The notes below the pieces were generated by a model. That model was not told where the DNA came from. It saw only the letters and a program-made list of their open reading frames with translations, and did no database searches. A stretch of DNA of 64,000 bases from Candidatus Aegiribacteria sp. MLS_C. Its GTDB lineage: Bacteria; Fermentibacterota; Fermentibacteria; Fermentibacterales; JCC-6. The stretch is from positions 62,001-126,000 of the forward strand of contig LQBI01000001.1 in NCBI GenBank assembly GCA_002030045.1, read 5' to 3'. Made by a program: the position numbers and the translations under genes. Below are positions 1 through 64,000 of the stretch, in pieces; positions within the stretch are counted from its first letter, which is position 1, and each line of letters starts with the position of its first letter.

Positions 1-243
1 TCGAGGATAATCGAGAAGACGCTGGACTCCGCTGTGGCCAACGCCATCGTGAAGGCGGAGGGGAAGCGTCTGGACGTGGACGAACTGGTGGTCCAGAACG
101 TAATAGTTGACGAGGGTCCCACGACCATGCGCTGGAGACCGAGGGCCCGGGGTCGCGCAACGAAGATAAGGCACAGGACGAGCCACATTTCAGTGACGGT
201 TGTCAACACGGACGAGACAGCCGGACAGGGACGAGAGGAATAG
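1..243 (+). CDS. rplV: 50S ribosomal protein L22, 3' part
   Basis: This is the C-terminal part of ribosomal protein L22, which lines the polypeptide exit tunnel and binds 23S rRNA. The reading frame is open from the first base of the window, so the 5' end lies outside. The visible 80 residues include the family's conserved end: the stretch around ANAIVKAEG, then VDEGPTTMRWRPRARGRATKIRHRTSHI, here described rather than listed in full, with the basic RPRARGRA loop that enters the tunnel. A short acidic tail (TDETAGQGREE) follows. The stop codon is one base before rpsC, as expected inside the S10 operon. Confidence 0.96.
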   Translation, partial: SRIIEKTLDSAVANAIVKAEGKRLDVDELVVQNVIVDEGPTTMRWRPRARGRATKIRHRTSHISVTVVNTDETAGQGREE

Positions 244-244
244 T

Positions 245-907
245 ATGGGTCAGAAAACCAATCCTGTCGGCCTCCGTCTGGGTATCAGCCGCGGCTGGGA
301 CTCCACCTGGTTCGCCAGGGGAAGGAAGTACGCTGAGTATCTGAAGGAGGATACCGAGATCCGCCGCTACCTTGGATCCAGGCTGGAGAAGGCCAGGATC
401 TCCAAGATAGAGATACTGAGGAAGCCTCAGGAAGTCGAAGTCGTGATATGGACAGCCCGGCCCGGTCAGGTGATAGGCAGCAAGGGGTCCAATATCGACA
501 GGATAACCAACGAGCTGAAGGTTCTCGTGGGCGGCAAGACCGTGAGGACGAAGGTCCAGGAGATACGCAAGGACAGGTGTGACGCGGTGCTTGTCGCAGA
601 CAAGGTGGCCCGTCAGATCGAGGGCAGGGTCTCGGTCCGCAGGGCCATGAGAATGGCCATCCGGGATGCCATTACCGACGGCGCGGAGGGAGTGAAGATC
701 TCCTGTGCCGGCCGTCTGGGCGGCGCCGAGATGTCCAGGGTCAATACATACCATGAGGGCAGAGTACCCCTTCACACTCTCAGGGCGGACATCGACTTCG
801 CCAGGGACGTAGCCAAAACGACCTACGGCACGATCGGTGTCAAGGTCTGGGTGTACCACGGAGAGGTCTACGAGCCTCCCGTGACGGGCACCACGGATGG
901 CAGGTGA
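245..907 (+). CDS. rpsC: 30S ribosomal protein S3
   Basis: Ribosomal protein S3 sits at the mRNA entry site of the small subunit. The protein has 220 residues and starts MGQKTNPVGLRLG, the family hallmark. A KH-type RNA-binding domain (around PGQVIGSKGSNIDRI, residues about 75-95) is followed by the C-terminal S3 domain with GVKISCAGRLGGAEMSR. An in-frame start 45 bases upstream would lie inside rplV, so the ATG at 245, one base after the rplV stop, is chosen. Its C-terminus is short compared with E. coli S3. Confidence 0.97.
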   Translation: MGQKTNPVGLRLGISRGWDSTWFARGRKYAEYLKEDTEIRRYLGSRLEKARISKIEILRKPQEVEVVIWTARPGQVIGSKGSNIDRITNELKVLVGGKTVRTKVQEIRKDRCDAVLVADKVARQIEGRVSVRRAMRMAIRDAITDGAEGVKISCAGRLGGAEMSRVNTYHEGRVPLHTLRADIDFARDVAKTTYGTIGVKVWVYHGEVYEPPVTGTTDGR

Positions 908-913
908 TAGACC

Positions 914-1333
914 ATGCTGATGCCCAAGAGGACCAAATACAGGAAGCAGCACAGGGGCCGCATGAGAGGCCAGACCAAGGGAGGCGGAGCGGTCTCCTTC
1001 GGTGAGTACGGTCTTCAGGCCATGGAGGCCGGCTGGATAACCAGCGCCCAGATCGAGGCGGCGAGGGTGGCCCTGACCAGGCACGTGAAGAGGGGTGGCA
1101 AGGTCTGGATCAGGGTCTTTCCGGACAAGCCGGTAACCTCGACTCCGGCCGAGACCAGAATGGGAAAGGGCAAGGGGGCCGTCGACCACTGGGTCGCTGT
1201 GGTCAAGCCCGGAAGGGTGATGTTCGAACTGGAAGGCGTTCCCATGGAGCTGGCCAAGTCCGCCATGCGGCTTGCGGGACACAAGCTCCCCATTAAGACC
1301 AGGTTCATGGTTCGGGACAGAGAGGAGCTCTAG
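914..1333 (+). CDS. rplP: 50S ribosomal protein L16
   Basis: L16 helps position tRNA at the A site and organises the peptidyl transferase centre. The 139-residue product begins [19 protein letters not shown], which matches the family start, so the first ATG is used rather than the second two codons later. The [22 protein letters not shown] segment and the [12 protein letters not shown] segment, both typical of L16, are intact. It lies six bases after rpsC and is followed immediately by rpmC. Confidence 0.97.
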
Positions 1334-1561
1334 ATGAAACCGCACGAGCTTCGATCCATGAGCAGGGAGGAACTCGAGGAGCACGCCAGGGAACTCAGGC
1401 AGGAACTATTCAACCTGAGGTTTCGCGGCACTACTCAGCAGCTTGATAATCCCCTGAGGTTAAGGACCGCGAGAAAGGATCTGGCAAGGACCCTCACGGT
1501 GCTGAGAGAGCTGGATCTGGGACTTGAATCCGGAACCGGGGAAGGAACACGTAATGGCTGA
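1334..1561 (+). CDS. rpmC: 50S ribosomal protein L29
   Basis: L29 is a small two-helix protein near the tunnel exit that helps dock trigger factor and SRP. The 75-residue product has the typical form, with MSREELEEHARELRQELFNLRF near the start (given here as a family signature) and a second basic helix RTARKDLARTLTVLRE. The start codon directly abuts the rplP stop. The last residues overlap the start of rpsQ by eight bases, which suggests translational coupling. The C-terminal tail ([13 protein letters not shown]) is low complexity. Confidence 0.94.
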   Translation: MKPHELRSMSREELEEHARELRQELFNLRFRGTTQQLDNPLRLRTARKDLARTLTVLRELDLGLESGTGEGTRNG

Positions 1562-1817
1562 AGCAAGAGTCGGGAACAGAAGGGTCCTGACAGGCACCGT
1601 GATCTCCGACGCCATGGACAAGACCGTGGTTGTGGAAGTGGTGTCCGTCAAATCGCACCCTGTTTACAAGAAGCGCTTTCGAACGACAAAGAAGTACTAC
1701 GTTCACGACGAGGAGAACCTCTGCGGTGTTGGTGACAGGATCACCATCGCCGAGACCAGGCCCCTTTCAAAGACCAAGAGGTGGCGGGTTCTCGATGTCG
1801 TGGAACGGGCTCGGTAG
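1554..1817 (+). CDS. rpsQ: 30S ribosomal protein S17
   Basis: S17 is an OB-fold protein that binds 16S rRNA early in small-subunit assembly. The 87-residue product starts [19 protein letters not shown] and carries the conserved DKTVVVEV strand, the HPVYKK loop and a late [18 protein letters not shown] segment. The ATG at 1554 lies inside the last codons of rpmC. An in-frame upstream start exists, but it would add residues unrelated to the family. Confidence 0.96.
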
Positions 1818-1828
1818 GAGGATTCGCG

Positions 1829-2194
1829 ATGATCCAGAGTGAGACCAGGCTTAAGGTCGCGGACAACTCCGGGGCCCGGACCGTGATGTGCATCAAGGTC
1901 CTCGGCGGTACCAGGCGGAGGTACGCGACCATAGGCGACGTCATAGTGGTGTCCGTGAAGGATGCCCTTCCCGACGGGGCTGTAAAGGCCAAGGAGGTCA
2001 GGAGGGCAGTGATAGTCAGGACCAAGAAGGAACTGAACAGGAAGGACGGCACTTCCGTGAGGTTCGGCGACAACGCGGTCGTGATACTGGACGATTCCTA
2101 CCAGCCGGTGGCGACCAGGATATTCGGTCCCGTCGGCCGGGAACTCAGGGAGAACTTCATGAAGATAGTGTCCCTCGCCCCGGAGGTGATATGA
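1829..2194 (+). CDS. rplN: 50S ribosomal protein L14
   Basis: L14 is a barrel-shaped protein at the subunit interface that contacts 16S rRNA. The 121-residue product begins [21 protein letters not shown], the standard L14 start. It keeps the [10 protein letters not shown] loop and ends with the [10 protein letters not shown] and [10 protein letters not shown] segments. A GGAGG-like site precedes the ATG at 1829. Its last codons overlap the rplX start in an ATGA arrangement. Confidence 0.97.
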
Positions 2195-2511
2195 TGCATC
2201 TCAGAAAAGGGGACAAGGTCGTTGTCATCGCCGGCGAGGATAAAGGCAAGCAGGGCAGGATCCTGAAGGTCTTCGGCAAGGAGAACCGGGTAATAGTCGA
2301 GGGTCTCAACCTCATCAAGAGGCACACGAAGCCCTCCACCCGCAACCAGCAGGGGGGGATCATCGAGAAGGAGGCGCCCATCCATGTCTCCAACCTCAGG
2401 GTCGTCTGCCCCGGATGCGGAGAAGCGGCGGGCATCACCCGGAGCAGGGACGAAGAGGGCAGGATACAGCGCCGCTGCAAGGCGTGCAACGAGACGATAT
2501 CGAACGGATAG
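2191..2511 (+). CDS. rplX: 50S ribosomal protein L24, with zinc ribbon
   Basis: L24 starts assembly of the large subunit. The 106-residue product has the N-terminal KOW motif ([20 protein letters not shown]) and the NLIKRHTKP segment. The C-terminal half holds a CPGC...CKAC four-cysteine cluster, which would bind zinc as in the L24 proteins of several phyla. GGAGGTGAT before the start supports translation from 2191 or from the adjacent ATG at 2194. The ATGA overlap with rplN implies coupling. Confidence 0.96.
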
Positions 2512-2521
2512 GAGGTGACCA

Positions 2522-3082
2522 GTGAGGACGATGCCGAGACTCGAGAAAGTCTACCATGAAGAGCTGCGGGAGAAGATGCGCGAACGCTTCGACTACGACA
2601 ACATCCACCGTATTCCCCGCATTCTCAAGGTAGTGGTGAACATGGGGCTCGGAAGAGAGGCCATGGAGAACGCCAACAACCTGAAGAACGCCACGGACCA
2701 GCTGGCCACCATAACCGGTCAGATGCCGGTGGTTTCCAAGGCGAGGAAGTCCGTTGCGGGCTTCCGCCTGCGGCAGGGAACACCCATCGGGACCTTCGTA
2801 ACGCTTCGTGGAAGCCGCATGTGGGAGTTCCTGGACAGGCTCATCACTTTCTCCCTGCCTCAGGTAAGGGACTTCAGGGGGCTTTCCCCCAGGGGTTTCG
2901 ACGGCCGTGGCAACTACAACTTCGGTGTGGAGGAACAGGCCATTTTCCCCGAGATCAATGTCGACAGCATAGACAAGTTCAGGGGAATGAACATAACAAT
3001 TGTGACCAGTGCCGAGACAGATGAGGAAGCTATGGAGCTGATGAAACTCCTGGGCATGCCCTTCCGCAAGAGCACCGGTTAG
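2522..3082 (+). CDS. rplE: 50S ribosomal protein L5
   Basis: L5 binds 5S rRNA and contacts P-site tRNA in the central protuberance. The 186-residue product shows the conserved [38 protein letters not shown] and [12 protein letters not shown] blocks. The GTG at 2522 is preferred because the GGAGGTGA site at 2511-2518 sits at normal spacing from it. The in-frame ATG at 2531 would be too far away. Confidence 0.96.
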
Positions 3083-3099
3083 CAGGGGGTGGTGTAAAA

Positions 3100-3285
3100 T
3101 TGGCTAGGAAAGCCCTGATAGAGAAACAGAGGAAGACCCCCAGGTTCAAGGTCAGGAAGTACAACAGGTGCTCCATCTGCGGCCGGCCCAGGGGCTACCT
3201 CAGGAAATACGGCATCTGCCGGATCTGCTTCCGGGACATGGTCAACAGGGGCCTTCTTCCCGGTGTGCGCAAGGCCAGCTGGTAG
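3100..3285 (+). CDS. rpsN: 30S ribosomal protein S14, zinc-binding type
   Basis: This is the short zinc-binding form of S14 (sometimes called rpsZ), located in the head of the small subunit. The 61-residue product has CSIC and CRIC pairs, the expected four zinc ligands, and the motif [19 protein letters not shown]. The start is a TTG at 3100 that gives MARKALIEK, the normal start of this type. GGGGGTGG lies upstream. No second, zinc-free S14 copy is seen in the window. Confidence 0.96.
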
Positions 3286-3298
3286 GGGAGGCGAAACG

Positions 3299-3694
3299 AT
3301 GTCAATGACAGATCCAATAGCTGATATGCTTACCCGGATCCGTAATGCTTCCCGGGCCGAGCACAAGATAGTAGACATCCCCGCTTCGAAGTTGAAGACC
3401 TCCATAGCCAGGACTCTGTACAACAGGGGCTTCATAAGGGGATTCAGGCTGATAGAGGATGACAAGCAGGGTATTCTCAGGGTCTACCTGGCCTACAGGA
3501 ACGACCAGCCTCTCATCGTGGGGCTCAAGAGGATATCCAAGCCGGGGTGCAGGGTCTATACCACCGCTGAGAACATCCCGAGAGTGATGGGCGGGAAGGG
3601 AATAGCGGTCCTCACAACCCCCAGGGGTGTGCTGACCGACGCTGAGGCCCGCAAGCAGCATGTGGGCGGCGAGATCCTCCTGCATGTCTGGTAA
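3299..3694 (+). CDS. rpsH: 30S ribosomal protein S8
   Basis: S8 binds helix 21 of 16S rRNA and in many bacteria also represses the spc operon mRNA. The 131-residue product starts MSMTDPIADMLTRIRNAS and ends in the conserved VLTTPRGVLTDAEAR and GGEILLHVW segments. The ATG at 3299 follows a GGGAGG site. A longer in-frame form would begin inside rpsN and is not supported by family length. Confidence 0.97.
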   Translation: MSMTDPIADMLTRIRNASRAEHKIVDIPASKLKTSIARTLYNRGFIRGFRLIEDDKQGILRVYLAYRNDQPLIVGLKRISKPGCRVYTTAENIPRVMGGKGIAVLTTPRGVLTDAEARKQHVGGEILLHVW

Positions 3695-3708
3695 GGAAAG
3701 GTAAGAGG

Positions 3709-4251
3709 ATGTCACGAATAGGAAGACTTCCCATTCCCCTGCCGGATTCGGTCACCGTGACCAGGGAGAAGGACCTTCTCAGGATCAGGGGTCCCAGGGG
3801 CGAAATGGAACTGGTCGTTCCCAGGGGGATAAGCGTGGAGATAGGTGACCAGGTCCTGATCAGCAGGGACAGCGACACCAGGGAACTCACCAGGCTCCAC
3901 GGCACGACCAGGGCCCATCTGGCCAACAGGGTCAAGGGTGTGTCCGAGGGACACACAAGGATGCTGGAGGTCCAGGGAAAGGGATACCAGGCGGAGATCA
4001 AGGGACGGGTATTGGAGATGCAGGTCGGTTTCTCCCACAAGGTCCTCTTCGAGATCCCCAGCGGGCTGGAGATCGAGGTCAAACCTGGTCAGAACTCTTT
4101 CACCCTCACTGTCAGAGGCAATGACAAGCAGCTGGTGGGCGCCTTCAGCGCCGAACTCTACGGTATCAAGCCCGTTGAGCCCTACAACCTCATCGGGTTC
4201 CGGTATTCGGACCAGCACGTCAGACGCAAGGCAGTGAAGACCATTACATGA
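3709..4251 (+). CDS. rplF: 50S ribosomal protein L6
   Basis: L6 lies near the sarcin-ricin loop and the factor-binding site. The 180-residue product has the start MSRIGRLPIPLPDSV and the duplicated L6 fold. The second domain carries VEVKPGQNSFTLTVRGNDKQLVG-like sequence and the C-terminal PYNLIGFRYSDQHVRRKAVKT (variant of KGKGIRY..E..RRK.GK). GGTAAGAGG precedes the ATG. Confidence 0.96.
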   Translation: MSRIGRLPIPLPDSVTVTREKDLLRIRGPRGEMELVVPRGISVEIGDQVLISRDSDTRELTRLHGTTRAHLANRVKGVSEGHTRMLEVQGKGYQAEIKGRVLEMQVGFSHKVLFEIPSGLEIEVKPGQNSFTLTVRGNDKQLVGAFSAELYGIKPVEPYNLIGFRYSDQHVRRKAVKTIT

Positions 4252-4269
4252 TGTCAGGAGGAGACTGAT

Positions 4270-4632
4270 ATGGCTAAGTTGACCAGGAAGCAGCGCCTCC
4301 GACGCCGGCACTTTCACATCAGGAAAAGTCTGTACGGAACGGCCGAAAGGCCCAGGCTGCTCGTCAGAAAATCACTTAAGCATATGGAAGCCAGTCTTAT
4401 AGACGATCTGACCGGGAAGACGCTCCTGACCATGACCACCAAGGCAGGGAGCTTCTCCACGGTGGACAAGGAGACCAAGACCGAGCAGGCCTCCAGGCTG
4501 GGCAGGCTTCTCGCCGAGAAAGCCAGGGATAGGGGTATCGAGCAAGCGGTGTTCGACCGCGGCGGTCATCCCTATCACGGACGGGTGCGGGCTCTTGCGG
4601 AGAACGCCCGTGAAGCCGGGCTCAGGTTCTAG
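4270..4632 (+). CDS. rplR: 50S ribosomal protein L18
   Basis: L18 binds 5S rRNA together with L5. The 120-residue product has the basic N-terminus ([19 protein letters not shown]), the [21 protein letters not shown] strand region and the conserved end [27 protein letters not shown], described here by its key blocks. The spacing to rplF is 18 bases and a GGAGGAG site precedes the ATG. The HKHIYAQ-like block of other L18 proteins is altered to LKHMEAS. Confidence 0.95.
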
Positions 4633-4649
4633 AAGGGACAGGCTGTACA

Positions 4650-5231
4650 TTGGACAACAGGAATAAGGACAGCAGGGACAACAGGGACAACAGGGACAGC
4701 AGGGACGGTTCCAACAGGAAAACCAGGGAATCGAAGCTGGAGGAAGCCGGTCTGATCGACCGTCTCATAGCCATAAACAGGGTCGCGAAGGTGACCAAGG
4801 GCGGCAGGAACTTCGGCTTCAACGCAATAGTGGCGGTAGGTGACGCCAAGGGCAAGGTGGGCGTTGGACTGGGCAAGGCTACGGAACTGCCCGAGGCCAT
4901 AAGGAAGGCACAGGAGGATGCTCGGAAGAGCATGATAAGCATCCCGCTAATCGACGAGAGGACGATACCCCACAAGATCCTCGGAAGACACGGTTCAGGC
5001 AAGGTCATGATGCGGCCCGCCAGCCCCGGTACCGGCGTCATAGCCGGAGCGGCGGTACGTGCGGTCATGGAATGCGCCGGGATCAAGGACGTCCTCACCA
5101 AGTCACAGGGCTCCAACAACCCTCACAATGTAGTGAAGGCGGCCATGAAGGGCCTTCGGGACCTCGTCCTCATAGACAGGGTCAGCGGGCTGCGCCACAC
5201 CGCGGTGGCCAGGAGGAGCAGCGATGGCTGA
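4650..5231 (+). CDS. rpsE: 30S ribosomal protein S5 with repetitive N-terminal extension
   Basis: S5 forms part of the mRNA entry site and influences decoding accuracy. The 193-residue product has the double-stranded RNA-binding domain ([22 protein letters not shown]) followed by the S5 C-terminal domain ([21 protein letters not shown]). The first 28 residues are an unusual hydrophilic extension made of Asp-Asn/Ser-Arg triplets. It is encoded by 9-base tandem repeats (consensus GACARCAGG) at about 4668-4709. The TTG at 4650 is the only good start seen. AGAAGGGACAGG upstream gives a weak ribosome site. Confidence 0.95.
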
Positions 5232-5415
5232 GAAGACACTCAGGATCACACAGGTAAAGAGCGCGATCGGCCGCCAGATAGCACAGAAGCGCACTCTCGA
5301 GGCGCTTGGGATAAGGAAGCTGAATCAGACGGTCGTTCACCTGGACACACCGCAGATCCGCGGCATGATAAACAGGGTCGCCCATCTGCTGGAGGTCGAG
5401 GAGGTTGGTAAATGA
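5224..5415 (+). CDS. rpmD: 50S ribosomal protein L30
   Basis: L30 is a small large-subunit protein present in only some phyla. The 63-residue product shows the family core [29 protein letters not shown] and the late [15 protein letters not shown] helix. Its ATG lies inside the end of rpsE with an eight-base overlap, and its stop overlaps the start of rplO in an ATGA, so the three genes are probably coupled. Confidence 0.95.
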
Positions 5416-5855
5416 GACGTTTGCAGCACCTTAGGCCTGCCAGGGGAGCCACTTCGGATTCCTCCAGGCGAGGTCGGGGCCGAGGTACGGGCAAGGGCGG
5501 GACCAGTGGAAAGGGTCACAAGGGCCAGAAGGCCAGGTCCAGCATACAGCCCTGGTTCGAGGGCGGACAGATGCCCATTCAGAGGCGTATGAGCCACAAG
5601 GGATTCAACAATGCCCGTTTCGCAACGAAGTACCAGACGGTCAATGTGGAGAAGCTGGCGAGGTTCGAACCGGACACGGTGGTGACCGTGGACCTCATGA
5701 AGGAATCCGGACTCATCTCCTCCAGGTTCAGACCGGTGAAAGTCCTCGGCAAGGGAGAGGTCAAGAAGGCCCTGACCGTATGCGCACATGCCTTCAGCGC
5801 CGGCGCGGCCAGGCTCATCGAGGCCGCCGGAGGCACCGTGGAGGTGCTTGACTGA
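5412..5855 (+). CDS. rplO: 50S ribosomal protein L15
   Basis: L15 is a late-assembling large-subunit protein with a long glycine- and arginine-rich tail that runs into 23S rRNA. The 147-residue product has the [19 protein letters not shown] run near the N-terminus, the [11 protein letters not shown] motif and a C-terminal [12 protein letters not shown]-like fold. The start overlaps the rpmD stop (ATGA) and the stop overlaps the secY start (TGATG), the usual tight packing of the spc operon. Confidence 0.96.
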
Positions 5856-7159
5856 TGCGTGGTTTCGAGAACATCCTGAAGATCCCTGAGCTGAGGAAGA
5901 AGATCTTCTACACCTTCCTGCTTCTGGCGGTCTACAGGGTGGGGGGACACATTCCGGTCCCCGGCATCGACGGTCACGCGCTCAGCATGGCCTTCGCCCA
6001 GGGCGGGGGTCTCATGGGCATGTACGACCTCTTCGTCGGAGGGGCACTGGCCAGGGCGTCAGTGTTTTCGCTGGGTATCATGCCGTACATCTCGGCATCT
6101 ATCATTATACAGCTCCTGACCTCGGTCTTACCCTACTTCGAGCGTCTGAAGAAGGAGGGCGAGGCCGGAAGGCAGAAGATGACAGAGATCACCAGGTACG
6201 GGACAGTCCTTCTGGCCCTGATCCAGGGACTCGGGATTTCCCAGTACCTTATAGGTCTCAACAGCCAGGGAGCGATGATAGTTCCCCACCCCGGAATCGG
6301 GTTCACCGTTCAGACTGTGGTCACCCTGATAACGGGGACCATCTTCGTGATGTGGCTGGGCGAGAGGATAACCGAGAGGGGTATAGGCAACGGTATCAGC
6401 CTGATAATCTTCGCCGGCATCGTCGGAAGGCTTCCGGGGGCGATAGTATCGCTTTACCAGGACGTGTTCGTGCTCCAGCAGACCGGTTTCATAACCGCCA
6501 TCTTCCTGGGCGTGTTCATGTTCGCGGTCGTAGCCTTCGTTGTGCTCATGACAGAGTCACAGAGGAAGATACCGGTCACCTACGCCAAGCAGGTACGGGG
6601 AAGGAAGGTCTACGGGGGTCAGAGCACTCACATCCCGCTGCGGTTGAACACGGCCGGTGTCATACCGGTGATCTTCGCACAGGCCTTCATGATGTTCCCC
6701 AGCAGCATCGCCATGTTCTTCCCCAATTCGGGGATCGACACATGGGTCAATTCGGTGCTGGCCCCTGGGAGCGCTCTCTACATAACCATCTACAGCCTCC
6801 TGATAATACTCTTCGCATACGTTTACACCGCCATCACCTTCAACCCCCAGGACCTGGCGGACAACATGAAGAAGTATGGGGGGTTCATTCCCGGCAGAAA
6901 ACCCGGGAAGAGTACGGCCAAGTACATCGAGAGGGTCCTCGTGAGGGTCACTCTGCCCGGTTCCATCTTCCTGGCGGCGGTCGCGGTCATGCCCATGCTC
7001 ATGAGCAGGTACATGAACGTGAACTTCATGTTCGGAGGAACCAGCCTGCTGATCGTCGTGGGTGTGGCACTTGAGACCCTTAGACAGATCGAGACGCATC
7101 TGCTCATGAGGCACTACGACGGCTTCCTCAGCAAGGGCAAGATAAGAGGAAGAAGATAG
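5855..7159 (+). CDS. secY: Protein translocase subunit SecY
   Basis: SecY is the channel of the Sec translocon in the inner membrane. The 434-residue product has ten predicted membrane segments and typical landmarks. These include the plug-region sequence GGALARASVFSLGIMPYISASI, the FERLKKEGEAGRQKM cytoplasmic loop, the YAKQVRGRKVYGGQSTHIPL loop and the late PGRKPGKSTAKYIERVL loop, mentioned here by key residues. It uses SecG, found at 16255, as a partner. The start overlaps rplO, and adk follows after one base. Confidence 0.97.
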   Translation: MRGFENILKIPELRKKIFYTFLLLAVYRVGGHIPVPGIDGHALSMAFAQGGGLMGMYDLFVGGALARASVFSLGIMPYISASIIIQLLTSVLPYFERLKKEGEAGRQKMTEITRYGTVLLALIQGLGISQYLIGLNSQGAMIVPHPGIGFTVQTVVTLITGTIFVMWLGERITERGIGNGISLIIFAGIVGRLPGAIVSLYQDVFVLQQTGFITAIFLGVFMFAVVAFVVLMTESQRKIPVTYAKQVRGRKVYGGQSTHIPLRLNTAGVIPVIFAQAFMMFPSSIAMFFPNSGIDTWVNSVLAPGSALYITIYSLLIILFAYVYTAITFNPQDLADNMKKYGGFIPGRKPGKSTAKYIERVLVRVTLPGSIFLAAVAVMPMLMSRYMNVNFMFGGTSLLIVVGVALETLRQIETHLLMRHYDGFLSKGKIRGRR

Positions 7160-7160
7160 G

Positions 7161-7790
7161 ATGAGGGTCACCTTCTTCGGGCCGCCCGGATCAGGAAAGG
7201 GAACACAGGCCGAGAGGATATCCGAATACTACGGTCTTGAACACCTTTCCACCGGAGTCCTCCTGAGGGAGGAGATCAGAAGCGGTTCGGAGCTGGGTGA
7301 GATAATAAGGGACACGGTGGAATCCGGCCGCCTGGTTGGGGACGACATAGTGAACCGCGAGGTGTTCGGTCGCATCGCTGATGTGGAGGACTTCCTGCTG
7401 GACGGCTACCCGAGGAACATAGCCCAGGCCAGTGATCTTGACGGGTACCTCGATGACCTGGGAAGGCCCCTGTCGGGAGCCGTGTTCATTCAGGTGCCGG
7501 ACGAAGAGGTCATCAGGCGCCTGACCGGAAGACTGGTTTGTGCGTGCGCCGACGGCACCAGGCACAGTTCCGGTTTTGAAGAGGGAGATATCTGTCCAGA
7601 GTGCGGGAACGCATTCGTGAGGAGGATCGACGACAACAGGGAAGTGGTGGACAACCGGCTGCGGCAATACCACTCTCTCACTGCCGGTCTGGAGGACTAC
7701 TACCGCGGCAGGCTGCTTTCAGTGGACGGAATGGGGAGCGTGGAGGAAGTCTTCCGGAAACTCAGAGAGGCCCTCAGGCCATGGGCATAG
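7161..7790 (+). CDS. adk: Adenylate kinase
   Basis: Adenylate kinase interconverts ATP plus AMP and two ADP in the cytoplasm. The 209-residue product has the P-loop GPPGSGKGTQ at residues 7-16, the AMP-binding LSTGVLLREEI region and the DGYPRN motif. The LID domain (about residues 125-160) holds cysteines arranged as CAC and CPEC, like the zinc-binding adenylate kinases but with an odd first pair (C-x-C). It is encoded between secY and map, the classic spc-operon order, and overlaps map by ten bases. Confidence 0.96.
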   Translation: MRVTFFGPPGSGKGTQAERISEYYGLEHLSTGVLLREEIRSGSELGEIIRDTVESGRLVGDDIVNREVFGRIADVEDFLLDGYPRNIAQASDLDGYLDDLGRPLSGAVFIQVPDEEVIRRLTGRLVCACADGTRHSSGFEEGDICPECGNAFVRRIDDNREVVDNRLRQYHSLTAGLEDYYRGRLLSVDGMGSVEEVFRKLREALRPWA

Positions 7791-8539
7791 TGAACGGGCA
7801 CGACCTGGACCTGATGCGTGAGTCGGGGCGGATAGTGAGAAAGGCCCTGGACGAGATGATGGCCATGACCGTCCCCGGAGTCAGTACGAAAGAGATAGAG
7901 ATGACGGGCAGGAAAGTGATAGAGAAGGAGGGCGCCACTCCCTCTTTCCTCGGTTACAACGGCTATCCTGCCGCGACATGTGTGTCGCTGAACAGTGAAG
8001 TGGTACATGGCATACCCTCTCACGACAGGATCGTGAAGGAGGGGGACCTGGTAAGCATAGACGTGGGAGCTTTCAAGAACGGTTTTCATGCCGATGCCGC
8101 TGATACAGTGGTGGTCGGTCTGGCCGACCCAAGGGCGATGCTGCTGGTAAGGACCACTTACGAGGCCAGGGACCGCGGCATAGCCGCAGCAAGGGCCGGA
8201 GCCACACTGGGTGACGTGGGAGCGGTCATTCAGGAAACTGCGGAGTCGCAGGGATTCAGCGTGGTACGGGCGCTGGTGGGTCACGGCATAGGCAGGAAAC
8301 TGCACGAACCACCTCAGGTCCCCAACTTCGGAAGGGCCGGAAGAGGGATGAAACTGACCGAGGGATTGGCTCTGGCAATAGAACCGATGGTTAACATCGG
8401 CGGATACAGGGTAAGGACCCTGGAGGACAACTGGACCATAGTCACGATCGATGGCAGCCTCTCCGCCCACGCCGAGCACACTCTCGTGGTCTGCGGCTCG
8501 GAACCGCTGGTACTGACGGGGAATAGTGGCTACCACTGA
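7781..8539 (+). CDS. map: Methionine aminopeptidase, type I
   Basis: This enzyme removes the initiator methionine from new proteins. The 252-residue product has the metal-binding set of the family: Asp in SIDVGAF, Asp in ADAADT, His in GHGIGRKLHE, Glu in AIEPMVN and Glu in HAEHTLVV. The ATG at 7781 overlaps the end of adk. The normal protein would end near LVLT. Here the last seven or so residues (GNSGYH) are read from the first copies of a 23-base tandem repeat, and the stop at 8537-8539 lies in repeat copy 2. The C-terminus thus seems to have been rewritten by the repeat. Confidence 0.95.
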   Translation: MGIVNGHDLDLMRESGRIVRKALDEMMAMTVPGVSTKEIEMTGRKVIEKEGATPSFLGYNGYPAATCVSLNSEVVHGIPSHDRIVKEGDLVSIDVGAFKNGFHADAADTVVVGLADPRAMLLVRTTYEARDRGIAAARAGATLGDVGAVIQETAESQGFSVVRALVGHGIGRKLHEPPQVPNFGRAGRGMKLTEGLALAIEPMVNIGGYRVRTLEDNWTIVTIDGSLSAHAEHTLVVCGSEPLVLTGNSGYH

Positions 8540-8627
8540 CAGGGGATAATGGCTCCCACTGACGGGGAATAGTGGCTCCCACTGACGGGGGATAATGGCT
8601 CCCACTGACGGGGGATAATGGCTCCCA
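8513..8627 (+). repeat. Five tandem copies of a 23-base repeat across the map stop codon
   Basis: Five copies of a 23-base unit lie head to tail at 8513-8535, 8536-8558, 8559-8581, 8582-8604 and 8605-8627, with a degenerate sixth piece after 8628. Copies 4 and 5 are identical and the others differ at a few positions (for example GGGAATAGT against GGGATAATG). The unit contains GGGA and TCCC halves able to pair (GGGGATAATGGCTCCC). There are no spacers, so it is not a CRISPR array. The stop codon of map falls in copy 2. Confidence 0.93.
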
Positions 8628-8720
8628 CTGGACGGGATGGGCATCGTTTCCGGGGCGGCTTCAGCGTCCGGAACCTGCACCGGGAGTGCTAGGGCAACTG
8701 AAATAGAGATTGCGCGAGCA

Positions 8721-8749
8721 TTGACGGCATGATGATAATTACCAATGAT
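8721..8749 (+). promoter_or_regulatory. Probable sigma-70 promoter for infA-rpmJ and the alpha operon
   Basis: A TTGACG box at 8721-8726 is followed after 17 bases by AATGAT at 8744-8749, inside an AT-rich island between map and infA. The -35 box is strong and the -10 box is weak. A separate promoter here would make sense because the tandem repeat and about 140 bases split map from infA. Confidence 0.5.
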
Positions 8750-8784
8750 ATGCGTTCTGCTGTAAGATATGGAGAGGATTGACA

Positions 8785-9003
8785 GTGACTAAGAATGTTC
8801 CAATGGATGGAACCGTGATAGAAACGCTGCCGAATTATCAGTGCCGTGTCGAGCTCGACGGTATGAGCGGGCATATTGCCCTGTGCTACATTTCAGGTAA
8901 GATGCGAATGAACAACATCCGTATCCTTGTCGGTGACAGGGTGACCGTGGAGATCTCTCCATACGATCTCCGCAGAGGCCGAATAACCTACAGGTACAAG
9001 TGA
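8785..9003 (+). CDS. infA: Translation initiation factor IF-1
   Basis: IF-1 binds the ribosomal A site during initiation. The 72-residue product has the usual family length and the S1-like fold, with [18 protein letters not shown] near the start and the signature [19 protein letters not shown] followed by [18 protein letters not shown] site at 8771-8777 is well spaced for the GTG at 8785 and too close to an in-frame TTG at 8779, so the GTG is chosen. Confidence 0.95.
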
Positions 9004-9013
9004 GGGTCTGATC

Positions 9014-9130
9014 ATGAAGGTACGCAGTTCAGTGAAGAAGATATGTGAGTACTGCAGGATAGTGCGGCGGAGAGGCAGGATCCTGGTGATCTGCTCACGC
9101 AATCCGAAGCACAAGCAGAGACAGGGATAG
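9014..9130 (+). CDS. rpmJ: 50S ribosomal protein L36
   Basis: L36 is the smallest large-subunit protein and binds zinc in this form. The open frame encodes 38 residues beginning [14 protein letters not shown] and ending NPKHKQRQG. The CEYC pair, the single cysteine in VICSRN and the histidine in PKHKQ are the expected ligands. It lies ten bases after infA and 23 bases before rpsM, the conserved order. Confidence 0.96.
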
Positions 9131-9153
9131 TCGAATGAGTACGGAGGTATTTA

Positions 9154-9519
9154 GTGGCAAGAATCGCTGGAGTTGATCTACCGTCCAACAAGCACGTTCT
9201 GTATGCGCTGCCGTACATCTATGGTATAGGTCTCGCCTCCTCGAAGGAGATACTTGAGAAGGCCGGCATAGATTTCGACGTGAAGACGGACGACCTGACG
9301 GAGTCCGAGGTGGCTACACTGAGGAAGATCATCGACTCCGAGTACAAGGTCGAAGGTGCTCTCAGGGCTGAGATCAACATGCATCGCAAGAGGCTCATGG
9401 ACATTCGATGCTACCGTGGTATAAGGCATCGAAGGGGGCTCCCGGTCCGCGGCCAGAGGACCCGAACGAACGCGCGGACCCGCAAGGGGCCCAAGTTCGG
9501 GCGTAAGAAAATCCGATAG
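9154..9519 (+). CDS. rpsM: 30S ribosomal protein S13
   Basis: S13 lies in the small-subunit head and bridges to the large subunit. The 121-residue product begins with a GTG read as [14 protein letters not shown] and has the helix-hairpin-helix region [17 protein letters not shown]. The conserved basic end is [18 protein letters not shown] followed by [15 protein letters not shown] precedes the GTG. A nine-base gap separates it from rpsK. Confidence 0.97.
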
Positions 9520-9528
9520 GAGGCTGTC

Positions 9529-9942
9529 GTGCCAAAAGGAGCCAAGGCCAAGAGCGGCAAGAAGGTAGCGAAGAAGAAGACCCTGAAGGTCACCGACGTT
9601 CACGGTGTTGCCCACGTGAAGTCGTCCTTCAACAATACGATGATCACGATTACCGACAGGAACGGCAACGTGATAACCTGGGCAAGCGGTGGGACCACCG
9701 GTGTGAAGGGCACCCGTAAGGGTACTGCCTTCGCGTCGGGGCAGGCCGCTGTGCAGGCGGCTGAGAAAGCCATAGAGGCGGGTCTCAAGAAGGTCGAGAT
9801 CTGGGTCAGGGGACCGGGTTCCGGCCGCGAAGCAGCAGTACGGGCTCTGCAGTCTACCAGTCTCGAGGTAACATCAATAAAGGATCAAACCAGGATTCCG
9901 CACAACGGGTGTCGCCCGTCCAGCCGTCGGCGGCGCGGATAA
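9529..9942 (+). CDS. rpsK: 30S ribosomal protein S11
   Basis: S11 forms part of the platform near the mRNA exit channel. The 137-residue product has a lysine-rich start ([15 protein letters not shown]), the core [19 protein letters not shown] and [16 protein letters not shown], and the conserved end [17 protein letters not shown]. The start codon is a GTG at 9529 preceded by AGGAGG at normal distance. rpsD, which usually follows, is absent, and rpoA comes next. Confidence 0.97.
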
Positions 9943-10004
9943 TCGGGTAAATGGGGTCCCGGTGACCCCGAATCGTCCGGGTTGTGGCCTGGGAGGAGGA
10001 TCAG

Positions 10005-10955
10005 ATGGTATTCAAGAGTCTCTATCTTCCTGATATGATCAGGTGGGATGAGGAATCCCGTACGGATGCTTTCGGCAGACTGGAGATCGTTCCCCTGGAG
10101 AGAGGTTTCGGAAGGACGCTGGGCAACGCTCTCAGGAGAGTGCTGCTCTCTTCTCTGGAGGGTTTCGCCCCGGTATCTCTCACCATCGAGGGTGTAAGGC
10201 ACGAGTTCTCCACGATACCGGGAGTCGTGGAGGATGTGCCGGAGATAGTCCTTAACGTGAAATCGGTGATAGTCAACCTTCAGGGGGAGGACAGGAGCGT
10301 CCTCAGGCTGGATGCGTCCGAACAGGGAAGCTATAAGGCCGGAGATCTAAAGAGCGACAAGGATATCAGGGTGATAAACAGATCTCAGGAGATTGCCCGC
10401 CTCGACGGGACCGCCAGACTCTCCATGGAGATCGTGTTCGAGAAGGGCAAGGGTTTCATAGCCTCGGATGAGTGGGTACTTCACGGCAGGGAGGACAGGA
10501 ACGGTGAAATCCTCCTCGATTCATGGTTCAGCCCTGTCCGGAAGGTCAACTTCCAGATCCAGAGCGCCAGGGTAGGCGACCGGACCGACTACGATCATCT
10601 CATCATGGACGTGACCACCGACGGCAGCATAGGTCCTGAAGAGGCAGTCACCTCAGCCTGCGAGATACTGATAGAGCACCTGCGAATGATCCCCGGAGGG
10701 CTCGAGCCGGAGGAGAGGGCAGAGACCATCGACGAGGGGAAGGAAGGCAACGAGGACCTTCTTGCAACTCCGATCGAAGATACTGACATACCCACAAGGG
10801 TCGGCAACGTGCTGAAGTCCGGCGGAGTCAGGACCCTCGGCGACCTGTCGGGTATGACAGAGGATGACATACTGGGGATAAGCGGCTTCGGTCCCTCTTC
10901 CCTGGACATGGTGAAAAAGGCCCTGGAAGTCCAGGGTCTCAAGCTCAAGGACTGA
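10005..10955 (+). CDS. rpoA: RNA polymerase alpha subunit
   Basis: The alpha subunit dimer nucleates RNA polymerase assembly and contacts promoter elements and activators. The 316-residue product has the N-terminal dimerisation domain, with LERGFGRTLGNALRRVLLSS and the TIEGVRHEFSTIPGV block. An acidic linker (EERAETIDEGKEGNEDLL) leads to a C-terminal domain with helix-hairpin-helix character (PTRVGNVLKSGGVRTLGDL, GISGFGPSSLDMV). The ATG at 10005 is chosen because GGGAGGAGGA at 9991-10000 is well placed for it. An upstream GTG at 9984 is not. Confidence 0.96.
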   Translation: MVFKSLYLPDMIRWDEESRTDAFGRLEIVPLERGFGRTLGNALRRVLLSSLEGFAPVSLTIEGVRHEFSTIPGVVEDVPEIVLNVKSVIVNLQGEDRSVLRLDASEQGSYKAGDLKSDKDIRVINRSQEIARLDGTARLSMEIVFEKGKGFIASDEWVLHGREDRNGEILLDSWFSPVRKVNFQIQSARVGDRTDYDHLIMDVTTDGSIGPEEAVTSACEILIEHLRMIPGGLEPEERAETIDEGKEGNEDLLATPIEDTDIPTRVGNVLKSGGVRTLGDLSGMTEDDILGISGFGPSSLDMVKKALEVQGLKLKD

Positions 10956-10977
10956 AGAACCCTTTTGGAGTACTGAT

Positions 10978-11361
10978 ATGCGACACAGAAAAAAGGTCGC
11001 CAAGCTTGGCAGGAAACCCGACGCGAGGAAAAGGATGCTCCGCAACCTCGTGACCTCCCTGATACTCGAGGAGAGGGTTAGGACAAGCCTGGTCAGGGCG
11101 AAGGCGGCAAGAAGCGCGGCCGAGAAGATAATCACGAGGGGCAGGAAGGACACCGTCCACGCCAGGAGACTGGTGGCCGGAAGCGTCTACGGCAGCGATG
11201 CCGTCAAGAAGGTGTTCAACGAACTGGGACCCAGGTACGCTGAGAGGCCGGGGGGATATACCCGCATACTGAAGCTGGGTCCGAGGAAGGGCGACGCGGC
11301 TGAGGAAGTCATCCTCGAGCTTGTGGACTCGCCGGTTCCCGTCACCCAGCAAGCCAAGTAA
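10978..11361 (+). CDS. rplQ: 50S ribosomal protein L17
   Basis: L17 lies near the exit tunnel on the solvent side. The 127-residue product starts MRHRKKVAKLGRKPDARKRM and keeps the family core RNLVTSLILEERVRTSLVRAKAA and TRILKLGPRKGDAAEEVILEL, described by key blocks. It is the last ribosomal gene of the cluster. There is no clear terminator before the phosphofructokinase gene, so readthrough is possible. Confidence 0.96.
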   Translation: MRHRKKVAKLGRKPDARKRMLRNLVTSLILEERVRTSLVRAKAARSAAEKIITRGRKDTVHARRLVAGSVYGSDAVKKVFNELGPRYAERPGGYTRILKLGPRKGDAAEEVILELVDSPVPVTQQAK

Positions 11362-11374
11362 CGGCCGGGGCGTT

Positions 11375-12337
11375 TTGGATCGAATAGCCATCCTGACCAG
11401 CGGGGGTGACTCCCCGGGCATGAATGCATGCATAAGGGCCACGGCGAGGCACGCACTCGACCGTGGCCTTTCCGTACTGGGTGTCATCAAGGGTTATGAA
11501 GGTCTCATAGACGGTGTCTTCATACCTATGGAATCAACCGATGTCAGCAACATCATACAGCGCGGCGGTACCATTCTCCACACCGCCCGCAGTCCCAGGT
11601 TCAGAGAACCCGATGGAAGGGCGGCGGCCGCTGACAGCCTCAGAAGGAACTCGGTTGACGGCCTTGTGGTGATAGGAGGAGACGGGAGCTTCCGCGGCGC
11701 GCACGAACTGTACATCGAACACGGCATTCCTCTGGTTGGCGTACCCGCAACCATTGACAACGACATATGGGGCACCGATCTCACCATAGGCTATGATACC
11801 GCGGTGAACACCGCCCTGGAAGCCATTGATAAGGTACGGGACACGGCGGCGGCCCATGACAGGCTCTTCATCATCGAGGTGATGGGCAGGTCCGCAGGCT
11901 TCATCGCTCTCGAGGTAGGAATAGGCGCCGGAGCCGAGGCGGTCCTGATCCCCGAGACCCCTACCGATCTGAACGCCATCTGCGACAGGATCCAGGGAAG
12001 GATCGCAAGGGGGAGGACATCCAGCATTCTCGTGGTGGCAGAGGGTGACGAGGCGGGGGACGCTTTCAGGATCGCGGAGAAGGTGAAGGATATGTCCGGC
12101 CTGAAGAGCAGGGTTACGGTACTGGGCCATGTTCAGCGTGGAGGATCCCCCACCACCAGGGACAGGGTTCTCGCTTCCAAGCTGGGATGGGCTTCCGTGG
12201 ATGCTCTGATGGAAGGCGCTCAGGATGTCATGGTTGGAGAGGTGGACAACCGGGTGGTCCGGCATCCGCTTCCGGACACATGGATGAAGAGGAAATTACT
12301 GGACCCCCTCCTGGTAACCCTTTCCGAGAACCTCTGA
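11375..12337 (+). CDS. pfkA: 6-phosphofructokinase (ATP-type)
   Basis: This enzyme phosphorylates fructose 6-phosphate in glycolysis. The 320-residue product matches the usual bacterial length. Family motifs are visible: TSGGDSPGMNA near the start, VIGGDGSFRGA with the GGDGS form linked to ATP rather than pyrophosphate use, PATIDND with the catalytic aspartate, and VMGRSAGFIAL and LGHVQRGGSP, which hold substrate-binding residues. The TTG at 11375 gives the start MDRIAILTSGGDS. Its placement 14 bases after rplQ hints at cotranscription with the ribosomal genes. Confidence 0.92.
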   Translation: MDRIAILTSGGDSPGMNACIRATARHALDRGLSVLGVIKGYEGLIDGVFIPMESTDVSNIIQRGGTILHTARSPRFREPDGRAAAADSLRRNSVDGLVVIGGDGSFRGAHELYIEHGIPLVGVPATIDNDIWGTDLTIGYDTAVNTALEAIDKVRDTAAAHDRLFIIEVMGRSAGFIALEVGIGAGAEAVLIPETPTDLNAICDRIQGRIARGRTSSILVVAEGDEAGDAFRIAEKVKDMSGLKSRVTVLGHVQRGGSPTTRDRVLASKLGWASVDALMEGAQDVMVGEVDNRVVRHPLPDTWMKRKLLDPLLVTLSENL

Positions 12338-12378
12338 TGTCCCGTTCTGGTGCCGGGCCTTGATTCTGGGACATTGAG

Positions 12379-12561
12379 TCAGCTCCTTCTGTCCTCAACC
12401 AGCTTTTCGAAGGACCTGTCCCATGTTCTCTCCGCCTCCTTTGAGAACATGCAGGCGGTGAACTCACCCATCCTCCTGTGGTAAGCTATGCAATCCCTGC
12501 ATACACCGTGTCTGGGGCACCCGGGGTAGGTACAGGGACAGTCGGGTTTCCTTTCAGCCAT
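12379..12561 (-). CDS. Small cysteine-rich protein, DUF6485-like
   Basis: The 60-residue product is rich in cysteine, with CPCTYPGC, HGVCRDCIAYHR and a later ACMFSKEAERTWDRSFE segment. This arrangement resembles the uncharacterised family known as DUF6485, small cytoplasmic proteins likely to bind a metal. Identification rests on memory of the CPCTYPxC and CxxCIAYHR pattern. It is encoded on the strand opposite to its neighbours. No function is known. Confidence 0.75.
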   Translation of the reverse strand: MAERKPDCPCTYPGCPRHGVCRDCIAYHRRMGEFTACMFSKEAERTWDRSFEKLVEDRRS

Positions 12562-12913
12562 GTTCAGGTGTTCCCTTCCTGTCGATTAGTCTTTCAAGGT
12601 CAGCGATGCTGCAAGGTTCCGGGAATCGAAAGTGCCAGGGAGAATGAAAACCTTGAATAATTCACATTATGAGATGGGATCTGCCATGTCAAGGATGTCG
12701 TCCGGCTCCGGCCGATCCTTTCTGATGGCAGGGATTAGGGATAGATTTCACGTAAGCCGGACCTGGCTGGAAGATACCGATTGCCTCGGTTCTTTCATTG
12801 GCACTTCATCTTTATGCCGGCATAGGTTGGGCATCCTGGGAATGCGGTCCCTTGGGGGGAACGGTGTTCTCTACTCCTGCATGAGTCACGACATCTTCTG
12901 AAAGGAACCCCGT
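12562..12913. other. Intergenic stretch without a recognised gene
   Basis: This 352-base stretch separates the DUF6485-like gene from the HAD phosphatase. An 89-codon open frame at 12632-12901 on the plus strand has no recognisable domain and no ribosome site. Local AT-rich patches near 12650-12670 could hold promoters, but no convincing -35/-10 pair was found. I see no RNA gene in it. Confidence 0.5.
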
Positions 12914-13618
12914 ATGATGGATGGCGTCGTATTCGATCTGGACGGGACGCTCCTCGACACTCTGGATGATATACACGAGGTAGTGAACAGGGTCTTTCGC
13001 AGTGCGGACCTTCCTGAACCCACGAGAGAAGAGGTCAGATTCGCCGTAGGGAGGGGAGTGGAGCACCTCGTGGAGAAGCTGCTGCCTGAATACCGCAGTG
13101 ATGAGGGACAGTTGTCATTTCTTGCGGGGAGGATACGCGAAGTCTACCTGGAAATGGGCTCGGTAATGACAAGACCCTATTCGGGCATACCGGAACTCCT
13201 GAGGGAACTGGACCGCAGGGGATATCCCATGGCTGTTCTGACGAACAAGCCACAGGCTTCCGCGGATGAATCAGTGGAAAGGTACTTCGGCGGAGTCCGA
13301 TTCCTTATGGTGAGGGGAGCCGTCGAAGGCTTTCCGCTCAAACCCTCTCCTGAGGTCTCCATCCCTGTCATACGAGCACTCGGGTATCCGGCGGAACGAA
13401 TAATGATGGTAGGCGACAGCGATGTGGACATTGACACCGCCGTGAACGCCGGCATGAGAGCCGTGGGGGTATCATGGGGTTTCAGGGACGCAGTTCTTCT
13501 GAGGGCCCGCGGCGCGTTGTCCATAATACATAGACCGGATGAACTCCTCGAATTGCTGAAGCGTGCTGATAGTCTGTCAGAGGTTGGCTCCAGGGTTCCT
13601 GAGGGCGAGGAACGCTGA
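12914..13618 (+). CDS. gph: HAD-family hydrolase, phosphoglycolate phosphatase-like
   Basis: The product is a haloacid dehalogenase-type phosphatase of 234 residues. Motif I is FDLDGTLLDT with both catalytic aspartates. Motif II is VLTNKP, the lysine is in LKPSPEV, and motif IV is MVGDSDVDIDTA. The cap domain between motifs I and II is helical, as in phosphoglycolate phosphatases that clear 2-phosphoglycolate from DNA repair. Exact substrate cannot be read from sequence. AAAGGA precedes ATGATG. Its 3' end overlaps the convergent kinase gene by 42 bases. Confidence 0.85.
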   Translation: MMDGVVFDLDGTLLDTLDDIHEVVNRVFRSADLPEPTREEVRFAVGRGVEHLVEKLLPEYRSDEGQLSFLAGRIREVYLEMGSVMTRPYSGIPELLRELDRRGYPMAVLTNKPQASADESVERYFGGVRFLMVRGAVEGFPLKPSPEVSIPVIRALGYPAERIMMVGDSDVDIDTAVNAGMRAVGVSWGFRDAVLLRARGALSIIHRPDELLELLKRADSLSEVGSRVPEGEER

Positions 13619-14521
13619 AGGCATTGACCTAATGACCATGGAGGAACCTGCCGGCAGACCGGAGAGCGCCTCGCCGTCCAGTTCGACCTCGAGGCTCCCC
13701 TTCGATTGGAGGATGATCTCTCCACCCCTCCAGGACGATACCGCCGGGTGTTCGAGAAGACTGCCACTGTAGACCATCGGCAGGCTTATCAGAAGGTTCC
13801 TCCTTGATACCGGTCTCACCAGCGTGGCGTCCAGCAGATCGTCAACCGGCGAGGACGATGGGGACAGAAGCATTCCCCCGCCCACGTAGGGCCCTATTCC
13901 GCAGGTCAGGCTGAGGTACTCCCCGCTGAAAACCTCCTCTCCATCGACCGCCACGATCCCCTCCCAACAGGGCAGTGCGGCGACGCTACCAAGGAGCGAT
14001 GATATGTAAGCAAGCTTACCGAGACCGTATCTTTTCCTCAGCCGGATGGCCCTGCCGAGAACATGAGCATCCAGACCGATGCCGGCGGAATTGACCAGTA
14101 TCGATGAGTGGACGTTGCTTCCAGAGGGATCCCGAATGATGCATTCCGCGGCATCCATTCGGACAGTTTCGCCGGACATGACAGCCCTCACCGTGTCCGA
14201 AAGCGATGCTATGCCGACGGTCCTGGCCCAGTCGTTGCCGCTGCCATGGGGAATCACCGTTACCGGTATCGATGACCTTCCGTGTATCAGTCCCGCCGCA
14301 GCATGGCTCAGAGTGCCGTCCCCTCCGTGCACCATGATCCCATCGTAACCCTTGCTGGAGGCCATTGAGGCGAAATCCACAAGCTGTTCAGCAGAGTCGG
14401 TAACAACCGCCCGGTGTGTTATGCCATGACTGTCGATCCTGTCGGTCACCCTTTTCAGGCAGCTGGCGGAAATACCTCTGCCCGCGAGCGGATTGACAAG
14501 GAGCAGCCACTGGCCGTCCAA
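13577..14521 (-). CDS. Diacylglycerol kinase-family lipid kinase
   Basis: The 314-residue product belongs to the DagK catalytic family (YegS, LCB5 and BmrU-like), which phosphorylates diacylglycerol or related lipids. Visible motifs are LLVNPLAGRG at the start, VHGGDGTLSHA as the nucleotide-binding loop and IPHGSGNDWAR. The C-terminal beta domain has SAGIGLDAHV and the ending EVELDGE. It is the last gene of a three-gene minus-strand operon with a lipoprotein and a small barrel, and it converges on the HAD gene. Confidence 0.88.
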   Translation of the reverse strand: MDGQWLLLVNPLAGRGISASCLKRVTDRIDSHGITHRAVVTDSAEQLVDFASMASSKGYDGIMVHGGDGTLSHAAAGLIHGRSSIPVTVIPHGSGNDWARTVGIASLSDTVRAVMSGETVRMDAAECIIRDPSGSNVHSSILVNSAGIGLDAHVLGRAIRLRKRYGLGKLAYISSLLGSVAALPCWEGIVAVDGEEVFSGEYLSLTCGIGPYVGGGMLLSPSSSPVDDLLDATLVRPVSRRNLLISLPMVYSGSLLEHPAVSSWRGGEIILQSKGSLEVELDGEALSGLPAGSSMVIRSMPSAFLALRNPGANL

Positions 14522-14546
14522 CGAGGCGGCCTCCAGCTCCCGTTGA

Positions 14547-15251
14547 CTAGAGGCCGATATAGGAACCCGCCTTCACGAAAGGACCGGAGAAATCAAGTTC
14601 GAAGCCCTCGGCTTCGGCGTCGTCCAGTTCAACCGCATCGAGTCTGTAGCCCGCCTCGAGTCCGAAGAGGACAGGAAGGCAGATCAGCTTCATCTCTGAT
14701 TCCTGGTCGAGTCTCATAGAGGCCATCAGACCAAGGCTGGAGCCGCTCCCCTTCGTGGTGGTACTGGGCGTGTCCAGGTGTCTGCCTGCGAAAGTGAAGA
14801 CCGGACCGCCGCCTACGGAGAGTGAAAGGTCCTGGCTCCTGTGGAAGAGGTAGTAGGCTTCCGCTTCTATGGATACCGCCTCGTCATCAAGGTCGACGAC
14901 CTCATTGTCCTGGGAGAACATGAAACCAAGTCCGGCGGTGAAGATGCCGACGAATATGTACGTGAGCGGGTCGTAGCCCTCGGAATAGGAGCCGTGAAGC
15001 CTGGATACGCTCAGGCCGCCTCTGAGCCTGAACCGGTCGCTGACGTCTCCCAGTACTTCGATGGTGCTTCCCCACGCGGTACTGGCCAGGTCAAAGTCCA
15101 TCCCTCCGTCGTTGACCATCTGGGCGAAGTCCTTCTCGTCATCCATGGAAGGGAACGAGGCGGTGAAGGATATTCCTATCCTGACGTCAGTCGATCCTCC
15201 GCCGGGGGCGACCTGGGCCAGGATGCACAGCAGAGCCGCCAGCGCGGTCAT
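14547..15251 (-). CDS. Putative outer-membrane beta-barrel protein
   Basis: The 234-residue product starts with a likely signal peptide (MTALAALLCILAQVAPGGG). It has alternating polar and nonpolar stretches ending in FVKAGSYIGL, which suggests an eight- to ten-stranded outer-membrane barrel. No named family is recognised. The start at 15251 overlaps the upstream lipoprotein stop in an ATGA, so the two are probably coupled. A longer frame upstream would cross that gene and is not supported. Confidence 0.7.
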   Translation of the reverse strand: MTALAALLCILAQVAPGGGSTDVRIGISFTASFPSMDDEKDFAQMVNDGGMDFDLASTAWGSTIEVLGDVSDRFRLRGGLSVSRLHGSYSEGYDPLTYIFVGIFTAGLGFMFSQDNEVVDLDDEAVSIEAEAYYLFHRSQDLSLSVGGGPVFTFAGRHLDTPSTTTKGSGSSLGLMASMRLDQESEMKLICLPVLFGLEAGYRLDAVELDDAEAEGFELDFSGPFVKAGSYIGL

Positions 15252-15577
15252 TCGTGCACCTCGAACATGTCCGTGTCGTGCAGCTCCCCGTCCAGGAACA
15301 CGCGGACGCAGTAGAGGCCGTCGGGAACTCTCTCCCCGGAGTCGTCCATCAGGTCCCATGTACCGGTATGGCTTCCCTGGGCATAGGTCTGTCCCGAGAC
15401 CAGGGTCCTTACGATGACCATGTAGCTGTTCACCACTGTGATGTTCACCAGACCGCTGCTGGGCAGCTCGAAGTAGTACTCGCAGGGGCCGGTAACACTG
15501 CTGAAGGGATACGAAGTACTGTCGCACCCCGTCAGAAGAAGTAGAATCGCCGGCAGTATGCCAAGGTACCTGACCAT
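15248..15577 (-). CDS. Lipoprotein with FlgD-like domain
   Basis: The 109-residue product has a signal sequence (MVRYLGILPAILLLLTGCDS) with lipobox LTGC, so it should be lipid-anchored. The mature part has the FlgD-like immunoglobulin pattern: VNITVVNSYMVIVRTLVSG, then TGTWDLMDDSGERVPDGLYCVRV. This fold is common at the C-termini of exported FCB-group proteins, but here it is almost the whole mature protein. An AGGAGG site lies just before the ATG. The function is unknown. Confidence 0.75.
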   Translation of the reverse strand: MVRYLGILPAILLLLTGCDSTSYPFSSVTGPCEYYFELPSSGLVNITVVNSYMVIVRTLVSGQTYAQGSHTGTWDLMDDSGERVPDGLYCVRVFLDGELHDTDMFEVHE

Positions 15578-15642
15578 TAAGGTCCTCCCTCCCGAAAACC
15601 TCACCCCATTTATGACTATATTATGAAACAAGGAGGAATGCT

Positions 15643-16182
15643 GTGCAAACATGTGCCAGCTGGCTGAAGGAGAACCGCTTCGAGCTGCCCGGAATAACTG
15701 ATGAGGAACTCGAGGAGCTCGGTGGTCCGCCTGAGGGATCGGTATACACGAGGATTGTGAAGGTCACTCGTCTGGTGCTGCATCATTCGGCGACAGAGAC
15801 GGGATGTGCGAGAGTATTCCGCTGTCTGCACCGGGCCTGCAACGGATGGGCGGATATAGGGTACCATTATGTCATAGGCAACGGCACCCTCTCTGGAGAC
15901 GGAGAGTTGGAGAAGGGAAGGCCGGAATGGGCGGTCGGTGCACACGCAAGGCGCAACAACGACGACTCAATCGGTATCTGCCTCGTGGGAAACATGGAAC
16001 GGCACCCGCCCACTGAGAAGCAGCTGCTGGCGCTGGGAGAACTGATGCACCGTCTCATGTCAGATCATGGGATCGGCCGGGGTGGCATATACCTCCACGG
16101 TGAGCTGAAGGAATGCAGCACGCACTGTCCAGGAAGATACTTCGATCACGATACCGTCGACGCAGCCCTGGCGGAGCGGTGA
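15643..16182 (+). CDS. N-acetylmuramoyl-L-alanine amidase (PGRP-type)
   Basis: The 179-residue product is an amidase-2 family enzyme that cuts the bond between muramic acid and the stem peptide of peptidoglycan. Zinc-ligand regions are visible: LVLHHSATE, WADIGYHYVIG and the late HGELKECSTHCPGRYF, with a His and a Cys as ligands. There is no signal peptide, so it may act on recycled muropeptides in the cytoplasm or leave by another route. The GTG at 15643 follows AGGAGG at good spacing. An ATG just upstream is out of frame. Confidence 0.85.
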   Translation: MQTCASWLKENRFELPGITDEELEELGGPPEGSVYTRIVKVTRLVLHHSATETGCARVFRCLHRACNGWADIGYHYVIGNGTLSGDGELEKGRPEWAVGAHARRNNDDSIGICLVGNMERHPPTEKQLLALGELMHRLMSDHGIGRGGIYLHGELKECSTHCPGRYFDHDTVDAALAER

Positions 16183-16196
16183 AGGCTGTTCAGGAC

Positions 16197-16225
16197 TTGC
16201 CACCCGTCCGGTGGTTTTGTATATC
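16197..16225 (+). promoter_or_regulatory. Sigma-70 promoter for secG and tRNA-Leu(AAG)
   Basis: TTGCCA at 16197-16202 and TATATC at 16220-16225 are separated by 17 bases, close to consensus. Transcription would start about 30 bases before secG. The tRNA gene begins only 16 bases after the secG stop and has no obvious promoter of its own, so both are probably on one transcript. Confidence 0.65.
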
Positions 16226-16254
16226 TGCGTCCTCTGGAAGGGATATGCAGTTAG

Positions 16255-16479
16255 ATGATTACGATACTTACTATTGTGCATTTCGTAGTATGCGTCATGC
16301 TGGTGGCCGTTGTGCTGCTGCAGAAAGCAAAGGGCGACGGTCTGTCAGGAGCCTTCGGCGGCGGAGGCGCGCTGACGGCCTCCTTTGGTAACCGCGGTGC
16401 CGCCACCGTTCTGTCCAAGGCGACTTCGGTGCTTGCGGTCCTCTTCATGTCGACTTCGTTCCTGCTGGCCATATTCTGA
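16255..16479 (+). CDS. secG: Protein translocase subunit SecG
   Basis: SecG is the small accessory subunit of the SecYEG channel. The 74-residue product has two membrane helices (about residues 3-22 and 54-73) joined by the glycine-rich loop KGDGLSGAFGGGGA, which is the family signature. TASFGNRGAATVLSKAT before the second helix is also typical. Weak ribosome site (GGGATATG) upstream. The tRNA-Leu gene follows closely. Confidence 0.92.
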   Translation: MITILTIVHFVVCVMLVAVVLLQKAKGDGLSGAFGGGGALTASFGNRGAATVLSKATSVLAVLFMSTSFLLAIF

Positions 16480-16495
16480 TACGTACGAATACAGG

Positions 16496-16582
16496 GCCGG
16501 GGTGGTGGAATTGGCAGACACGCTAGGTTAAGGACCTAGTGGGCAATTGCCTGTACGGGTTCAAGTCCCGTCCCCGGTACCA
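16496..16582 (+). tRNA. tRNA-Leu, anticodon AAG
   Basis: A complete class II tRNA of 87 bases with encoded CCA. The acceptor stem GCCGGGG pairs with CCCCGGT with one G-U pair. The anticodon stem CTAGG/CCTAG encloses the loop TTAAGGA, putting AAG at positions 34-36. The long variable arm (GGGC/GCCT) and T arm (ACGGG/CCCGT) are intact. The loop aligns exactly with that of the second tRNA-Leu in the window, TTTAGGA with anticodon TAG. A34 is rare in bacterial leucine tRNAs and would normally be changed to inosine. Confidence 0.92.
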
Positions 16583-16583
16583 G

Positions 16584-16642
16584 TCTTAAAGAGCAGCAGG
16601 GGGACGGAGGTAATTCCTCCGTCCCCCTGCTGCTCTTTAAGA
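16584..16642 (+). repeat. Perfect 27-base-pair hairpin just after the tRNA
   Basis: The arm at 16584-16610 is an exact reverse complement of 16616-16642, with a TAATT loop. It begins one base after the tRNA CCA end. There is no T-run, so it is not a classic terminator, although such a strong stem could block polymerase or exonuclease. The right arm is part of the longer direct repeat that continues downstream, so this is probably an inverted pair of one extragenic repeat. Confidence 0.93.
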
Positions 16643-16790
16643 TTGGAGTTTTCTTCGAAAACTCCACGTCTGTCTCCGTTGATTCCTCCGTCCCCCCCGA
16701 TCCGTTGATTCCTCCGTCCCCCTGCTGCTCTTTGAGATTGGAGTTTTCTTCGAAAACTCCACGTCTGCTTTACGTTGATCCCTCCGTCCC
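16616..16790. repeat. Extragenic repeat cluster between tRNA-Leu and the GGDEF gene
   Basis: A 57-base block at 16616-16672 recurs at 16711-16767 with one mismatch. Each block contains a small 9-base-pair hairpin (GGAGTTTTC/GAAAACTCC, for example 16645-16665). The 18-base motif CGTTGATTCCTCCGTCCC occurs at 16677-16694 and 16703-16720, and with one change at 16773-16790, where it encodes the C-terminus of the minus-strand GGDEF protein. The pattern resembles REP-type extragenic palindromes. No transposase gene is in the window. Confidence 0.88.
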
Positions 16791-17747
16791 GGTATCCTCC
16801 ATGCAGGTGCGGTTGCGGCCGGAGGTCTTTGCCCGGTACATGGCGGAGTCCGCCCTCTTTATGAGAATGGCCGCAACGTCGTCCGAACGGGCTTCAGCGA
16901 TTCCAAGGGATACGGTAACTGGAGGGAGCTTTCTGCCGTCATCAGTCTCCACGTCCGTGGCCTTGACGTTCTGCCTGATCCTCTCCGCCACTGAAAGACC
17001 GATCTCCTTCGGAATTCCAGTCAGGATCACCAGGAACTCCTCACCGCCGTACCGGGCGCAGAGATCCGTCGGCCGCAGGCAGTCCATGGCTGAGCTGGCC
17101 ACTGAGGCCAGGACGGTGTCACCGGCTTCGTGACCGTATTCGTCGTTGAAGTTCTTGAAGTGGTCCACATCGAACATGACAAGGGTTAACGGAAGACCGC
17201 TCCTCTGGTGACGGTCAAGCAGCCGGGGCAGCCGGCTGTCTATCCAGCGGCGATTCTTGAGGCCGGTTAGCGAATCCAGCAGGGCATCCTTCTCGAACCG
17301 TCTGCGCATTCGCACGTTCCTGGTTATGGCTGCGTCGCTGTGCCTTATCCGCTCGGACAGGATCATGAGCATGTTGCAAGCGAAGGCGTGCGAGAAGGAT
17401 ACCAGGTCCCAGAATGCAGCTTCGCTCAGCTCGAGAACACGGGAAGGTTCACTCGCCACCACGAACGCCGTCGCCGGACTGTCGTCGATGACCGAGAGTT
17501 CGCCCACCGTCTCACCTGCGTCCAGTATAGCCACCGGGGCCCTGTCGGGGCTCTCCAGATGAACGGATAGGGTGCCCGAGAGGATGATGTAGAGTTTCTG
17601 GTTGCTCTGTCCCGCTTTGAGGAGGATCTGTCCCCGTTCCATCTCGATGACCGGGCACTCCGTGAGAAGAGAGATCGCCCTGGCCCCGGAGACTCTCCTG
17701 AGTATGAAGAGATCCTTCAGCTCGCTCTTTGTGACCTCGCGTGTCAT
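16770..17747 (-). CDS. cNMP-binding/GGDEF diguanylate cyclase
   Basis: The 325-residue product joins an N-terminal cyclic-nucleotide-binding-type domain (about residues 20-140, with LSGTLSVHLE and GETVGELSVIDD) to a C-terminal GGDEF domain. The active-site signature is RYGGEEF, and an inhibitory-site RxxD (RPTD) lies five residues before it. The metal-site Asp in MFDVDHFKNFND is also present. It should therefore make cyclic di-GMP with product feedback, controlled by a ligand of the N-terminal domain. The last six residues (TGTEGST) come from an extragenic repeat motif that has replaced the natural end. Confidence 0.9.
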   Translation of the reverse strand: MTREVTKSELKDLFILRRVSGARAISLLTECPVIEMERGQILLKAGQSNQKLYIILSGTLSVHLESPDRAPVAILDAGETVGELSVIDDSPATAFVVASEPSRVLELSEAAFWDLVSFSHAFACNMLMILSERIRHSDAAITRNVRMRRRFEKDALLDSLTGLKNRRWIDSRLPRLLDRHQRSGLPLTLVMFDVDHFKNFNDEYGHEAGDTVLASVASSAMDCLRPTDLCARYGGEEFLVILTGIPKEIGLSVAERIRQNVKATDVETDDGRKLPPVTVSLGIAEARSDDVAAILIKRADSAMYRAKTSGRNRTCMEDTGTEGST

Positions 17748-17834
17748 GATACTCCCGCCCTGTGCCGTTATAGGTTCCGGGACCGAATATTCAGCAGGGG
17801 TGAGTCGAAAACCAGACCGCGGACATCGTTGTCA

Positions 17835-17864
17835 TTGACACGGGTCGCTTCTGCCGGATATGCT
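17835..17864 (+). promoter_or_regulatory. Probable promoter for the glucosaminidase gene
   Basis: A perfect TTGACA at 17835-17840 is followed after 18 bases by TATGCT at 17859-17864. The start of the glucosaminidase gene is 67 bases further on. The divergent GGDEF gene begins at 17747, so the 183-base gap serves both directions. Confidence 0.5.
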
Positions 17865-17930
17865 CATGATCGATATGCTGCGATTCATCCAGGAATACGG
17901 CCATGGAGAGGAAGGAAGGGATACTCGAGA

Positions 17931-18551
17931 ATGAAGACCGGGAAGCTCACTCTAGCTCTGGCAGTTCTCCTGGCGGCGGCCGGTCCAGTGGCCGGACAGA
18001 ACACTTACGAGGTCTATCCATTTCGGGACGGGCAGACCGTATCCATTCCGGACCGTTCATCGGTCACGTCTATCATGGGTTCAGGCGTCCACGGTGTTGA
18101 GGATCTGCTGGACTTTTTCCTACGGAACGAGCCCGATGCGGATCCGCAGCTGGTGGTCAGGCTGGCCGGGATATACATCGAGGAGTGCGCCCTCGAGGGC
18201 GTAAACTCGGACGTGGCATTCGTGCAGATGTGCCTGGAAACCGGATTCCTGTGCTTCGGTGGGCTGGTCACCGAGGATATGAACAACTTCTGCGGCCTGG
18301 GCGCGGTCGGCCCGGAACAACCGGGCATTTCCTTTCCAGACGAGCGAACCGGAATAAGGGCACATGTGCAGCACCTGAAAGCGTACGCCTCCACAGAACC
18401 GCTGGTGGAAGAACTGGTTGATCCCCGTTTCCGGCTCGTACAACCCAGGGGGAAAGCGCCGGATATCTTCGGGCTCGCCGGTACATGGGCCGCCGACCCG
18501 CTGTACGGACAGAAGATGGCGGACATGATGGCCGACCTGTCCATGGAATGA
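17931..18551 (+). CDS. Exported glucosaminidase-domain protein
   Basis: The 206-residue product has a signal peptide (MKTGKLTLALAVLLAAAGPVAGQ). Its single domain has the pattern of N-acetylglucosaminidases of the GH73/LytG type: VNSDVAFVQMCLETGFLCFGG with the catalytic glutamate, then NNFCGLGAVG, and later HVQHLKAYAS. It should cut peptidoglycan glycan strands in the periplasm. The start is set at the signal-peptide methionine because a longer frame upstream lacks any export signal. GGAAGGGA lies upstream. Confidence 0.8.
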   Translation: MKTGKLTLALAVLLAAAGPVAGQNTYEVYPFRDGQTVSIPDRSSVTSIMGSGVHGVEDLLDFFLRNEPDADPQLVVRLAGIYIEECALEGVNSDVAFVQMCLETGFLCFGGLVTEDMNNFCGLGAVGPEQPGISFPDERTGIRAHVQHLKAYASTEPLVEELVDPRFRLVQPRGKAPDIFGLAGTWAADPLYGQKMADMMADLSME

Positions 18552-18601
18552 CCGGGGCCTGCGTCAGGCTCAGTCTTCAGAATCAGCGGTCCGGACACAG
18601 G

Positions 18602-18630
18602 TTGTACGGTGCAGCTTTCGTTTCCATATT
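18602..18630 (+). promoter_or_regulatory. Promoter that would make the next kinase mRNA leaderless
   Basis: TTGTAC at 18602-18607 and CATATT at 18625-18630 are 17 bases apart. The kinase ATG starts at 18637, seven bases after the -10 box, exactly where transcription should begin. No Shine-Dalgarno sequence exists in between. Confidence 0.55.
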
Positions 18631-18636
18631 TGTGCA

Positions 18637-21159
18637 ATGAGATCGAGATACGATCCCTTCCGCGAAGGCATGATACGCTTCCAGGCCTGGAAGCAGGTCA
18701 TACTCGCCGTCCTTCTGGTCTCGGCCGTCATCTTCCTCTACAGCGGCTACAGGAACACCCGTACCGCGGCATTGCAGAACTTCTCCGAGCAGCAGAGGAT
18801 ATACGCCGGCCAGATAATCAACGAGGTGCGGTTCAGGTTCGACCTGGTAAGGAACGTGCTGGAACTCTGGAGCACATCCTGGGAGATAAGGCAGATCTCC
18901 GAAGAGACGGAGAGGTCCATGGAAAGGCTTCTCGATGCCCATGGGAGCTACGTCTCCAGCATCACGAGGATGGACGAGAACGGGATCATCAGATACACCG
19001 TCCCCTTCTACGAGGGCACCATAGGAGCGGATATCTCGTATCAGTCCCATGTACAGTACCTTCTCGGCAACCGGGAACCGGTCATCAGCGACGCTTTCCT
19101 TACCGTGCAGGGCTACTGGGCCATCGCCTACCACTTTCCCTGTTTCGACAAGGACGGGGGGTTCAGCGGGTCCCTGGCCTTCCTGGTCCCGTTCAGGGAG
19201 ATGTTCGCGGACCTCTTCGCGCAGCTTCTTCCGGAGGAGGACATAGTACCGCTGGTCCTGGACGGTCGTGGTACCGTGCTGTTCTTCCCGGAGGAAGAAA
19301 ACGAGGGAAGGCAGTACAGCGAGGTGTTCTCAGGGTCGGAGGGATTCCTGGAACTGATCTCGGAAGCCGACTCGGCACCCGCGGAATACAGCATGATAGA
19401 GTTCCGAAGGTGTTTCGACCCGTCGAAGTCCCCTGAGAAAATGCTTTGCACAGTCGTTCCCTTCGAGTTCCAGGGCACCGAGTGGACCCTGATACTGTCA
19501 GTCCCTGAATCCGCCGTGATGCGGAACATTGCGGACCTCAGCAACAGCTGGCTGCTGGGAATGGCTGCGATAATCCTCCTGGCTATCATCTACACGGCAC
19601 TTAGGCTGAGGGTCTGGATAACCTCCCGTGAGGAGAAGAAGTGGGAGGACGTGGCCAGGCTCAAGGACATCCTCATAAGGACCGTGGACCAGGCCGGGGA
19701 GGCGGTCCTGATACTGGACGAGAAGGAGAGGATAGTCTATTCGAACCGTGCATCCATCGAACTGACGGGTTACGGGGGCAGGTACCTGGGCAGGAGGCTG
19801 TCGGATGTCCCGTTTTCCGAGTTCGATCCCTCCGTAGACGAGATCCGGAAGAAGGTGATGCTCAAGGGCAGCTGGAGCGGAAGAATCAGTGGGCTGACCA
19901 TGGAAGCCCGTCCCTTCAGGCTGGACGCCACCGTGTCCGTGGTCACCGACGAGGCAGGGGCGATCACCAACTTCCTGGTCATAGGAAGGGACGTAACGGT
20001 CCAGGCGGAGATGGAACGCAGGATGCAGGAGCAGCAGAAGATGGAGGCCATCGGGCAGCTTGCGGGAGGCATCGCCCATGATTTCAACAATCTCCTGGTG
20101 GGAGTGCTGGGATACGCTGAACTGCTGAAGGAGCACCATCATCCCGACAGCGACGTCTCCAGGGCTGCGGACGTCATCATCGCAGCTGTCCACCAGGCCT
20201 CGGAGCTCACACGTCAGCTTCTGGGCTACGCCAGGAAGGGCAAGCACAAGATGGCCAGGGTCGACCTGGCCGAATGTATCAGGAAAGTGAACAGTCTCCT
20301 GAAGAGGACCTTCGACCGGGGGATTGAAGTCGAACTTGACCTGGAGGAGGGCGTTCACGTCAGGGGGGACGAGACGCAGCTGGAACAGGTGGTGCTTAAC
20401 CTGGCGGTCAACGCAAGGGACGCGATGCCTGAAGGTGGCAGGCTGCATTTCGAACTGGAGAGACAGAGCCTGTCTCCCGGTATTCCGGGCCTGGCCCGCG
20501 ATGAGGGCCCCCTGGAGCTTGCGGTCCTCAGGGCTACCGACACCGGGGTCGGCATCCCCGAAGAAAACCTCGACAGGATATTCGAACCCTTCTTCACAAC
20601 CAAGGCGGAGGAGGGGACCGGCATGGGACTTGCCACTGTCTACGGCATAGTGGTGAACCACGGAGGATGGGTGGACGTGGACAGTACTCCCGGGACCGGC
20701 GCGGTGTTCACCGTCTATCTTCCTGTCGACAGCAGCGAAGACGACGATGAGCTCGAGGAAGATGCCGTCGCTTACAGGAACGGGGGGGGAGGGGGGAAAA
20801 GGATACTGGTTGTGGACGACGAGTTCGTGGTGGTGTCCACCCTGACCGAGCTGCTGAAGGAACTGGGATACGAAGTAGTCCCGGCTCCTGGAGGTCATCG
20901 CGCCCTGGAGCTTTTCTCGAAGGACCCGGAAGGGTTCGACGCGGTCATACTGGACCTGTCGATGCCCGGGATGGACGGCAGGGAATGCTTCCTGAGAATG
21001 AAGGATATCGCTCCGGGAGTGAGGGTGATACTGGCCACCGGTTTCAGCAGGGATGGAAGGGTACAGGAAATGCTCAACATAGGTGTATGCGGGTTCCTTC
21101 AGAAACCCTTCCGTCTGAAGGAACTGGCCGGAATGCTGGAAGGAGTCTTCGAATCATGA
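18637..21159 (+). CDS. Membrane hybrid sensor histidine kinase
   Basis: The 840-residue product has a membrane helix at about 17-37, a periplasmic Cache-like sensor region (about 40-300), a second helix at about 303-325 and a PAS domain (about 345-450). A HisKA domain follows with phospho-acceptor His481 in GGIAHDFNNLL. The ATPase domain has the N box NLAVNARDAMPEGG and G boxes DTGVGIPEE and GTGMGLATVYG. A receiver domain at about 725-838 has Asp773 in ILDLSMPGMDG. The Gly-rich linker before the receiver is encoded by a G8-A-G6 tract. No DNA-binding partner is nearby. A second hybrid kinase gene follows. Confidence 0.93.
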   Translation: MRSRYDPFREGMIRFQAWKQVILAVLLVSAVIFLYSGYRNTRTAALQNFSEQQRIYAGQIINEVRFRFDLVRNVLELWSTSWEIRQISEETERSMERLLDAHGSYVSSITRMDENGIIRYTVPFYEGTIGADISYQSHVQYLLGNREPVISDAFLTVQGYWAIAYHFPCFDKDGGFSGSLAFLVPFREMFADLFAQLLPEEDIVPLVLDGRGTVLFFPEEENEGRQYSEVFSGSEGFLELISEADSAPAEYSMIEFRRCFDPSKSPEKMLCTVVPFEFQGTEWTLILSVPESAVMRNIADLSNSWLLGMAAIILLAIIYTALRLRVWITSREEKKWEDVARLKDILIRTVDQAGEAVLILDEKERIVYSNRASIELTGYGGRYLGRRLSDVPFSEFDPSVDEIRKKVMLKGSWSGRISGLTMEARPFRLDATVSVVTDEAGAITNFLVIGRDVTVQAEMERRMQEQQKMEAIGQLAGGIAHDFNNLLVGVLGYAELLKEHHHPDSDVSRAADVIIAAVHQASELTRQLLGYARKGKHKMARVDLAECIRKVNSLLKRTFDRGIEVELDLEEGVHVRGDETQLEQVVLNLAVNARDAMPEGGRLHFELERQSLSPGIPGLARDEGPLELAVLRATDTGVGIPEENLDRIFEPFFTTKAEEGTGMGLATVYGIVVNHGGWVDVDSTPGTGAVFTVYLPVDSSEDDDELEEDAVAYRNGGGGGKRILVVDDEFVVVSTLTELLKELGYEVVPAPGGHRALELFSKDPEGFDAVILDLSMPGMDGRECFLRMKDIAPGVRVILATGFSRDGRVQEMLNIGVCGFLQKPFRLKELAGMLEGVFES

Positions 21160-21205
21160 TGTTACCCTGTCTCAGCTTCGGCAGGACGGACGATAGGAAA
21201 GAACC

Positions 21206-23509
21206 ATGAACGAAGGTCCCGACAGGAGTGATAATGGTGGCGTAGGACCGGGGGAAGACCCGCTGTTCAAGATACTGGAGAGCATGGACGAGGTCATCTA
21301 CGTGTCTGATCCCGACACATACGAACTCCTCTATCTGAATCCCGCCGCCATCCGCAACTGGGGGAACAGGATCGGCGAAAAGTGCTACGAGGTTCTTCAG
21401 GACCGGAAGGAGCCCTGTCCCTTCTGCACTAACCGGCTGATCTTCGCGGACGACGCGGACCTGCCCTACATATGGACGTTCCGCAACCTTGTGAACGGCA
21501 GGTGGTACAAGTGCATGGACAGGACCATAAGATGGACGGACGACAGAATGGTCCGATTCGAGATGGCGGTTGACATCACCGACAGGGTCCAGGCGGAAGA
21601 GGCCCTGAGGGAGAGTGAGGAGAAGTACAGGATCCTGGTGGAGTCATCTCTGGACGCCATATTCCTCGAGTCCTTCGAAGGGGAGGTGCTGGAATGCAAC
21701 AGCGCTGCCTGCGAACTGCTCGGCTACACGAAGGAGGAACTCGTGGGAATGCGAACAAGTGACCTTCTCCCACGGGACAAGCAGGACCTCATCGGCAGCA
21801 TCGTAAAGGAACTGGATACCTTCGGCCGCTCCTTCGTGGAATCTGAGAACCTCAGGAAGGACGGGACCGTGATCCCCGTGGAGTCATGGGCCAGGGTCAT
21901 AGACACATCGGCTGGGAAGCGTGTCGTGGTATACGTCAGGGATATCACCGACAGGAAGAAGGCCGAGATCGAGCTGATGGAGAGCGAGAAGAGGTTCCGG
22001 TCCTTCATGGACCAGCTTCCGGCCGCGGTCTTCCTGAAGGATTCCTCAGGCAGGTACATCTACATCAACCAGTTCATGAGGCAGGTCTTCGATGCTGACG
22101 AGGACTGGATAGGCAGCCACACTTCCCAGTGCTTCAGCAGCGAGGAGGCGGAGTCCCTGACCCGCGACGACAGGGAAGCACTGAATAAGGACTACAGCAT
22201 CAACGTTCAGAAGGTGGTCGATTCAGGCGGAAGGGAGAGGATCTTCCAGACCCACAAGTTCCGCATATCAAAGGGCGGCCATGAGGACATGCTCGGCGGG
22301 ATAGCGCTGGACATAACCGAGAGGGTCAGGGCCGAGCGGGAGAGGGAGAACCTCGAGGCACAGATACAGCATACCCAGAAGCTGGAGAGCCTGGGTGTTC
22401 TGGCAGGAGGGATAGCTCACGACTTCAACAACATACTCATGGCCATTCTCGGATACGCCGACCTCGCTCTCCTGGACACGGATCCGGGGAGTTCCGCCAG
22501 GACCTCCATAGAAGAGATAGAGAAGGCCGCCAGGAACGCCGCCGACCTGACGAAGCAGATGCTGGCATACTCCGGGAAGGGCCATTTCCAGATATCCAGG
22601 CTGGACCTGAACTCGCTGATACGTGAGATGACCCACCTCCTGGAGATATCCATCTCGAAGAAGGCCGTGATAAAGTTCGACCTCTGCGAGGAACTGCCCC
22701 CCATAGAGGCGGATCCGTCCCAGATCAGACAGATCATAATGAACCTGATAACGAACGCCTCGGATGCCATGGAAGACACCAGCGGCGTCATCACCATCAC
22801 CACCAACGTGATGGAATGCGACAGGGACTACCTCCATACCGCCTACCTGAGCGACAGCCTGGAAGAGGGAAGCTACGTTTACATGGAGGTTGCGGACACC
22901 GGGTGCGGTATGGACCGGGAGACCCTCAAGAGACTCTTCGATCCGTTCTTCACGACGAAGTTCACGGGCAGGGGTCTGGGCCTCTCCGCGGTGCTGGGCA
23001 TAGTCAGGGGGCATGGCGGGACGGTGAAGGTCTGCTCGGAGCAGGGTTCCGGTTCGTCCTTCAAGATACTCCTCCCGGCGGTGCTCGGCATGCCGGATTC
23101 CGGCGCCGAGACTTCCGTGTGCGGTCTGGAGCAGCTGCAGGAGGGTGTCGTAATGCTGGTTGACGATGAGCCTTCGGTGCGGGAGGTAGGAAGGTCCATG
23201 CTGGAGAGGAAGGGCTACAGGGTCTTACTGGCGTCTGACGGCCGTGAAGCTCTGCAGATCTTCAGGGAACACCATGACGAGATCGACTGCGTAATTCTGG
23301 ACCTGACCATGCCCCACCTGGACGGCGACCAGACCTTCAGGGAGATGCGGAAGATCGATGCGGGGGTGAAGGTCATCATCTCCAGCGGCTACAACAAACA
23401 GGACGTGACCCGGCGTTTCGTCGGCAAGGGGCTGGCGGGTTTCATACAGAAACCCTACAGGCTCAGCGAGCTTCATTCCAGGATACAGGAAGTCCTGGAA
23501 AAGAAATAG
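21206..23509 (+). CDS. Soluble hybrid histidine kinase with three PAS domains
   Basis: The 767-residue product has no membrane helix and should be cytoplasmic. Three PAS-type domains lie at about residues 20-130, 135-255 and 260-380. The first contains a cysteine cluster (KCYEVLQDRKEPCPFC) typical of some PAS sensors and possibly a metal or redox site. The HisKA His is His405 in GGIAHDFNNIL. The ATPase boxes are NLITNASDAME, DTGCGMDRE and GRGLGLSAVLG. The C-terminal receiver has Asp699 in ILDLTMPHLDG. It follows the membrane kinase by 46 bases, so the two may act in one relay. Confidence 0.93.
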   Translation: MNEGPDRSDNGGVGPGEDPLFKILESMDEVIYVSDPDTYELLYLNPAAIRNWGNRIGEKCYEVLQDRKEPCPFCTNRLIFADDADLPYIWTFRNLVNGRWYKCMDRTIRWTDDRMVRFEMAVDITDRVQAEEALRESEEKYRILVESSLDAIFLESFEGEVLECNSAACELLGYTKEELVGMRTSDLLPRDKQDLIGSIVKELDTFGRSFVESENLRKDGTVIPVESWARVIDTSAGKRVVVYVRDITDRKKAEIELMESEKRFRSFMDQLPAAVFLKDSSGRYIYINQFMRQVFDADEDWIGSHTSQCFSSEEAESLTRDDREALNKDYSINVQKVVDSGGRERIFQTHKFRISKGGHEDMLGGIALDITERVRAERERENLEAQIQHTQKLESLGVLAGGIAHDFNNILMAILGYADLALLDTDPGSSARTSIEEIEKAARNAADLTKQMLAYSGKGHFQISRLDLNSLIREMTHLLEISISKKAVIKFDLCEELPPIEADPSQIRQIIMNLITNASDAMEDTSGVITITTNVMECDRDYLHTAYLSDSLEEGSYVYMEVADTGCGMDRETLKRLFDPFFTTKFTGRGLGLSAVLGIVRGHGGTVKVCSEQGSGSSFKILLPAVLGMPDSGAETSVCGLEQLQEGVVMLVDDEPSVREVGRSMLERKGYRVLLASDGREALQIFREHHDEIDCVILDLTMPHLDGDQTFREMRKIDAGVKVIISSGYNKQDVTRRFVGKGLAGFIQKPYRLSELHSRIQEVLEKK

Positions 23510-23522
23510 GGAGGGAGTATCC

Positions 23523-24590
23523 ATGCTCTTCATGCTCTTGATGACGGCGGTCTCACTTCAGACTGACATATACGACCCGCAGGCGGGGGCTTTCCTTGAC
23601 CGGCTCCCCGATCCTGACAGCCTCTTCGTCCTTGCGGATTCCGCCTACAGGGCTGGAGACTACCAGCTCTCAGCCTCTCTCTACCTTGAGGGCCTCCAGG
23701 CGCAGCCATGGAATTCCGGTTCCATATACAACCTCGCCTGCTGTTATGGCCTTCTGGGTCGCGCTGGACTGGCCTCCGACTACCTGGAGAGAGCATGGAA
23801 AGCAGGCTTCGATGATATAGTTCATGTGAGATGGGATCCCGACTTCGACCCTGTCAGGACCGATCCGACCTTCTCAGCGCTGGTTGACAGTCTGGAACAG
23901 CTGGCGGCCTCGAGGGAGGAGGAACTTGGTGAGGAAGTCATCTTCAGCGCCACCGGCCGGTTCAGGTGCCGGGTAAGACTCCCGGAGGGATACGACGGTT
24001 CGGACCCGGTCCCGCTGGTCCTGGGCCTGCACGGTCTGGGAGATTCCCCCGAAGGGTTCATGGGCCTCTGGGAAGTGGTAGGTGACTACGGATGCATCTT
24101 CGCCGTACCCCAGGCACCCACTCCATACCTCGTGGGCGACAGGATAGGCTACACCTGGTACGCAGGGGAGGACGACTCGTCACGGACCGCAAGCGCCAGG
24201 CAATCGAGGGACTACGTCCTCACTCTGCTGGACAGGCTCGAGGAGGTGTACAGGATCTCGGATGTGTACCTCTTCGGGTACTCCCAGGGAGGAGGAATGA
24301 CCTACCTGGCGGGTCTCCACGCCCCGCAGCGCTTTCGCGCCGTCGCACCCTTCAGCGGCTGGCTCGACATGTCGGTGGTCTCGGAGGAGGAATTGGCTGC
24401 GGCTTCCGGGGTCCCGGTGAGGATAGTGCACGGCGAGCAGGACAGGGTGGTGGACTACGGTTCGGCCCTCTTCGCGGACTCGGTGCTGTCGGAAGCGGGT
24501 TACGACGTCGAGTTCCGCACATTCCAGGGTCAGCACATGTTCAGCAGGGATGACCTGAAGGCCTTCCTGGAGGAGTTCCTGGCAGACTGA
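23523..24590 (+). CDS. TPR and alpha/beta-hydrolase esterase
   Basis: The 355-residue product begins with a hydrophobic stretch, perhaps a short signal. A TPR-like part (about residues 35-120) has YRAGDYQLSASLYLEGL and NLACCYGLLG. The second half is an alpha/beta hydrolase of the phospholipase/carboxylesterase type. It shows LGLHGLGDSPEGF as the oxyanion strand, the nucleophile elbow GYSQGG with Ser254, an acid in VHGEQDRVV and the catalytic His in FQGQHMF. Substrate is unknown. GGGAGGG precedes the ATG. Confidence 0.83.
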   Translation: MLFMLLMTAVSLQTDIYDPQAGAFLDRLPDPDSLFVLADSAYRAGDYQLSASLYLEGLQAQPWNSGSIYNLACCYGLLGRAGLASDYLERAWKAGFDDIVHVRWDPDFDPVRTDPTFSALVDSLEQLAASREEELGEEVIFSATGRFRCRVRLPEGYDGSDPVPLVLGLHGLGDSPEGFMGLWEVVGDYGCIFAVPQAPTPYLVGDRIGYTWYAGEDDSSRTASARQSRDYVLTLLDRLEEVYRISDVYLFGYSQGGGMTYLAGLHAPQRFRAVAPFSGWLDMSVVSEEELAAASGVPVRIVHGEQDRVVDYGSALFADSVLSEAGYDVEFRTFQGQHMFSRDDLKAFLEEFLAD

Positions 24591-24760
24591 CGAAATACTT
24601 TAACAGTTGTTGTATTGCTAGTCATTGCGGAAGATTCATGTTAGATTATCGGCGTGTTTTCTAGCTTTACAACCCCGCTTCCCTGTGGAGCGGACAACCT
24701 CCCGAACGATCATGATCAGATGGTCCAGGGGGGTTTTCTTTCCCGTGAGAGGAGTCTCGT
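24591..24760. other. AT-rich leader before gdhA
   Basis: The 170 bases upstream of the dehydrogenase gene contain an AT-rich patch (about 24593-24665), where a promoter would be expected, but no clean -35/-10 pair was found. A GAGAGGAG site precedes the ATG at 24761. A short G-rich tract followed by TTTTCTTTC near 24728-24740 could be an attenuator but is unproven. Confidence 0.35.
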
Positions 24761-26050
24761 ATGGCCGGAGGAGCGAACTTCAACCCATTCAGGATGGCTC
24801 AGGAGCAGTTCGACAAGGTAGCGGACTTCCTGGACCTGGACGAGGGGGCGAGGGGTCTTTTGCGGAATCCCATGAGGGAGTATCACTTCAACATCCCCGT
24901 AAGGATGGACGACGGTTCCGTCAAGGTGTTCAGGGGCTTCAGGTGCCAGCATAACGATGCAAGGGGACCCAGCAAGGGCGGCATCAGGTTCCACCCCCAG
25001 GAGACCATAGATACCGTAAGGGCTCTTTCCATGTGGATGACCTGGAAGTGCTCCGTAGTTGACATCCCCCTGGGAGGCGGGAAAGGCGGCGTCATCTGCG
25101 ACCCGCACAACCTTTCGATGAGGGAGCAGGAACAGATATGCAGGGGCTGGATCAGGCAGCTTGTCAGGAACGTGGGCCCGCTGCAGGACGTACCGGCTCC
25201 CGACGTGATGACAAGCGCCCAGCACATGCTGTGGATGATGGACGAGTACGAGACGATAATGGGTGCCAAGTACCCCGGCATGATCACCGGCAAGCCCGTA
25301 GGCATGGGCGGCAGCCTCGGAAGGACCGAGGCCACCGGTTTCGGCTTGATCTTCACCGTCCGGGAAGCCCTGAAACAGCTGGGTATCAGACCCCAGGACA
25401 CCATTGCGAGCGTCCAGGGGTTCGGTAACGTGGCACAGTACGCCATCCGTCTCTACAACCAGCTGGGCGGTACGGTCGTATGCGTTTCCTGCTGGGACCA
25501 GACGGACCAGAAGAGCTACTCTTTCCGCAAGATGGACGGTATCGATCTGGATGTCCTCCTGTCAATCACCGACAAGTTCGGTGGAATAGACAAACAGAAG
25601 GCTAAGGACCTCGGCTACGAGCTGCTGGACGGCGATCGGTGGATCGACCAGGAAGTGGACATACTCCTGCCCTGCGCACTGGAGAACCAGATTAACTCCG
25701 AGACCGTCAAGAAGATAAGCAGCAGGGTGAAGCTGATCGGCGAGGGAGCCAACGGACCTACCACACCCGAGGCCGACATCGTCATCAAGGAGAAGGGCAT
25801 CTTCGATATCCCGGACTTCCTGGCGAACGCCGGCGGGGTCACCTGCTCCTACTTCGAGCAGGTCCAGTGCAACATGAACTACTACTGGACCAAGGACGAG
25901 GTTCTCGGCAAGCTGGACCAGAAGATGACCGAGGCCTTCATAGCGGTCAGCGATCTGGCGGCGAAGCACAATATCTACATGCGGGACGCTGCCTACGTGA
26001 TAAGCGTTAGCAGGGTCGTGGAAGCATGCAGGGCCAGAGGCTGGATTTAG
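24761..26050 (+). CDS. gdhA: Glutamate dehydrogenase
   Basis: The enzyme interconverts glutamate with 2-oxoglutarate and ammonia, linking amino-acid fermentation and nitrogen assimilation. The 429-residue product has the substrate site GPSKGGIRFHP, the catalytic lysine in IPLGGGKGGV and the NAD(P) fold with VQGFGNVAQYA. The C-terminal part has GEGANGPTTPEAD and FLANAGGVTCSYFEQVQ. Size and pattern match the shorter hexameric type often used with NAD in fermenters, but coenzyme choice is not certain. It stands alone with a terminator-like hairpin after it. Confidence 0.93.
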   Translation: MAGGANFNPFRMAQEQFDKVADFLDLDEGARGLLRNPMREYHFNIPVRMDDGSVKVFRGFRCQHNDARGPSKGGIRFHPQETIDTVRALSMWMTWKCSVVDIPLGGGKGGVICDPHNLSMREQEQICRGWIRQLVRNVGPLQDVPAPDVMTSAQHMLWMMDEYETIMGAKYPGMITGKPVGMGGSLGRTEATGFGLIFTVREALKQLGIRPQDTIASVQGFGNVAQYAIRLYNQLGGTVVCVSCWDQTDQKSYSFRKMDGIDLDVLLSITDKFGGIDKQKAKDLGYELLDGDRWIDQEVDILLPCALENQINSETVKKISSRVKLIGEGANGPTTPEADIVIKEKGIFDIPDFLANAGGVTCSYFEQVQCNMNYYWTKDEVLGKLDQKMTEAFIAVSDLAAKHNIYMRDAAYVISVSRVVEACRARGWI

Positions 26051-26068
26051 CACCGGCAGATCCGGGAA

Positions 26069-26102
26069 GCGAGGGCGCCCGTTACCTGCGGGCGCCCTTC
26101 GC
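26069..26102 (+). terminator. Strong hairpin after gdhA
   Basis: AGGGCGCCCG at 26072-26081 pairs exactly with 26089-26098 around the loop TTACCTG. GCG/CGC pairs extend it outwards with one bulge. No T-run follows, so it is a terminator-like stem rather than a textbook intrinsic terminator. Confidence 0.55.
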
Positions 26103-26117
26103 TCATTGAGGGAGAGC

Positions 26118-26978
26118 ATGGGACTCTGCTTTTTCTGCAGTGACCTGCACGGCGATCAAGTGAAGTACCGATCACTGTTCGAAGCCGTACTCAGAGATGG
26201 ACCGGAAGCAGTTTTCCTGGGAGGTGACCTGTTCCCTGGAGCATTCGCATCTCTGGCGCAGGGCAGGGATTCCGGGGAGTTCCTGGAGGAGACCCTGGCA
26301 GGAGGGTTCCTGGCCCTCAGGCAGGAAATGAGCGAAGACTACCCCGAAGTATTCGTGATCCTGGGCAACGATGACGGCAGGTACCTCGAACCGGCTGTCC
26401 TCGAGTGGGATTCCCGCGGTCTGTGGCACTACTCCCATGGTCGTTTCCTCGACCTGGACAGGTTCCGGGTCTTCGGATACTCCTATGTACCCCCGACTCC
26501 ATTCATGCTCAAGGATTGGGAGAAGTACGACGTATCAAGATTTGTGGATCCCGGTTCGGTACATCCTTCGGACGGGATGCATTCCGTTCCTGTATCGGAT
26601 TATGAACTGGCCTTCTCGACCATACGGGACGATCTGAGCGAGATGACATCCGGGCAGGACCTCTCCGACACCATAATGCTCTTTCATTCCCCGCCCTACG
26701 GCACCGATCTGGACAGGGCGGCCCTGGACGGGGTCCAGGTCGACCATGCACCGCTGGATGTTCACGTGGGGAGCATTGCGATCTCCAGACTGATAAAGGC
26801 GAAACAGCCCCTGGTGACCCTTCACGGCCACGTGCACGAATCAGCTTCCCTGACGGGCAGATGGATGGAGAGGATGGGCGGCACCTTCATGTTCTCCGCG
26901 GGTCATGACGGCCCGGAACTGGCGCTGGTCGAGTTCGACCCCGAAAACCCTGCGTCAGCGGTAAGGGAACTCCTGTAG
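26118..26978 (+). CDS. Calcineurin-like metallophosphoesterase
   Basis: The 286-residue product shows the metallophosphoesterase motifs in order: CSDLHGD, FLGGDLFPG, LGNDDGR, MLFHSPPYG and LHGHVHES. The two-metal centre is therefore complete. Such enzymes hydrolyse phosphomonoesters or phosphodiesters, and the substrate cannot be told. The ATG at 26118 follows GAGGGAGAG. An in-frame TTG upstream is less likely. It converges on the PEP-synthase-like operon. Confidence 0.85.
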   Translation: MGLCFFCSDLHGDQVKYRSLFEAVLRDGPEAVFLGGDLFPGAFASLAQGRDSGEFLEETLAGGFLALRQEMSEDYPEVFVILGNDDGRYLEPAVLEWDSRGLWHYSHGRFLDLDRFRVFGYSYVPPTPFMLKDWEKYDVSRFVDPGSVHPSDGMHSVPVSDYELAFSTIRDDLSEMTSGQDLSDTIMLFHSPPYGTDLDRAALDGVQVDHAPLDVHVGSIAISRLIKAKQPLVTLHGHVHESASLTGRWMERMGGTFMFSAGHDGPELALVEFDPENPASAVRELL

Positions 26979-27062
26979 GGTCGATCCCGGCAGCGATCCC
27001 CTGTCCCTGCGATCTCCCTGTATAAGTCGTTGGATTGAATTCCCGGGAGCTGCCGGGATTCT

Positions 27063-27090
27063 CCAGCGGACCGGACATCCAGGCCGCTGG
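27063..27090. terminator. Hairpin between convergent genes
   Basis: CCAGCGG at 27063-27069 pairs with CCGCTGG at 27084-27090 around a 14-base loop, in the 169-base gap between the phosphoesterase and the convergent minus-strand operon. It has no T-run on either strand. It may help end transcription from both sides. Confidence 0.3.
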
Positions 27091-27147
27091 ATGGCGCCCG
27101 GGCGGGCAACGAAGAACAACCTGGCTCCGTGATGAATGGAACCTGCG

Positions 27148-30100
27148 TCAGTCCCTGGACCCGCCCATCTCCAGCGGTCTCGCAGCGTCGCTGACCGCCC
27201 CTATCTTCGAAGCGTAGGATTGTCTGTTCTCTATGTCCGTATCGGTTATCACGTGCACGTCCAGGAGGTTCTCTGTACGCATGCCCGTCCTGATGGAGTT
27301 CATCTCGGAGAGGCACACGTCCCAGCCCTCAAGATAGGAATCCAGCATTTTCCTCTGATCTTCGGTACCCTGGAAGTGCACCAGGAGGTCCAAGTCGCTC
27401 AGAGCTCCGGCGGTTGCGTTCTTGGTGCTTCCGAACACGTACATGGCCCGTACGCCGTACTTAGAAGGATCGATCCCCCCGGCCAGGGTCTCGGCCATCC
27501 TCTGCCTCCAGAGCCAGTGATCATCGGATTCCAGCTCCGTGGTCCTCTGTCTCTTGGGGAGTCTTTCCCTGGAACTCCTCAGAAGATCGTCCTCATGGAC
27601 AAGGTAGCCCGCCGCCTGGCCCTCGTCACCGTTCATAGCTATCATGAGGACGCTGCCGCCCGTGCATTCCCTGACGTCTATCACCCTCACCACGCCGGCC
27701 AGCCCGGCGCAATCCGGAAGCAGCTGCGTGAGCTTGTTCTCGCTTTCTCTGAAGAAATCCCTCCTGAAGACCACGCCGTCGTCGTCGGGATAGAGGGGAA
27801 GGTATCTGATGCCGGCCTCCACAAGGTCCTGGAAGAAATGGGTGCCGAAGGAGAGGTCCGGGACGTAGCTTCCCCTCCTGAAAGCCATCTCGATCAGGGC
27901 AGCCGTGTTGTTGATGTCCGAATAGGTGACCTGGACACCGAGCTTGACGTCGCCCCGGCTTCCCCATCTCCCAGGTCCCATCAGTATGAAGCTCCTCTTG
28001 TTAAGGAGACTGTTGAGCCTTCCCACGATCCTTCCCACTTCCACCAGCTGTTCCATGCTGCCCAGCGAATCGTAGGCTTCCGGATCCACGTAAACAATGT
28101 GTGTTATTCCCTGCACGAAACCGTCGGATACGTACCTGTTGGCGGTGAACAGTATATCCTCGCTCTCCGGCTTTTCTGCCGGGCAGGCGTCATCGACCTG
28201 GGCCCACGAACTCTGGGCTCTGCACTGAAGCAGGTATATGTTCCTGTCGTCCGCCGCGAACTCCAGGTCCACCGGGAAGCCGCACCACTGCTCCAGCAGG
28301 TCCAGCATCCTTCTCATGGTACCCAGGAAACTGCTTCCCGGGCCAAGGAGTCCCTCGAAGGTCGGGATGACGTATTCACTGCTGAAGTCCGTCAATCTGT
28401 TCACCCTGGATATCATGCCATCACGATGTGTGGAGAACACCTTCTCGACCTGGGGGTACTCGTAACCGTACTCCCTTATGACGTCCTCCACGCGGACGGT
28501 TTCGATCCTCCTCTCCTCGAGGTTGATCACGTCCATGAACTTGGGTGCGTACCTGACGGTCTCGTCTACACTGGTGTTCACCCTGAGGCCGGGCTGCCCC
28601 GGGGCCGCGAGAACCGGGAAGTCGTCCCCCAGCCGGTCCACCGCTCTGGTGCCCAGTCCCGGGACAAGGCGGAGCAGACCGTCCTCCCTGCTTATCCTGG
28701 AGGACCACCTGAACTCGTTCCTGCTGAAGGCGACACCGCTGAAGGCGGGCATGTAGTATTTTCCGACCCTTGTACCCACCACCTGCTGGATCAGTATGCC
28801 CATCTCCTCCTGGAAGTCAAGGAGGTTCCTCTCCTTCCTGTATTCTATCGGATCGGGGCCGAACATCGAGGCGTAAACCTCGGCGATCGCGTCCATCAGA
28901 GCGTCCAGCCGCTCGCTCTTGGACCCCTGGTTCGCCAGGAAGAGGCTCTTGTACTTGCCGCTGAAGGCGGCCTCGATGCTGTCCTCGAGAAGGCTGGAGC
29001 TTCGTACGATCAGAGGATAATCTCCGATGGAGTCCAGAGTGACGGACAGGCCTCTCTTCATCTCAGGGCTGAAGGCGCAGTTCTTGAAGAGCTGAATGAG
29101 GTTGGGGTATTCTAGCCGTATCTCTCCAAGGTAGCGGTACCTGTATTCCAGGAGTTCCTCCAGCCTGTTATGGTGGACGAAATCCAGAATACCGTCGCTG
29201 CTGATGTACCATGTGGAAGGGGTTCTGATGGCGGATAGGCTCCCGTCCTTGCCGCCCGCCTGCTCGAGCACCCTTTCCGCCATGAAAAGACCTGCACCCT
29301 TGCCTCCGAGCTGTCCGTGGCTCCGTCCGGGAAGGATGAGGTAATTCGCCAGTGTGTAGAAATGCGAGATGGAGACCGATTCCTTGAGCCTGCTGATATA
29401 ATCCAGCCTCCTGCTCACAAGACGTCTTATGAAGGATACCTTCAGGGCGTTCAGGACCGGGCGGGAGAGGCTCTCCTCGTCACTGACGACCCATCGGTGG
29501 GTTTCCATGGCCTGGATTATGTCCGTGAGCGAACTCGCGTGATCGTCCAGCACATTGATCAGGTGCTCGATCCTGTTCTCACCTATCCACCTCTGAAGAA
29601 GTTCCAGTATCTGTTCGCCGGTGAGTTCCCTGCCGGCTATGGCAAGTATCTCCTGGACAAGCTCGTAGCTGACCTCGAACTGGTGCCTGGGTATGGGCTG
29701 GTTGATGCCGCGGTGGTCCAGCTCGGAGTCCTTTCCCGAGGTTTGTCCCGCCCATCTGTTCAGCAGGGCGGTGGCATCGGATATGCCTATGAAGCTCAGG
29801 TAGTTGAGGAGTCTGCGGGACAGTGTCTGATAGAGTTTCCTGTCCGTTATGAGAAGCATGTCCAGGATGGTCCTCCAGGATTCGGTACCGGACTGCAGTT
29901 CGGTCAGTCCGGTGGCGTCCTCCTCGAACATCTGCGAGAGACTGTCATGAAGAATGGTATGGGATATCCTTCTGGCCAGGTTCCTCAGGAGCCGTCTCTC
30001 CTCGTCGAGGAAGGCCCCCTTCTCGAGCTGCGGGACCTTATCGGGGTAACTGACCGATACGCTCCCGACTATGCTTCCATTGATGACCAGGTTCTCCGAG

Positions 30101-30345
30101 AGCACCGGCCCGCCTTCCCGGTAGTCGCTGGAGTTGTACTCCCTGCCCATGTACAGGATCCTGGCCTTGCAGTCGGTAGGGTTGTAGAAGCCCTGCGGCA
30201 TGGCGTCGGCGACCATCTGGAGCTTCTCGGCCAGCGGACTGTCCGTCATGAGGATCTCGTCGGCCATGTAAAGACAGTTGAGTTCCTTTGCCCGTTCCCT
30301 CAGGGAGCTGAGGAGCTGCTGGGGATCGTGTCCCTTCTCCGTCAT
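27148..30345 (-). CDS. PEP-synthase-like ATP-grasp protein with NCLY sensor and nucleotidyltransferase
   Basis: The 1065-residue product has an N-terminal domain with AKELNCLY at residues 19-26, a GAF-like sensor type also seen in histidine kinases. A helical region follows. From residue 345 comes a PPDK/PEP-synthase ATP-grasp domain, with GGKGAGL at 347, VRSSSLLEDS and FSGKY, VVGTRVGKYYMPAFSGVAFSR and LLQCRAQS. A shared domain with GPGRWGS (about 790) and GTHFFQDLV is next. The C-terminus is a minimal nucleotidyltransferase with Gly972-Ser973 and the acidic pair Asp984/Asp986. The phosphohistidine swivel and PEP-binding barrel are absent, so it is not a PEP synthase. Function unknown. Its start overlaps the upstream paralogue (ATGA). 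Confidence 0.85.
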   Translation of the reverse strand: MTEKGHDPQQLLSSLRERAKELNCLYMADEILMTDSPLAEKLQMVADAMPQGFYNPTDCKARILYMGREYNSSDYREGGPVLSENLVINGSIVGSVSVSYPDKVPQLEKGAFLDEERRLLRNLARRISHTILHDSLSQMFEEDATGLTELQSGTESWRTILDMLLITDRKLYQTLSRRLLNYLSFIGISDATALLNRWAGQTSGKDSELDHRGINQPIPRHQFEVSYELVQEILAIAGRELTGEQILELLQRWIGENRIEHLINVLDDHASSLTDIIQAMETHRWVVSDEESLSRPVLNALKVSFIRRLVSRRLDYISRLKESVSISHFYTLANYLILPGRSHGQLGGKGAGLFMAERVLEQAGGKDGSLSAIRTPSTWYISSDGILDFVHHNRLEELLEYRYRYLGEIRLEYPNLIQLFKNCAFSPEMKRGLSVTLDSIGDYPLIVRSSSLLEDSIEAAFSGKYKSLFLANQGSKSERLDALMDAIAEVYASMFGPDPIEYRKERNLLDFQEEMGILIQQVVGTRVGKYYMPAFSGVAFSRNEFRWSSRISREDGLLRLVPGLGTRAVDRLGDDFPVLAAPGQPGLRVNTSVDETVRYAPKFMDVINLEERRIETVRVEDVIREYGYEYPQVEKVFSTHRDGMISRVNRLTDFSSEYVIPTFEGLLGPGSSFLGTMRRMLDLLEQWCGFPVDLEFAADDRNIYLLQCRAQSSWAQVDDACPAEKPESEDILFTANRYVSDGFVQGITHIVYVDPEAYDSLGSMEQLVEVGRIVGRLNSLLNKRSFILMGPGRWGSRGDVKLGVQVTYSDINNTAALIEMAFRRGSYVPDLSFGTHFFQDLVEAGIRYLPLYPDDDGVVFRRDFFRESENKLTQLLPDCAGLAGVVRVIDVRECTGGSVLMIAMNGDEGQAAGYLVHEDDLLRSSRERLPKRQRTTELESDDHWLWRQRMAETLAGGIDPSKYGVRAMYVFGSTKNATAGALSDLDLLVHFQGTEDQRKMLDSYLEGWDVCLSEMNSIRTGMRTENLLDVHVITDTDIENRQSYASKIGAVSDAARPLEMGGSRD

Positions 30346-32012
30346 CTGATCACCACTCCTAATCCTCGTCTTCCGTCTATCCTGGTACGGAGTCCGCCGG
30401 GTATGCAGATGCAGCGGACATGTTCCGATTCGTCCAGTATCTCGACCCCGTCCTCAAGCAGGTCCCACCTCACCGGTCCGTCCAGCGCCTCATTCACCGA
30501 AAGGTAACCCACTCCGAAACTGGATAGGTTGTGGAAGAAATGGGATCCCTGACTGAGTTCGACCCTCATGGAAGGTCCTGAGACCTCCATCAGCACTCTG
30601 GCACCGGATATGTGTCCCCAGGTGACCGGAATGCCCAGCCACGGATCGGTGCTGCCCCATCTCCCGAATCCGATCAGCAGGTATTCTTCTCCCAGGCTCG
30701 ACATGAACCTGTTGGCGGCAGCAACCTCTCCCGCTATTCCTGCGGTCGAAGAGCTGCTGAAGTTATCGGGTCTCACGTACACCACGTGATCCAGTCTGTT
30801 GTCGCCGTTACCCAGCGCCCTCCTGGAAATGGCGATCACCCCCGGGGAGGACAGCTCCTCCGGCTTTATCTCCACTTCGTCACCGGCCCCGGCGATGGGT
30901 CTGACCTGCAGGAGGCCGAGTTCGGGACCGCTCTCCCTGGAAGGTCCCCTCAGGGCGAACTCAAGCTCCACGGGAGTCCCCGATCGATCTGAACACAGTT
31001 CCATGGACCTGGCCACGGCCTCGTTAAGGCGTACGACCCGGTCCTGAAGGATGGGGGCGAAGTTGAGCACCCTTGGGCCATCCCTTCCGGTCCCGCTCAC
31101 CAGCATGTCGGACCCGGGGACGTAGGTGGAGGCCACAAGGCTGAGAGTCCCGTCATAATCAGCATCCTCAAGGGGACAGGAGGCCATGAACTCCGTCTCC
31201 CTTATCGGGTCGTACTCGGTTACCCTCTCCATGTTCACGCACCAGAACCGGTTCTGTGTCCCCTTCATCATCTCCGTGACCGAACCGAAGGGAGGGGGGG
31301 TCTTCGGATTCCTGGGGCTGTAGGACCAGCAGAGGCCGCCGTCGACGATGGTCTTTCCGAGCCCCAGCGCAAGGTTCACGACTCCGTCCTCCGGCCTGCT
31401 GCTGCCGAATGCGTAGTAGTTGTAGGAACGTGCGACGCCAGATACGACCGGGTAGAACCTGTTCCCGTACCTCCTGCCTGCGATGTCCTGCAGTACCACT
31501 GCCATGGCCTCTTCGGACAGGTCCGAGCCCATGCCCCTGTGGAATTCCCTGGAATCGGCGAAGAAGGTACTGGCCCAGACCAGTTTGACTGCCTCCATCA
31601 GCTTCCGGAAGCGTATCTCGTCGGAAGGCTGGTTGTTCGGCAGCATCTTGGTCTGGTATATGCCGGCGAGAGGTGTCCTGAGGCTGTCCTCCAGCAGGCT
31701 GGACGACCTTACGGCGACCGGTTCCCTCGTGTCGGCGATGTACTTCCAGAGTTCGCCGGAGAGAATCGGGGAGACCTCTCCCCTCATGAACGCCATGGCT
31801 ATCCTGTCGTCGGCCTCATCGTCCTCCGCGTCCCTCCCCAGGCCGTTCCTGCCGATGAAATCCCTGAAGTGATCGGCGGCGATAACGGTGAAACCGGGTA
31901 CGGTCACTTCCATCGGGAAGTCTTCCGCGGATTCGAGCGACCCGAGGATGGCCATGAGCCCGGATGCCTTGCCTCCGATACCGCCTTCGCCCAGTACGGC
32001 TGGATCGCTCAT
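30342..32012 (-). CDS. PEP-synthase-like ATP-grasp protein, short paralogue
   Basis: The 556-residue product is the first gene of a two-gene minus-strand operon. It has the PPDK-type ATP-grasp features GGIGGKASGL near the start, VRSSSLLEDS and AGIYQT, YPVVSGVARSYNYY, LALGLGKTIVDGG and LLQVRPI. A C-terminal domain follows with FGRWGSTDPWLG and GSHFFHNLSSFGVGYL, the same as in the larger partner. It lacks the sensor and nucleotidyltransferase parts, and both proteins lack the phosphohistidine domain. TCAGGAGGTG lies before the ATG at 32012, which decides the start. Function unknown. Confidence 0.83.
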   Translation of the reverse strand: MSDPAVLGEGGIGGKASGLMAILGSLESAEDFPMEVTVPGFTVIAADHFRDFIGRNGLGRDAEDDEADDRIAMAFMRGEVSPILSGELWKYIADTREPVAVRSSSLLEDSLRTPLAGIYQTKMLPNNQPSDEIRFRKLMEAVKLVWASTFFADSREFHRGMGSDLSEEAMAVVLQDIAGRRYGNRFYPVVSGVARSYNYYAFGSSRPEDGVVNLALGLGKTIVDGGLCWSYSPRNPKTPPPFGSVTEMMKGTQNRFWCVNMERVTEYDPIRETEFMASCPLEDADYDGTLSLVASTYVPGSDMLVSGTGRDGPRVLNFAPILQDRVVRLNEAVARSMELCSDRSGTPVELEFALRGPSRESGPELGLLQVRPIAGAGDEVEIKPEELSSPGVIAISRRALGNGDNRLDHVVYVRPDNFSSSSTAGIAGEVAAANRFMSSLGEEYLLIGFGRWGSTDPWLGIPVTWGHISGARVLMEVSGPSMRVELSQGSHFFHNLSSFGVGYLSVNEALDGPVRWDLLEDGVEILDESEHVRCICIPGGLRTRIDGRRGLGVVIR

Positions 32013-32156
32013 GCCCGGGACACCTCCTGAAGGTATGAATATGACTTCGAGAACTATAACAGCATGTCCGGCACCGGAACAGGATTCCATTGCGTCCGGT
32101 GTCCCCGAGGGAGGCAAGTCTTCACGCCGCAGAACCTTAAAGAATGGGGGCTGAAT

Positions 32157-32185
32157 TTGACAAGGTAGACGGCCGGGACTATCAT
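32157..32185 (+). promoter_or_regulatory. Near-consensus promoter for the glycosyltransferase operon
   Basis: TTGACA at 32157-32162 and TATCAT at 32180-32185 are exactly 17 bases apart. The glycosyltransferase ATG is at 32230. The divergent ATP-grasp operon starts at 32012. A TATAGT on the minus strand at 32053-32058 could be its -10 box, but the matching -35 is poor. Confidence 0.7.
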
Positions 32186-32229
32186 CACCGGACACTGCGG
32201 GTCCCCGGGATACACTGAAGGGCGGTTCG

Positions 32230-33477
32230 ATGGACAGGGGAAGGATCACATACATTCTCGGCTTTCTGCCCACGTACGTTCTCAGGGAGGTCCTCGAACT
32301 GGCTTCCAGAGGTTACCGTGTCGACGTTTTCCTCCCGGATTCCGAGGAGATCTCCGAGTTCTGGATGGACATCATCTCATCCGAGGAGATGCTCGATTCG
32401 GTCAGTGTACACAGGATCGTACCGGTCCGACTGTACAGCTGCTCTCCCGGCCCGCTGGTCTCCTTCTTCATGAGCGAATGCGTCCCGGTTCTGATTCGGC
32501 ATCCCCTGAGGTTCCTCCGGCTTGCTGCCGAGGCTCTGCGGACCAGGTCCTTCAGATTCTTCCTGGCCGGTGCGGGGGTCGCCCGCAGGATGTCGCCGGA
32601 CACACTGATAGTGCATTCCCACTTCGCGAGGACCGTTGCCTTCTCCGGCATGTGGGCGGCAGGTCTTCTGGGGCTCCCCTTCACGGTGACCACCCATGCA
32701 GTGGACATCTTCGTCCCGAGGAGGGAGGACCTCGTAGACCGGCTGCTTCGAAGGGCGGAGGGAGTCATGACCATATCATGGTTCAACAGGTCCTACATGG
32801 CCGGACGCTACGGTGAGGAACTCCTTGAGAAGGCTCGTGTGACCCATCTGGGACTGGACTGCGAGTCCCTGCCGGAGAGAAGTCCCGTTCTGGATGGTCC
32901 TCCGCTCGTGGTCTGTACCGCCAGCGGACTGGTGGAGAAGAAGGGAGTGTCAGTCCTTATAGAGGCATGCGCTGTGCTGAAGGACATGGGTATCGATTTC
33001 AGATGCCTTGTGATAGGGGCCGACAGGCCAGGCGCTCTCCTGGAGAAGTACAGGAGGATGGTCAGGGAGAAGGGTCTCGATGACCGGGTCGAGTTCACCG
33101 GTGCAATGAGGGCCGGAAGCGTGCTGTCGACGGTTGCAGGGGCCGATCTGTTCGTGCTTCCTTCAGTGAAGGCCCTGAACGGTGACATGGACGGCATACC
33201 GGTTTCGCTTATGGAGTCCATGTCCATTGGCGTACCCTCCATTTCCACATGGATCTCCGGAATTCCTGAGCTTGTCGAGGATGGCGTCTCCGGTCTTCTC
33301 GTGCAGCCGGGGGATCCCGCAGGACTGGCAGAGGCGATGGCCCGGCTCCTCTCCGACAGGGAGCTGGCATCCGGACTGGGCGAGGCGGGACGAAGGAAGG
33401 TACGGGAGGACTTCAGCGTCTCCGGCTACGTATCCTCACTGCTGGACTGCTGGTCCGGTCTCCTGCACGGGAACTGA
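32230..33477 (+). CDS. Glycosyltransferase family 4 (GT-B fold)
   Basis: The 415-residue product should transfer a sugar from an activated donor to a surface glycan. The N-terminal Rossmann part has VHSHFARTVAFS. The donor-binding part has the GT4 pattern GLVEKKGVSVLIEA, DRVEFTGAMRAGSV, and the late DGIPVSLMESMSIGVPSI with the E-x7-E-like segment, then GISELVEDGVSGLLVQPGD-type sequence (here ISGIPELVEDG). The next gene is a flippase, two bases away, so the pair probably makes and exports a polysaccharide or O-antigen unit. Confidence 0.9.
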   Translation: MDRGRITYILGFLPTYVLREVLELASRGYRVDVFLPDSEEISEFWMDIISSEEMLDSVSVHRIVPVRLYSCSPGPLVSFFMSECVPVLIRHPLRFLRLAAEALRTRSFRFFLAGAGVARRMSPDTLIVHSHFARTVAFSGMWAAGLLGLPFTVTTHAVDIFVPRREDLVDRLLRRAEGVMTISWFNRSYMAGRYGEELLEKARVTHLGLDCESLPERSPVLDGPPLVVCTASGLVEKKGVSVLIEACAVLKDMGIDFRCLVIGADRPGALLEKYRRMVREKGLDDRVEFTGAMRAGSVLSTVAGADLFVLPSVKALNGDMDGIPVSLMESMSIGVPSISTWISGIPELVEDGVSGLLVQPGDPAGLAEAMARLLSDRELASGLGEAGRRKVREDFSVSGYVSSLLDCWSGLLHGN

Positions 33478-33478
33478 A

Positions 33479-34759
33479 ATGGGTCTGCTGGCCCAGATCT
33501 ACGAATTCCGCCACAGAATAATGAGCGTCGGTTTCCCCGCCCTTGTCAGCCGGGGGAGCATGGTGATCTGGGGCTTCGTTACCATCTTCATCATCAGGGT
33601 ACTTCCCGAGGAAGCCTACGCCATATACGCGGTGGCCAGGAGCCTGGAGATGTTCGGCATCCTCCTGGGCGGCGGCTTCATACACCAGGCAATAATGAAG
33701 ATGTCCGCGGAGGGCGACACCGACAGGGAAAAGAGGCTGGCCAACGCCGGCATTCTCATGGCGCTGATTTTCGCCGGGTTCTCCGCAGTCCTGATAACAG
33801 CCGGCGGAGGCCTTCTGCAGTCCTTCTACGGGTCCATGGACCTCTCCGGAATACCCCTGCTTCTGGCGGGAGTCGTGGTAAGCAACACCATCAGCGGCCT
33901 GCCCAGGAGCCTGCTCATCTCGAAGCACCTCACGAGGCAGGTGATGTATTCCGACCTCCTCCAGTTCATCGTAAAGAGCGGCATAATCGGAGTCCTTCTG
34001 CTGGCCGGGACCCTGCGTACGGCCCACCAGATATTCATCGCGGCGATCATCGCCAACACCCTGGCTTTCCTGATGAGTTCCTGGCTGGCCGGGGGCCTGT
34101 TCTTCCCCGCACTGGGAGTCCGGCTCAACGGAATCGGGGAGGTCATGAAGTACGCCATCATAACCCTGGGTACCTCCCTTGCGAACTTCATATACTCAAG
34201 GACCGACATACTGATGCTGGGAAAGATAGCCCCGGACGATGTCGCCGCCTACGGGGCCTCCAGGTCCCTTTCCGGGATGATACTGGTAGTGGTCTCCGCC
34301 GCGAACATGGTCCTCCTGCCGCTGGTATCCAAGATGTGGAGCCAGGGCCGGAGGGACGAAATACTGCCCAGGGTCTGGAGCACCGTACTGCTGGCGGAGG
34401 TCCTGATGGCCCCGGTGATACTGCTATATGTTATTTTTCCGAGACAGCTCATGGACCTCATATACAGCGGGAAGTACAACGACGGATGGCCCATCATGCT
34501 GGTTCTCGGCGCCCTGGCTGTGGTAAGACCCCTGGGTAGCTTCTTCTCCACCGCCTCTGCGGCGATGGGCAAGCCACAGTACTCCCTCTACAGCGTCGTC
34601 ATTTCCTCCATCTTCAATATAGGCATGAACTTCGTCCTGATCCCCAGGATGGGCGGATTCGGCGCGTCCCTGGCCACGGCAGCAGCCGTGGTGTTCGGCA
34701 CCATCTGGGTGATGTGGGCAACTTCAAGGTACATCGAACGCGAACGGCACCCTTCCTAG
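33479..34759 (+). CDS. Polysaccharide flippase (Wzx-like)
   Basis: The 426-residue product is highly hydrophobic with about twelve membrane helices and belongs to the polysaccharide transporter/MVF-type flippases. Typical pieces are GFPALVSRGSMVIWGF in the first helix, YSRTDILMLGKIAPDDVAAYGASRSL in the middle and FVLIPRMGGFGASLATAAA near the end. It would move lipid-linked sugar units across the inner membrane. The ATG at 33479 follows the glycosyltransferase stop at once. Longer in-frame starts lie inside that gene. Confidence 0.88.
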   Translation: MGLLAQIYEFRHRIMSVGFPALVSRGSMVIWGFVTIFIIRVLPEEAYAIYAVARSLEMFGILLGGGFIHQAIMKMSAEGDTDREKRLANAGILMALIFAGFSAVLITAGGGLLQSFYGSMDLSGIPLLLAGVVVSNTISGLPRSLLISKHLTRQVMYSDLLQFIVKSGIIGVLLLAGTLRTAHQIFIAAIIANTLAFLMSSWLAGGLFFPALGVRLNGIGEVMKYAIITLGTSLANFIYSRTDILMLGKIAPDDVAAYGASRSLSGMILVVVSAANMVLLPLVSKMWSQGRRDEILPRVWSTVLLAEVLMAPVILLYVIFPRQLMDLIYSGKYNDGWPIMLVLGALAVVRPLGSFFSTASAAMGKPQYSLYSVVISSIFNIGMNFVLIPRMGGFGASLATAAAVVFGTIWVMWATSRYIERERHPS

Positions 34760-34821
34760 CCCCGGGAGAACCGGCGGTCCGGGCCATGACGCCTCCGCCT
34801 TTTGTATATTCCGGTCCGAAT

Positions 34822-34851
34822 GGAACAGAACCCGGCCGCTGTGTGTATAAA
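34822..34851 (+). promoter_or_regulatory. Possible promoter for ridA-tol-pal
   Basis: GGAACA at 34822-34827 and TATAAA at 34846-34851 are 18 bases apart. The -10 box is good and the -35 box is weak. ridA starts 52 bases later. Confidence 0.4.
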
Positions 34852-34902
34852 GTTCTGAAGACACGTCCCTCGGTCCTGCAGGAACGGAGAGAGGTGCCGC
34901 CC

Positions 34903-35292
34903 ATGAGAAAAGTCGTGATTTCATCCGGAGCGCCTCGTCCCATCGGGGCCTACAGTCAGGCCGTGGTGGCAGGAGGCATGCTCTACACCGCCGGCCAGAT
35001 AGGCATCGACCCGGCCAGCGGGGAGCTGGTTCCCGGTGCAGGCGCCCAGACCAGGCGCGCAATGGAGAACATCCGTTCCATACTGGAGGAAGCCGGTACC
35101 GGCCTTGACCTGGCAGTCAAAGTGAGCATCTATATTACCGACATGTCAGATTTTGCCGTTGTCAATGAGGTTTTTTCCGAACTGATGGAAGAGCCATGGC
35201 CGGCCCGTTCCGTAGTCGAGGTTTCGGCCCTGCCGAAGGGTGCTCTAGTGGAGATAGAGGCGGTAGCTCAGATTAAGGAGGATCATCGGTGA
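34903..35292 (+). CDS. ridA: RidA-family enamine/imine deaminase
   Basis: RidA hydrolyses reactive 2-aminoacrylate made by PLP enzymes such as threonine dehydratase. The 129-residue product has the family signature GAYSQAVVAGGMLYTAGQIGIDPASG, here cited by its key residues, and the catalytic arginine in PARSVVEV followed by the glutamate in EIEAVA. The ATG at 34903 follows a GAGAGGTG site. The stop overlaps the tolQ start (GTGA), so it heads the Tol-Pal operon. It has no known role in that system. Confidence 0.93.
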   Translation: MRKVVISSGAPRPIGAYSQAVVAGGMLYTAGQIGIDPASGELVPGAGAQTRRAMENIRSILEEAGTGLDLAVKVSIYITDMSDFAVVNEVFSELMEEPWPARSVVEVSALPKGALVEIEAVAQIKEDHR

Positions 35293-35957
35293 TCGGTCAG
35301 GTCCTTGGAGTGGTTGCCAGTGCGGACCTCGTGACCAAGCTCATCCTGGTGGCAATAGCCGTGCTGTCCGTAGGATCATGGGCGGTGGCCATCGCCAAGA
35401 TACGCGAGTTCAGGACCATTCTGAGCTCATCCAAGACTTTCATGGACGCGCTCCGCGCAACGGGTAGACCCCCGGGGGGCGATTTCTGGAACCGGAGCAG
35501 CGAGGTTGGACCCCTGGCGAGGATGTACGCCGAGGCCGGCAGATTCCTGCAGCGAAGGAGGGACAGGGGCATCACCGACCCGTTATCTCCGCAGGAGGTC
35601 AGCAGCCTCACCAGCGCACTGGAGAGGGAGGCCGGAGAGGACCTGGCTCAGAGAGAGAGGAACATCGGCTTCCTTGCTACTGTGACAAGCGTATCCCCCC
35701 TGCTGGGACTCCTCGGCACCGTATGGGGCGTCCTCACAAGCTTCATCGGAATGAAGGAACTGGGAGTGGCTGACCTCAGCGCCGTCGGCTCGGGTATCGC
35801 AGCAGCTCTTACGACCACTGTGGCGGGGCTCCTTGCGGCCATTCCCGCCAACGTTTTCCACAACTTCGTGGTAGGCAGGATCAACTCCCTGGCCGGTGAT
35901 ATGGACAGGTTCCTGTCAGAGCTTGTGGACGTTTGCAGGAGGGGAAGCCTGGAATGA
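35289..35957 (+). CDS. tolQ: TolQ/ExbB/MotA-family proton channel
   Basis: TolQ forms a pentameric inner-membrane channel that uses the proton gradient with TolR. The 222-residue product has three membrane helices. The conserved region LLGLLGTVWGVLTSFIGM and the later AVGSGIAAALTTTVAGLLAAIPANVFHN carry the threonines and glycines of the family. It starts with a GTG that overlaps ridA. Context (tolR, tolA, tolB, pal and cpoB in order) supports TolQ rather than ExbB. Confidence 0.92.
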   Translation: MIGQVLGVVASADLVTKLILVAIAVLSVGSWAVAIAKIREFRTILSSSKTFMDALRATGRPPGGDFWNRSSEVGPLARMYAEAGRFLQRRRDRGITDPLSPQEVSSLTSALEREAGEDLAQRERNIGFLATVTSVSPLLGLLGTVWGVLTSFIGMKELGVADLSAVGSGIAAALTTTVAGLLAAIPANVFHNFVVGRINSLAGDMDRFLSELVDVCRRGSLE

Positions 35958-36379
35958 TCAGGACCAGGTACACCCGCTTTTCCGGTATCAACGTGACCAA
36001 CCTTGTGGACGTGACCATGGTCCTGCTCGTGATATTCATGCTCACATCGCCTGTCATGCAGCGCAGCGCCGACGTCACGCCTCCGTCGTCCAGTCAGGGC
36101 AGGATAGTGAACAGCCTCGACCCGGGAGAATCCCTCATCGTAGAGATCGATGCCTACGGGAACCTGTCGGTATCCGGCGAGCCCGTTCTCATGGAGGAGC
36201 TGGAGACCCTGTCCGAGGCCGCCTTCCGGTCGGGAAGGACGGAAGCCTTCGTCAGGGCGGACAGGGATGTCCGTTACGAGGTCGTGGCCAACGCGCTCAC
36301 CAGGCTCGGCGGCGGCGGCTACCTTAGCGTGGGACTGATACAGGAGAGCAGAGGGACAGAGGAAGTGGAGGTCCCGTGA
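35954..36379 (+). CDS. tolR: TolR/ExbD-family protein
   Basis: TolR is the stator partner of TolQ with a single N-terminal membrane helix. The 141-residue product shows NVTNLVDVTMVLLVIFMLT, in which the Asp is the proton-carrying residue. A periplasmic part of about 100 residues follows. The ATG at 35954 overlaps the tolQ stop (ATGA), and its stop overlaps the tolA GTG, so translation of the three is probably coupled. Confidence 0.92.
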   Translation: MIRTRYTRFSGINVTNLVDVTMVLLVIFMLTSPVMQRSADVTPPSSSQGRIVNSLDPGESLIVEIDAYGNLSVSGEPVLMEELETLSEAAFRSGRTEAFVRADRDVRYEVVANALTRLGGGGYLSVGLIQESRGTEEVEVP

Positions 36380-37125
36380 CCGGTTTCACTGACCATGAGG
36401 AACTGAAGGGGAGGGATTACTCCCCCCGCAGGCGGGACTACATAGCGGCCGGGGCCGGACATATCCTCCTGCTGCTGATAGGCGCCTTTACCTTCTCCGG
36501 GGGCGCTTCCCCGCTCACCGGCGGCGAGGACGCCATCATGGTGCGAATGGTCACCACCGGAACGACGGAGGTCTACCGCGAGGATGCAACCGTGCAGGAG
36601 GAGATGCAGCAGAACCCTCAGGAGACGCAGGAGGAGTCCGTGATTCCGGAGGAGGTACCGGAGGAGATTCAGGAGGTTCCCGGGGAGGTTCAGGAGGAGG
36701 TCCCGGAAGATGTCCAGGAAGTTCCCGAGGATGTGCAGGAGGAGATCACGGAAGATGTCCAGGAAGTTCCCGAGGATGTGCAGGAGGTTCCCGAGGATTT
36801 GCAGGAGGAGAACGACGGTTTTGCTGCCGTGAGTTCCATGGGCGATGCCGGAGCCGGGGCTCCCGGTCCGGGGACCTATGAGTCCAGGGTATTCAACGCG
36901 GTCAGGCGCGGATACCGGACGTCCGTCACGCCGCTTCAGTCGTACAGGATCATACTGACGGTCCTTCCCGACGGGTCAACCCAGGTGGAGGTGGTCAGGA
37001 AGAGCGGCACCTCGGCATTCGACAGGGCGGTGGAGAACGCCATAGCAATGGCTCAGATACCGCCCATGCCCCCGGGCAGGGCCGCACCCGCCGTGATCAA
37101 TATCGAATTCCTGGGACCGGAGTGA
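36376..37125 (+). CDS. tolA: TolA/TonB-like energy transducer
   Basis: The 249-residue product has one membrane helix (about residues 24-45). A long acidic spacer (about 68-145) is built from repeats of the type VPEDVQE, and the C-terminus is TonB-like (ILTVLPDGSTQVEVVRKSG, then FDRAVENAIAMAQIPPMP). It would span the periplasm and link TolQR to TolB and Pal. The spacer is short and Pro/Glu-rich instead of the long alanine-lysine helix of E. coli TolA, closer to a TonB style. Its position decides the name. Confidence 0.85.
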   Translation: MTGFTDHEELKGRDYSPRRRDYIAAGAGHILLLLIGAFTFSGGASPLTGGEDAIMVRMVTTGTTEVYREDATVQEEMQQNPQETQEESVIPEEVPEEIQEVPGEVQEEVPEDVQEVPEDVQEEITEDVQEVPEDVQEVPEDLQEENDGFAAVSSMGDAGAGAPGPGTYESRVFNAVRRGYRTSVTPLQSYRIILTVLPDGSTQVEVVRKSGTSAFDRAVENAIAMAQIPPMPPGRAAPAVINIEFLGPE

Positions 37126-37129
37126 TCGA

Positions 37130-38308
37130 ATGAGGTATTCCTGCACGGTGTTCCTCGTGATCGCAGCGGCCGGGGCCGCTGACTTCATACCGATGACCCC
37201 GGTAGGCGCCGAGTGCATTCCAGTATCACTGGAGGTCACCGGTGACCGCGACCTGGCTGGGACCGCCCGTGAGCAGATAGGCGACGACATCGACTTCTCG
37301 GGTCTTCTCGTGACCTCCGATGACGGATATGCGGAAGCCCGGATAGATGTGTCCCGCACTCCGGACGGTTACAGCATGAGGACCAGAGTCAGCTCCGGCG
37401 GCGAGCCTCTGATGACCAGGAGCTACACCGGGGAGAATATCTACTCCCTCTGCCACGCCTTCTCGGACGACCTCGTATACGATCTGACAGGTGAGCAGGG
37501 TATAGCCTCCACCTGGATAGCATACGTCACCAGGACCTCGGAGGGTTACTCCCTGTCGGTGAAGTCCCAGGACCCCCGGCCCGCGAGGTCGGTGATGTTC
37601 GATACCGACGTCATAACAACCCCCGCCTGGTCTCCGGACGGCGACAGGATAGTCTTCACCTCCTACCGCTCGGGCAATGCCGACCTTTGGAGCTACAGCT
37701 TCTCGGAGTCCTCCGCTGTCAAGATACTGAGCGTTCCCGGACTTAACTCCTCTCCCGCATGGAGTCCCGACGGGGCCAGCCTGGCAGTGACCCTCTCAAG
37801 GGACGGCAATTCGGACATATACCTGCTTGACCCCGAGACCTTCTCGACCACCAGACTGACGCTCAGGGAATCCATCGAGACCTCTCCGGGCTTCTCGCCC
37901 ACCGGGACACAGATAGTCTATACCAGCGACAGGATAGGTTATCCCCAGCTCTACGTCATGGACAGCGCCGGTGGGACCTCCATGAGGATGACCAGCTCCC
38001 ACGGTTACTGCGACAGCCCCTCGTGGTCCCCTGACGGTGACAGGATCGCCTATACGGCCCAGACGGGAGGGGACTTCCACATCTTCGTGATGGACGCCGA
38101 TGGAGGGAACGTGCGTCAGCTCACCTTCGACGGGACGCTCAACGAGGATCCGGTATGGGGACCCACCGGCAGGCACATCGCATTCAGCAGCGACATGGAC
38201 GGCGGCAGGGGGGTATACATGATCGAACTGAACGGTCTTACAGTGAGGAGGCTTTCGGGGGGAGGGGAGAGCTACTGTCCCACGTGGTCCCCTCTGGGTT
38301 TCAGATAG
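37130..38308 (+). CDS. tolB: Tol-Pal system protein TolB
   Basis: TolB is the periplasmic beta-propeller that links Pal and TolA. The 392-residue product has a signal peptide and an N-terminal alpha/beta domain (about residues 30-150). About six propeller repeats follow, each with a WSPDG-type turn: AWSPDGDRIVFTS, AWSPDGASLAV, FSPTGTQIVYTS, SWSPDGDRIAYTA, WGPTGRHIAFSS and TWSPLGFR at the end. It follows tolA by four bases and precedes pal by 33. Confidence 0.93.
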   Translation: MRYSCTVFLVIAAAGAADFIPMTPVGAECIPVSLEVTGDRDLAGTAREQIGDDIDFSGLLVTSDDGYAEARIDVSRTPDGYSMRTRVSSGGEPLMTRSYTGENIYSLCHAFSDDLVYDLTGEQGIASTWIAYVTRTSEGYSLSVKSQDPRPARSVMFDTDVITTPAWSPDGDRIVFTSYRSGNADLWSYSFSESSAVKILSVPGLNSSPAWSPDGASLAVTLSRDGNSDIYLLDPETFSTTRLTLRESIETSPGFSPTGTQIVYTSDRIGYPQLYVMDSAGGTSMRMTSSHGYCDSPSWSPDGDRIAYTAQTGGDFHIFVMDADGGNVRQLTFDGTLNEDPVWGPTGRHIAFSSDMDGGRGVYMIELNGLTVRRLSGGGESYCPTWSPLGFR

Positions 38309-38341
38309 AGTGCCATAATCTTCAATGAGAGGATCTGAAAC

Positions 38342-38884
38342 ATGAGATTCAGGTATTCCGTTATCATCGTTGCCTTGGTACTGGCGGCGTCATCAGCCAT
38401 GTTCTCGGGCTGCAGGCCTGACGATACCACTCCCGACGGCCCTGACACAACCGCAGTGGTAATTGATGAAGTGCCGGACACGCTCGTAGGGGTCTGGGAG
38501 TCTGACACCCTGGAAGCCTACAACGATATGCTCATGATGCACCAGGACAACCTGGACGATGTGTTTTTCGAGTACGACAGCTATGAACTCTCACAGGGCG
38601 CCCTGGACATACTGATGGAGAACGCCGCCTACATCATGGACACCCGGGACTACAGGGTGCTTATCGAGGGACACTGCGACGAGAGGGGCACTATAGACTA
38701 CAACCTTTCCCTGGGAGAGAAGAGGGCCAAGGCTGTCTATGACTACCTGGTGAACTACGGGATTTCCCGCGACCGTCTCGAGTACATAAGCTACGGCAAG
38801 GAAAGACCCTTCGACCCCGGTCACAACGAGCAGGCATGGACCATGAACAGAAGGGCCCACTTCAGAGTCCTTCCGGGGAACTGA
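38342..38884 (+). CDS. pal: Peptidoglycan-associated lipoprotein Pal
   Basis: Pal ties the outer membrane to peptidoglycan. The 180-residue product has a lipoprotein signal with lipobox FSGC and a Pro/Thr-rich linker. The OmpA domain shows VFFEYDSYELS, LIEGHCDERGTIDYNLSLGEKRA and YGKERPFDPGHNEQAWTMNRRAHF, described by their landmarks. The diaminopimelate-binding Asp and Arg are in the usual places. It sits in a complete tolQRAB-pal-cpoB order. AGAGGATC precedes the ATG. Confidence 0.95.
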   Translation: MRFRYSVIIVALVLAASSAMFSGCRPDDTTPDGPDTTAVVIDEVPDTLVGVWESDTLEAYNDMLMMHQDNLDDVFFEYDSYELSQGALDILMENAAYIMDTRDYRVLIEGHCDERGTIDYNLSLGEKRAKAVYDYLVNYGISRDRLEYISYGKERPFDPGHNEQAWTMNRRAHFRVLPGN

Positions 38885-38886
38885 CC

Positions 38887-39567
38887 ATGACCGGGCCGGC
38901 CGTGGTGATCACAGCAGCCTCGCTCCTGCTGACCGGATGCCTGGGATTCTGGGTGCATACTCCAGCAGAGATCGAAAGCATTCAATCGGATCAGCTGGTT
39001 ATGAAGTCGGACCTGGAGGCTCTCTCGCAGGCGATGGCCGCCAACGAGACACTCCTGAGGGGACTGCAGGCCCAGTCGGGGAGCAGGACTTCGGACCTTA
39101 TAGAGAGACTTTCGGCGCTGGCGGAGGAGCTGGACATGGCACTGATGCGCCTCAACAGCACATCGGGCCCCGCTGCGACGGTACAGGACACCGCAGCGGG
39201 TCCGGGGGCCCAGCTTCTCTTCGACGAGGCCTACAGACAGTTTCAGCAGGGCAGCTTCGATATAGCCGCCAGGGGTTTCCTCGAACTGCACGATGAATAC
39301 CCCGCCTCCTCCCTGGCTGACGATGCTCTCTACTACATGGCCATATGCTGGGAGGAAGACGGTTCCGCCCACAGGGCAATTGAGGATCTCGTGGCTCTCT
39401 ATTACATGTATCCAGGGTCCGAATGGGCCCCGGGAGCACTGTTCCGGGCGGCGGACATCTACGATGCGCATGGAGCCAGGGGTGAGCGGGACAGGCTTTT
39501 CGACCTGCTTCTGAACAGGTACCCGGAGTCGGACGAAGCCGCACTCGTAAGGGAACTGCAGCAGTGA
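38887..39567 (+). CDS. cpoB: CpoB/YbgF-like TPR lipoprotein
   Basis: CpoB coordinates outer-membrane constriction with peptidoglycan synthesis. The 226-residue product has a lipoprotein signal with lipobox LTGC (E. coli CpoB is instead soluble). A coiled-coil part (about residues 35-95) is followed by TPR repeats: FDEAYRQFQQGSFDIAARGFLELHDEYPASSLADDALYYMA and a second copy, cited by landmarks. The ATG at 38887 follows pal by two bases. The last ten codons, with the stop, are the first part of a 46-base repeat that is copied three more times downstream. Confidence 0.87.
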   Translation: MTGPAVVITAASLLLTGCLGFWVHTPAEIESIQSDQLVMKSDLEALSQAMAANETLLRGLQAQSGSRTSDLIERLSALAEELDMALMRLNSTSGPAATVQDTAAGPGAQLLFDEAYRQFQQGSFDIAARGFLELHDEYPASSLADDALYYMAICWEEDGSAHRAIEDLVALYYMYPGSEWAPGALFRAADIYDAHGARGERDRLFDLLLNRYPESDEAALVRELQQ

Positions 39568-39720
39568 TCCGAGTGCTTCCGAGGCCGCACTCGTAAGGGA
39601 ACTGCAGCAGTGATCCGAGTGCTTCCGAAGCCGCACTCGTAAGGGAACTGCAGCAGTGATCCGAGTGCTTCCGAGGCCGCACTCGTAAGGGAACTGCAGC
39701 AGTGACTCGAGTGCCTGCGA
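39538..39720 (+). repeat. Four tandem copies of a 46-base repeat made from the cpoB 3' end
   Basis: The units lie at 39538-39583, 39584-39629, 39630-39675 and 39676-39720, the last one shortened and altered. Each has the final 30 bases of cpoB including its TGA (at 39565-39567 in unit 1) plus 16 further bases. Units 2 and 3 differ from unit 1 at one or two positions. As 46 is not a multiple of three, later copies would be read in other frames. There are no spacers. Confidence 0.95.
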
Positions 39721-39808
39721 TCCGTTCGCACAGGTGGGCTGCGGAAGAAGGCGATCACTCTGAACCGCCTGGGAAACTGCCCCGTTCATGTCCCGAACTT
39801 CAGCAGCT

Positions 39809-39837
39809 TTGACGAAAATACCGCCGGTAGGCATATT
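39809..39837 (+). promoter_or_regulatory. Promoter for tRNA-Leu(UAG) and the tig operon
   Basis: TTGACG at 39809-39814 and CATATT at 39832-39837 are 17 bases apart. The tRNA begins at 39863, about 20 bases after the expected start. It is the only clear promoter before tig, so the tRNA and the chaperone-protease genes may share a transcript. Confidence 0.65.
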
Positions 39838-39862
39838 TGCAGGTTATCAGAGCAATATCGCT

Positions 39863-39948
39863 GCGGGAGTGGCGGAATTGGCAGACGCGCCAGATTTAGG
39901 ATCTGGTAAGCATCGCTTGTGGGGGTTCAAGTCCCCCCTCTCGCACCA
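39863..39948 (+). tRNA. tRNA-Leu, anticodon UAG
   Basis: An 86-base class II tRNA with encoded CCA. The acceptor stem GCGGGAG pairs with CTCTCGC with one G-U pair. The anticodon stem CCAGA/TCTGG holds the loop TTTAGGA, giving anticodon TAG. The T stem is GGGGG/CCCCC around TTCAAGT. This tRNA reads CTA and, by wobble, other CTN codons. Trigger factor starts 28 bases after its end. Confidence 0.95.
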
Positions 39949-39975
39949 CTTCGTTCTAACAACGGGAAGAAATCC

Positions 39976-41271
39976 ATGTACGAAATCTTGAAGTCAGATG
40001 GGAACAGGAGGACCGTCCGTTTCACGGAGACCACCGAGAAAGTGGACAGGCTCTTTGCGAAGATCAGGAAACAGATCGCAAGGGACCTCTCCCTGCCGGG
40101 TTTCCGTCCCGGCAGGGTACCGCGGTCGATCGTAGACAGGCAGTACGGAAACATCATAAAGGCCGAGGTGGCTGACACGATCAGGCAGGAGCTCACTTCC
40201 GGTATGCTGGACGAACAGGACTGGATCCTGGACGACAGCGATGCCGAGGGAGAGCCGGGAATGCCGGTGGAGGGCAGTCCCTATTCCTTCGAGATGACCC
40301 TGAGCCTCTTCGAGACGCCTGCGCCTGAAGGAACCGACGGGATCGTGATCGCAGTTCCTCCTCTGGATCTTGAGGATGCCGTCGAGAAGACCCTGGACTC
40401 CTTCAGGGAGAAGATGGTCAGCTTCGAGACCGTGAAGAGGGCATCGAGGGAGGGCGATCTGGTCATGCTGGAGGCGGCTCCGCGTGAGGAGGGGGAAGAT
40501 CCTCAGGAATTCAGCGTGCGCATAGGGCATTCACACATCGGGGAGGGTTTCGACGATCTGGTGACGGGAGTGGAAGCCGGTTACACATTCTCCGCCAGGA
40601 TGATGGGGGAGGATCCCGAAGGGCAGGATACTCCCGTGCACAGTTTCACCGTCACAGGGATACGGGAACCCGTGCTTCCTGAACTGGACGACGAGTTTGC
40701 AAGGAAGGCGGCTGGTGTCGATAACCTTGAGGAACTCAGGGAAAAGGTCACGGAGAGCGTGAGGAACCGTTACGACCAGGAGATGGCCTATCACAAGGAA
40801 CGTACGATCATAGACGGCCTCCTCGATAGCAACCCGTTCGAACCGCCCCGTTACATGGTGGACAATCTCACCCGCGACTATCTTAACAGGCTCGGCGAGG
40901 AGAACCCGGATGAGAGCGCGGTAAGGGCCGCCGGTGAAATGGCTCGGGACAAGGTGAGGGAATTCCTCATCCTGAGGGCCTTTGCTGAGAAGGAAGGCAT
41001 CGAGGTGCCGCCGGAGGAGATAAAGAAGGAAAGGAGTCCCGAGGAGAGTCCGGCCTCGGTGATGGACAGGATAAGGAACAGAAAGGCACTGGAACTAATC
41101 ATCTCCAGGGCAAATATTACCGTAAAGGAACCGGATGCAGAGGATTCTCCGGAAGAGGAGGGGAGCGAAGGCACCCCATCCTGGAGATGGACGCTGGTGA
41201 AGAATATGAACACTGATGAGACCGCACCCGGTTCTGATGGAGTCGCCGGCAGCGGAGAGGGAGGATCCTGA
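39976..41271 (+). CDS. tig: Trigger factor
   Basis: Trigger factor is the ribosome-bound chaperone that meets new chains at the exit tunnel. The 431-residue product has the ribosome-binding signature [11 protein letters not shown] (about residues 42-52). A PPIase-like middle domain (about 145-240) has [13 protein letters not shown] and [18 protein letters not shown] helical C-terminal domain and a low-complexity acidic tail of about 50 residues follow. GGGAAGAAA precedes the ATG. It overlaps clpP by one base (TGATG). The tig-clpP-clpX order is widely conserved. Confidence 0.93.
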
Positions 41272-41858
41272 TGTCGACTTTCGTGCCTTTCGTCGTGGAG
41301 CGTGAGGGAAACAGGGAGAGGTCTTACGACATCTATTCGCGGCTCCTCAAGGAGAGGATAGTCTTCGTCGGTGATTCGCTGACGACCCAGAACGCCAGCC
41401 TCATAGTGGCCCAGCTACTGTTCCTGGAGGGCGAGGATCCCAAGAAGGACATCAACATGTACATCAGCAGTCCCGGAGGCATAGTATCCTCCGGTCTGGC
41501 CATCTACGACACGATGCAGTTCATCAAGCCACCCGTGGCGACCTTCTGCATGGGCATTGCGGCAAGCATGGCAGCGGTGCTGCTTTCGGCGGGAGAGAAG
41601 GGGAAAAGGAACATACTGCCCCACGCCAGGGTCATGATACACCAGCCCATGGGGGGCGCGCAGGGACAGGCCAGTGACATCGAGATACAGGCAAGGGAGA
41701 TACTCAAGCTCCGGGAGGAGCTCAACAGGATATTGGCACTGCACACGGGCCAGCCGCTGGAACGGATCGAGAAGGATTCGGACAGGAACTACTGGATGGA
41801 CGCCGCCGAGGCTGTGGAATACGGCATAGTCGATAACGTCCTGTCGTCCAGGGCTTGA
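41271..41858 (+). CDS. clpP: ATP-dependent Clp protease proteolytic subunit
   Basis: ClpP forms the proteolytic barrel served by ClpX. The 195-residue product has the catalytic triad Ser99 ([11 protein letters not shown]), His124 ([11 protein letters not shown]) and Asp in KDSDRNYWM. The first residues [31 protein letters not shown] are typical of the family and are given here only as landmarks. GGGAGGAT precedes the ATG. ClpX follows after 45 bases. Confidence 0.97.
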
Positions 41859-41903
41859 GGGTGGTCCGGGACGATGACGGATCGGAGCTGATTGGATTGG
41901 AAG

Positions 41904-43151
41904 ATGGCTAAGGACAAGAAGTGCTCTTTCTGCGGAAGACCCATAGGGGAGGTCAACCAGCTCATCCAGGGACCGGGCGTACACATCTGCGACGAGTGCA
42001 TCAGGTACTGCAGCGAGCTTGTGGACCTGGAATCGGAGCAGATGACCAGGGTCCCGGAGATCCTCAACGATAAACTGCCCGCGCCGGCGGAGATCAAGGC
42101 GCTGCTGGACGATTACGTGGTAGGCCAGGAGCAGGCCAAGAAAGTGCTCTCCGTAGCGGTCTACAACCACTACAAGCGGCTCAGGTCATCCCGGGAGATC
42201 GGAGATGTTGAGCTGGAGAAGAGCAACATACTCCTCCTCGGGCCCACCGGAGTGGGCAAGACCCTCCTGGCCCGCACCCTGGCCAGGATACTGGACGTTC
42301 CCTTCGCCATAGCGGACGCCACTACACTGACCGAGGCCGGTTACGTCGGAGAGGACGTGGAGAACATCCTGCTCCGGCTTCTCCAGGTGACAGATATGGA
42401 CGTTCCGGCAGCCCAGCAGGGTATCATCTATATCGACGAGATAGACAAGATCTCCAGAAAATCCGAGAATCCCTCGATTACCCGCGACGTATCGGGGGAA
42501 GGCGTGCAGCAGGCTCTTCTCAAGATAATCGAGGGTACTGTGGCAAGCGTTCCTCCGCAGGGAGGGCGCAAGCACCCCTACCAGGACAACATCCTGGTGG
42601 ATACCAGCAATATTCTTTTTATCTGCGGAGGGGCCTTCAACGGGCTGGACAAGATCATAGAGAGGCGTCTTCGCAGGAATGCCATGGGCTTCTCGGCGGC
42701 GGTGGAGAACGGGGGGGAGAATCGGAGGAACATGCTCTCCATCGTGGAGTCACACGACCTGGTAAAGTACGGGCTGGTACCCGAACTCGTGGGCAGGCTC
42801 CCGGTACTGGTCGCACTTGACGACCTGGACACCGACGACCTGGTCAGGGTGCTGACGGAGCCGAGGAACGCCCTGGTCAGGCAGTACCAGTACCTCTTCG
42901 AACTGGAGGACGTGAGGCTGGAGTTCGCTGATGGAGCTCTTGAGGAGATAGCCAGACGGGCCCAGAAGGCGGGCAGCGGCGCCAGGGGGCTTCGCTCTGT
43001 GATAGAGAGCATTCTCCTCGAGCCCATGTACGAACTCCCCGGACTCAAGGGAATAGTCAAGATCGTCATATCGCCGGAGGTCGTCAGGGGAGAGGCCGGA
43101 CCGGTCCTGGTCAAGGCGGAGAAGAAGAAGCAGTCCGGCAGAGCCGGTTGA
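41904..43151 (+). CDS. clpX: ATP-dependent Clp protease ATP-binding subunit ClpX
   Basis: ClpX unfolds tagged proteins and feeds them to ClpP. The 415-residue product has the N-terminal zinc domain with CSFC and CDECIRYC, the Walker A loop [12 protein letters not shown], Walker [14 protein letters not shown] and sensor 2 in [16 protein letters not shown] pore-region sequence is present, as is the [10 protein letters not shown] loop. A ClpP-docking tripeptide corresponds to the MGF in NAMGFSA. The ATG at 41904 gives the normal start [10 protein letters not shown], and an in-frame TTG twelve bases upstream is possible. Confidence 0.96.
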
Positions 43152-43161
43152 GGCCGCCGGT

Positions 43162-43728
43162 ATGTCCGCCCTCGACATAAGCTTCCTGAGGAGCTGTCCA
43201 GGTCCTGAACACCTTCCCGGCGACGGGCGTCCCGAGATATGTATCGCCGGCCGGTCCAACGTGGGCAAGTCGTCCCTGATCAACAGGCTCGCGGGAGGTC
43301 GCGCGGTGGCCCGGACCAGTGCCAGGCCGGGATGCACCCAGTACCTGAACCTCTATTCAGTCCAGGACAGCTTCTATTTCGTGGACCTTCCCGGTTACGG
43401 CTACGCACGGGCGCCGGAGCGGGAAAGGACCAAGTGGACCGGCTGGATAGCGTTATACCTCATGGAGAGGCATCCGCTGCGAGGTGTCGTACTGCTTGTG
43501 GACGCCCGTCATCCCTGCCTGCCGAACGACATGGAGATGGTGGAATTCCTCAGGGAACGGGGAAGACCCTACATCGTTGCTCTCACCAAATCGGACAAGC
43601 TCGCCAGGGGCAAGCTTGCGTCCTCTGCAAGAAAAGCACAGGATATGGGGCCTGTGATACCGGTATCCTCGATGACCGGCATGGGCCTCGATCAGCTTAA
43701 GAAGTGGGTTTTCCAGACGGTGGACTGA
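43162..43728 (+). CDS. engB: Ribosome-assembly GTPase EngB (YsxC/YihA)
   Basis: EngB is a small GTPase needed for large-subunit assembly. The 188-residue product has G1 AGRSNVGKSSLIN, G2 ARPGCTQ with its conserved threonine, G3 VDLPGYGYA, G4 LTKSDK and G5 PVSS. LARTSARPGCTQ and YGYARAP are typical of the EngB subfamily. The gene lies ten bases after clpX, a common neighbourhood. Confidence 0.95.
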   Translation: MSALDISFLRSCPGPEHLPGDGRPEICIAGRSNVGKSSLINRLAGGRAVARTSARPGCTQYLNLYSVQDSFYFVDLPGYGYARAPERERTKWTGWIALYLMERHPLRGVVLLVDARHPCLPNDMEMVEFLRERGRPYIVALTKSDKLARGKLASSARKAQDMGPVIPVSSMTGMGLDQLKKWVFQTVD

Positions 43729-43756
43729 TACCCGGTCCGCCCGGGAAGGGAATGAG

Positions 43757-45031
43757 ATGCCGGCAACCATAGTCACCGGGCTTCAGTGGGGGGACGAGGG
43801 CAAGGGGAAGGTGGTTGACCACCTGTCGGAGGATGCCGTGGCGGTAGCCAGGTTTTCAGGAGGTGCCAACGCCGGGCATACCGTTATATCGGCGGGCAGG
43901 AGGATAGCTCTTCATCAGCTGCCCAGCGGACTTCTCCGTCCTGGAGTGCTGGGTATCATAGGAGCCGCCTGTGTCCTCGACCCCGTCTCCCTGGTTCGTG
44001 AGATGGGATCGCTTGAGGATGAGGGGTTCAACGTCGGTGACAGACTCACCATATCCGGCAAGGTACATCTTGTGCACCCGGCTGCCAGGTACATGGAACG
44101 TGAACAGGAAAGACAGCTGGGAGAGGCTTCCGTCGGGACAACCGGACGGGGCATAGGTCCCACCTATGTAAGGAAGTACGAGAGGAGGGGACTGCGGCTG
44201 GAGGATGCCGCCGTGCCTGAGGCCTTCCGTGATCGTTCACTGGGGGTCATGGAGGAGAGCATCTCCGGACTCGGACTTGGGGAAGAGGACAGGGAGGCCC
44301 TGGAGCGGGAGACCGAGGAGTTCATGAAATGCACCCTCGATCTGGTGAACAGGGCCAGTGACGTTTCCATGGTCATCTCCAGGATACTCAGGTCCGGCGG
44401 TACCGTGATAGCCGAGGGCGCCCAGGGAACTCTCCTGGATCCCGACCATGGGACCTATCCCTTCGTTACCTGCGGATCATGCGTCTCCGGCGCCGCCTGT
44501 GTGAGCCTGGGCCTTGGACCCGTAATGATAGACGAAGTGGTCGGCGTGATGAAGGCCTACAATACAAGGGTCGGGAACGGACCTTTTCCCACCGAGCTGA
44601 ATGATGAGACCGGAGAGAGGATAAGGGAGAAGGGCAACGAGTACGGGGCGACGACAGGTCGTCCCAGGAGGTGCGGATGGTTCGACGGAGTCCTTGCCAG
44701 CTACTCCGCCAGGCTCAACGGCTGCTCCTGGACAGTTCTCACCCTTCTGGACGTCCTCAGCGGCTTCCCCGAACTCATGGTCTGCAAGAAGTACGAACTG
44801 GATCCGGGAATAGACCTGACACTTTTCGAGACAGGTGCAAGGCTGGAATATCATGTTCCCGTCTTTGAGACCCTTCCGGGATGGGAGGAGGATATCACAG
44901 GTGAGACCAGCTGGGACGTCCTGCCCGAGAACGCCAGGAATTACGTGATGTTCTTGGAGAAGCTCACCGGGGTCTCCGTCAGGGCCATCTCCACAGGGCC
45001 CGCCAGGGAGGACCTGATCTGGAGAACGTAG
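43757..45031 (+). CDS. purA: Adenylosuccinate synthetase
   Basis: PurA joins IMP and aspartate with GTP in AMP synthesis. The 424-residue product has GLQWGDEGKGKVVD with the P-loop-like loop and catalytic Asp. Further motifs are GGANAGHTV with the catalytic His, GTTGRGIGPTY, EGAQGTLLDPDHGTYPFVT and the aspartate-binding TTGRPRRCGWFD. It is a normal-length member. The final 13 bases overlap the proposed CTG start of the TatD-like gene. GGGAAGGGAATGAG precedes the ATG. Confidence 0.96.
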   Translation: MPATIVTGLQWGDEGKGKVVDHLSEDAVAVARFSGGANAGHTVISAGRRIALHQLPSGLLRPGVLGIIGAACVLDPVSLVREMGSLEDEGFNVGDRLTISGKVHLVHPAARYMEREQERQLGEASVGTTGRGIGPTYVRKYERRGLRLEDAAVPEAFRDRSLGVMEESISGLGLGEEDREALERETEEFMKCTLDLVNRASDVSMVISRILRSGGTVIAEGAQGTLLDPDHGTYPFVTCGSCVSGAACVSLGLGPVMIDEVVGVMKAYNTRVGNGPFPTELNDETGERIREKGNEYGATTGRPRRCGWFDGVLASYSARLNGCSWTVLTLLDVLSGFPELMVCKKYELDPGIDLTLFETGARLEYHVPVFETLPGWEEDITGETSWDVLPENARNYVMFLEKLTGVSVRAISTGPAREDLIWRT

Positions 45032-46377
45032 GCCTCTTCGATACCCATTGCCACCTTTGCGACCTCATCTTCCGCAGCGATGCCGGGGAGGTCATTTCAG
45101 CGGCGAGGAGATCAGGAGTCAGCAGATTCCTCGTTCCCGGCATCGATCCCGAAACCAGCAAAAAGGCTGCGGATCTGGCCGAATCGGAGAGGGGGGTCTT
45201 TGCAGCCGCCGGAATACACCCCTGCGATGCCGGAGAGGATCCCGTCCGGAGCATGGGGAGCATAGCCTCCCTGCTGGTAAGGCCGGGAGTGGTGGCCGTC
45301 GGGGAGACCGGCATGGACCTCTACCACGACAGGGTACCGGTGGAAAGGCAGGAAGAGCTGTTCCGGGCTCACATCCGTATGGCCGCGGCCTTCGGGCTCA
45401 CCCTGGTCGTACACTCCAGGGATGCTGAGGAGAAGGTGCTTCAGGTCCTGGGGGACGGACCCGGTGTACCGGTTGTGATGCACTGTTACACAGGTCCTTC
45501 GAAGACAGCCGCCGCCGCCGCCGAAAAGGGTTTCTACGTTGGTTTCGCCGGACCTCTCACCTACAGGGGGAACCAGAGGCTCAGAGAACTTGCCGCTTCA
45601 CTTCCGCCGGACAGGATCCTGGCGGAGACCGATTCCCCCTACCTGTCGCCGGAACCGGTGAGAGGACGAAGGAACGAACCGGCCAACCTGGTGTACATAG
45701 TGGAGACACTGTCCGAAGCGGCGGGCCGTGACCCGGGGGATATCTCGGCGCAGCTCATGCAGAATTCGCTGAGGGCTTTCCAGCTCGGGGAACACAGGAG
45801 GACTGACCTGATATACAGTCTTTACGGGAACATTTACGTTAACATGACCGGTCAGTGTACCAACAGCTGCAGGTTCTGCATCAGGGACAGGACCGACGGG
45901 CTGGGAGGGTACTATCTGAGACACGATGCTGAGCCGGAGGAGAGCAGGCTCAGGGAGATAGTGTCCCTCCTGCCGGAGGGTTCAGGCCGGAAACTGGTAT
46001 TCTGCGGTTACGGAGAACCCACAATGAGGCCCGCGCTTCTTTTCGACCTTGCGGTCTCCGCCTACAGGAAGGGCTACAGGGTAAGACTGAACACCAACGG
46101 TACCTGTCTGCTGTGGCTCTCCAGAGAGAGGACGGCGGACCTCCTGGGTCAGTTCGGTACTGTCAGCATAAGCCTGAACGCATCCTCCCGCGAAGAGTAC
46201 GACAGGCTGTGCAGGCCCGGTTCACCGGAGGCATGGGACAGCCTTATGGCCTTCATAAGGATGGCGGCCGAAATCTCCAGTCCGGTCCTGACCGCCGTCA
46301 GGTATCCGGGGGTGGACATGGACGCCGTGGGCGCTCTTGCCGGTTCTCTGGGAATACCCTTCAGAATAAGGGGATGA
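45019..46377 (+). CDS. TatD-like nuclease fused to a radical SAM domain, apparent CTG start
   Basis: The 452-residue product joins two enzymes. The TatD part (residues 1-255) has metal ligands in Asp8-Thr-His10-Cys-His12, the Glu in VGETGMD, His in VVHSRDA, His in MHCYTG and Asp in AETDSPYL. The radical SAM part (about 268-452) has the 4Fe-4S cysteines Cys280, Cys284 and Cys287 in GQCTNSCRFC, plus FCGYGEPTMRP and LNTNGT. A stand-alone radical SAM protein linked with TatD is known. No ATG, GTG or TTG exists in frame between the upstream stop at 44902 and the TatD core. CTG at 45019 has AGGGAGGA at ideal spacing. Confidence 0.85.
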   Translation: MENVGLFDTHCHLCDLIFRSDAGEVISAARRSGVSRFLVPGIDPETSKKAADLAESERGVFAAAGIHPCDAGEDPVRSMGSIASLLVRPGVVAVGETGMDLYHDRVPVERQEELFRAHIRMAAAFGLTLVVHSRDAEEKVLQVLGDGPGVPVVMHCYTGPSKTAAAAAEKGFYVGFAGPLTYRGNQRLRELAASLPPDRILAETDSPYLSPEPVRGRRNEPANLVYIVETLSEAAGRDPGDISAQLMQNSLRAFQLGEHRRTDLIYSLYGNIYVNMTGQCTNSCRFCIRDRTDGLGGYYLRHDAEPEESRLREIVSLLPEGSGRKLVFCGYGEPTMRPALLFDLAVSAYRKGYRVRLNTNGTCLLWLSRERTADLLGQFGTVSISLNASSREEYDRLCRPGSPEAWDSLMAFIRMAAEISSPVLTAVRYPGVDMDAVGALAGSLGIPFRIRG

Positions 46378-47189
46378 GGGACCTGGAAATCGTGAAGCTC
46401 CTTCGCGAGGTAGGGATAAGGCCCGACCGGGACCTGGGCCAGAACTTCCTCGTGAACGGTTCGATCGCAAGGAGAATAGCTTCCGCCGTTCCCTCGGAGG
46501 GCAGCACTCTCGAGATAGGTCCCGGCCTGGGATCCCTGACCCGTTATCTTCTTCCACGCTGCGAAAGCCTTACCGCTGTGGAGATATCCTCGAGGATGAG
46601 CGACCATCTCATGGAGAGGTTCGGGAACGATGGACTCCGCGTTGTGAACACCGACTTCCTCTCCGCAGATCCGGCCTCGCTTCCCGGATATCCCTTCCGG
46701 AACCTGGCGGGGAACCTGCCCTACTCCATATCGTCACCCGTGCTGTTCAGACTTGTGCAAGACGTGTTCGAACAGGTACGGACGGCCGTTTTCATGCTGC
46801 AGCGCGAGGTGGCCGGGAGGCTTGCAGCACTTGACGGAGGCAGGGATTACGGTAAGCTTTCACTTCAGATCTGGCCTCTGTTCGAGGTGGAAGCTATTCT
46901 GGACGCTGTGCCGGAGGACTTTTTCCCTCCTCCGGAGGTGCATTCCAGAGTGGTTGTTCTTCGAAGAAGGAAGGAGCCCCTGGTCCGGAGGGATGCGTAC
47001 CAGGCCTTCAGGAGGCTGGTAAAGGTCTCCTTTGCAGCCAGGAGAAAGACCATACTGAACAATCTCGTGTCGGTCATGGACAGGGAGTCAGCATTGCGCA
47101 TTCTGGATAGTGCCGGTATCCCACCGGACAGCAGGGCGGAACAGGTCAGTCCCGAAGGCTTCCTGGAACTCCTGAAGGAGATGCCGTGA
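46374..47189 (+). CDS. rsmA: 16S rRNA dimethyladenosine transferase RsmA (KsgA)
   Basis: RsmA dimethylates two adjacent adenines near the 3' end of 16S rRNA as a late assembly checkpoint. The 271-residue product starts GIRPDRDLGQNFLVN within the N-terminal part. It has the SAM motif TLEIGPGLGSLTR, acidic AVEISSRM and the catalytic NLPYSISSP. VFMLQREVAGRLAA and the C-terminal helical domain with RRKTILNNL are typical. The ATG overlaps the TatD-radical SAM stop (ATGA). Confidence 0.95.
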   Translation: MRDLEIVKLLREVGIRPDRDLGQNFLVNGSIARRIASAVPSEGSTLEIGPGLGSLTRYLLPRCESLTAVEISSRMSDHLMERFGNDGLRVVNTDFLSADPASLPGYPFRNLAGNLPYSISSPVLFRLVQDVFEQVRTAVFMLQREVAGRLAALDGGRDYGKLSLQIWPLFEVEAILDAVPEDFFPPPEVHSRVVVLRRRKEPLVRRDAYQAFRRLVKVSFAARRKTILNNLVSVMDRESALRILDSAGIPPDSRAEQVSPEGFLELLKEMP

Positions 47190-49012
47190 AATTCGCCGCA
47201 TTGGCTCTCTCGCTGTTCCTGGCCGGAACCGCCGCCGCGGTGAACGTGGGCTACAACCTCGACATGAGCCAGATCAAGGACCGCGTTCTGCTCATGAACT
47301 CCCTGTCCCTTTCCGAGCAGCTTACCGAAAGGATATCGCTGAACGCCAACGCCACCTTCACCGGAGAGAAGAACAGTGACCTGAGAAGGTTCGTGGACGG
47401 CAGGAACGTGAATGCCAGCGTATCCTTCTCTCCCTTTAGAGGCATGGACCTGGGCATCAACCTCTCCCGCTCGCTGAGTTCCGAGGAGAAGTACGGAGAA
47501 CTCATCAGGGACCGTCTGAACAACACCACCTCCGGGCAGATAAGGTACAACCCCAGCAGCTGGCTCTCCCTTAGCATGAGCCTTGGTGCCCATTTCGTCG
47601 ACTACATGAATCCCTCCGGGGACAGCACGATAACGGGCTACGACGAGGGCGGTGTCAGGAACGTGGACGTATCGCTTAACAGGACCATCTTCGACAACCT
47701 GAGCAGCAGCGTGTCCTTTGGCGAGAACAGGACCCTGGGTTACCAGAAGGATACGGGAAACGACAACCTCTCCATAAGGCTGGGATACGACTTTCCGTTG
47801 CTGTTCCGTGGAGGATCCCTGGACGCCCAGGCAGCGGCGAGCAAAATGTTCATCACCTACAGCGACTCCAACAGGACCCAGCGCCAGGACGATCTCTCCA
47901 GCAGGCTCTCCCTGGTCGTACCGTTCCCGCTGGAGGGCGTATCGATGGAGGTTTCCACCGGGTGGAGGTATTCCGACCGCTACTACGACTATGAAGTCCC
48001 CGATTCCGCAGGGATTCAGGGCGACGTACTGGACAGGAAGGAGTTCAACAGGGACCTTTCCTCGTCGATGCGCTATCAGATAATGGAGAACGTAAGGCTG
48101 GACCTTGGCCTGACACGGAGCATTCTCCGCGTTGACCAGAAGAGGACGGCAACCGGGGTCCAGACGCTGTTCGACACTTACTACATCGACGATGACCGCC
48201 AGCTCACGGCAACGATCGAGTACACGCCGGGGGAGAGCAGGATCAGTTTCTACAGGGCCGTCCAGCTGATAAGACGTGACACCTACGGTACCTGGACCGA
48301 CATATGGGGCATCGAGTACACCGACAACTTCGATTACGACCAGACACGGGAGGTGCTGTCGCTAAGCTCGGAGATACCGCTCAGCGGCAGCGTCGTCTTC
48401 GACGCCATCATACAGGGTCAGCGCAGGGAGACCATCTATGTCATGTCCGAGCAGTCCGGCAACAGCAAGACCTCCTCCACCTACAGCATCGAGCCGGGGT
48501 TCAGGTACGATGCGGGAGGCGACTGGACCCTGGACGAGTCGGTGCAGCTCAGCGCGGATTACACCACCTTCCTTTTTCCCGGGGCATCATCGGCAGGAGC
48601 CGATCTCCTGTTCAGGCGGGTGAACACAAACAGTTCGTTCCAGAGGGTGTCCCAGGACAGCACGATGCTGGGAGTCAGCCACGTGTTCCGCTTTCAGGAC
48701 CAGGGAACCTACTCCAACTCGGTTTTCTTCAGGTCCGAGGAAGTCATCAACAACATCATAAAGCTGAACCTCGGCTTCCATGTCAGCGATGATATTGGAC
48801 TGACGCCCAGCTACGCCTGGGAGTACCAGAGGAGGAACTACCTGTCCCAGTCCCTGCCTTCGAAGGTGGAGCACATACATCACGTCGGGCTCAGGACCAG
48901 GATGGTGCTCCAGGGAGGTGCGCTCAATCTCAATCTGACAAGGTCCTTCTATTCCCGGGAAGACAGGGAGAGCTACTGGAAAGCTTCGGTAGGACTTAAC
49001 TACCAGTTCTAG
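47186..49012 (+). CDS. Outer-membrane beta-barrel protein
   Basis: The 608-residue product has a signal peptide (MKFAALALSLFLAGTAAA) and then repeated amphipathic strands. It has many Ser/Asn turns and the C-terminal aromatic end SVGLNYQF, the hallmark of an outer-membrane barrel. By length it could form a barrel of 22 or more strands. No named family is recognised. The GTG start overlaps rsmA (GTGA), so it is coupled to housekeeping genes. A lipoprotein follows and may be its partner. Confidence 0.8.
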   Translation: MKFAALALSLFLAGTAAAVNVGYNLDMSQIKDRVLLMNSLSLSEQLTERISLNANATFTGEKNSDLRRFVDGRNVNASVSFSPFRGMDLGINLSRSLSSEEKYGELIRDRLNNTTSGQIRYNPSSWLSLSMSLGAHFVDYMNPSGDSTITGYDEGGVRNVDVSLNRTIFDNLSSSVSFGENRTLGYQKDTGNDNLSIRLGYDFPLLFRGGSLDAQAAASKMFITYSDSNRTQRQDDLSSRLSLVVPFPLEGVSMEVSTGWRYSDRYYDYEVPDSAGIQGDVLDRKEFNRDLSSSMRYQIMENVRLDLGLTRSILRVDQKRTATGVQTLFDTYYIDDDRQLTATIEYTPGESRISFYRAVQLIRRDTYGTWTDIWGIEYTDNFDYDQTREVLSLSSEIPLSGSVVFDAIIQGQRRETIYVMSEQSGNSKTSSTYSIEPGFRYDAGGDWTLDESVQLSADYTTFLFPGASSAGADLLFRRVNTNSSFQRVSQDSTMLGVSHVFRFQDQGTYSNSVFFRSEEVINNIIKLNLGFHVSDDIGLTPSYAWEYQRRNYLSQSLPSKVEHIHHVGLRTRMVLQGGALNLNLTRSFYSREDRESYWKASVGLNYQF

Positions 49013-49024
49013 GCGGGAGTGCAT

Positions 49025-49645
49025 ATGAAAACGGACAGGACCGTCCTATCGATGACGCTCTTACTGGCGGCAATGTCATCCTGTTCCTTATTCGAGCCCA
49101 GGGAGCCGGAGGACCCGGACCCCGGCGGCGAAATCACATGGCAGCAGCCCTACGCCCCCCAGACCGTGGTCCTGAACCTCGAGAACGCGATGGAGGGCAG
49201 GTCGATCAGCATGACCATGGCCTGCTGCGACTCATCCTACCTGTTCATAGCCGACGGCGCCGATACCACAGAGTTCGGCGGCTCATTCGACTTCAGCGGC
49301 TGGACCTACGATGTCGAGCAGAACACTCTCATGAACATCTACAATTTCGTTCAGGGTTCGGGCCTTTCCGAGGACAGCCTCGTATCAGTGATCATGAACG
49401 TCGTTCCGGAGTTGCCGGACCCCGTGGCCCCCTCCGACTCCGCGACTCTCTGGAGGGATTACGAGATAGTGGCGGCGGGAAGCGAATACGCGGGATGGGA
49501 TTCGCCCGCCAGTGGAAGGGTCGAGTTCAAAATGGTCGAGGACGTCTACGGTCTGTGGTCCATAGGAAGATGTAACGACTACCGTCCTGACGGCTATACC
49601 GGCGAGAACTACACCTGGGGCGTTGCCAAGGCGTCCTTCAGATAG
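49025..49645 (+). CDS. Lipoprotein of unknown function
   Basis: The 206-residue product has a lipoprotein signal ending in lipobox MSSC. A Pro/Asp-rich linker (EPREPEDPDPGGE) is followed by a compact domain (about residues 35-200) with no recognised family. The domain has conserved-looking aromatic pairs such as TLWRDYEI and GLWSIGRCNDYRP. The ATG at 49025 is better spaced from the GCGGGAG site than an in-frame GTG two codons earlier. It follows the barrel gene by 12 bases and could sit with it at the outer membrane. Confidence 0.75.
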   Translation: MKTDRTVLSMTLLLAAMSSCSLFEPREPEDPDPGGEITWQQPYAPQTVVLNLENAMEGRSISMTMACCDSSYLFIADGADTTEFGGSFDFSGWTYDVEQNTLMNIYNFVQGSGLSEDSLVSVIMNVVPELPDPVAPSDSATLWRDYEIVAAGSEYAGWDSPASGRVEFKMVEDVYGLWSIGRCNDYRPDGYTGENYTWGVAKASFR

Positions 49646-49653
49646 GCCGTTCC

Positions 49654-50295
49654 TTGCAGGACGGACCATTCCCCGGCCCCTCCGTGACCACCGACACCAT
49701 TCTTCTGGGGAGCTTTCTCAGGGTCGTTCCCGGAACCCTGGTGGTCGATCTGGGATGCGGTACCGGAGGAGCCATCGAAGCGGCTCTCAAGGGTAATCCG
49801 GGGTGCAGATGGCTTGGGATCGACTTCCGCTTCGAAGCCCTTTCCCGCATGCTCGGCCCTGAAGGGCTGTGCGATGAGGCGGGCAGCCTGAGCGCTATCT
49901 GCTGCCGTGTGCAGGATGTTCCATTTCTCATCCCCGAAAGCCTGGCCGGGGCTGTCATCATGAATCCGCCCTATGTAAGATCCGACAGAGGAAGGGCGAG
50001 TCCTGTGCCTTCCAGGTCGGTTTCGAGGGCCGCCCCTTCGACGGCGGTCCACTCATTCCTGAGGGCAGCTTCTCACCTGCTGGCTCCCGGGGGAGAGATG
50101 GTGGCGGTATTCAGACCGGCGATGCTGCCTTCGATCCTGCTGGGATGCGGTACCTGGGGCCTTGGTGTCTCCCTCCTTCAGCCTGTCGGTCCCCACGGTA
50201 AACCGGCGGTTCACCTTCTCGCAAGGTGCATCAGGGGTTCCCGCCCGGACCTTGTCCTGAACTCCCAGAGGACTTCGGAGGAGCTCATCACCTGA
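49654..50295 (+). CDS. N6-adenine methyltransferase, TrmN6-like
   Basis: The 213-residue product has the class I SAM fold (VVDLGCGTGGAIEAAL) and the catalytic NPPY motif in VIMNPPYVRS. That motif marks amino-group methyltransferases. Size and layout resemble TrmN6, which methylates A37 of tRNA1(Val), but RNA or protein targets cannot be separated by eye. The TTG start at 49654 is eight bases after the lipoprotein stop and has only a weak ribosome site. Last gene of this operon. Confidence 0.78.
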   Translation: MQDGPFPGPSVTTDTILLGSFLRVVPGTLVVDLGCGTGGAIEAALKGNPGCRWLGIDFRFEALSRMLGPEGLCDEAGSLSAICCRVQDVPFLIPESLAGAVIMNPPYVRSDRGRASPVPSRSVSRAAPSTAVHSFLRAASHLLAPGGEMVAVFRPAMLPSILLGCGTWGLGVSLLQPVGPHGKPAVHLLARCIRGSRPDLVLNSQRTSEELIT

Positions 50296-50475
50296 GCCTC
50301 GCACGCTGTTGCATTCCGCAATACTCAGTTCATTTACCTGAAACCGCAGGGCATGATGCTTCTCCAAAGGATGCTATTCAGAAGGGAGGAGGAGATGGGA
50401 CCGGCAACCTCACCTTTCTTCATCGCCGTGGTGATGACCCGGGCGACGGCCCTTCCCGGACCCGCCCGGGCGGCG

Positions 50476-50760
50476 TGCATCCTGCCGGACACAGACCAGT
50501 CGCTCTGCTTCGACACGCTGGCCGTGATCGATGAACCCGTGCCGGAAGAGCCCTTCTACGGACAGGAGCCCAGTTTTCAGTCCTTCAGCCGTCGTACCTG
50601 GACAACTGGGACGGCACGTTACGGACCTGATCACGGGGCTGATGTGGCAGCAGTCTGACGAAGGCTTTACAAGGATCCGGGAGGAGGCTCTGGCCTTTGC
50701 CGAGGACCTGACCCTGGCCGGGAGCCGGGCGCGGGTCAGGTGCGACGTAATACCGCCGGA
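50476..50760 (+). pseudogene. Decayed DUF1566-domain gene
   Basis: Fragments of the DUF1566 (Lcl C-terminal) pattern appear in three different reading frames. One has LPDTDQSLCFDT then EEPFYGQEPSF. A second has YLDNWDGT. A third has VTDLITGLMWQQSDEG and EEALAFAEDLTLAG. Intact proteins carry these as one chain (cysteine, FYGQ, then DNGDGTVTD, TGLMWQ, AEDLTLAGY). Small shifts near 50590 and 50617 separate them, and the usual ending is lost. The flanks 50296-50475 and 50761-50859 show nothing recognisable. Confidence 0.75.
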
Positions 50761-50859
50761 ATGCCCTTCGGGAACTGCATCTGCGGACTCACCGCCGAAT
50801 CTGCAACGGTTTTGCCGGAAGTAGTCCTGCTGAGGTGAAGGCTCGGACGGGAGGAGCGG

Positions 50860-51315
50860 TCAGAGGTACCTGCCGCCCCTGAAAACGGCGGCGGCGAAGG
50901 ATGCGGAATCGGCTCCCTCCCGGCTGTATGGATCGGTCCCGTCAGCTCTGTGCAGCAGGACGTTGAGGGTCCAGGTCCCCGATGTTTCGGGATATACCGC
51001 GAGTGAGGCGTGATCGCCTCCAGCGACACCTGTTACCTCCCCGGAGGGGTCCGACAGCCAGAAATCAATCTCGTTGAAGAATGAATCCGAGAATGCGTGA
51101 AGATGGTACATGTGGCTCGTGTCAAGCTCCATCTCTATTCTGAGGGTGTCCCCCGGGACCAGAGTTCCGGAAACGGGTTCCAGGACCATCTCCTCACCGA
51201 GGCCGCTCAGTCCGTCCACTATGCTCATGAGCCGCTGCATGGCCCTGTCCTCATCCGCATAGGTCCACTGAACGAGCACGGTCATCAGAACCGCGGCTAT
51301 CATTTTCCCGGACAT
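50860..51315 (-). CDS. Secreted protein of unknown function
   Basis: The 151-residue product has a signal peptide (MSGKMIAAVLMTVLVQWTYA). The mature part is beta-rich with LVPGDTLRIEMELD and a late TSGTWTLNVLLHR, a pattern like small pre-peptidase C-terminal (PPC) domains. The link is weak. The start at 51315 follows a poor ribosome site. An upstream in-frame GTG at 51348 would place the signal sequence internally. It faces away from the rmlD operon. Confidence 0.6.
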   Translation of the reverse strand: MSGKMIAAVLMTVLVQWTYADEDRAMQRLMSIVDGLSGLGEEMVLEPVSGTLVPGDTLRIEMELDTSHMYHLHAFSDSFFNEIDFWLSDPSGEVTGVAGGDHASLAVYPETSGTWTLNVLLHRADGTDPYSREGADSASFAAAVFRGGRYL

Positions 51316-51360
51316 TCCCGGCCTTTCGCATGCGTACGTTTCACACAATCCTTCTGAACA

Positions 51361-51390
51361 TTTACTTAACCACCGTTCGGACCTTATAGT
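51361..51390 (+). promoter_or_regulatory. Possible promoter for the rmlD-gmhA operon
   Basis: TTTACT at 51361-51366 and TATAGT at 51385-51390 are 18 bases apart. rmlD begins 89 bases later and has no clear Shine-Dalgarno sequence. Confidence 0.45.
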
Positions 51391-51478
51391 TCCAGGATGC
51401 CGAAAGGCAGTCCGGAAGTTAGAATGCGGTTTCCCGCGAAGCCGTGTCGGCTTCCCGAAAACTGATCGGACCGGTTTA

Positions 51479-52297
51479 ATGGATCAAGTTTATCTGATAA
51501 CCGGCGGTGGAGGTCAACTGGGACGAGCCCTGGCGGATGTCCTTGGCGAAGCTGCGGTCATCACCGGACTCCCGGAGCTGGACGTTACCTCCGAAGCATC
51601 GATCTCGTCCGCCGTTGACAGGTACGACCCTGACGTGATACTGAACTGCGCCGCCGTTGCCGACGTGGACCTCTGCCAGAGAAGACCGGACCTCGCCGGG
51701 CTGGTGCACGTAACCGGAGTGGAAAACCTCGCAGCCACCGGCAGGAGGCTCCTCACGATCTCCACGGACCACGTGTTCACGGGTACTCCGGGCATGACTA
51801 AGCCGTTCACGGAGGGATCCCCGACCTGTCCCGCCAACGTCTACGGACAAAGCAAGCTCATGGGGGAGGCACCGGTGCTGGAGGCAAGGGAAGACAACAT
51901 CGTGATAAGGACATCCTGGATGTTCTCGGACGGGAATGGACTCTGTCCATTCCTCTGGCGGGAGCTGTTCGGCAGAGGCAGGGTCAGGGCGGTCCGGGAC
52001 CAGAGGGCCTGCATGACCTATGCGCCCGACCTTGCAGCAAAGATAGTGGATATGCTCCAGGAAGGTGCCGGCGGCCTGTACCACCTTGCGAATCCGCCTG
52101 GCGTCACTCCTGCGGAACTGGCGCACTTTCTGGTTCACTTCACCGGGGGCACCGTGGAGGAGATCGACTGGCACGAACTCGATCTGGACGCTCCGAGGCC
52201 TTTCTATTCGGAACTCGGTACAGTGAGAGATCATAACCTGCCCTCCCTGGACGATGCACTGGAAAGATGGAGGAGAAGCTATGTCCGACGTTCATGA
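51479..52297 (+). CDS. rmlD: dTDP-4-dehydrorhamnose reductase-like
   Basis: The 272-residue product is an extended short-chain dehydrogenase of the RmlD type, which makes dTDP-rhamnose in the last step. It has the NAD(P) loop ITGGGGQLGRAL, NCAAVADVDLCQ, ISTDHVFTG and the catalytic YGQSK (Tyr-x3-Lys). No rmlA, B or C genes are nearby, so another sugar substrate is possible. There is only a weak ribosome site. The gene overlaps gmhA by 17 bases. Confidence 0.83.
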   Translation: MDQVYLITGGGGQLGRALADVLGEAAVITGLPELDVTSEASISSAVDRYDPDVILNCAAVADVDLCQRRPDLAGLVHVTGVENLAATGRRLLTISTDHVFTGTPGMTKPFTEGSPTCPANVYGQSKLMGEAPVLEAREDNIVIRTSWMFSDGNGLCPFLWRELFGRGRVRAVRDQRACMTYAPDLAAKIVDMLQEGAGGLYHLANPPGVTPAELAHFLVHFTGGTVEEIDWHELDLDAPRPFYSELGTVRDHNLPSLDDALERWRRSYVRRS

Positions 52298-52850
52298 TTA
52301 CATCGTATCGGCCCGCGAGTCGATATCATCGCTGGACCCGGGTACGGTATCCAGGGCTGCGGAACTGTGCATCGAGACAGTCAGGAACGGAGGCACGTTA
52401 TTCTTCTGCGGCAACGGCGGGAGCGCGGCGGACTCGCAGCATTTCGCGGGGGAGCTGGTGGGACGGTTCAGGATGGAGCGCAGGGCGCTCCCCGCTCTGG
52501 CCCTGACGGCGAATTCGGCCGTGATCACCGCCATAGCGAATGACTACGACTTCACGCTTGTCTATTCGAGACAGCTCGAGGCCCTTGCCAGGCCGGGAGA
52601 CGTACTGGTAGCCATATCGACCAGCGGGAATTCCGAGAACGTCCTCAAGGCGGTGGAAAAGGCCAGGGAGATGAAGGTGAGGACAATCGGTCTGACAGGT
52701 GAGTCCGGCGGCGCTCTCGGTGTGCTCGCTGACATATGTGTCAGGGCAGCGTCCTCCGAGACGAGCCACGTGCAGGAGGTCCTTCTCATAGCCGGGCACG
52801 CTCTCTGTGCGGCAGTGGAGAGGGCATGCGCACCGGAAGATGGAGTTTGA
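52281..52850 (+). CDS. gmhA: Phosphoheptose isomerase
   Basis: GmhA converts sedoheptulose 7-phosphate to heptose 7-phosphate, the first step to the heptose of lipopolysaccharide cores. The 189-residue product is a SIS-domain protein with FFCGNGGSAADSQHFAGELVGRF, the GmhA signature, STSGNSENVLKA and the late HVQEVLLIAGH with the catalytic His. GGAGGAG precedes the ATG inside the rmlD end. This supports a heptose-containing outer membrane. Confidence 0.93.
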   Translation: MSDVHDYIVSARESISSLDPGTVSRAAELCIETVRNGGTLFFCGNGGSAADSQHFAGELVGRFRMERRALPALALTANSAVITAIANDYDFTLVYSRQLEALARPGDVLVAISTSGNSENVLKAVEKAREMKVRTIGLTGESGGALGVLADICVRAASSETSHVQEVLLIAGHALCAAVERACAPEDGV

Positions 52851-53897
52851 TTGAAGAAAGGCGCCGTCTGGAAACACCTTGTTCCCGGCTTGCTGATAGC
52901 AGCCGCGGCACTGTACCTGACCTACAGGAAGACCGACGGGGAAGCGCTGTTTCGAGCGCTTGGCCAGATTCACTGGCCGCTCCTCGTCCTGGTGCTGCCG
53001 CCCCTTGTATCGAGCTACGTCTTCAGGGTGATCAGATGGAGGAAGCTGCTCGTCCCCCTTGGGGATGTCAGCGTCCGCGACGCATCCGGACCGCTTATCA
53101 CGGGGTTCTTCGTGAACACGCTGCTGCCCGGGAGGGTGGGGGAGATACTCCGGGCACTGCTCCTTTCCAGGAGGACAGGCATTCCCAGGGCAGGTTCCTT
53201 CGCAACCGTAGTGCTTGCGCGTATCTTCGACGGGCTTACGCTGGCGGCGATGACGCTGATAGTCCTCACGGTACTGTGGACACGTCTCGACGGCGCGACA
53301 CGTCTGGGGCTCGCAGCCGCTGGAGCCATGTACGTAGCTTTCCTGGTCATGCTTGCATCCCTTCACAGGTACAGGGAGAGGGCTGCCGGAATGCTGGCGG
53401 CGCCTCTGCGATGGATCGGCCTTCGGAAGCAGGCCCTCAGGCTGCAGGTGCTCCTGCTCTCCTTCGCCCGGGGTCTAGATTCCCTCCGGGACTGGAGGGA
53501 CACACTGAAGGTGAGCCTCTATTCCATATTAGTATGGGGCTCCCTCACCGTGTCCGTCATACCGGTCTTCCTGGCCATGGACCTCGCCGTGATCTGGTAC
53601 TACCCGGTGATGCTGCTGGTGCTGGCCGGTCTGGGAATGCTCATACCCACTCCTGCAGGCACCGGGACGGTGCACGGCGCTCTGGTGCTCGTGCTCCCGG
53701 CTCTGATAGGGATCACCCAGCAGACCACCAGGGTCCTGGCCCTCCTCTTCCATACCACTCAGTTCCTTCCGGTCATAGCGGTGGGGCTCGTAGTTGCTTT
53801 GCGGGAAGGGGTCACAGCGGCACAGGTGAGCAGGATAGCAGAGAACGAGGACGAGATGAGTGTTCCCGGTCCGGGAAGCATGCTGGAGGAAGAATGA
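52851..53897 (+). CDS. Lysylphosphatidylglycerol synthase-type membrane protein (UPF0104)
   Basis: The 348-residue product is a multi-pass membrane protein of the family that includes YbhN and the flippase half of MprF. It has about eight helices, the early LPPLVSSYVFRVIRWRKLL region, GFFVNTLLPGRVGEILRALLLSRR (the family signature, given as a landmark) and a late PTPAGTGTVHGALVLVL. Members probably move lipids or lipid-linked sugars. The TTG start at 52851 is adjacent to the gmhA stop. Confidence 0.83.
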   Translation: MKKGAVWKHLVPGLLIAAAALYLTYRKTDGEALFRALGQIHWPLLVLVLPPLVSSYVFRVIRWRKLLVPLGDVSVRDASGPLITGFFVNTLLPGRVGEILRALLLSRRTGIPRAGSFATVVLARIFDGLTLAAMTLIVLTVLWTRLDGATRLGLAAAGAMYVAFLVMLASLHRYRERAAGMLAAPLRWIGLRKQALRLQVLLLSFARGLDSLRDWRDTLKVSLYSILVWGSLTVSVIPVFLAMDLAVIWYYPVMLLVLAGLGMLIPTPAGTGTVHGALVLVLPALIGITQQTTRVLALLFHTTQFLPVIAVGLVVALREGVTAAQVSRIAENEDEMSVPGPGSMLEEE

Positions 53898-53972
53898 CGC
53901 TATGCCTGTTTGGCGCACTTCAAAGGACCTCAGGAACCCTTTATGTTACAGATCGTTGTCCGGCAGGAATTA

Positions 53973-53989
53973 AGGGATACATGATCCCT
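53973..53989. promoter_or_regulatory. Small inverted repeat before the ferredoxin gene
   Basis: AGGGAT and ATCCCT (53973-53978 and 53984-53989) flank ACATG. A TTGTCC lies about 16 bases upstream of a TACATG within it. It could be an operator over a weak promoter, which is unproven. Confidence 0.3.
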
Positions 53990-54012
53990 GGCAGGTATCT
54001 TGCGCATGCGCC

Positions 54013-54288
54013 ATGCATGGGTATGTATCGCAGCGGCAGATCATGATCCTCGGGCGAAGGGCCTCCGGTTATCCGGGCAAGGGTCTTGCGGGAAGGCCTG
54101 GAAGGAACAGGAGGGTCAGGGTCGACAGGGAACTGTGCTCGGGATGCGGTGACTGCCTCGCCGCATGTGTGTACGGGATCATCAGGATGGACAGCAGGGG
54201 CAGGGTCAGCATCGGAAGGAGCTGCCGGGGGTGCGGACGGTGCGCAGACGCATGTCCCGAAGGCGCTCTGACGGTGCACGGAAGATAG
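54013..54288 (+). CDS. 2[4Fe-4S] ferredoxin-like protein
   Basis: The product (91 residues from the first ATG) carries two 4Fe-4S cluster motifs: CSGCGDCLAAC at about residues 42-52 and CRGCGRCADACP near the end. It should shuttle electrons or serve as a small redox partner. The arginine-rich N-terminus before the first cluster is not typical, so translation may start at an internal ATG at 54043. Neither start has a clear ribosome site. FmdB-like gene follows closely. Confidence 0.8.
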   Translation: MHGYVSQRQIMILGRRASGYPGKGLAGRPGRNRRVRVDRELCSGCGDCLAACVYGIIRMDSRGRVSIGRSCRGCGRCADACPEGALTVHGR

Positions 54289-54303
54289 AAGGTGAAAGTC
54301 TCC

Positions 54304-54552
54304 ATGCCTACCTACGAATACAGGTGCAGCGGCTGCGGCAGGGTTTTCGAGGAATTTCACGCGATGAACGACACGGAAGTAAGGAAATGTCCGGAGTGCG
54401 GGGCGATTGCGGAAAGGATAATAGGGACCGGGTCGGGAATAATTTTCAAGGGTTCCGGTTTCTATGCCACCGATTACGCGAAAGGCAGGGGAAGCGGTCC
54501 GGAAGGAAGGAAGGGCAGCTGTCCCTCGGGAGGATGCTGCGACGGGGATTGA
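54304..54552 (+). CDS. FmdB-family zinc ribbon protein
   Basis: The 82-residue product begins MPTYEYRCSGCGRVFEEFH, the hallmark of the FmdB regulatory-type zinc ribbon, with a second pair in KCPECGAIAER. The C-terminal tail is rich in Gly, Ser and Cys (SCPSGGCCDGD), as in many members. The ATG at 54304 follows AAGGTGA at suitable spacing. An in-frame GTG four codons earlier is rejected. The role of the family is not settled. Confidence 0.9.
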   Translation: MPTYEYRCSGCGRVFEEFHAMNDTEVRKCPECGAIAERIIGTGSGIIFKGSGFYATDYAKGRGSGPEGRKGSCPSGGCCDGD

Positions 54553-54596
54553 CCCCCCATCTGACCGGCACCCGCTTCTGGTTCGGTCATCGCGCG

Positions 54597-54610
54597 GATA
54601 GTATACTATC
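54597..54610. promoter_or_regulatory. Perfect 14-base palindrome with a -10-like core
   Basis: GATAGTATACTATC reads the same on both strands and contains TATACT, a good -10 box. It lies 50 bases before the solute-binding protein gene. The matching -35 is poor, so an activator or a repressor bound at the palindrome could control the gene. Confidence 0.45.
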
Positions 54611-54659
54611 TGCTGTCCTCATGTCCCAGTCGTTTTGACTGCTTCCGGGGAGGTCGATC

Positions 54660-55997
54660 CTGTCCAGATGCCTTGTTCTGTTCCTTCTTTCGATGCTCCT
54701 TGCCTGCGGGGATGGTTCACGCGACGGCAACGGGACCGTCAGGGTGGAGTTCTGGCACGCCATGGGAGGACCCCTTGGCGAATACCTCGAGGATAGCCTC
54801 ATAGTGGAGTTCAATGCCACACATCCCGGTATAGAGGTCATTCCCGTGAGCATGGGGAACTACAGGGCACTCTGTCAGAAGATCCTGGCCAGCGTAATGG
54901 CGGATGACACACCGGTGGTGGCCCAGGCCTACGAGACTTGGACCTCGCAGCTGATAAGGGGTGGAGCCCTTGTCCCCCTCGATTCACTGATGCAGCTGGC
55001 TGACCCTTCGATCACATACAGGTGGTGGAACGACTTCTTTCCGGTATTCAGGGAGAACAACACATTCGACGGCCGCATCTACAGCTTCCCCTTCAACAAG
55101 AGCGTACAGGCGCTTTATTACAATGTGGAGCTGATGGACAGCCTCGGGCTGGAACCGCCGAAGACCTGGAACGAATACCGCATGGTACTGGATTCCCTCA
55201 CATTCGACGGCAACAGGGACGGTGACCTCATGGACGAGACCGACAGGTGGGGCACGGCCTTCAGTCCCAGCGTGGGGATGTTCGAGAACCTCCTGCTGCA
55301 GAACGGCGGGAAGCTCCTTAACGAGGACAGCACCCGCACTGCATTCTCCTCTACCGAGGGAGTGGAGGCGCTGCAGTTCCTCATAGACCTGATCCACACC
55401 GACCGTTCGGCCAGGATATCTTCGGGCTACACGCACCAGAACGACTTCCTCGATGGAAAGGTTGGGCTGATCCAGGGCTCGACGGTGTCCCTCTCGTTCA
55501 TTCAGGCCAGCATGAGGAGGATGGAGGAGGACGGGGAGGATGTCTTCACCCTGGGTATCGCTCCGCTGCCCGCCGGAAGGGAGAGGGCAGTGATCATCGC
55601 CGGCACCAATGTGATACTCTTCAGGTCGGACACCATCCAGGTCAGGGCCGGATGGGAATTCATAGAATGGTTCACACGCCCTGAGCAGCAGGCTAGATGG
55701 AGCGCGGCAACCGGTTACGTCCCAGCTACCAGGAGTTCGCTGGACCATCCCGCCGTCAGGGAAGCCTACCGGGACTATCCCGGTCTTGAGAGGGTCATGC
55801 TTCAGGTGGAATACGCCTTTTTCGAACCTCAGGGAACCTTCTGGTACGATGGGAGGATGTTCCTGTCGGAAGCCGTGGAGATCGCCCTTTATGGAAGGAT
55901 GAGCGCGTTGGAGGCCCTGGACAGGGCGGCAGAGCTGTCGGACGCTGAAATGGAGTCCGAGCCTGACCGAATTGCAGAAAGGTATTCCGGACGCTGA
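54660..55997 (+). CDS. Extracellular solute-binding lipoprotein (family 1), apparent CTG start
   Basis: The 445-residue product is a periplasmic-binding protein of the sugar-binding type. It has an early VEFWHAMGG, FPFNKSVQALYYNVELMDSLGL, WGTAFSPSVG and GWEFIEWFTRPEQQARWSAATGYVP, cited as landmarks. A lipoprotein signal ends at lipobox LLAC. The first ATG in frame falls inside the signal peptide. CTG at 54660 has GGGGAGG (54647-54653) at ideal spacing and gives a full signal MSRCLVLFLLSMLLAC. No permease or ATPase gene follows. The 3' end is duplicated, and the stop lies in the second repeat copy. Confidence 0.88.
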   Translation: MSRCLVLFLLSMLLACGDGSRDGNGTVRVEFWHAMGGPLGEYLEDSLIVEFNATHPGIEVIPVSMGNYRALCQKILASVMADDTPVVAQAYETWTSQLIRGGALVPLDSLMQLADPSITYRWWNDFFPVFRENNTFDGRIYSFPFNKSVQALYYNVELMDSLGLEPPKTWNEYRMVLDSLTFDGNRDGDLMDETDRWGTAFSPSVGMFENLLLQNGGKLLNEDSTRTAFSSTEGVEALQFLIDLIHTDRSARISSGYTHQNDFLDGKVGLIQGSTVSLSFIQASMRRMEEDGEDVFTLGIAPLPAGRERAVIIAGTNVILFRSDTIQVRAGWEFIEWFTRPEQQARWSAATGYVPATRSSLDHPAVREAYRDYPGLERVMLQVEYAFFEPQGTFWYDGRMFLSEAVEIALYGRMSALEALDRAAELSDAEMESEPDRIAERYSGR

Positions 55998-56060
55998 AAC
56001 GGAGTCCGGGCCTGACCGAATTGCAGAAAGGTATTCCGGACGCTGGACCGGGATCCGAAA
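55939..56060 (+). repeat. 49-base tandem duplication across the solute-binding protein stop
   Basis: The unit at 55939-55987 is repeated at 55988-56036 with two or three changes. A third, degenerate start lies at 56037-56060. Copy 1 is read in frame as part of the protein. Because 49 is not a multiple of three, copy 2 is read in another frame and gives the stop TGA at 55995-55997. Confidence 0.95.
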
Positions 56061-56093
56061 TCGACTGTATATCGAATCATGAAAGGGGAGACG

Positions 56094-57113
56094 ATGAAGA
56101 ACGGTTTCCCGGCCCTGATCATGCTGCTGCTGGCGGGATACTCGGCAGCCCAGACCGTCACCATTGCGGAAGCCAGGGAAGACCTCGACGGGGACGGTAT
56201 TCCCGATCACCTGGGCGAGATACTCACCATCGAGGGAATCGCAACCTGCGAGGGAACGCTCTTCTCCGAGACCGGGCTCAGCTTCTACGTACAGGACGAG
56301 ACCGCCGGTATCAACGTCTACGCGTACGACTCGGCCAGCCCCGGACCGATACTTGCCGGGGAGAGGTGGAGGATAACCGGGGAGATAAAGCAGTACAACG
56401 GGCTGGTGGAGATATCTCCATCCTCTCCCTCGGACTTCACCTATGTAGACAGTCCTGGAGTTCCCGATCCCCTTCAGCTGGGGCTCAACCAGGGGGTCAC
56501 CGAAGACGTTGAGGGTCTGCTGCTGGCACTGGGCAACAGCTCCCAGGGGCAGTGGGTGACGGTGGCCAACGATCCTGAGTCGGCGGGAGGCGGCTACAAC
56601 TTCTCGGTCTGGAACGGACAGACGGCGGTGGCGCTCAGGGTCAACTCCACCACCGGAATAAGCGTATCGGCGATATCGGCCGGAACAAGGCTCTTCGTGA
56701 CCGGCATAGGCGGGCAGTACGATTCCGAGCCGCCATACGACAGCGGCTACCAGCTCCTTCCGAGGTACCAGTCCGACCTGCAGGTGTACCAGCCTTCGAT
56801 ATCCGACGGTTTCCATCTGACGGTGCTGACCGGAAACCCCTTCGCCCCATCCCTGGGTGAGACAGTCAACCTCGAGTACGGCGGTCCTGCCGGAATGAGC
56901 TTTACCCTCACGGTCTTTGACAGGACCGGAAGGGCCGTGGCCCACCTGGCGGAGTCCAGACCTGCCGGTGATGTGGTGCAGTGGGACGGTACCGACGATT
57001 CGGGAAAGGATCTCTCGATCGGTCCCTACCTTGCGCTGCTCGAGGGCGTTGATTCAGAAGGCAAGCGTTACACCACCACGGAGACCCTGGTGGTCGCAGC
57101 TCCGTTGAATTGA
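56094..57113 (+). CDS. Secreted protein with OB-like and FlgD-like domains
   Basis: The 339-residue product has a signal peptide (MKNGFPALIMLLLAGYSAAQ). A region (about residues 22-220) with LTIEGIATCEGTLF and FYVQDETAGINVYA resembles the OB-like domains attached to secreted nucleases and esterases. The C-terminus (about 245-339) is a FlgD-like Ig domain, GNPFAPSLGETVNLEYGG then VQWDGTDDSGKDLSIG, typical of exported FCB proteins. GAAAGGGGAG before the ATG at 56094 fixes the start over one 15 bases upstream. Confidence 0.78.
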   Translation: MKNGFPALIMLLLAGYSAAQTVTIAEAREDLDGDGIPDHLGEILTIEGIATCEGTLFSETGLSFYVQDETAGINVYAYDSASPGPILAGERWRITGEIKQYNGLVEISPSSPSDFTYVDSPGVPDPLQLGLNQGVTEDVEGLLLALGNSSQGQWVTVANDPESAGGGYNFSVWNGQTAVALRVNSTTGISVSAISAGTRLFVTGIGGQYDSEPPYDSGYQLLPRYQSDLQVYQPSISDGFHLTVLTGNPFAPSLGETVNLEYGGPAGMSFTLTVFDRTGRAVAHLAESRPAGDVVQWDGTDDSGKDLSIGPYLALLEGVDSEGKRYTTTETLVVAAPLN

Positions 57114-57123
57114 GGTATCACAG

Positions 57124-57945
57124 ATGAGAATCAGGACTCGCATTCCCCTCCTTCTCCTCCTGCTCATTCCCGGACAGGTCCTCGCGGCCTTCGAGGAACT
57201 CGAGATAGGCGTCGCTGCCCAGGCAATGGGCGGCACCGGAGTGGTGCTGTACGGTACGGATGCCGTGCTGTTCAATCCGGCCTCGATCGCAGGCGGTGAG
57301 GGTACTTCAGCTGCGGTTTCGGGCAGGCTGCCCTTCTCCAACCTGGATTTCGGCACCTACGGGGTCGACGGTGCAGTGCACCTCTCCGGAAGATGGAGGG
57401 CGGGGGTCAGCCTCAGGTATTTCGGTGGGGAACTCTACAATGAGCAGATGGGTGCACTGACATTCGCCGGAATGCTCACCGACGACATGTCCCTGGGCCT
57501 GCAGCCCGTCTTCTGCCGGGCTGAGATCGCCGACGGCGTGTCGGAGTACGGAAGCGCCACAGCTGTCGCGGTCAATACCGGTTTCCAGGTGAGGATGTAC
57601 GACCGGTGGCTGCTGGCGGCTTCCGTGAGGAACCCCTTCCAGGCCCGTCTGGGCGAGAGCGGGGAATACCTCAAGAGGAGGATCGATGCGGGACTGCGAT
57701 ACGAACCCACCACCGGCATGGTTTCGGCCCTGACGTTCTCGAGAGATTTCCGGGGCACCAGGATCCATGTCGGGCAGGCGCTTTCCCTCGGTCCTCTGGT
57801 ACTCATGGCCGGCGTCCAGAGCGGTCCCGTGACGGTATCCGGAGGAATGCAGACGAGAGTGGGCGGAGTGAGGGTCGATTACGCGGTCATCACGCATCCG
57901 CAACTGGATCTCACCCACCAGTTCGGGGTGACCTATGATTTCTAG
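57124..57945 (+). CDS. PorV/PorQ-like outer-membrane protein
   Basis: The 273-residue product has a signal peptide (MRIRTRIPLLLLLLIPGQVLA). Its early motif AMGGTGVVLYGTDAVLFNPASIAG is seen in PorV-, PorQ- and FadL-like barrels of the FCB group. The rest is a beta-barrel ending in FGVTYDF. In other bacteria such proteins carry or shuttle secreted cargo. Here that role is only an inference. It overlaps the next gene by 11 bases. Confidence 0.8.
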   Translation: MRIRTRIPLLLLLLIPGQVLAAFEELEIGVAAQAMGGTGVVLYGTDAVLFNPASIAGGEGTSAAVSGRLPFSNLDFGTYGVDGAVHLSGRWRAGVSLRYFGGELYNEQMGALTFAGMLTDDMSLGLQPVFCRAEIADGVSEYGSATAVAVNTGFQVRMYDRWLLAASVRNPFQARLGESGEYLKRRIDAGLRYEPTTGMVSALTFSRDFRGTRIHVGQALSLGPLVLMAGVQSGPVTVSGGMQTRVGGVRVDYAVITHPQLDLTHQFGVTYDF

Positions 57946-60367
57946 TCTGTTGCTTGCTGCCTGCCTCGGCCTGACGGTCCCGGGAGGGTTCGACCTGAAC
58001 ACCGCCTCCCTTCAGGAGCTGCAGGAGCTGCCCGGGCTCTCCCATGTCCAGGCCGGGGAGCTTCACCGCTACATATACGAGACGGGCGGTCTCCGGAGCA
58101 TCTACGAAGTGATGGAGATCCCCGGTTTCGGACCCGAAGAGCTGGAGTACCTCAGGGAGAACTGCGTTCTGGTGCCGCCCAGGGGGGGAGGAATATCCCC
58201 CCAGGTGATGAGCATCATGGAGAGACTTGCCGCCGAGGACGGACCCGGCGACGCCGCAGTGGACGTATGGGAGAACTTCCTCATAAGGCCCATACCCGTC
58301 AACGCGGCCACTTCATGGCAGCTGAGGAGTCTCGACAGGGTCAGCCTGGTGGATGCCGCGGCGGTGGAGGCAAGGCTCAGGACCCTGGGGCCCGTTTCCA
58401 GCGTGACCTCTCTTCGGGACGTGGACAATCTCACCTACTACGGTTACAGGAACATGCGCGACTTCGTGTCCGTCCGTGAGCTTGACCTGAGTTCCATGGA
58501 ATTCTTCGGCAGCTACAGGCTGGTGGTGGACGGAGGCGACGGCAGGTTCTACGATGAAGAGGGCCTTGGGGCAATGCTCGACGGGCTGCGGTCGGCGGAG
58601 TACGACATCCTGTACGGCGCCAGGGGTTATTCCGAGGCCGACAGCCTGGCATGGATCGGACGGGTCCGCGACCAGCGGGAGGAACTGCTTGAGGCGGAGA
58701 ACGCCACCGGATGGGAGCACAGGGTCAGGGTCGGTCTCGGTGACCGATTCAGGGGAGGGGTAAGACTGTCGCGGGGACGGAACTCCGCAGCCGGCTTCGG
58801 TGTTTTCGACGGCCTGGACCTCGGATCCATCAACGACCGGTTCGACCTTGCCAAGGGATTCGTCTCCGTCGAGAACCTCGGAGCGGTGAGACAGGCTGTT
58901 CTTGGCAACTACCGTCTGTCCCTGGCGCAGGGCCTCCTGGTGGACAACACCGACGAGATGATGTACAGGTCCACTTACCGAAGCTGGGGGCTCTACCCCG
59001 ATCTTACCTCCACCAGGCAGTTCGCCATGGTGGGAGGCGCCATGGAGGTCCAGGCGGGACCGTTCCTGGGATACGGCTTCTACTCCAACGCGTCCAGGGA
59101 TGCGGTCAGGTCCGTTGACGGCACTCCCAGCATCCTCCTCATGTCCGCCACCAGGACGTCCGCCTATGCCGACGCCGTAAAGGAAACCTCCTACGGCGGC
59201 TACGGCTTCTACGACCTGGGAGGGTTCCTGTCCTGCGGGACCGCCGTGGGGGTGGGAGCCATGATGGTCTCCTACAGCGATTCGCTGGTGCCGGACGCAT
59301 CGGCCATGGACATTCCGGGTGACGCCACCGTTTGGGATTGCCCGGAGTACGACATCCTCGAGGCAGGCGAATCCTCCTCGTTCCTGGGCCTTTCAGCCCA
59401 GACGGTGATCGATAACGTCAGCTTCGAGGGCGAGATCGTCCGCCAGGACAACGAATCCATGGCGGCCCTCGCCAGGGGAAGGTGGCAGAACGACTACTTC
59501 TACCTGCTCGGCATCTGGCGCCGTTACGACCTGGCCTTCAACAATCCATACAACAGGGGTTTCGCCGAGCAGCTCCGCTACGACGATACGGTATTCGAGA
59601 AACCCTATTACCTCAACGATCCCCTGGCGTCGCAGCTGGCCCGGTGGCCCGTTCCAAAGCCGGAGGAGGGCATTTACATCGAGAGCCGTTTCCAGGTCAG
59701 CAGGGCCATCACCTTCACGAAGGTTTACCTGGACCTCTGGAGATCGATCCCCTACGGTTTCGACAACCACAGGTTCCAGGGCGAGATCGAGTACCGGCCT
59801 GATTTCACCGTGCGGTTCAGACTGAAGTACAAGTACCAGGAGAAGACCAAGATGCAGGACGTCATCCCGACCACTTCCAGGACCACGGAGTACACCTTCA
59901 GGACCTTCTTCCTGCCTACGGAGAGCGACTTCTTCGACGTCCAGCTGAGGCTGGGAATGGTGGAGCTCACCCCCAATCCCCTCTACGGCGACGACAGACT
60001 CATGTCCGGAGGCTACATCTCCGCAAGGTGGGAGCACAACTTCTCCGATGCTCTTTCCGTGCTCGGGGGTACGACCCTCTGGTCCACCGACGGCATGAGC
60101 CAGTGGGAATTCGAGGATACGGGAATAGACTTCCTGGACGGAGACGGGACGAAGTTCTACGTCACCATAAAGAACAACCTGTCCGACAACCTCCAGCTCA
60201 GGCTGAGGGTGCTCCGGAAAGATACATTCTATCCGAGGACCGGGCTGTACAGGCCCGATCCAGAAGACGCATTCTACTACCAGGGTGACCCGGACAGCCC
60301 GGTAAGGGATTTCATCGATCATGCAACGGAATACGGGATCCGCTGTCAGCTGGATTTCCGCTGGTAG
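57935..60367 (+). CDS. ComEA-like helix-hairpin-helix protein with C-terminal barrel
   Basis: The 810-residue product has a signal peptide. Helix-hairpin-helix units come early: GFDLNTASLQELQELPGLS and the repeat VNAATSWQLRSLDRVSLVDAAAVEAR, with VMEIPGFGPEELEYL between them, cited as landmarks. After about residue 220 a long beta-rich region ends in CQLDFRW, which suits an outer-membrane barrel of about 590 residues. This combination is known in the FCB group but has no established function. DNA or glycan binding at the surface is possible. Confidence 0.82.
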   Translation: MISSLLLAACLGLTVPGGFDLNTASLQELQELPGLSHVQAGELHRYIYETGGLRSIYEVMEIPGFGPEELEYLRENCVLVPPRGGGISPQVMSIMERLAAEDGPGDAAVDVWENFLIRPIPVNAATSWQLRSLDRVSLVDAAAVEARLRTLGPVSSVTSLRDVDNLTYYGYRNMRDFVSVRELDLSSMEFFGSYRLVVDGGDGRFYDEEGLGAMLDGLRSAEYDILYGARGYSEADSLAWIGRVRDQREELLEAENATGWEHRVRVGLGDRFRGGVRLSRGRNSAAGFGVFDGLDLGSINDRFDLAKGFVSVENLGAVRQAVLGNYRLSLAQGLLVDNTDEMMYRSTYRSWGLYPDLTSTRQFAMVGGAMEVQAGPFLGYGFYSNASRDAVRSVDGTPSILLMSATRTSAYADAVKETSYGGYGFYDLGGFLSCGTAVGVGAMMVSYSDSLVPDASAMDIPGDATVWDCPEYDILEAGESSSFLGLSAQTVIDNVSFEGEIVRQDNESMAALARGRWQNDYFYLLGIWRRYDLAFNNPYNRGFAEQLRYDDTVFEKPYYLNDPLASQLARWPVPKPEEGIYIESRFQVSRAITFTKVYLDLWRSIPYGFDNHRFQGEIEYRPDFTVRFRLKYKYQEKTKMQDVIPTTSRTTEYTFRTFFLPTESDFFDVQLRLGMVELTPNPLYGDDRLMSGGYISARWEHNFSDALSVLGGTTLWSTDGMSQWEFEDTGIDFLDGDGTKFYVTIKNNLSDNLQLRLRVLRKDTFYPRTGLYRPDPEDAFYYQGDPDSPVRDFIDHATEYGIRCQLDFRW

Positions 60368-60379
60368 GGTGGAGGAACA

Positions 60380-61612
60380 ATGAGCATCATCGCAGCAGGA
60401 ATGATTTCGCTAATGACCCTCACCGCCGGACTGCCGGATGTCATGTGGCTGGGGGAACCGACAGGTTCACAGTCCGCGGTCTCCCATGCCATGGGCGGGT
60501 CCGGCTTCACTCACGTCTCACCCCTCGGGGTCCTGGAGAACCCGTCTCTGATGGGTCTGGCCGGTGACGGTCTTCTGGTCGAGTTCTCCGCCGGCGCCGA
60601 CCTTCTGGTGGAGAAGAGGACGAGGAGGGTCTACGATTCCTTCGAGAGTTCCATAGGTGAATCCGAGATCGCCTTCAACAAGGAGATCGGTTTCTTTCCG
60701 GCGGGAGCCGCAGTTGTTCTCAGGGGACAGGAATGGCTTCCATCCTCCCTCTCCCTGGCCGCCGGATACCGCGTCCCCTCCACCTTCGATTACGGCTATG
60801 GCAGGATCGTAAGGGATGCCTCCTACGTGAAGACCGGGGAGGAGATGCTGGACATCTCGGGCCGCATGAACGAGTTCGACATGGCGGTGGCCTTCTCCCC
60901 TTCCGAAGCGCTGACCTTCGGTTTCGCCGGAGGCTACCTCACGGGCAGCAGGGACGTCGAGTGGGATGTTTCCTGGGTCGATCCCTCCCAGGAGGGTACA
61001 GTGGCCATGAGGAAGGAATCCATGTCATGCGTCGTGACCAGGGGTTCGCTGCTCTTCGTTCCGTACAGGAGGGTGTTCATCACAGCGGGGGTCGACTATC
61101 CCCTTTCCCTGTCCGTTTCCCCCGAGAACTCCGGCGACCCTGTAGACTGGAACACCCTTTCCGACCAGGATTACGACCTGGACATGCCGATGACCGTCAG
61201 GCTCGGGGCGATCTACATGCCCGGCAACCTGCTCAGGTCCAGGGTCACCGGTGAGTTCAACTGGAGCAGCGAGGGGTCACTGGAATTCCAGGACATCAGC
61301 CTTGGTCTCGACAATTCCTGGGGTGTGACGTTCGGTGTTGAAAATTCCCTGCCGGGAGGACCCACCGCGCGGTTCGGCTTCAGCTACAGGCGTTCTCCGA
61401 TAGCAGCCGCACTTGACAGGATGACCTTCTCCACAGGGCTGGGCTTCAGCGCCGGGGACTGGAACCTTGACGTGAGCGGCAGTTTCTCGCCAGACAGGTG
61501 GGCCCAGACCCAGGTAAGCGGTCTGCCCTCCTTCGTGACCGGAGACAGCCTGACCGTCGAAGAAACGGAGACCAGGTTGATGTTCTCCGTGAGCCGGGCC
61601 TTCGGGCTCTAG
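60380..61612 (+). CDS. Outer-membrane barrel protein, FadL/PorV style
   Basis: The 410-residue product has a short hydrophobic start that may be a signal (MSIIAAGMISLMTLTAGLP). Its motif HAMGGSGFTHVSPLGVLENPSLMG is like that of the PorV-type gene two positions upstream. The remaining residues alternate as in a barrel and end in LMFSVSRAFGL. It probably belongs to the same envelope complex. GGTGGAGG precedes the ATG. Confidence 0.75.
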   Translation: MSIIAAGMISLMTLTAGLPDVMWLGEPTGSQSAVSHAMGGSGFTHVSPLGVLENPSLMGLAGDGLLVEFSAGADLLVEKRTRRVYDSFESSIGESEIAFNKEIGFFPAGAAVVLRGQEWLPSSLSLAAGYRVPSTFDYGYGRIVRDASYVKTGEEMLDISGRMNEFDMAVAFSPSEALTFGFAGGYLTGSRDVEWDVSWVDPSQEGTVAMRKESMSCVVTRGSLLFVPYRRVFITAGVDYPLSLSVSPENSGDPVDWNTLSDQDYDLDMPMTVRLGAIYMPGNLLRSRVTGEFNWSSEGSLEFQDISLGLDNSWGVTFGVENSLPGGPTARFGFSYRRSPIAAALDRMTFSTGLGFSAGDWNLDVSGSFSPDRWAQTQVSGLPSFVTGDSLTVEETETRLMFSVSRAFGL

Positions 61613-61627
61613 GCCGGGAGGACTGAC

Positions 61628-63226
61628 GTGAAGAGGTTCCTGCTCGTCCTGACCCTAGTTCCGGCCCTTGTCGCATCCGGCGGCACCCTGTATCTCAACA
61701 TACTTCACACCAATGATATACATGGGGGCATTGTACCCACGGAAGCCACCTTCATGAACCCGGACTTTCCTCCGATGATGGGCGGCGGGGCCTACATCGC
61801 CTCCTATGTAGAGGACGTAAGGGAGGAGTGCCGCGAAAACGGGGAGTACTGCGTCCTGATAGATGCCGGCGACATATACCAGGGTACTCCGACCGGGAAC
61901 TACGGGACCGGCCGCTTCGTGATGGAATGGATGAACGTTATGGGATACGACATGATGACGGTGGGCAACCACGACCTGGACGACGGGGCGGACAACCTCC
62001 TGGCTCTGTGCGAACAGGCTGATTTTCCCGTCATCTGCACCAATTTCGTCAACTCCTCCACCGGGGAGATACCGCATCCGATAGTGCCTTACGTCATGAT
62101 GGAGTTCGACGGTGTCGAGGTAGCATTCATAGGCCTGGCGACACCGGATACCTACGGACTGGTCACACCAGAGCTCCTGGAGGGTTTCGTCTTCCTCAAT
62201 GAGCTGGAGACCACGGAGAGGTACGTGCGGGAAGTACGTGAGAACGGCGCAGACGTGGTAATACTGGTCTCACACCTCGGCCAGCCGGGGGATCCGGAGA
62301 GATACCTGGAACGTGTCTTCGACGCGTGGGAGCAGGGAAAGGAGTACGCGAAGGATTTCGCGATGAACAACGCCGAACTCACCTGCATGGTGCACGGCAT
62401 AGACCTGGTAGTGTCCGGACACATCCATCTGGGTCTGCTTGAACCCTGGATCAATCCCGTTACACATACGCCCGTGGTACAGGGGTACGCCAACGGCACA
62501 GGCATAGGCCGAATAAGGCTGGCCATAGACACCGGGACCGGAACGGTAGTGGGCTTCGACATGCCCGAGGGCGAGGAATACGTGAGCCTCCTGCACGACG
62601 AGTACTGGCCCGATCCGGAGGTGGCGGAGCTGATAGAGGGCTTCAGGTCCGTTGCCGAGGCTGGCATGGACCAGGTCGTCGCCGAGGCTCTTGAGCAGAT
62701 CCCAAGAGGCGGTGCCGAACACCCCGTGGGAAGGCTCATAGCGGATGCGATGCTCTGGAACACTGGAGCGGATGTGGCGCTGATGAACAGGGGCGGTATA
62801 AGGGCTGCCATCCCCAGGGGTCCGGTCACCCCCAGGATCATCTACCAGGTTCTTCCCTTCGAGGAGGACCTATTCCTGATGGAACTGAGCGGCGCCGAAC
62901 TCAAGGCCGTTCTCGAGACAGGCATGCAGGGCCGCCGCCGGGACATGGAGATCGGCGGACTGACCGCAACCAGGGACCAGTCGATGCCCGACGGGGAGAA
63001 GATGGGGAACATACTTGTAGGTGGCGAACCCTGGCATCCTGACAGTACCTACCTTTTCGTCACCACGGGCTACCTTGCCCAGGGCAACGTGGGCTACGAG
63101 ATAATGCTCGGGCACGAGGCGGTGCCCGCCGGACTCACGCTGATGGAAGCCGTGATCGCCTACATGGAGGACCTCGGTGAGTTCGAGGCGGACGACCGGA
63201 CCAGGATCATCTGGACAGGGGAGTGA
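61628..63226 (+). CDS. Periplasmic 5'-nucleotidase/UshA-family phosphohydrolase
   Basis: The 532-residue product has a signal peptide. The N-terminal metallophosphatase domain carries HTNDIHGG, DAGDIYQGTP, GNHDLDDG, SHLGQPGD and VSGHIHLG, all the metal-site motifs. The C-terminal substrate-binding domain has HPVGRLIADAM, NRGGIRAA and PFEEDLFLMELSGAEL. It should hydrolyse nucleotides or related phosphates outside the cytoplasm. The GTG start at 61628 follows GGGAGGA. The next gene overlaps its stop. Confidence 0.9.
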   Translation: MKRFLLVLTLVPALVASGGTLYLNILHTNDIHGGIVPTEATFMNPDFPPMMGGGAYIASYVEDVREECRENGEYCVLIDAGDIYQGTPTGNYGTGRFVMEWMNVMGYDMMTVGNHDLDDGADNLLALCEQADFPVICTNFVNSSTGEIPHPIVPYVMMEFDGVEVAFIGLATPDTYGLVTPELLEGFVFLNELETTERYVREVRENGADVVILVSHLGQPGDPERYLERVFDAWEQGKEYAKDFAMNNAELTCMVHGIDLVVSGHIHLGLLEPWINPVTHTPVVQGYANGTGIGRIRLAIDTGTGTVVGFDMPEGEEYVSLLHDEYWPDPEVAELIEGFRSVAEAGMDQVVAEALEQIPRGGAEHPVGRLIADAMLWNTGADVALMNRGGIRAAIPRGPVTPRIIYQVLPFEEDLFLMELSGAELKAVLETGMQGRRRDMEIGGLTATRDQSMPDGEKMGNILVGGEPWHPDSTYLFVTTGYLAQGNVGYEIMLGHEAVPAGLTLMEAVIAYMEDLGEFEADDRTRIIWTGE

Positions 63227-63648
63227 GTCCGGGCTTCGACAGGGGAAGGCTCATCCTGGCCCTTCTGCTGGGTGTACCTTCCCTCCTCCTCTTCCTGCTG
63301 TCCGTATTTCGACCAGTTCTTCCCCTGGAGGGTACGGACCCGCTGCTCTCGGCACTGTGCCACAGGCAGCCCGACCGCTGCCTCTCTCTCCCCTGGGGGA
63401 GCAGCGCCCTCTGTTCCAGGTGCACCGCCTTCTGGCTGGGCCTTGCCGCCGGTAGCGCGGTTACCTACAGCGGCCGTTTCCGGCCAGTTTTCTGGACCGG
63501 CCTGACCCTGATGCTACCCCTCATCGCCGATGGTCTGCTCCAGCTCCACACGTACTACGAGAGCAGCAACCCGCTGAGGGTTGTCACCGGCCTTGCCGCG
63601 GGTCTCGGAATCTCTATAGTTATCCTCGGAAAGCAGTCCCGGCGGTAG
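63223..63648 (+). CDS. DUF2085 membrane protein
   Basis: The 141-residue product has about four membrane helices. It also carries the DUF2085 pattern: ALCHRQPDRC and later ALCSRCTAFWLGL, with cysteines and a His that may bind a metal. The GTG start overlaps the nucleotidase stop (GTGA). The role is unknown. Members often sit in genomes that reuse sulfur or fatty acids, but nothing here shows that. Confidence 0.82.
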   Translation: MSPGFDRGRLILALLLGVPSLLLFLLSVFRPVLPLEGTDPLLSALCHRQPDRCLSLPWGSSALCSRCTAFWLGLAAGSAVTYSGRFRPVFWTGLTLMLPLIADGLLQLHTYYESSNPLRVVTGLAAGLGISIVILGKQSRR

Positions 63649-63653
63649 CGTGC

Positions 63654-63672
63654 CCTGCCGATCCACGGCAGG
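63654..63672 (+). terminator. Weak hairpin after the DUF2085 gene
   Basis: CCTGCCG at 63654-63660 pairs with CGGCAGG at 63666-63672 around ATCCA. No T-run follows, so it is at best a partial terminator. Confidence 0.3.
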
Positions 63673-63719
63673 AAACACTCTCCGGGTCTTAAAGGAGGCA
63701 TCCTGAAGGAAGGGACCGG

Positions 63720-63995
63720 ATGGGTGATGGCATGGAAGAAAGCATGATAAGAGTATCCCTGGACAGGGTCGAGGAGGGTATAGCGGTGCTCCTTACGGAG
63801 GACGGATGGACCTGGAACGTCCCTGCGGACAGTCTCCCTGAGGGATCCGACGAGGGAGATGTCATAGACGTGGTTTTCAGGCTGAACCCCCGGGAGACGC
63901 GGAAACTTGCAGACAGGGTCGCAGAGCTGCAGCGGATGCTCCTGAGGCGGACAGCCGAGAGGGAAGAGGAGGGCTCCTCCGATGGAAGCCGGTGA
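63720..63995 (+). CDS. DUF3006-family protein
   Basis: The product (91 residues from the first ATG) has the DUF3006 core IRVSLDRVEEGIAVLLTEDGWTWNVPADSLPEGSDEGDVI (cited by landmarks), a small beta domain. A charged helix (RKLADRVAELQRMLLRRTAE) follows. Starts at 63720, 63732 and 63744 are all in frame, and AAGGAAGGGA upstream favours the first. The family often neighbours DNA-uptake genes, which would start past the window end. Function unknown. Confidence 0.8.
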   Translation: MGDGMEESMIRVSLDRVEEGIAVLLTEDGWTWNVPADSLPEGSDEGDVIDVVFRLNPRETRKLADRVAELQRMLLRRTAEREEEGSSDGSR

Positions 63996-64000
63996 CGGGG

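Follow-up and report, generated by a model that had tools for sequence, protein, structure and literature searches.

What gave rise to a perfect hairpin and a cluster of nearly identical repeats one base behind a tRNA-Leu(aag) gene, in a position where the last repeat even forms the end of a convergent gene, and do such structures come from a mobile element or are they primarily selected tRNA trailers? The locus lies in a window of 64,000 nucleotides, that is, the whole stretch of DNA analysed, which corresponds to C1:62001-126000 of its genome (G000; 2.98 Mb in 35 contigs). The original prediction compared the layout with REP-type palindromes mobilised by RAYT (Y1) transposases, and its outline was right: the repeats are real, but they are of the TIR kind and not of the GTAG-REP kind, and they form part of a wider pattern at tRNA genes.

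Structure of the Repeat Cluster

The inverted pair proposed one base past the tRNA CCA was confirmed as a perfect 27-bp hairpin, named H1, with its arms at 16584-16610 and 16616-16642 and with longer inverted arms of 31 nt each (16580-16610 and 16616-16646) that are 97% complementary (Table 1). RNA folding of 16580-16670 gave -71.1 kcal/mol (z = -15.1), and none of 200 shuffles was equally stable. The direct repeat is present, its length being 60 nt at 98% identity instead of the 57 bases proposed, and the 18-base motif thought to occur three times has two exact copies and a third with one mismatch, besides a fourth, related copy of CGTTGATTCCTCCGTCCC contained in the 3' arm of H1. It also proved correct that one copy makes up the C-terminus of the GGDEF protein, given that the ORF ends in ...EDTGTEGST* and that the third half-site, read on the minus strand, covers its last six codons (GTEGST). 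Within the window, TTGATTCCTCCGTCCC was found at 5 sites with up to 3 mismatches vs. 1.04 expected, and 0 of 100 shuffles reached 5. Reading of the sequence found neither GTAG nor CTAC within 16584-16790, and in Rfam the tRNA alone was at or above its gathering score, the miRNA matches below threshold being a reflection of the long perfect stem.

Table 1. Features of the tRNA-Leu(aag) locus, in window positions.
Feature	Positions	Strand	Basis or match
tRNA-Leu(aag) gene, ends in CCA	16496..16582	+	ARAGORN; RF00005 52.5 bits
Hairpin 1 (H1): perfect 27-bp stem, 5-nt loop, starts 1 nt past CCA	16584..16642	+	
Type-1 palindrome GGGGACGGAGG-TAATT-CCTCCGTCCCC, apex of H1	16600..16626	+	G000:C1:78600-78626, 0 mismatches
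Direct repeat copy 1 (half of H1 plus H2), 60 nt	16613..16672	+	
Hairpin 2 (H2) copy 1: GGAGTTTTC-TTC-GAAAACTCC	16645..16665	+	
Type-1 half-site CGTTGATTCCTCCGTCCC, 18 nt, exact	16677..16694	+	
Type-1 half-site CGTTGATTCCTCCGTCCC, 18 nt, second exact copy	16703..16720	+	
Direct repeat copy 2, 60 nt, 98% identical to copy 1	16708..16767	+	
H2 copy 2	16740..16760	+	
Type-1 half-site CGTTGATTCCTCCGTCCC, 18 nt, third copy, 1 mismatch	16773..16790	+	
Convergent gene of a cNMP-binding + GGDEF protein	16770..17747	-	ORF and domain search

Y1 Transposase Genes and Their Terminal Repeats

The genome contains five Y1_Tnp genes, and one of them, a gene of 220 aa on contig C31, lies between inverted GGGGACGGAGG and CCTCCGTCCCC, the former being the core of the window hairpin. 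The proposed link to a Y1_Tnp-family gene thus stood, whereas the GTAG tag of REP-type palindromes is absent. In the C31, or type-1, enzyme, Y1_Tnp is the sole domain (PF01797, 47.8 bits, above the cut-off); HVH and YVEQNP motifs can be read in its sequence, and no C-terminal HTH was detected by the domain search. Compared with TnpA_REP, it scored 58.6 bits in NF047646 (cut-off 80) and E 7e-4 with 4er8. Its best relatives, at 63, 62, and 60% identity, are found in Fermentibacteraceae/Aegiribacteria MAGs, and inverted terminal copies also flank the Y1 genes L387, L389, and L132. Among 80 RAYT loci, the 10-mer core (GGGAC[AG]GAGG, either strand) was near the gene in 7, of which 3 belong to Fermentibacterota.

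The type-1 Y1 gene shares a contig with the tail of the same upstream gene at 7 of 7 loci tested, closely in 6 of them and at about 2 kb in L131, which suggests that the gene was inherited vertically. In G001, complete palindromes (GGGACGGAGGTAATT..AATTACCTCCGTCCC) stand on both sides of the related Y1 gene L387, next to the same gene tail, and the first 15 nt of these palindromes match the window core. With a varied loop, this palindrome also occurs directly behind two tRNAs, Arg(tct) in G001 and Leu(aag) in G011. The window half-sites run on into AATCAACG (minus strand), while the C31 ends run into nATTTTAT instead, and because of this different continuation the C31 gene may not be the one whose enzyme moved the window half-sites.

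A second Y1_Tnp gene, on C33, has exact 29-bp inverted repeats with GGGGTCGTACGTTACTTCGGGTCACTT (type 2), a sequence found at 19 sites of the genome vs. 0 in the control; two of these sites form a pair beside tRNA-Glu(ctc), and another lies singly behind tRNA-Phe. The gene on C35 has inverted TCAGGGACGGACCTAATTTCATCAAGTTA, and of the remaining two, one has no inverted repeat by the same search and the other a 12-bp pair only. Bac_DnaA_C matches in the type-2 and type-3 enzymes (E 2e-4 and 4e-5, respectively) were below Pfam's cut-off.

Type-1 Copies across the Genome

Further copies of the motif, as the original prediction implied, are present: CCTCCGTCCC occurs at 95 sites of the genome vs. 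32 for the reversed control. With up to 2 mismatches, CGTTGATTCCTCCGTCCC has 8 further sites, located on C13, in two C32 clusters, and, in one case, in apparently coding DNA of C35, and type-1 inverted pairs at C2:141110 and C32:126728 represent dispersed non-autonomous copies. The CCTCCGTCCC sites form 14 clusters (two or more sites within 200 bp, grouped by eye), of which the one at C32:62137 looks coding. Five of the clusters start no more than about 25 nt from a tRNA CCA, namely those at Leu-aag (the window), Leu-caa, Lys-ctt, Arg-tct, and Arg-cct, and type-1 sites lie within 20 nt of the CCA at 5 of the 47 tRNAs of this genome; the clusters of the neighbours Lys-ctt and Arg-tct may go back to one event. 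A binomial estimate gave p < 1e-6 for 4 of 13 clusters within 25 nt of a tRNA, under the assumed figure of 10 to 15% intergenic genome. The loose pattern GGGACGN{4,24}CGTCCC, too loose to be discriminating, had 23 matches in the genome vs. 26 in the control, which speaks against a simple excess of such dyads; GGTACCAGTCTTAA, used as a marker, was exact only at two tRNA-Leu loci of this genome, and its one-mismatch matches in relatives were at a tRNA in 0 of 5 loci tested. No conserved target tetranucleotide was evident.

A sixth type-1 cluster stands behind tRNA-Val(tac), past tandem units: at C35:23600-24000 (L055/L126), this gene is followed by about four units of about 45 bp, all of which include a copy of the tRNA 3' end, and then by a type-1/H1-H2 cluster. 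Two more arrangements were observed on C1. At C1:251755-251847 (L107/L027), the loop of a type-2 inverted pair contains a type-1 palindrome. At C1:38353-39519 (L017), inverted type-1 ends similar to those of the C31 transposase enclose an endonuclease I gene (PF04231); this gene may be cargo, or the ends may be two separate repeats.

The Two-Hairpin Module

Two results go past the original prediction, namely a two-hairpin module, H1-H2, and the recurrence of the tRNA 3' position for further tRNAs and further families of repeats. The module follows the pattern GGCTNAA..TTNAGC-TTGG-NAGTTT..AAACTN, with the type-1 palindrome nested in H1. A model built on five copies (R1), with matches counted at E <= 1, found 18 in G000, three of them reverse-strand matches on the same hairpins, and 6 in G006, many being weak; four other genomes had one match each, near E = 1 and probably due to chance. 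H1-H2 stands behind the G000 tRNAs Leu-aag, Leu-caa, Lys, Arg-tct, Val, and Pro-tgg and behind the G006 tRNAs Leu-aag, Val-tac, and Phe, and the tRNA-Leu(aag) trailer of G006 has H1-H2 without type 1. Away from tRNA 3' ends, the module was found in both genomes beside a ligase-like gene (the same gene by eye) and also upstream of a tRNA-Thr cluster. CGTC stands 3' of H2 in the window and at tRNA-Leu(caa), and it is absent from most other copies of the module.

Pairing was counted in 16 hand-picked copies, excluding the G000 Pro and G006 Val elements, with hand-chosen arms that make it partly a product of construction: all six H1 positions are paired in 16 of 16 copies, with both-sided changes at four positions, and positions 1-7 of H2 are paired in 13 to 16 of the 16. 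We also considered H1-H2 as a Y1 terminal repeat, and this was rejected, given that R1 had no convincing match near the 5 Y1 genes of G000 (best E 1.6); nor was there a convincing match in 19 Y1 loci of relatives.

tRNA 3' Flanks in Related Genomes

The set of relatives comprised 20 genomes, G000 and 19 others, 11 of them in the same genus. In 4 of these 11, the type-1 palindrome (up to 3 mismatches) was found at a total of 7 places, and in 3 cases a tRNA gene immediately precedes it. The tRNA genes of four congeners were sampled with ARAGORN (G006 36, G011 32, G005 27, and G001 10), and the Rfam tRNA matches (38, 32, 41, and 41, respectively) mean that G005 and G001 were partly sampled. Fourteen families of terminal repeats, including those from 19 Y1 loci of the same congeners, were searched in the five genomes, and matches were found in 17 of 146 tRNA 3' flanks of at least 60 nt vs. 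1 of 96 5' flanks (p = 0.001), in a test that is partly circular because types 1 and 4 first came to notice at tRNAs and only later at Y1 genes. By genome, the 3' matches were 7/47 in G000, 4/33 in G006, 1/29 in G011, 4/27 in G005, and 1/10 in G001, and G000 alone gave 7/47 vs. 1/47 on the 5' side (p = 0.03), where the sole 5' match appears to be the tail of the cluster of a neighbouring tRNA. All the 3' matches came from four families, types 1, 2, 4, and 6, and the other 10 of the 14 had no tRNA-flank match. Type 4, AGTGCCACCCACCA, forms the ends of the Y1 gene L402 in G005, and type 6, AGGGGACGTACC.., those of L392 in G001; in G005, a 28-nt end of the L392 type lies 22 nt past the CCA of tRNA-Arg(acg) (L385).

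The same tRNA can have different repeats in different species, as in the tRNA-Phe trailers, with type 2 in G000, type 1 with H1-H2 in G006, and type 4 in G005 (the latter spotted in the flank sequence, beyond the mismatch limit of the family count), and in those of tRNA-Arg(cct), with type 1 in G000, type 2 in G006, and type 4 in G005. For tRNA-Leu(aag), a nearly identical gene has four different trailers in four species: the genes of G006, G011, and G005 differ by at most 1 base from that of the window, and the trailers diverge right after the CCA. Since related species carry different repeats of this kind in the same place, tRNA gene ends are suggested to be favoured landing sites.

Other repeats were also seen behind tRNAs. 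The repeat GGTGAGTTTATCCTGAGCGA..CGAGTCGAAGGAA occurs behind tRNA-Lys(ttt) of G000 (L128) and behind tRNAs of G005 (L305, L378, and L383), followed by a second tRNA 3' end, exact over 16, 20, and 19 nt at Lys, Glu, and Ser and seen by eye at Leu-caa, which looks like an insertion with duplication of the tRNA end. The block ATGACTCGCG..GAGTATTCTCCACGGCATCGGGTATTGAATCTC (L301, L380, and L346) was seen in G005 behind two tRNAs, Arg(tct) and Ser(gct), and, in a varied form, in G006 behind Ser(gct).

Comparison with Known Systems

The type-1 repeat resembles the TIR repeats of TIRYTs more than it does the classical GTAG-REPs. In the accessible parts of the published accounts, the TIRYT, or TIRtron, is a Y1 gene flanked by inverted repeats starting GGGG(A/T).. 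(Di Nocera et al. 2013, PMC3733652), with TIR copies dispersed as dimers and clusters (PMC3733652) and a TIR consensus GGGGWSAS (PMC3733652, PMC6006769). The inverted type-1 ends at a Y1 gene and the dispersed dimer and cluster copies agree with this description, whereas GGGGACGG fits 7 of the 8 consensus positions and departs at position 7, thus falling outside the motif, and the type-1 enzyme is short with no C-terminal HTH detected, which sets it apart from the TIRYTs (subclass 2.1). The accessible part of PMC3733652 does not describe clustering at tRNA 3' ends.

With REP/BIME and REPIN elements and their RAYTs, the repeats share a placement at gene 3' ends, where the palindromes form inverted pairs and clusters, and a Y1 gene, here that of type 1, with the same host gene tail as its neighbour across several species, but type 1 lacks the GTAG tag and has far fewer copies than typical REP families. 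The rtT repeats of the E. coli tyrT operon include the tRNA 3' end and, as repeats behind a tRNA, resemble the tRNA-Val(tac) array on C35, whereas the window repeat lacks the tRNA 3' end. In Methanopyrus kandleri, a palindrome about 10 bp downstream of about half of the tRNA genes was proposed to be a processing signal (PMC5217627, accessible part); it is likewise a palindromic motif in a fixed place 3' of many tRNAs, but in an archaeon, as a single motif, and with no transposase linked to it in that part of the source. Our literature search, which covered few subscription papers, did not find RAYT/TIRYT repeats clustered behind tRNA genes.

Origin of the Cluster

We consider it likely that the cluster consists of tandemly amplified, non-autonomous type-1 repeats (GGGGACGGAGG...CCTCCGTCCCC) of a Y1 (HUH) transposase of the RAYT/TIRYT type, lodged within H1 in the tRNA-Leu(aag) trailer, an origin supported by the C31 Y1_Tnp gene because it has inverted GGGGACGGAGG ends. 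The main competitor, to which we give a clearly smaller but real chance, is that the structure is a selected tRNA trailer, acting as a terminator, as a pair of hairpins for 3' processing, or as an insulator that separates convergent genes, and that its transposase-like sequence is incidental or long domesticated. Such a role would fit the tRNA-Leu(aag) hairpin that begins about 10 nt or less past the CCA in 4 of 4 species (by eye) with differing sequence, the pairing of H1 and H2 retained despite sequence change, and the five-T run that follows the type-1 copies at tRNA-Arg(cct) of G000 and tRNA-Arg(tct) of G001. In the window, however, no T-run follows the 27-bp stem of H1, which therefore does not qualify as an intrinsic terminator, and the terminator scan flagged H2 copy 2 and one site within the GGDEF gene only (2 vs. 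0.9 expected); moreover, the module is absent at most tRNAs of the genome, and the same repeats are also found away from tRNAs and at the ends of Y1 genes.

Perfect palindromes can also arise through template switching, and replication slippage together with such switching, with no mobility at all, could have made the adjacent direct repeats, which are 98% alike; we regard this purely local origin as very unlikely, given that the core is found at many separate loci, in other species, and also as the ends of Y1 genes. Hardly any weight is given to the remnant of an integrative element with its attachment site in the tRNA. The 3' ends of tRNAs are commonly used as attachment sites, and this genome does have duplicated tRNA 3' ends elsewhere (at Lys-ttt and Gly-gcc), but no duplicate of the tRNA-Leu 3' end of at least 12 nt is present in the 250 nt downstream, and the attachment-site remnant was rejected at this locus.

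Y1 HUH transposases work on single-stranded DNA and recognise hairpins. Following the preferred transposase-derived origin, the Y1 enzyme would mobilise the type-1 repeats in trans as single-stranded hairpins, and these would be inserted near tRNA 3' ends as a preferred or very well tolerated landing site, perhaps because the DNA there becomes single-stranded during transcription or because a hairpin in that position is harmless or even useful. Tandem duplication with a 95-bp spacing would have extended the array until the end of the convergent GGDEF gene was reached and reshaped, and the resulting hairpins may now serve as trailer or insulator structures. The nesting of type 1 in H1, and within the type-2 pair at C1:251784, hints at insertion into hairpin apices.

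Significance

A more general proposal, which we hold tentatively and with more doubt than belief, is that in this bacterial lineage Y1/HUH transposases send their palindromic non-autonomous elements to tRNA 3' flanks, possibly into hairpin apices, so that unrelated families converge on the same place and the host uses their hairpins as interchangeable trailers. Yeast and Dictyostelium have tRNA-targeting retroelements, and the present pattern, if true, would be their bacterial counterpart. The wider pattern of repeats behind tRNAs deserves a proper census. Several independent families placed a few bases behind tRNAs amount to a natural test of how RAYT-type systems choose their targets, and the same lineage also tests whether selfish palindromes turn into working RNA 3' ends, which addresses the general question of where RAYT-type repeats are placed and why the host retains them.

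Follow-up and report, generated by a model that had tools for sequence, protein, structure and literature searches.

Two paired proteins with PEP-synthase-type ATP-grasp domains as a probable, undescribed regulator or partner of glutamate dehydrogenase

What could two adjacent proteins with the ATP-grasp domain of PEP synthases do, when the remainder of a PEP synthase is not detectable in either of them? The question is raised by two minus-strand genes, here called P2 and P1, in the window (the whole 64,000-nucleotide stretch of DNA that was analysed), which are arranged as follows:

30342 to 32012, minus strand: P2, first gene of the pair, 556 aa, with a PPDK_N ATP-grasp domain and a GRWGS/GSHFF domain
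30342 to 30345, minus strand: ATGA stop/start overlap of P2 and P1, 4 bp
27148 to 30345, minus strand: P1, second gene of the pair, 1065 aa, with (in order) a GAF-like domain, a helical region, a PPDK_N ATP-grasp domain, a GRWGS/GTHFF domain and a nucleotidyltransferase domain

The start of P2 is most likely the ATG at 32012, judging from the AGGAGG ahead of it, and an alternative longer open reading frame from a GTG extends to 32273. The ATGA overlap given in the initial annotation was recovered, and the same -4 spacing was also common among homologous loci. The pairing was found to be conserved across many phyla: P1 comes directly after P2 in 79 of 81 loci, and both exceptions lie at contig ends.

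The ATP-grasp domains of the two proteins were examined for family membership and for conserved residues:

30870 to 31979, minus strand: P2 ATP-grasp domain (aa 12-381), with K15, R102, T121, E351, Q369 and R371 conserved
28189 to 29313, minus strand: P1 ATP-grasp domain (aa 345-719), with K349, R448, E695, Q707 and R709 invariant

A Pfam search matched these same residue ranges to PPDK_N (PF01326; E=6.4e-34 for P2 and E=1.2e-49 for P1), bearing out the assignment of a PPDK/PEP-synthase ATP-grasp fold to both. Every one of the motifs GGKxxGL, VRSSSLLEDS, LLQxR, GRWGS and G[ST]HFF was found in the pair, and the residues of the five motifs are mostly invariant over 103 homologues and paralogues, the ATP-grasp residues and one His being invariant in the 103 sequences. 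In Foldseek searches, the ATP-grasp domain matched rifampin phosphotransferase best (5hv1; E 1.2e-12) and HpeI as well (9goj; E 8.5e-10), indicating an ATP-grasp domain of the RPH/HpeI type, and a viral fold library returned solely ATP-grasp or PPDK-like proteins. Lys22, Arg117 and Thr136 of rifampin phosphotransferase (PMC4844700) correspond to K15, R102 and T121 of P2, but neither a rifampin-binding domain nor a recognisable swivel domain is present in P1 and P2. HpeI, a free-standing PPDK_N ATP-grasp protein (PDB 9goj), supplies the ATP-binding half in a small-molecule dikinase made of two components (PMC12167813). The HpeHI, CreHI and PpsAB dikinases described there thus also have two components; however, they carry the ATP-grasp domain on one component and the swivel on the other, whereas P1 and P2 both carry an ATP-grasp domain and a swivel is detectable in neither of them. 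The settings differ too, being aromatic catabolism for the dikinases and proximity to glutamate dehydrogenase (GDH) genes for P1 and P2.

PEP synthase and pyruvate phosphate dikinase have the PF01326 ATP-grasp domain in common with P1 and P2 but differ in their C-terminal part. Neither the PF00391 swivel nor the PF02896 barrel was matched in P1 or P2 by Pfam, even at E<=10, and the two PF00391 matches in the genome belong to other genes. As no swivel or PEP barrel is detectable, membership of the PEP synthase/pyruvate phosphate dikinase family fails, in agreement with the initial annotation, though the swivel that it had reported as absent is so only as far as sequence profiles can tell. The PPDK_N match would also be expected if P1 and P2 were degenerate or ordinary relatives of these enzymes with no special role, but this is highly improbable given the missing swivel and barrel, the conservation of pairing, residues and context across phyla, and the presence in the same genome of a separate gene on C1, a single 929-aa frame of which has both PPDK_N and swivel matches.

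The C-terminal part of the two proteins is instead occupied by a domain that both possess:

30369 to 30851, minus strand: P2 C-terminal GRWGS/GSHFF domain (aa 388-548), with invariant His491 at 30542-30540
27586 to 28173, minus strand: P1 GRWGS/GTHFF domain copy (aa 725-920), with invariant His836 at 27840-27838

The two copies match each other in a profile comparison (E 6.6e-23), as expected for the common extra domain proposed earlier. Pfam gave no match for the domain, nor did a sequence search of the PDB, and no known type of substrate-binding domain came up in these searches. A single His, in the motif G[ST]HFF (H491 in P2 and H836 in P1), is invariant across all paralogues and sits at the start of a helix in the AF2 prediction. 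A cryptic swivel was suspected because the G[ST]HFF stretch resembles the swivel's TSHAAIVARELGIPAV, with a similar spacing from the His to a later G-hydrophobic pair, and because the strand/helix order predicted by AF2 is like that of the swivel. The swivel motif tested was T/SxxGGxxxH. In hhalign the domain did not match an alignment of relatives' swivel sequences, and in an HMM register test the two histidines were aligned in 0 of 34 scored sequences, equal to shuffled controls. It is rather unlikely that the domain is a cryptic structural homologue of the swivel, and its cryptic phosphohistidine role is putative.

P1 includes two further domains, both of which had been overlooked in the initial annotation, while its account of the ATP-grasp and C-terminal domains stands:

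29902 to 30345, minus strand: P1 N-terminal GAF-like sensor domain (aa 1-148), delimited by AF2 secondary structure
27166 to 27519, minus strand: P1 nucleotidyltransferase domain (aa 943-1060), with GS..D984-x-D986 and D1029 conserved

The GAF-like domain was matched by Foldseek to the NifA GAF and a phytochrome GAF-PHY (prob 1.00, E about 0.04), and stretches similar to it occur in signalling proteins of relatives. The C-terminus of P1 matches PF01909 (E=4.5e-5; 24.2 bits, cut-off 21) and carries the MNT-type signature, GS...DxD plus a third Asp, with G972, S973 and D984 present in 47 of 47 sequences and D986 and D1029 in 46. The nucleotidyltransferase is missing from two complete-looking P1 homologues (L023 and L041) and from a short P1 variant, thus it cannot be essential. 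The GS..DxD motif is like that of GlnE/GlnD and the MNT nucleotidyltransferases, as is the idea of nitrogen control proposed below; however, P1 has one small domain on an ATP-grasp protein, and the genome lacks a PF08335 domain.

The genes next to the pair include two on the opposite strand:

24761 to 26050, plus strand: linked GDH, 429 aa
26106 to 26978, plus strand: linked metallophosphoesterase-like protein, 290 aa, convergent with P1

The 290-aa protein had no Pfam match of its own, and it retrieves the same conserved gene as L037:12858-13718, which matches PF00149 (E 3.4e-9). Of the 81 loci, 69 have a GDH gene within 6 kb of the pair (44 of 47 when only loci with adequate flanks are counted), and a few well-flanked loci lack a GDH gene (e.g. 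L075 and L057). The GDH gene is upstream on the same strand in 59 of the 81, the median gap of the upstream cases being 111 bp, and a metallophosphoesterase is near the pair in 47 of 59 evaluable loci. In the phylum of the window the arrangement differs, P2 and P1 being followed by the convergent phosphoesterase and GDH genes, hence the GDH linkage outlasts gene rearrangement. Adjacency to GDH can also reflect a common pathway and not enzyme control.

Co-occurrence within the order of the window was scored by hand from listed matches. P1 and the linked GDH were both present in 33 genomes and both absent from 7, with one genome having P1 only and one GDH only (Fisher p 2e-6, in a test that ignores shared ancestry). 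The GDH link is thus well supported, and it is very likely that P1 and P2 are functionally coupled to GDH. That the pair phosphorylates or binds another protein or molecule had been suggested with the target left open, and the context now points to GDH. A defence or toxin-antitoxin module, for which the nucleotidyltransferase gives weak matches to the MntA antitoxin (E 7e-6; 25.8 bits, cut-off 60) and to the PADLOC candidate PDC-S09, was rejected on this context as scarcely credible, as the conserved neighbours are GDH and the phosphoesterase with no HEPN toxin among the clusters, and the gene order is stable across phyla, unlike that of defence islands.

A third paralogue, P3, has two receiver-like domains, the second of which retains its Asp and Lys throughout the 9 P3 sequences aligned; PF00072 was above the cut-off in two of four scanned. 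P3 adjoins a GDH, a second one, in L009, L038, L062, L069 and L125-L128, and within the order of the window, with one genome set aside, P3 and the second GDH were both present in 37 genomes and both absent from 4, neither occurring alone (shared ancestry again being ignored). In L129, P3 is beside a class-III aminotransferase gene.

Taken with the GDH linkage, the domain content suggests that P2 and P1 make up a heteromeric enzyme that uses ATP and acts together with GDH, most likely controlling it covalently (probability about 0.4). P1 and P2 would form a complex in which a signal is sensed by the GAF-like domain of P1, or by the receiver domain in the case of P3, and the ATP-grasp domains would transfer a phosphoryl group of ATP to GDH or to a partner, possibly via the His that is invariant in the C-terminal domain. 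The P1 nucleotidyltransferase may add a second, dispensable modification step, and the neighbouring metallophosphoesterase may reverse one of the modifications.

A metabolic role is rather unlikely. P1 and P2 would then be the two parts of a dikinase or ligase whose substrate is a small molecule from the GDH pathway (2-oxoglutarate, glutamate or one of their derivatives), and the phosphoesterase would act downstream. This would account for the nearest solved relatives of the ATP-grasp domain, rifampin phosphotransferase and HpeI, for the GDH linkage through a common pathway and for the aminotransferase gene next to P3. However, the GAF-like and receiver domains resemble signal inputs, no substrate-binding domain of a known type was found, and the ATP-grasp domain is kept in both subunits, unlike in HpeHI. 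A purely allosteric role is also unlikely; P1 and P2, having bound ATP and a signal, would then switch GDH non-covalently, in the manner of unphosphorylated GarA. The sensor domains, the GDH linkage and co-occurrence, and GarA as a non-catalytic precedent (PMC2881912) are consistent with this, but pure binding would need neither the phosphoryl-transfer residues kept in the ATP-grasp domains nor the nucleotidyltransferase aspartates. For covalent control, GarA is likewise a precedent in that a bacterial GDH is controlled post-translationally (PMC2881912), though the likeness of GarA/PknG control of mycobacterial NAD-GDH to P1 and P2 is in the proposed role only, as an FHA domain and a Ser/Thr kinase are involved and the proteins are unrelated.

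No description of the P1/P2 family, and no homologue with an assigned reaction, was found among open-licence PMC papers, which is weak evidence of absence. Given how regularly P1 and P2 lie beside GDH genes, they probably control GDH or act as its partner, as a system not yet described. More tentatively, they may represent a new and widespread form of covalent GDH control, in which sensor-linked heteromeric ATP-grasp enzymes with an undescribed His-bearing GRWGS/GTHFF domain and a fused nucleotidyltransferase, and P3 as the response-regulator counterpart for a second GDH, would serve nitrogen/carbon control in phyla where PII is often missing. As GDH stands at the junction of carbon and nitrogen metabolism, a system linked to GDH in many phyla, with an undescribed domain and sensors, would show how non-model bacteria balance the two, and would reveal the PEP-synthase-type ATP-grasp domain as the output of a response regulator. 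It would also give a testable function to proteins that databases would label merely as PEP-synthase-like.

Some carriers of P1 and P2 apparently set this balance without PII. PF00543 (PII) and PF08335 were both absent from the genome of the window, and PII was absent from its order; as PF08335 was also missing from 11 of 14 controls, only the absence of PII is informative. Elsewhere, PII and the pair coexist in 18 of 40 genomes, thus the pair is not simply a PII replacement.

The initial annotation had described two overlapping genes for PPDK_N ATP-grasp proteins, P2 and P1, lacking the phosphohistidine swivel (PF00391) and PEP-binding barrel (PF02896) domains of PEP synthase and PPDK. The genes were confirmed, with an ATGA overlap and Pfam matches to PPDK_N in both P2 (E 6.4e-34) and P1 (E 1.2e-49). 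AGGAGG precedes the ATG of P2, and a longer ORF with a GTG start is also present. The relevant features are:

32012-30342, minus strand: P2, 556 aa; C-terminal GRWGS/G(S/T)HFF domain at residues 388-548
30345-27148, minus strand: P1, 1065 aa; C-terminal domain at residues 725-920, nucleotidyltransferase at the end (Pfam)
26106-26978, plus strand: metallophosphoesterase-like protein whose sequence has diverged beyond Pfam recognition; motifs identified by eye
24761-26050, plus strand: glutamate dehydrogenase (GDH)
L009 (same genome), 5574-8573: P3, a 999 aa paralogue in which receiver-like N-terminal regions precede PPDK_N and the shared C-terminal domain

Pfam identified neither swivel nor barrel in P2 or P1, and NCBIfam PEP synthase matches were only partial and far under the cut-off. 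The proposed absence of the swivel stands as a sequence-level result. The C-terminal domains of P1 and P2 matched each other (hhalign E 6.6e-23), and no convincing match was found in Pfam for any of 26 members, or by sequence in the PDB. The order predicted in AlphaFold2 models of P2 and P1 is strand-strand-helix-strand-helix-strand-loop(GSH)-helix-strand. The swivel domain has the same order of strands and helices; the invariant histidine of the C-terminal domain is placed at a helix start. Homology between the two was unsupported by sequence tests, and it is possible, judging from the models, that the C-terminal domain is a cryptic version of the swivel.

Among 103 sequences of P1, P2, P3 and a short P1 variant, the ATP-grasp residues K15, R102, E351, Q369 and R371 (P2 numbering) were invariant, as were N434, G450, R451, G453, D456, E476, S487, H491, F492, F493 and Y503 in the C-terminal domain, H491 (H836 in P1) being the sole invariant histidine. 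Rifampin phosphotransferase (RPH) requires Lys22, Arg117 and Thr136 (PMC4844700), which correspond to K15, R102 and T121 of P2, K15 being assigned by the GGK motif and the other two by the HMMER alignment. By this conservation, P1 and P2 are both expected to bind ATP and use it. The nucleotidyltransferase aspartates of P1 are also conserved (46-47/47).

The AlphaFold2 model of P2 was good (pLDDT 87.5, pTM 0.84) and that of P1 moderate (pLDDT 80.1, pTM 0.62). Foldseek matched the P2 model to RPH, PEP synthase, HpeI and PPDK, and the P1 model was also matched weakly (E 0.02-0.1) to MNT nucleotidyltransferases and to GAF domains, that of NifA among them. The first 150 residues of P1 resemble stretches in other signalling proteins of relatives, one within a histidine kinase frame and a second in a frame at a contig end that also encodes PAS and GGDEF domains. 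In one relative (L131:2531-5901), a histidine kinase gene with such a stretch is followed by a gene for an NtrC-like regulator.

By its defining features, P2-P1 is outside the PEP synthases, PPDKs and RPH-type dikinases, and represents a new variation on PPDK_N ATP-grasp proteins that carries an undescribed C-terminal domain. A split PEP-synthase-like kinase has a precedent in the two-component dikinase HpeHI (PMC12167813). However, HpeHI has ATP-grasp in one component only and a normal swivel, whereas P2-P1 has ATP-grasp in both and no detected swivel.

When GTDB species genomes were scanned with P2, at least 558 relatives were recovered, and the best 80 loci were examined with the window (81 loci), a non-random sample of the nearest relatives selected independently of GDH. 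Record labels of these 80 include Fermentibacteria, Ignavibacteria, Calditrichaeota, Zixibacteria, Neomarinimicrobiota, Bacteroidetes, Planctomycetota, Acidobacteria, Gemmatimonadales, Myxococcota, Eisenbacteria, Aminicenantes, Armatimonadota, Delongbacteria, Chloroflexi and others. P2 was followed by P1 in 79 of the 81 loci, the remaining two stopping at a contig edge. GDH was near the pair in 69 loci (immediately upstream and codirectional in 59, on the opposite strand upstream in 2 and downstream in 8), and in 44 of the 47 with at least 1.5 kb upstream and at least 2.5 kb downstream. A metallophosphoesterase gene followed P1 in 47 of 59 loci, 45 of them convergent; the window protein has DxH, GD, GNDD, H and GHxH motifs, with a GNDDGR stretch in place of the more usual GNHD. 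In the window and its relatives, P2-P1 is followed by convergent phosphoesterase and GDH genes, and the order elsewhere is GDH-P2-P1 and a convergent phosphoesterase. As the GDH linkage outlasts gene rearrangement, it argues for a functional connection and not inherited order. The link is strong and apparently unreported.

Across 42 genomes of the window's order, full or short P1 and window-type GDH (at least 69% identity) were both present in 33 and both absent in 7, with one genome carrying GDH only and one, 67% complete, P1 only (p 2e-6, a statistic that ignores shared ancestry). P3 and a second GDH type were both present in 37 and both absent in 4, one genome being set aside. P3 adjoins a GDH gene in loci L009, L038, L062, L069 and L125-L128; its neighbour in L129 is a class-III aminotransferase gene. 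In nine P3 sequences the second receiver retains Asp and Lys; in the first, inspection by eye shows the usual Asp to be gone.

Short P1 (about 780-790 aa), found in part of the window's order, has no GAF-like or nucleotidyltransferase domain and shares its neighbourhood with P3. The two occur together in L125, L126, L127 and L128, where no P2 was seen, and short P1 is directly 3' of a GDH gene in three of the four. The ATP-grasp and C-terminal domains thus make up the core, input and nucleotidyltransferase domains being optional. In L126:1-2071 and L127:12532-14851, P3 adjoins genes like the NfnA/NfnB pair (NADPH:ferredoxin oxidoreductase, glutamate-synthase-like), a hint of a redox connection. 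Next to the main pair, and on the other strand, there is a further P1-like gene in L038:13965-16712 (minus) and L048:12854-15244 (minus).

The evidence supports P2-P1 being a heteromeric enzyme that uses ATP and has a functional tie to GDH. The original interpretation, a paired system phosphorylating or binding another target, was borne out in part and is extended by the GDH link, further P1 domains and the paralogues. A control role is favoured over plain metabolism because P1 and P3 carry sensor domains, and covalent control of GDH is the favoured form. The ATP-grasp domains would pass a phosphoryl group, perhaps via H491/H836, GDH would be modified covalently, and the phosphoesterase would undo the modification. 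That a bacterial GDH can be controlled post-translationally has a precedent in GarA (PMC2881912).

PII was not found in the Aegiribacteria genome, compared with its presence in 13 of 14 control genomes, and none scored above the cut-off in genomes of the window's order. Outside this order, PII was found in 18 of 40 genomes carrying the pair.
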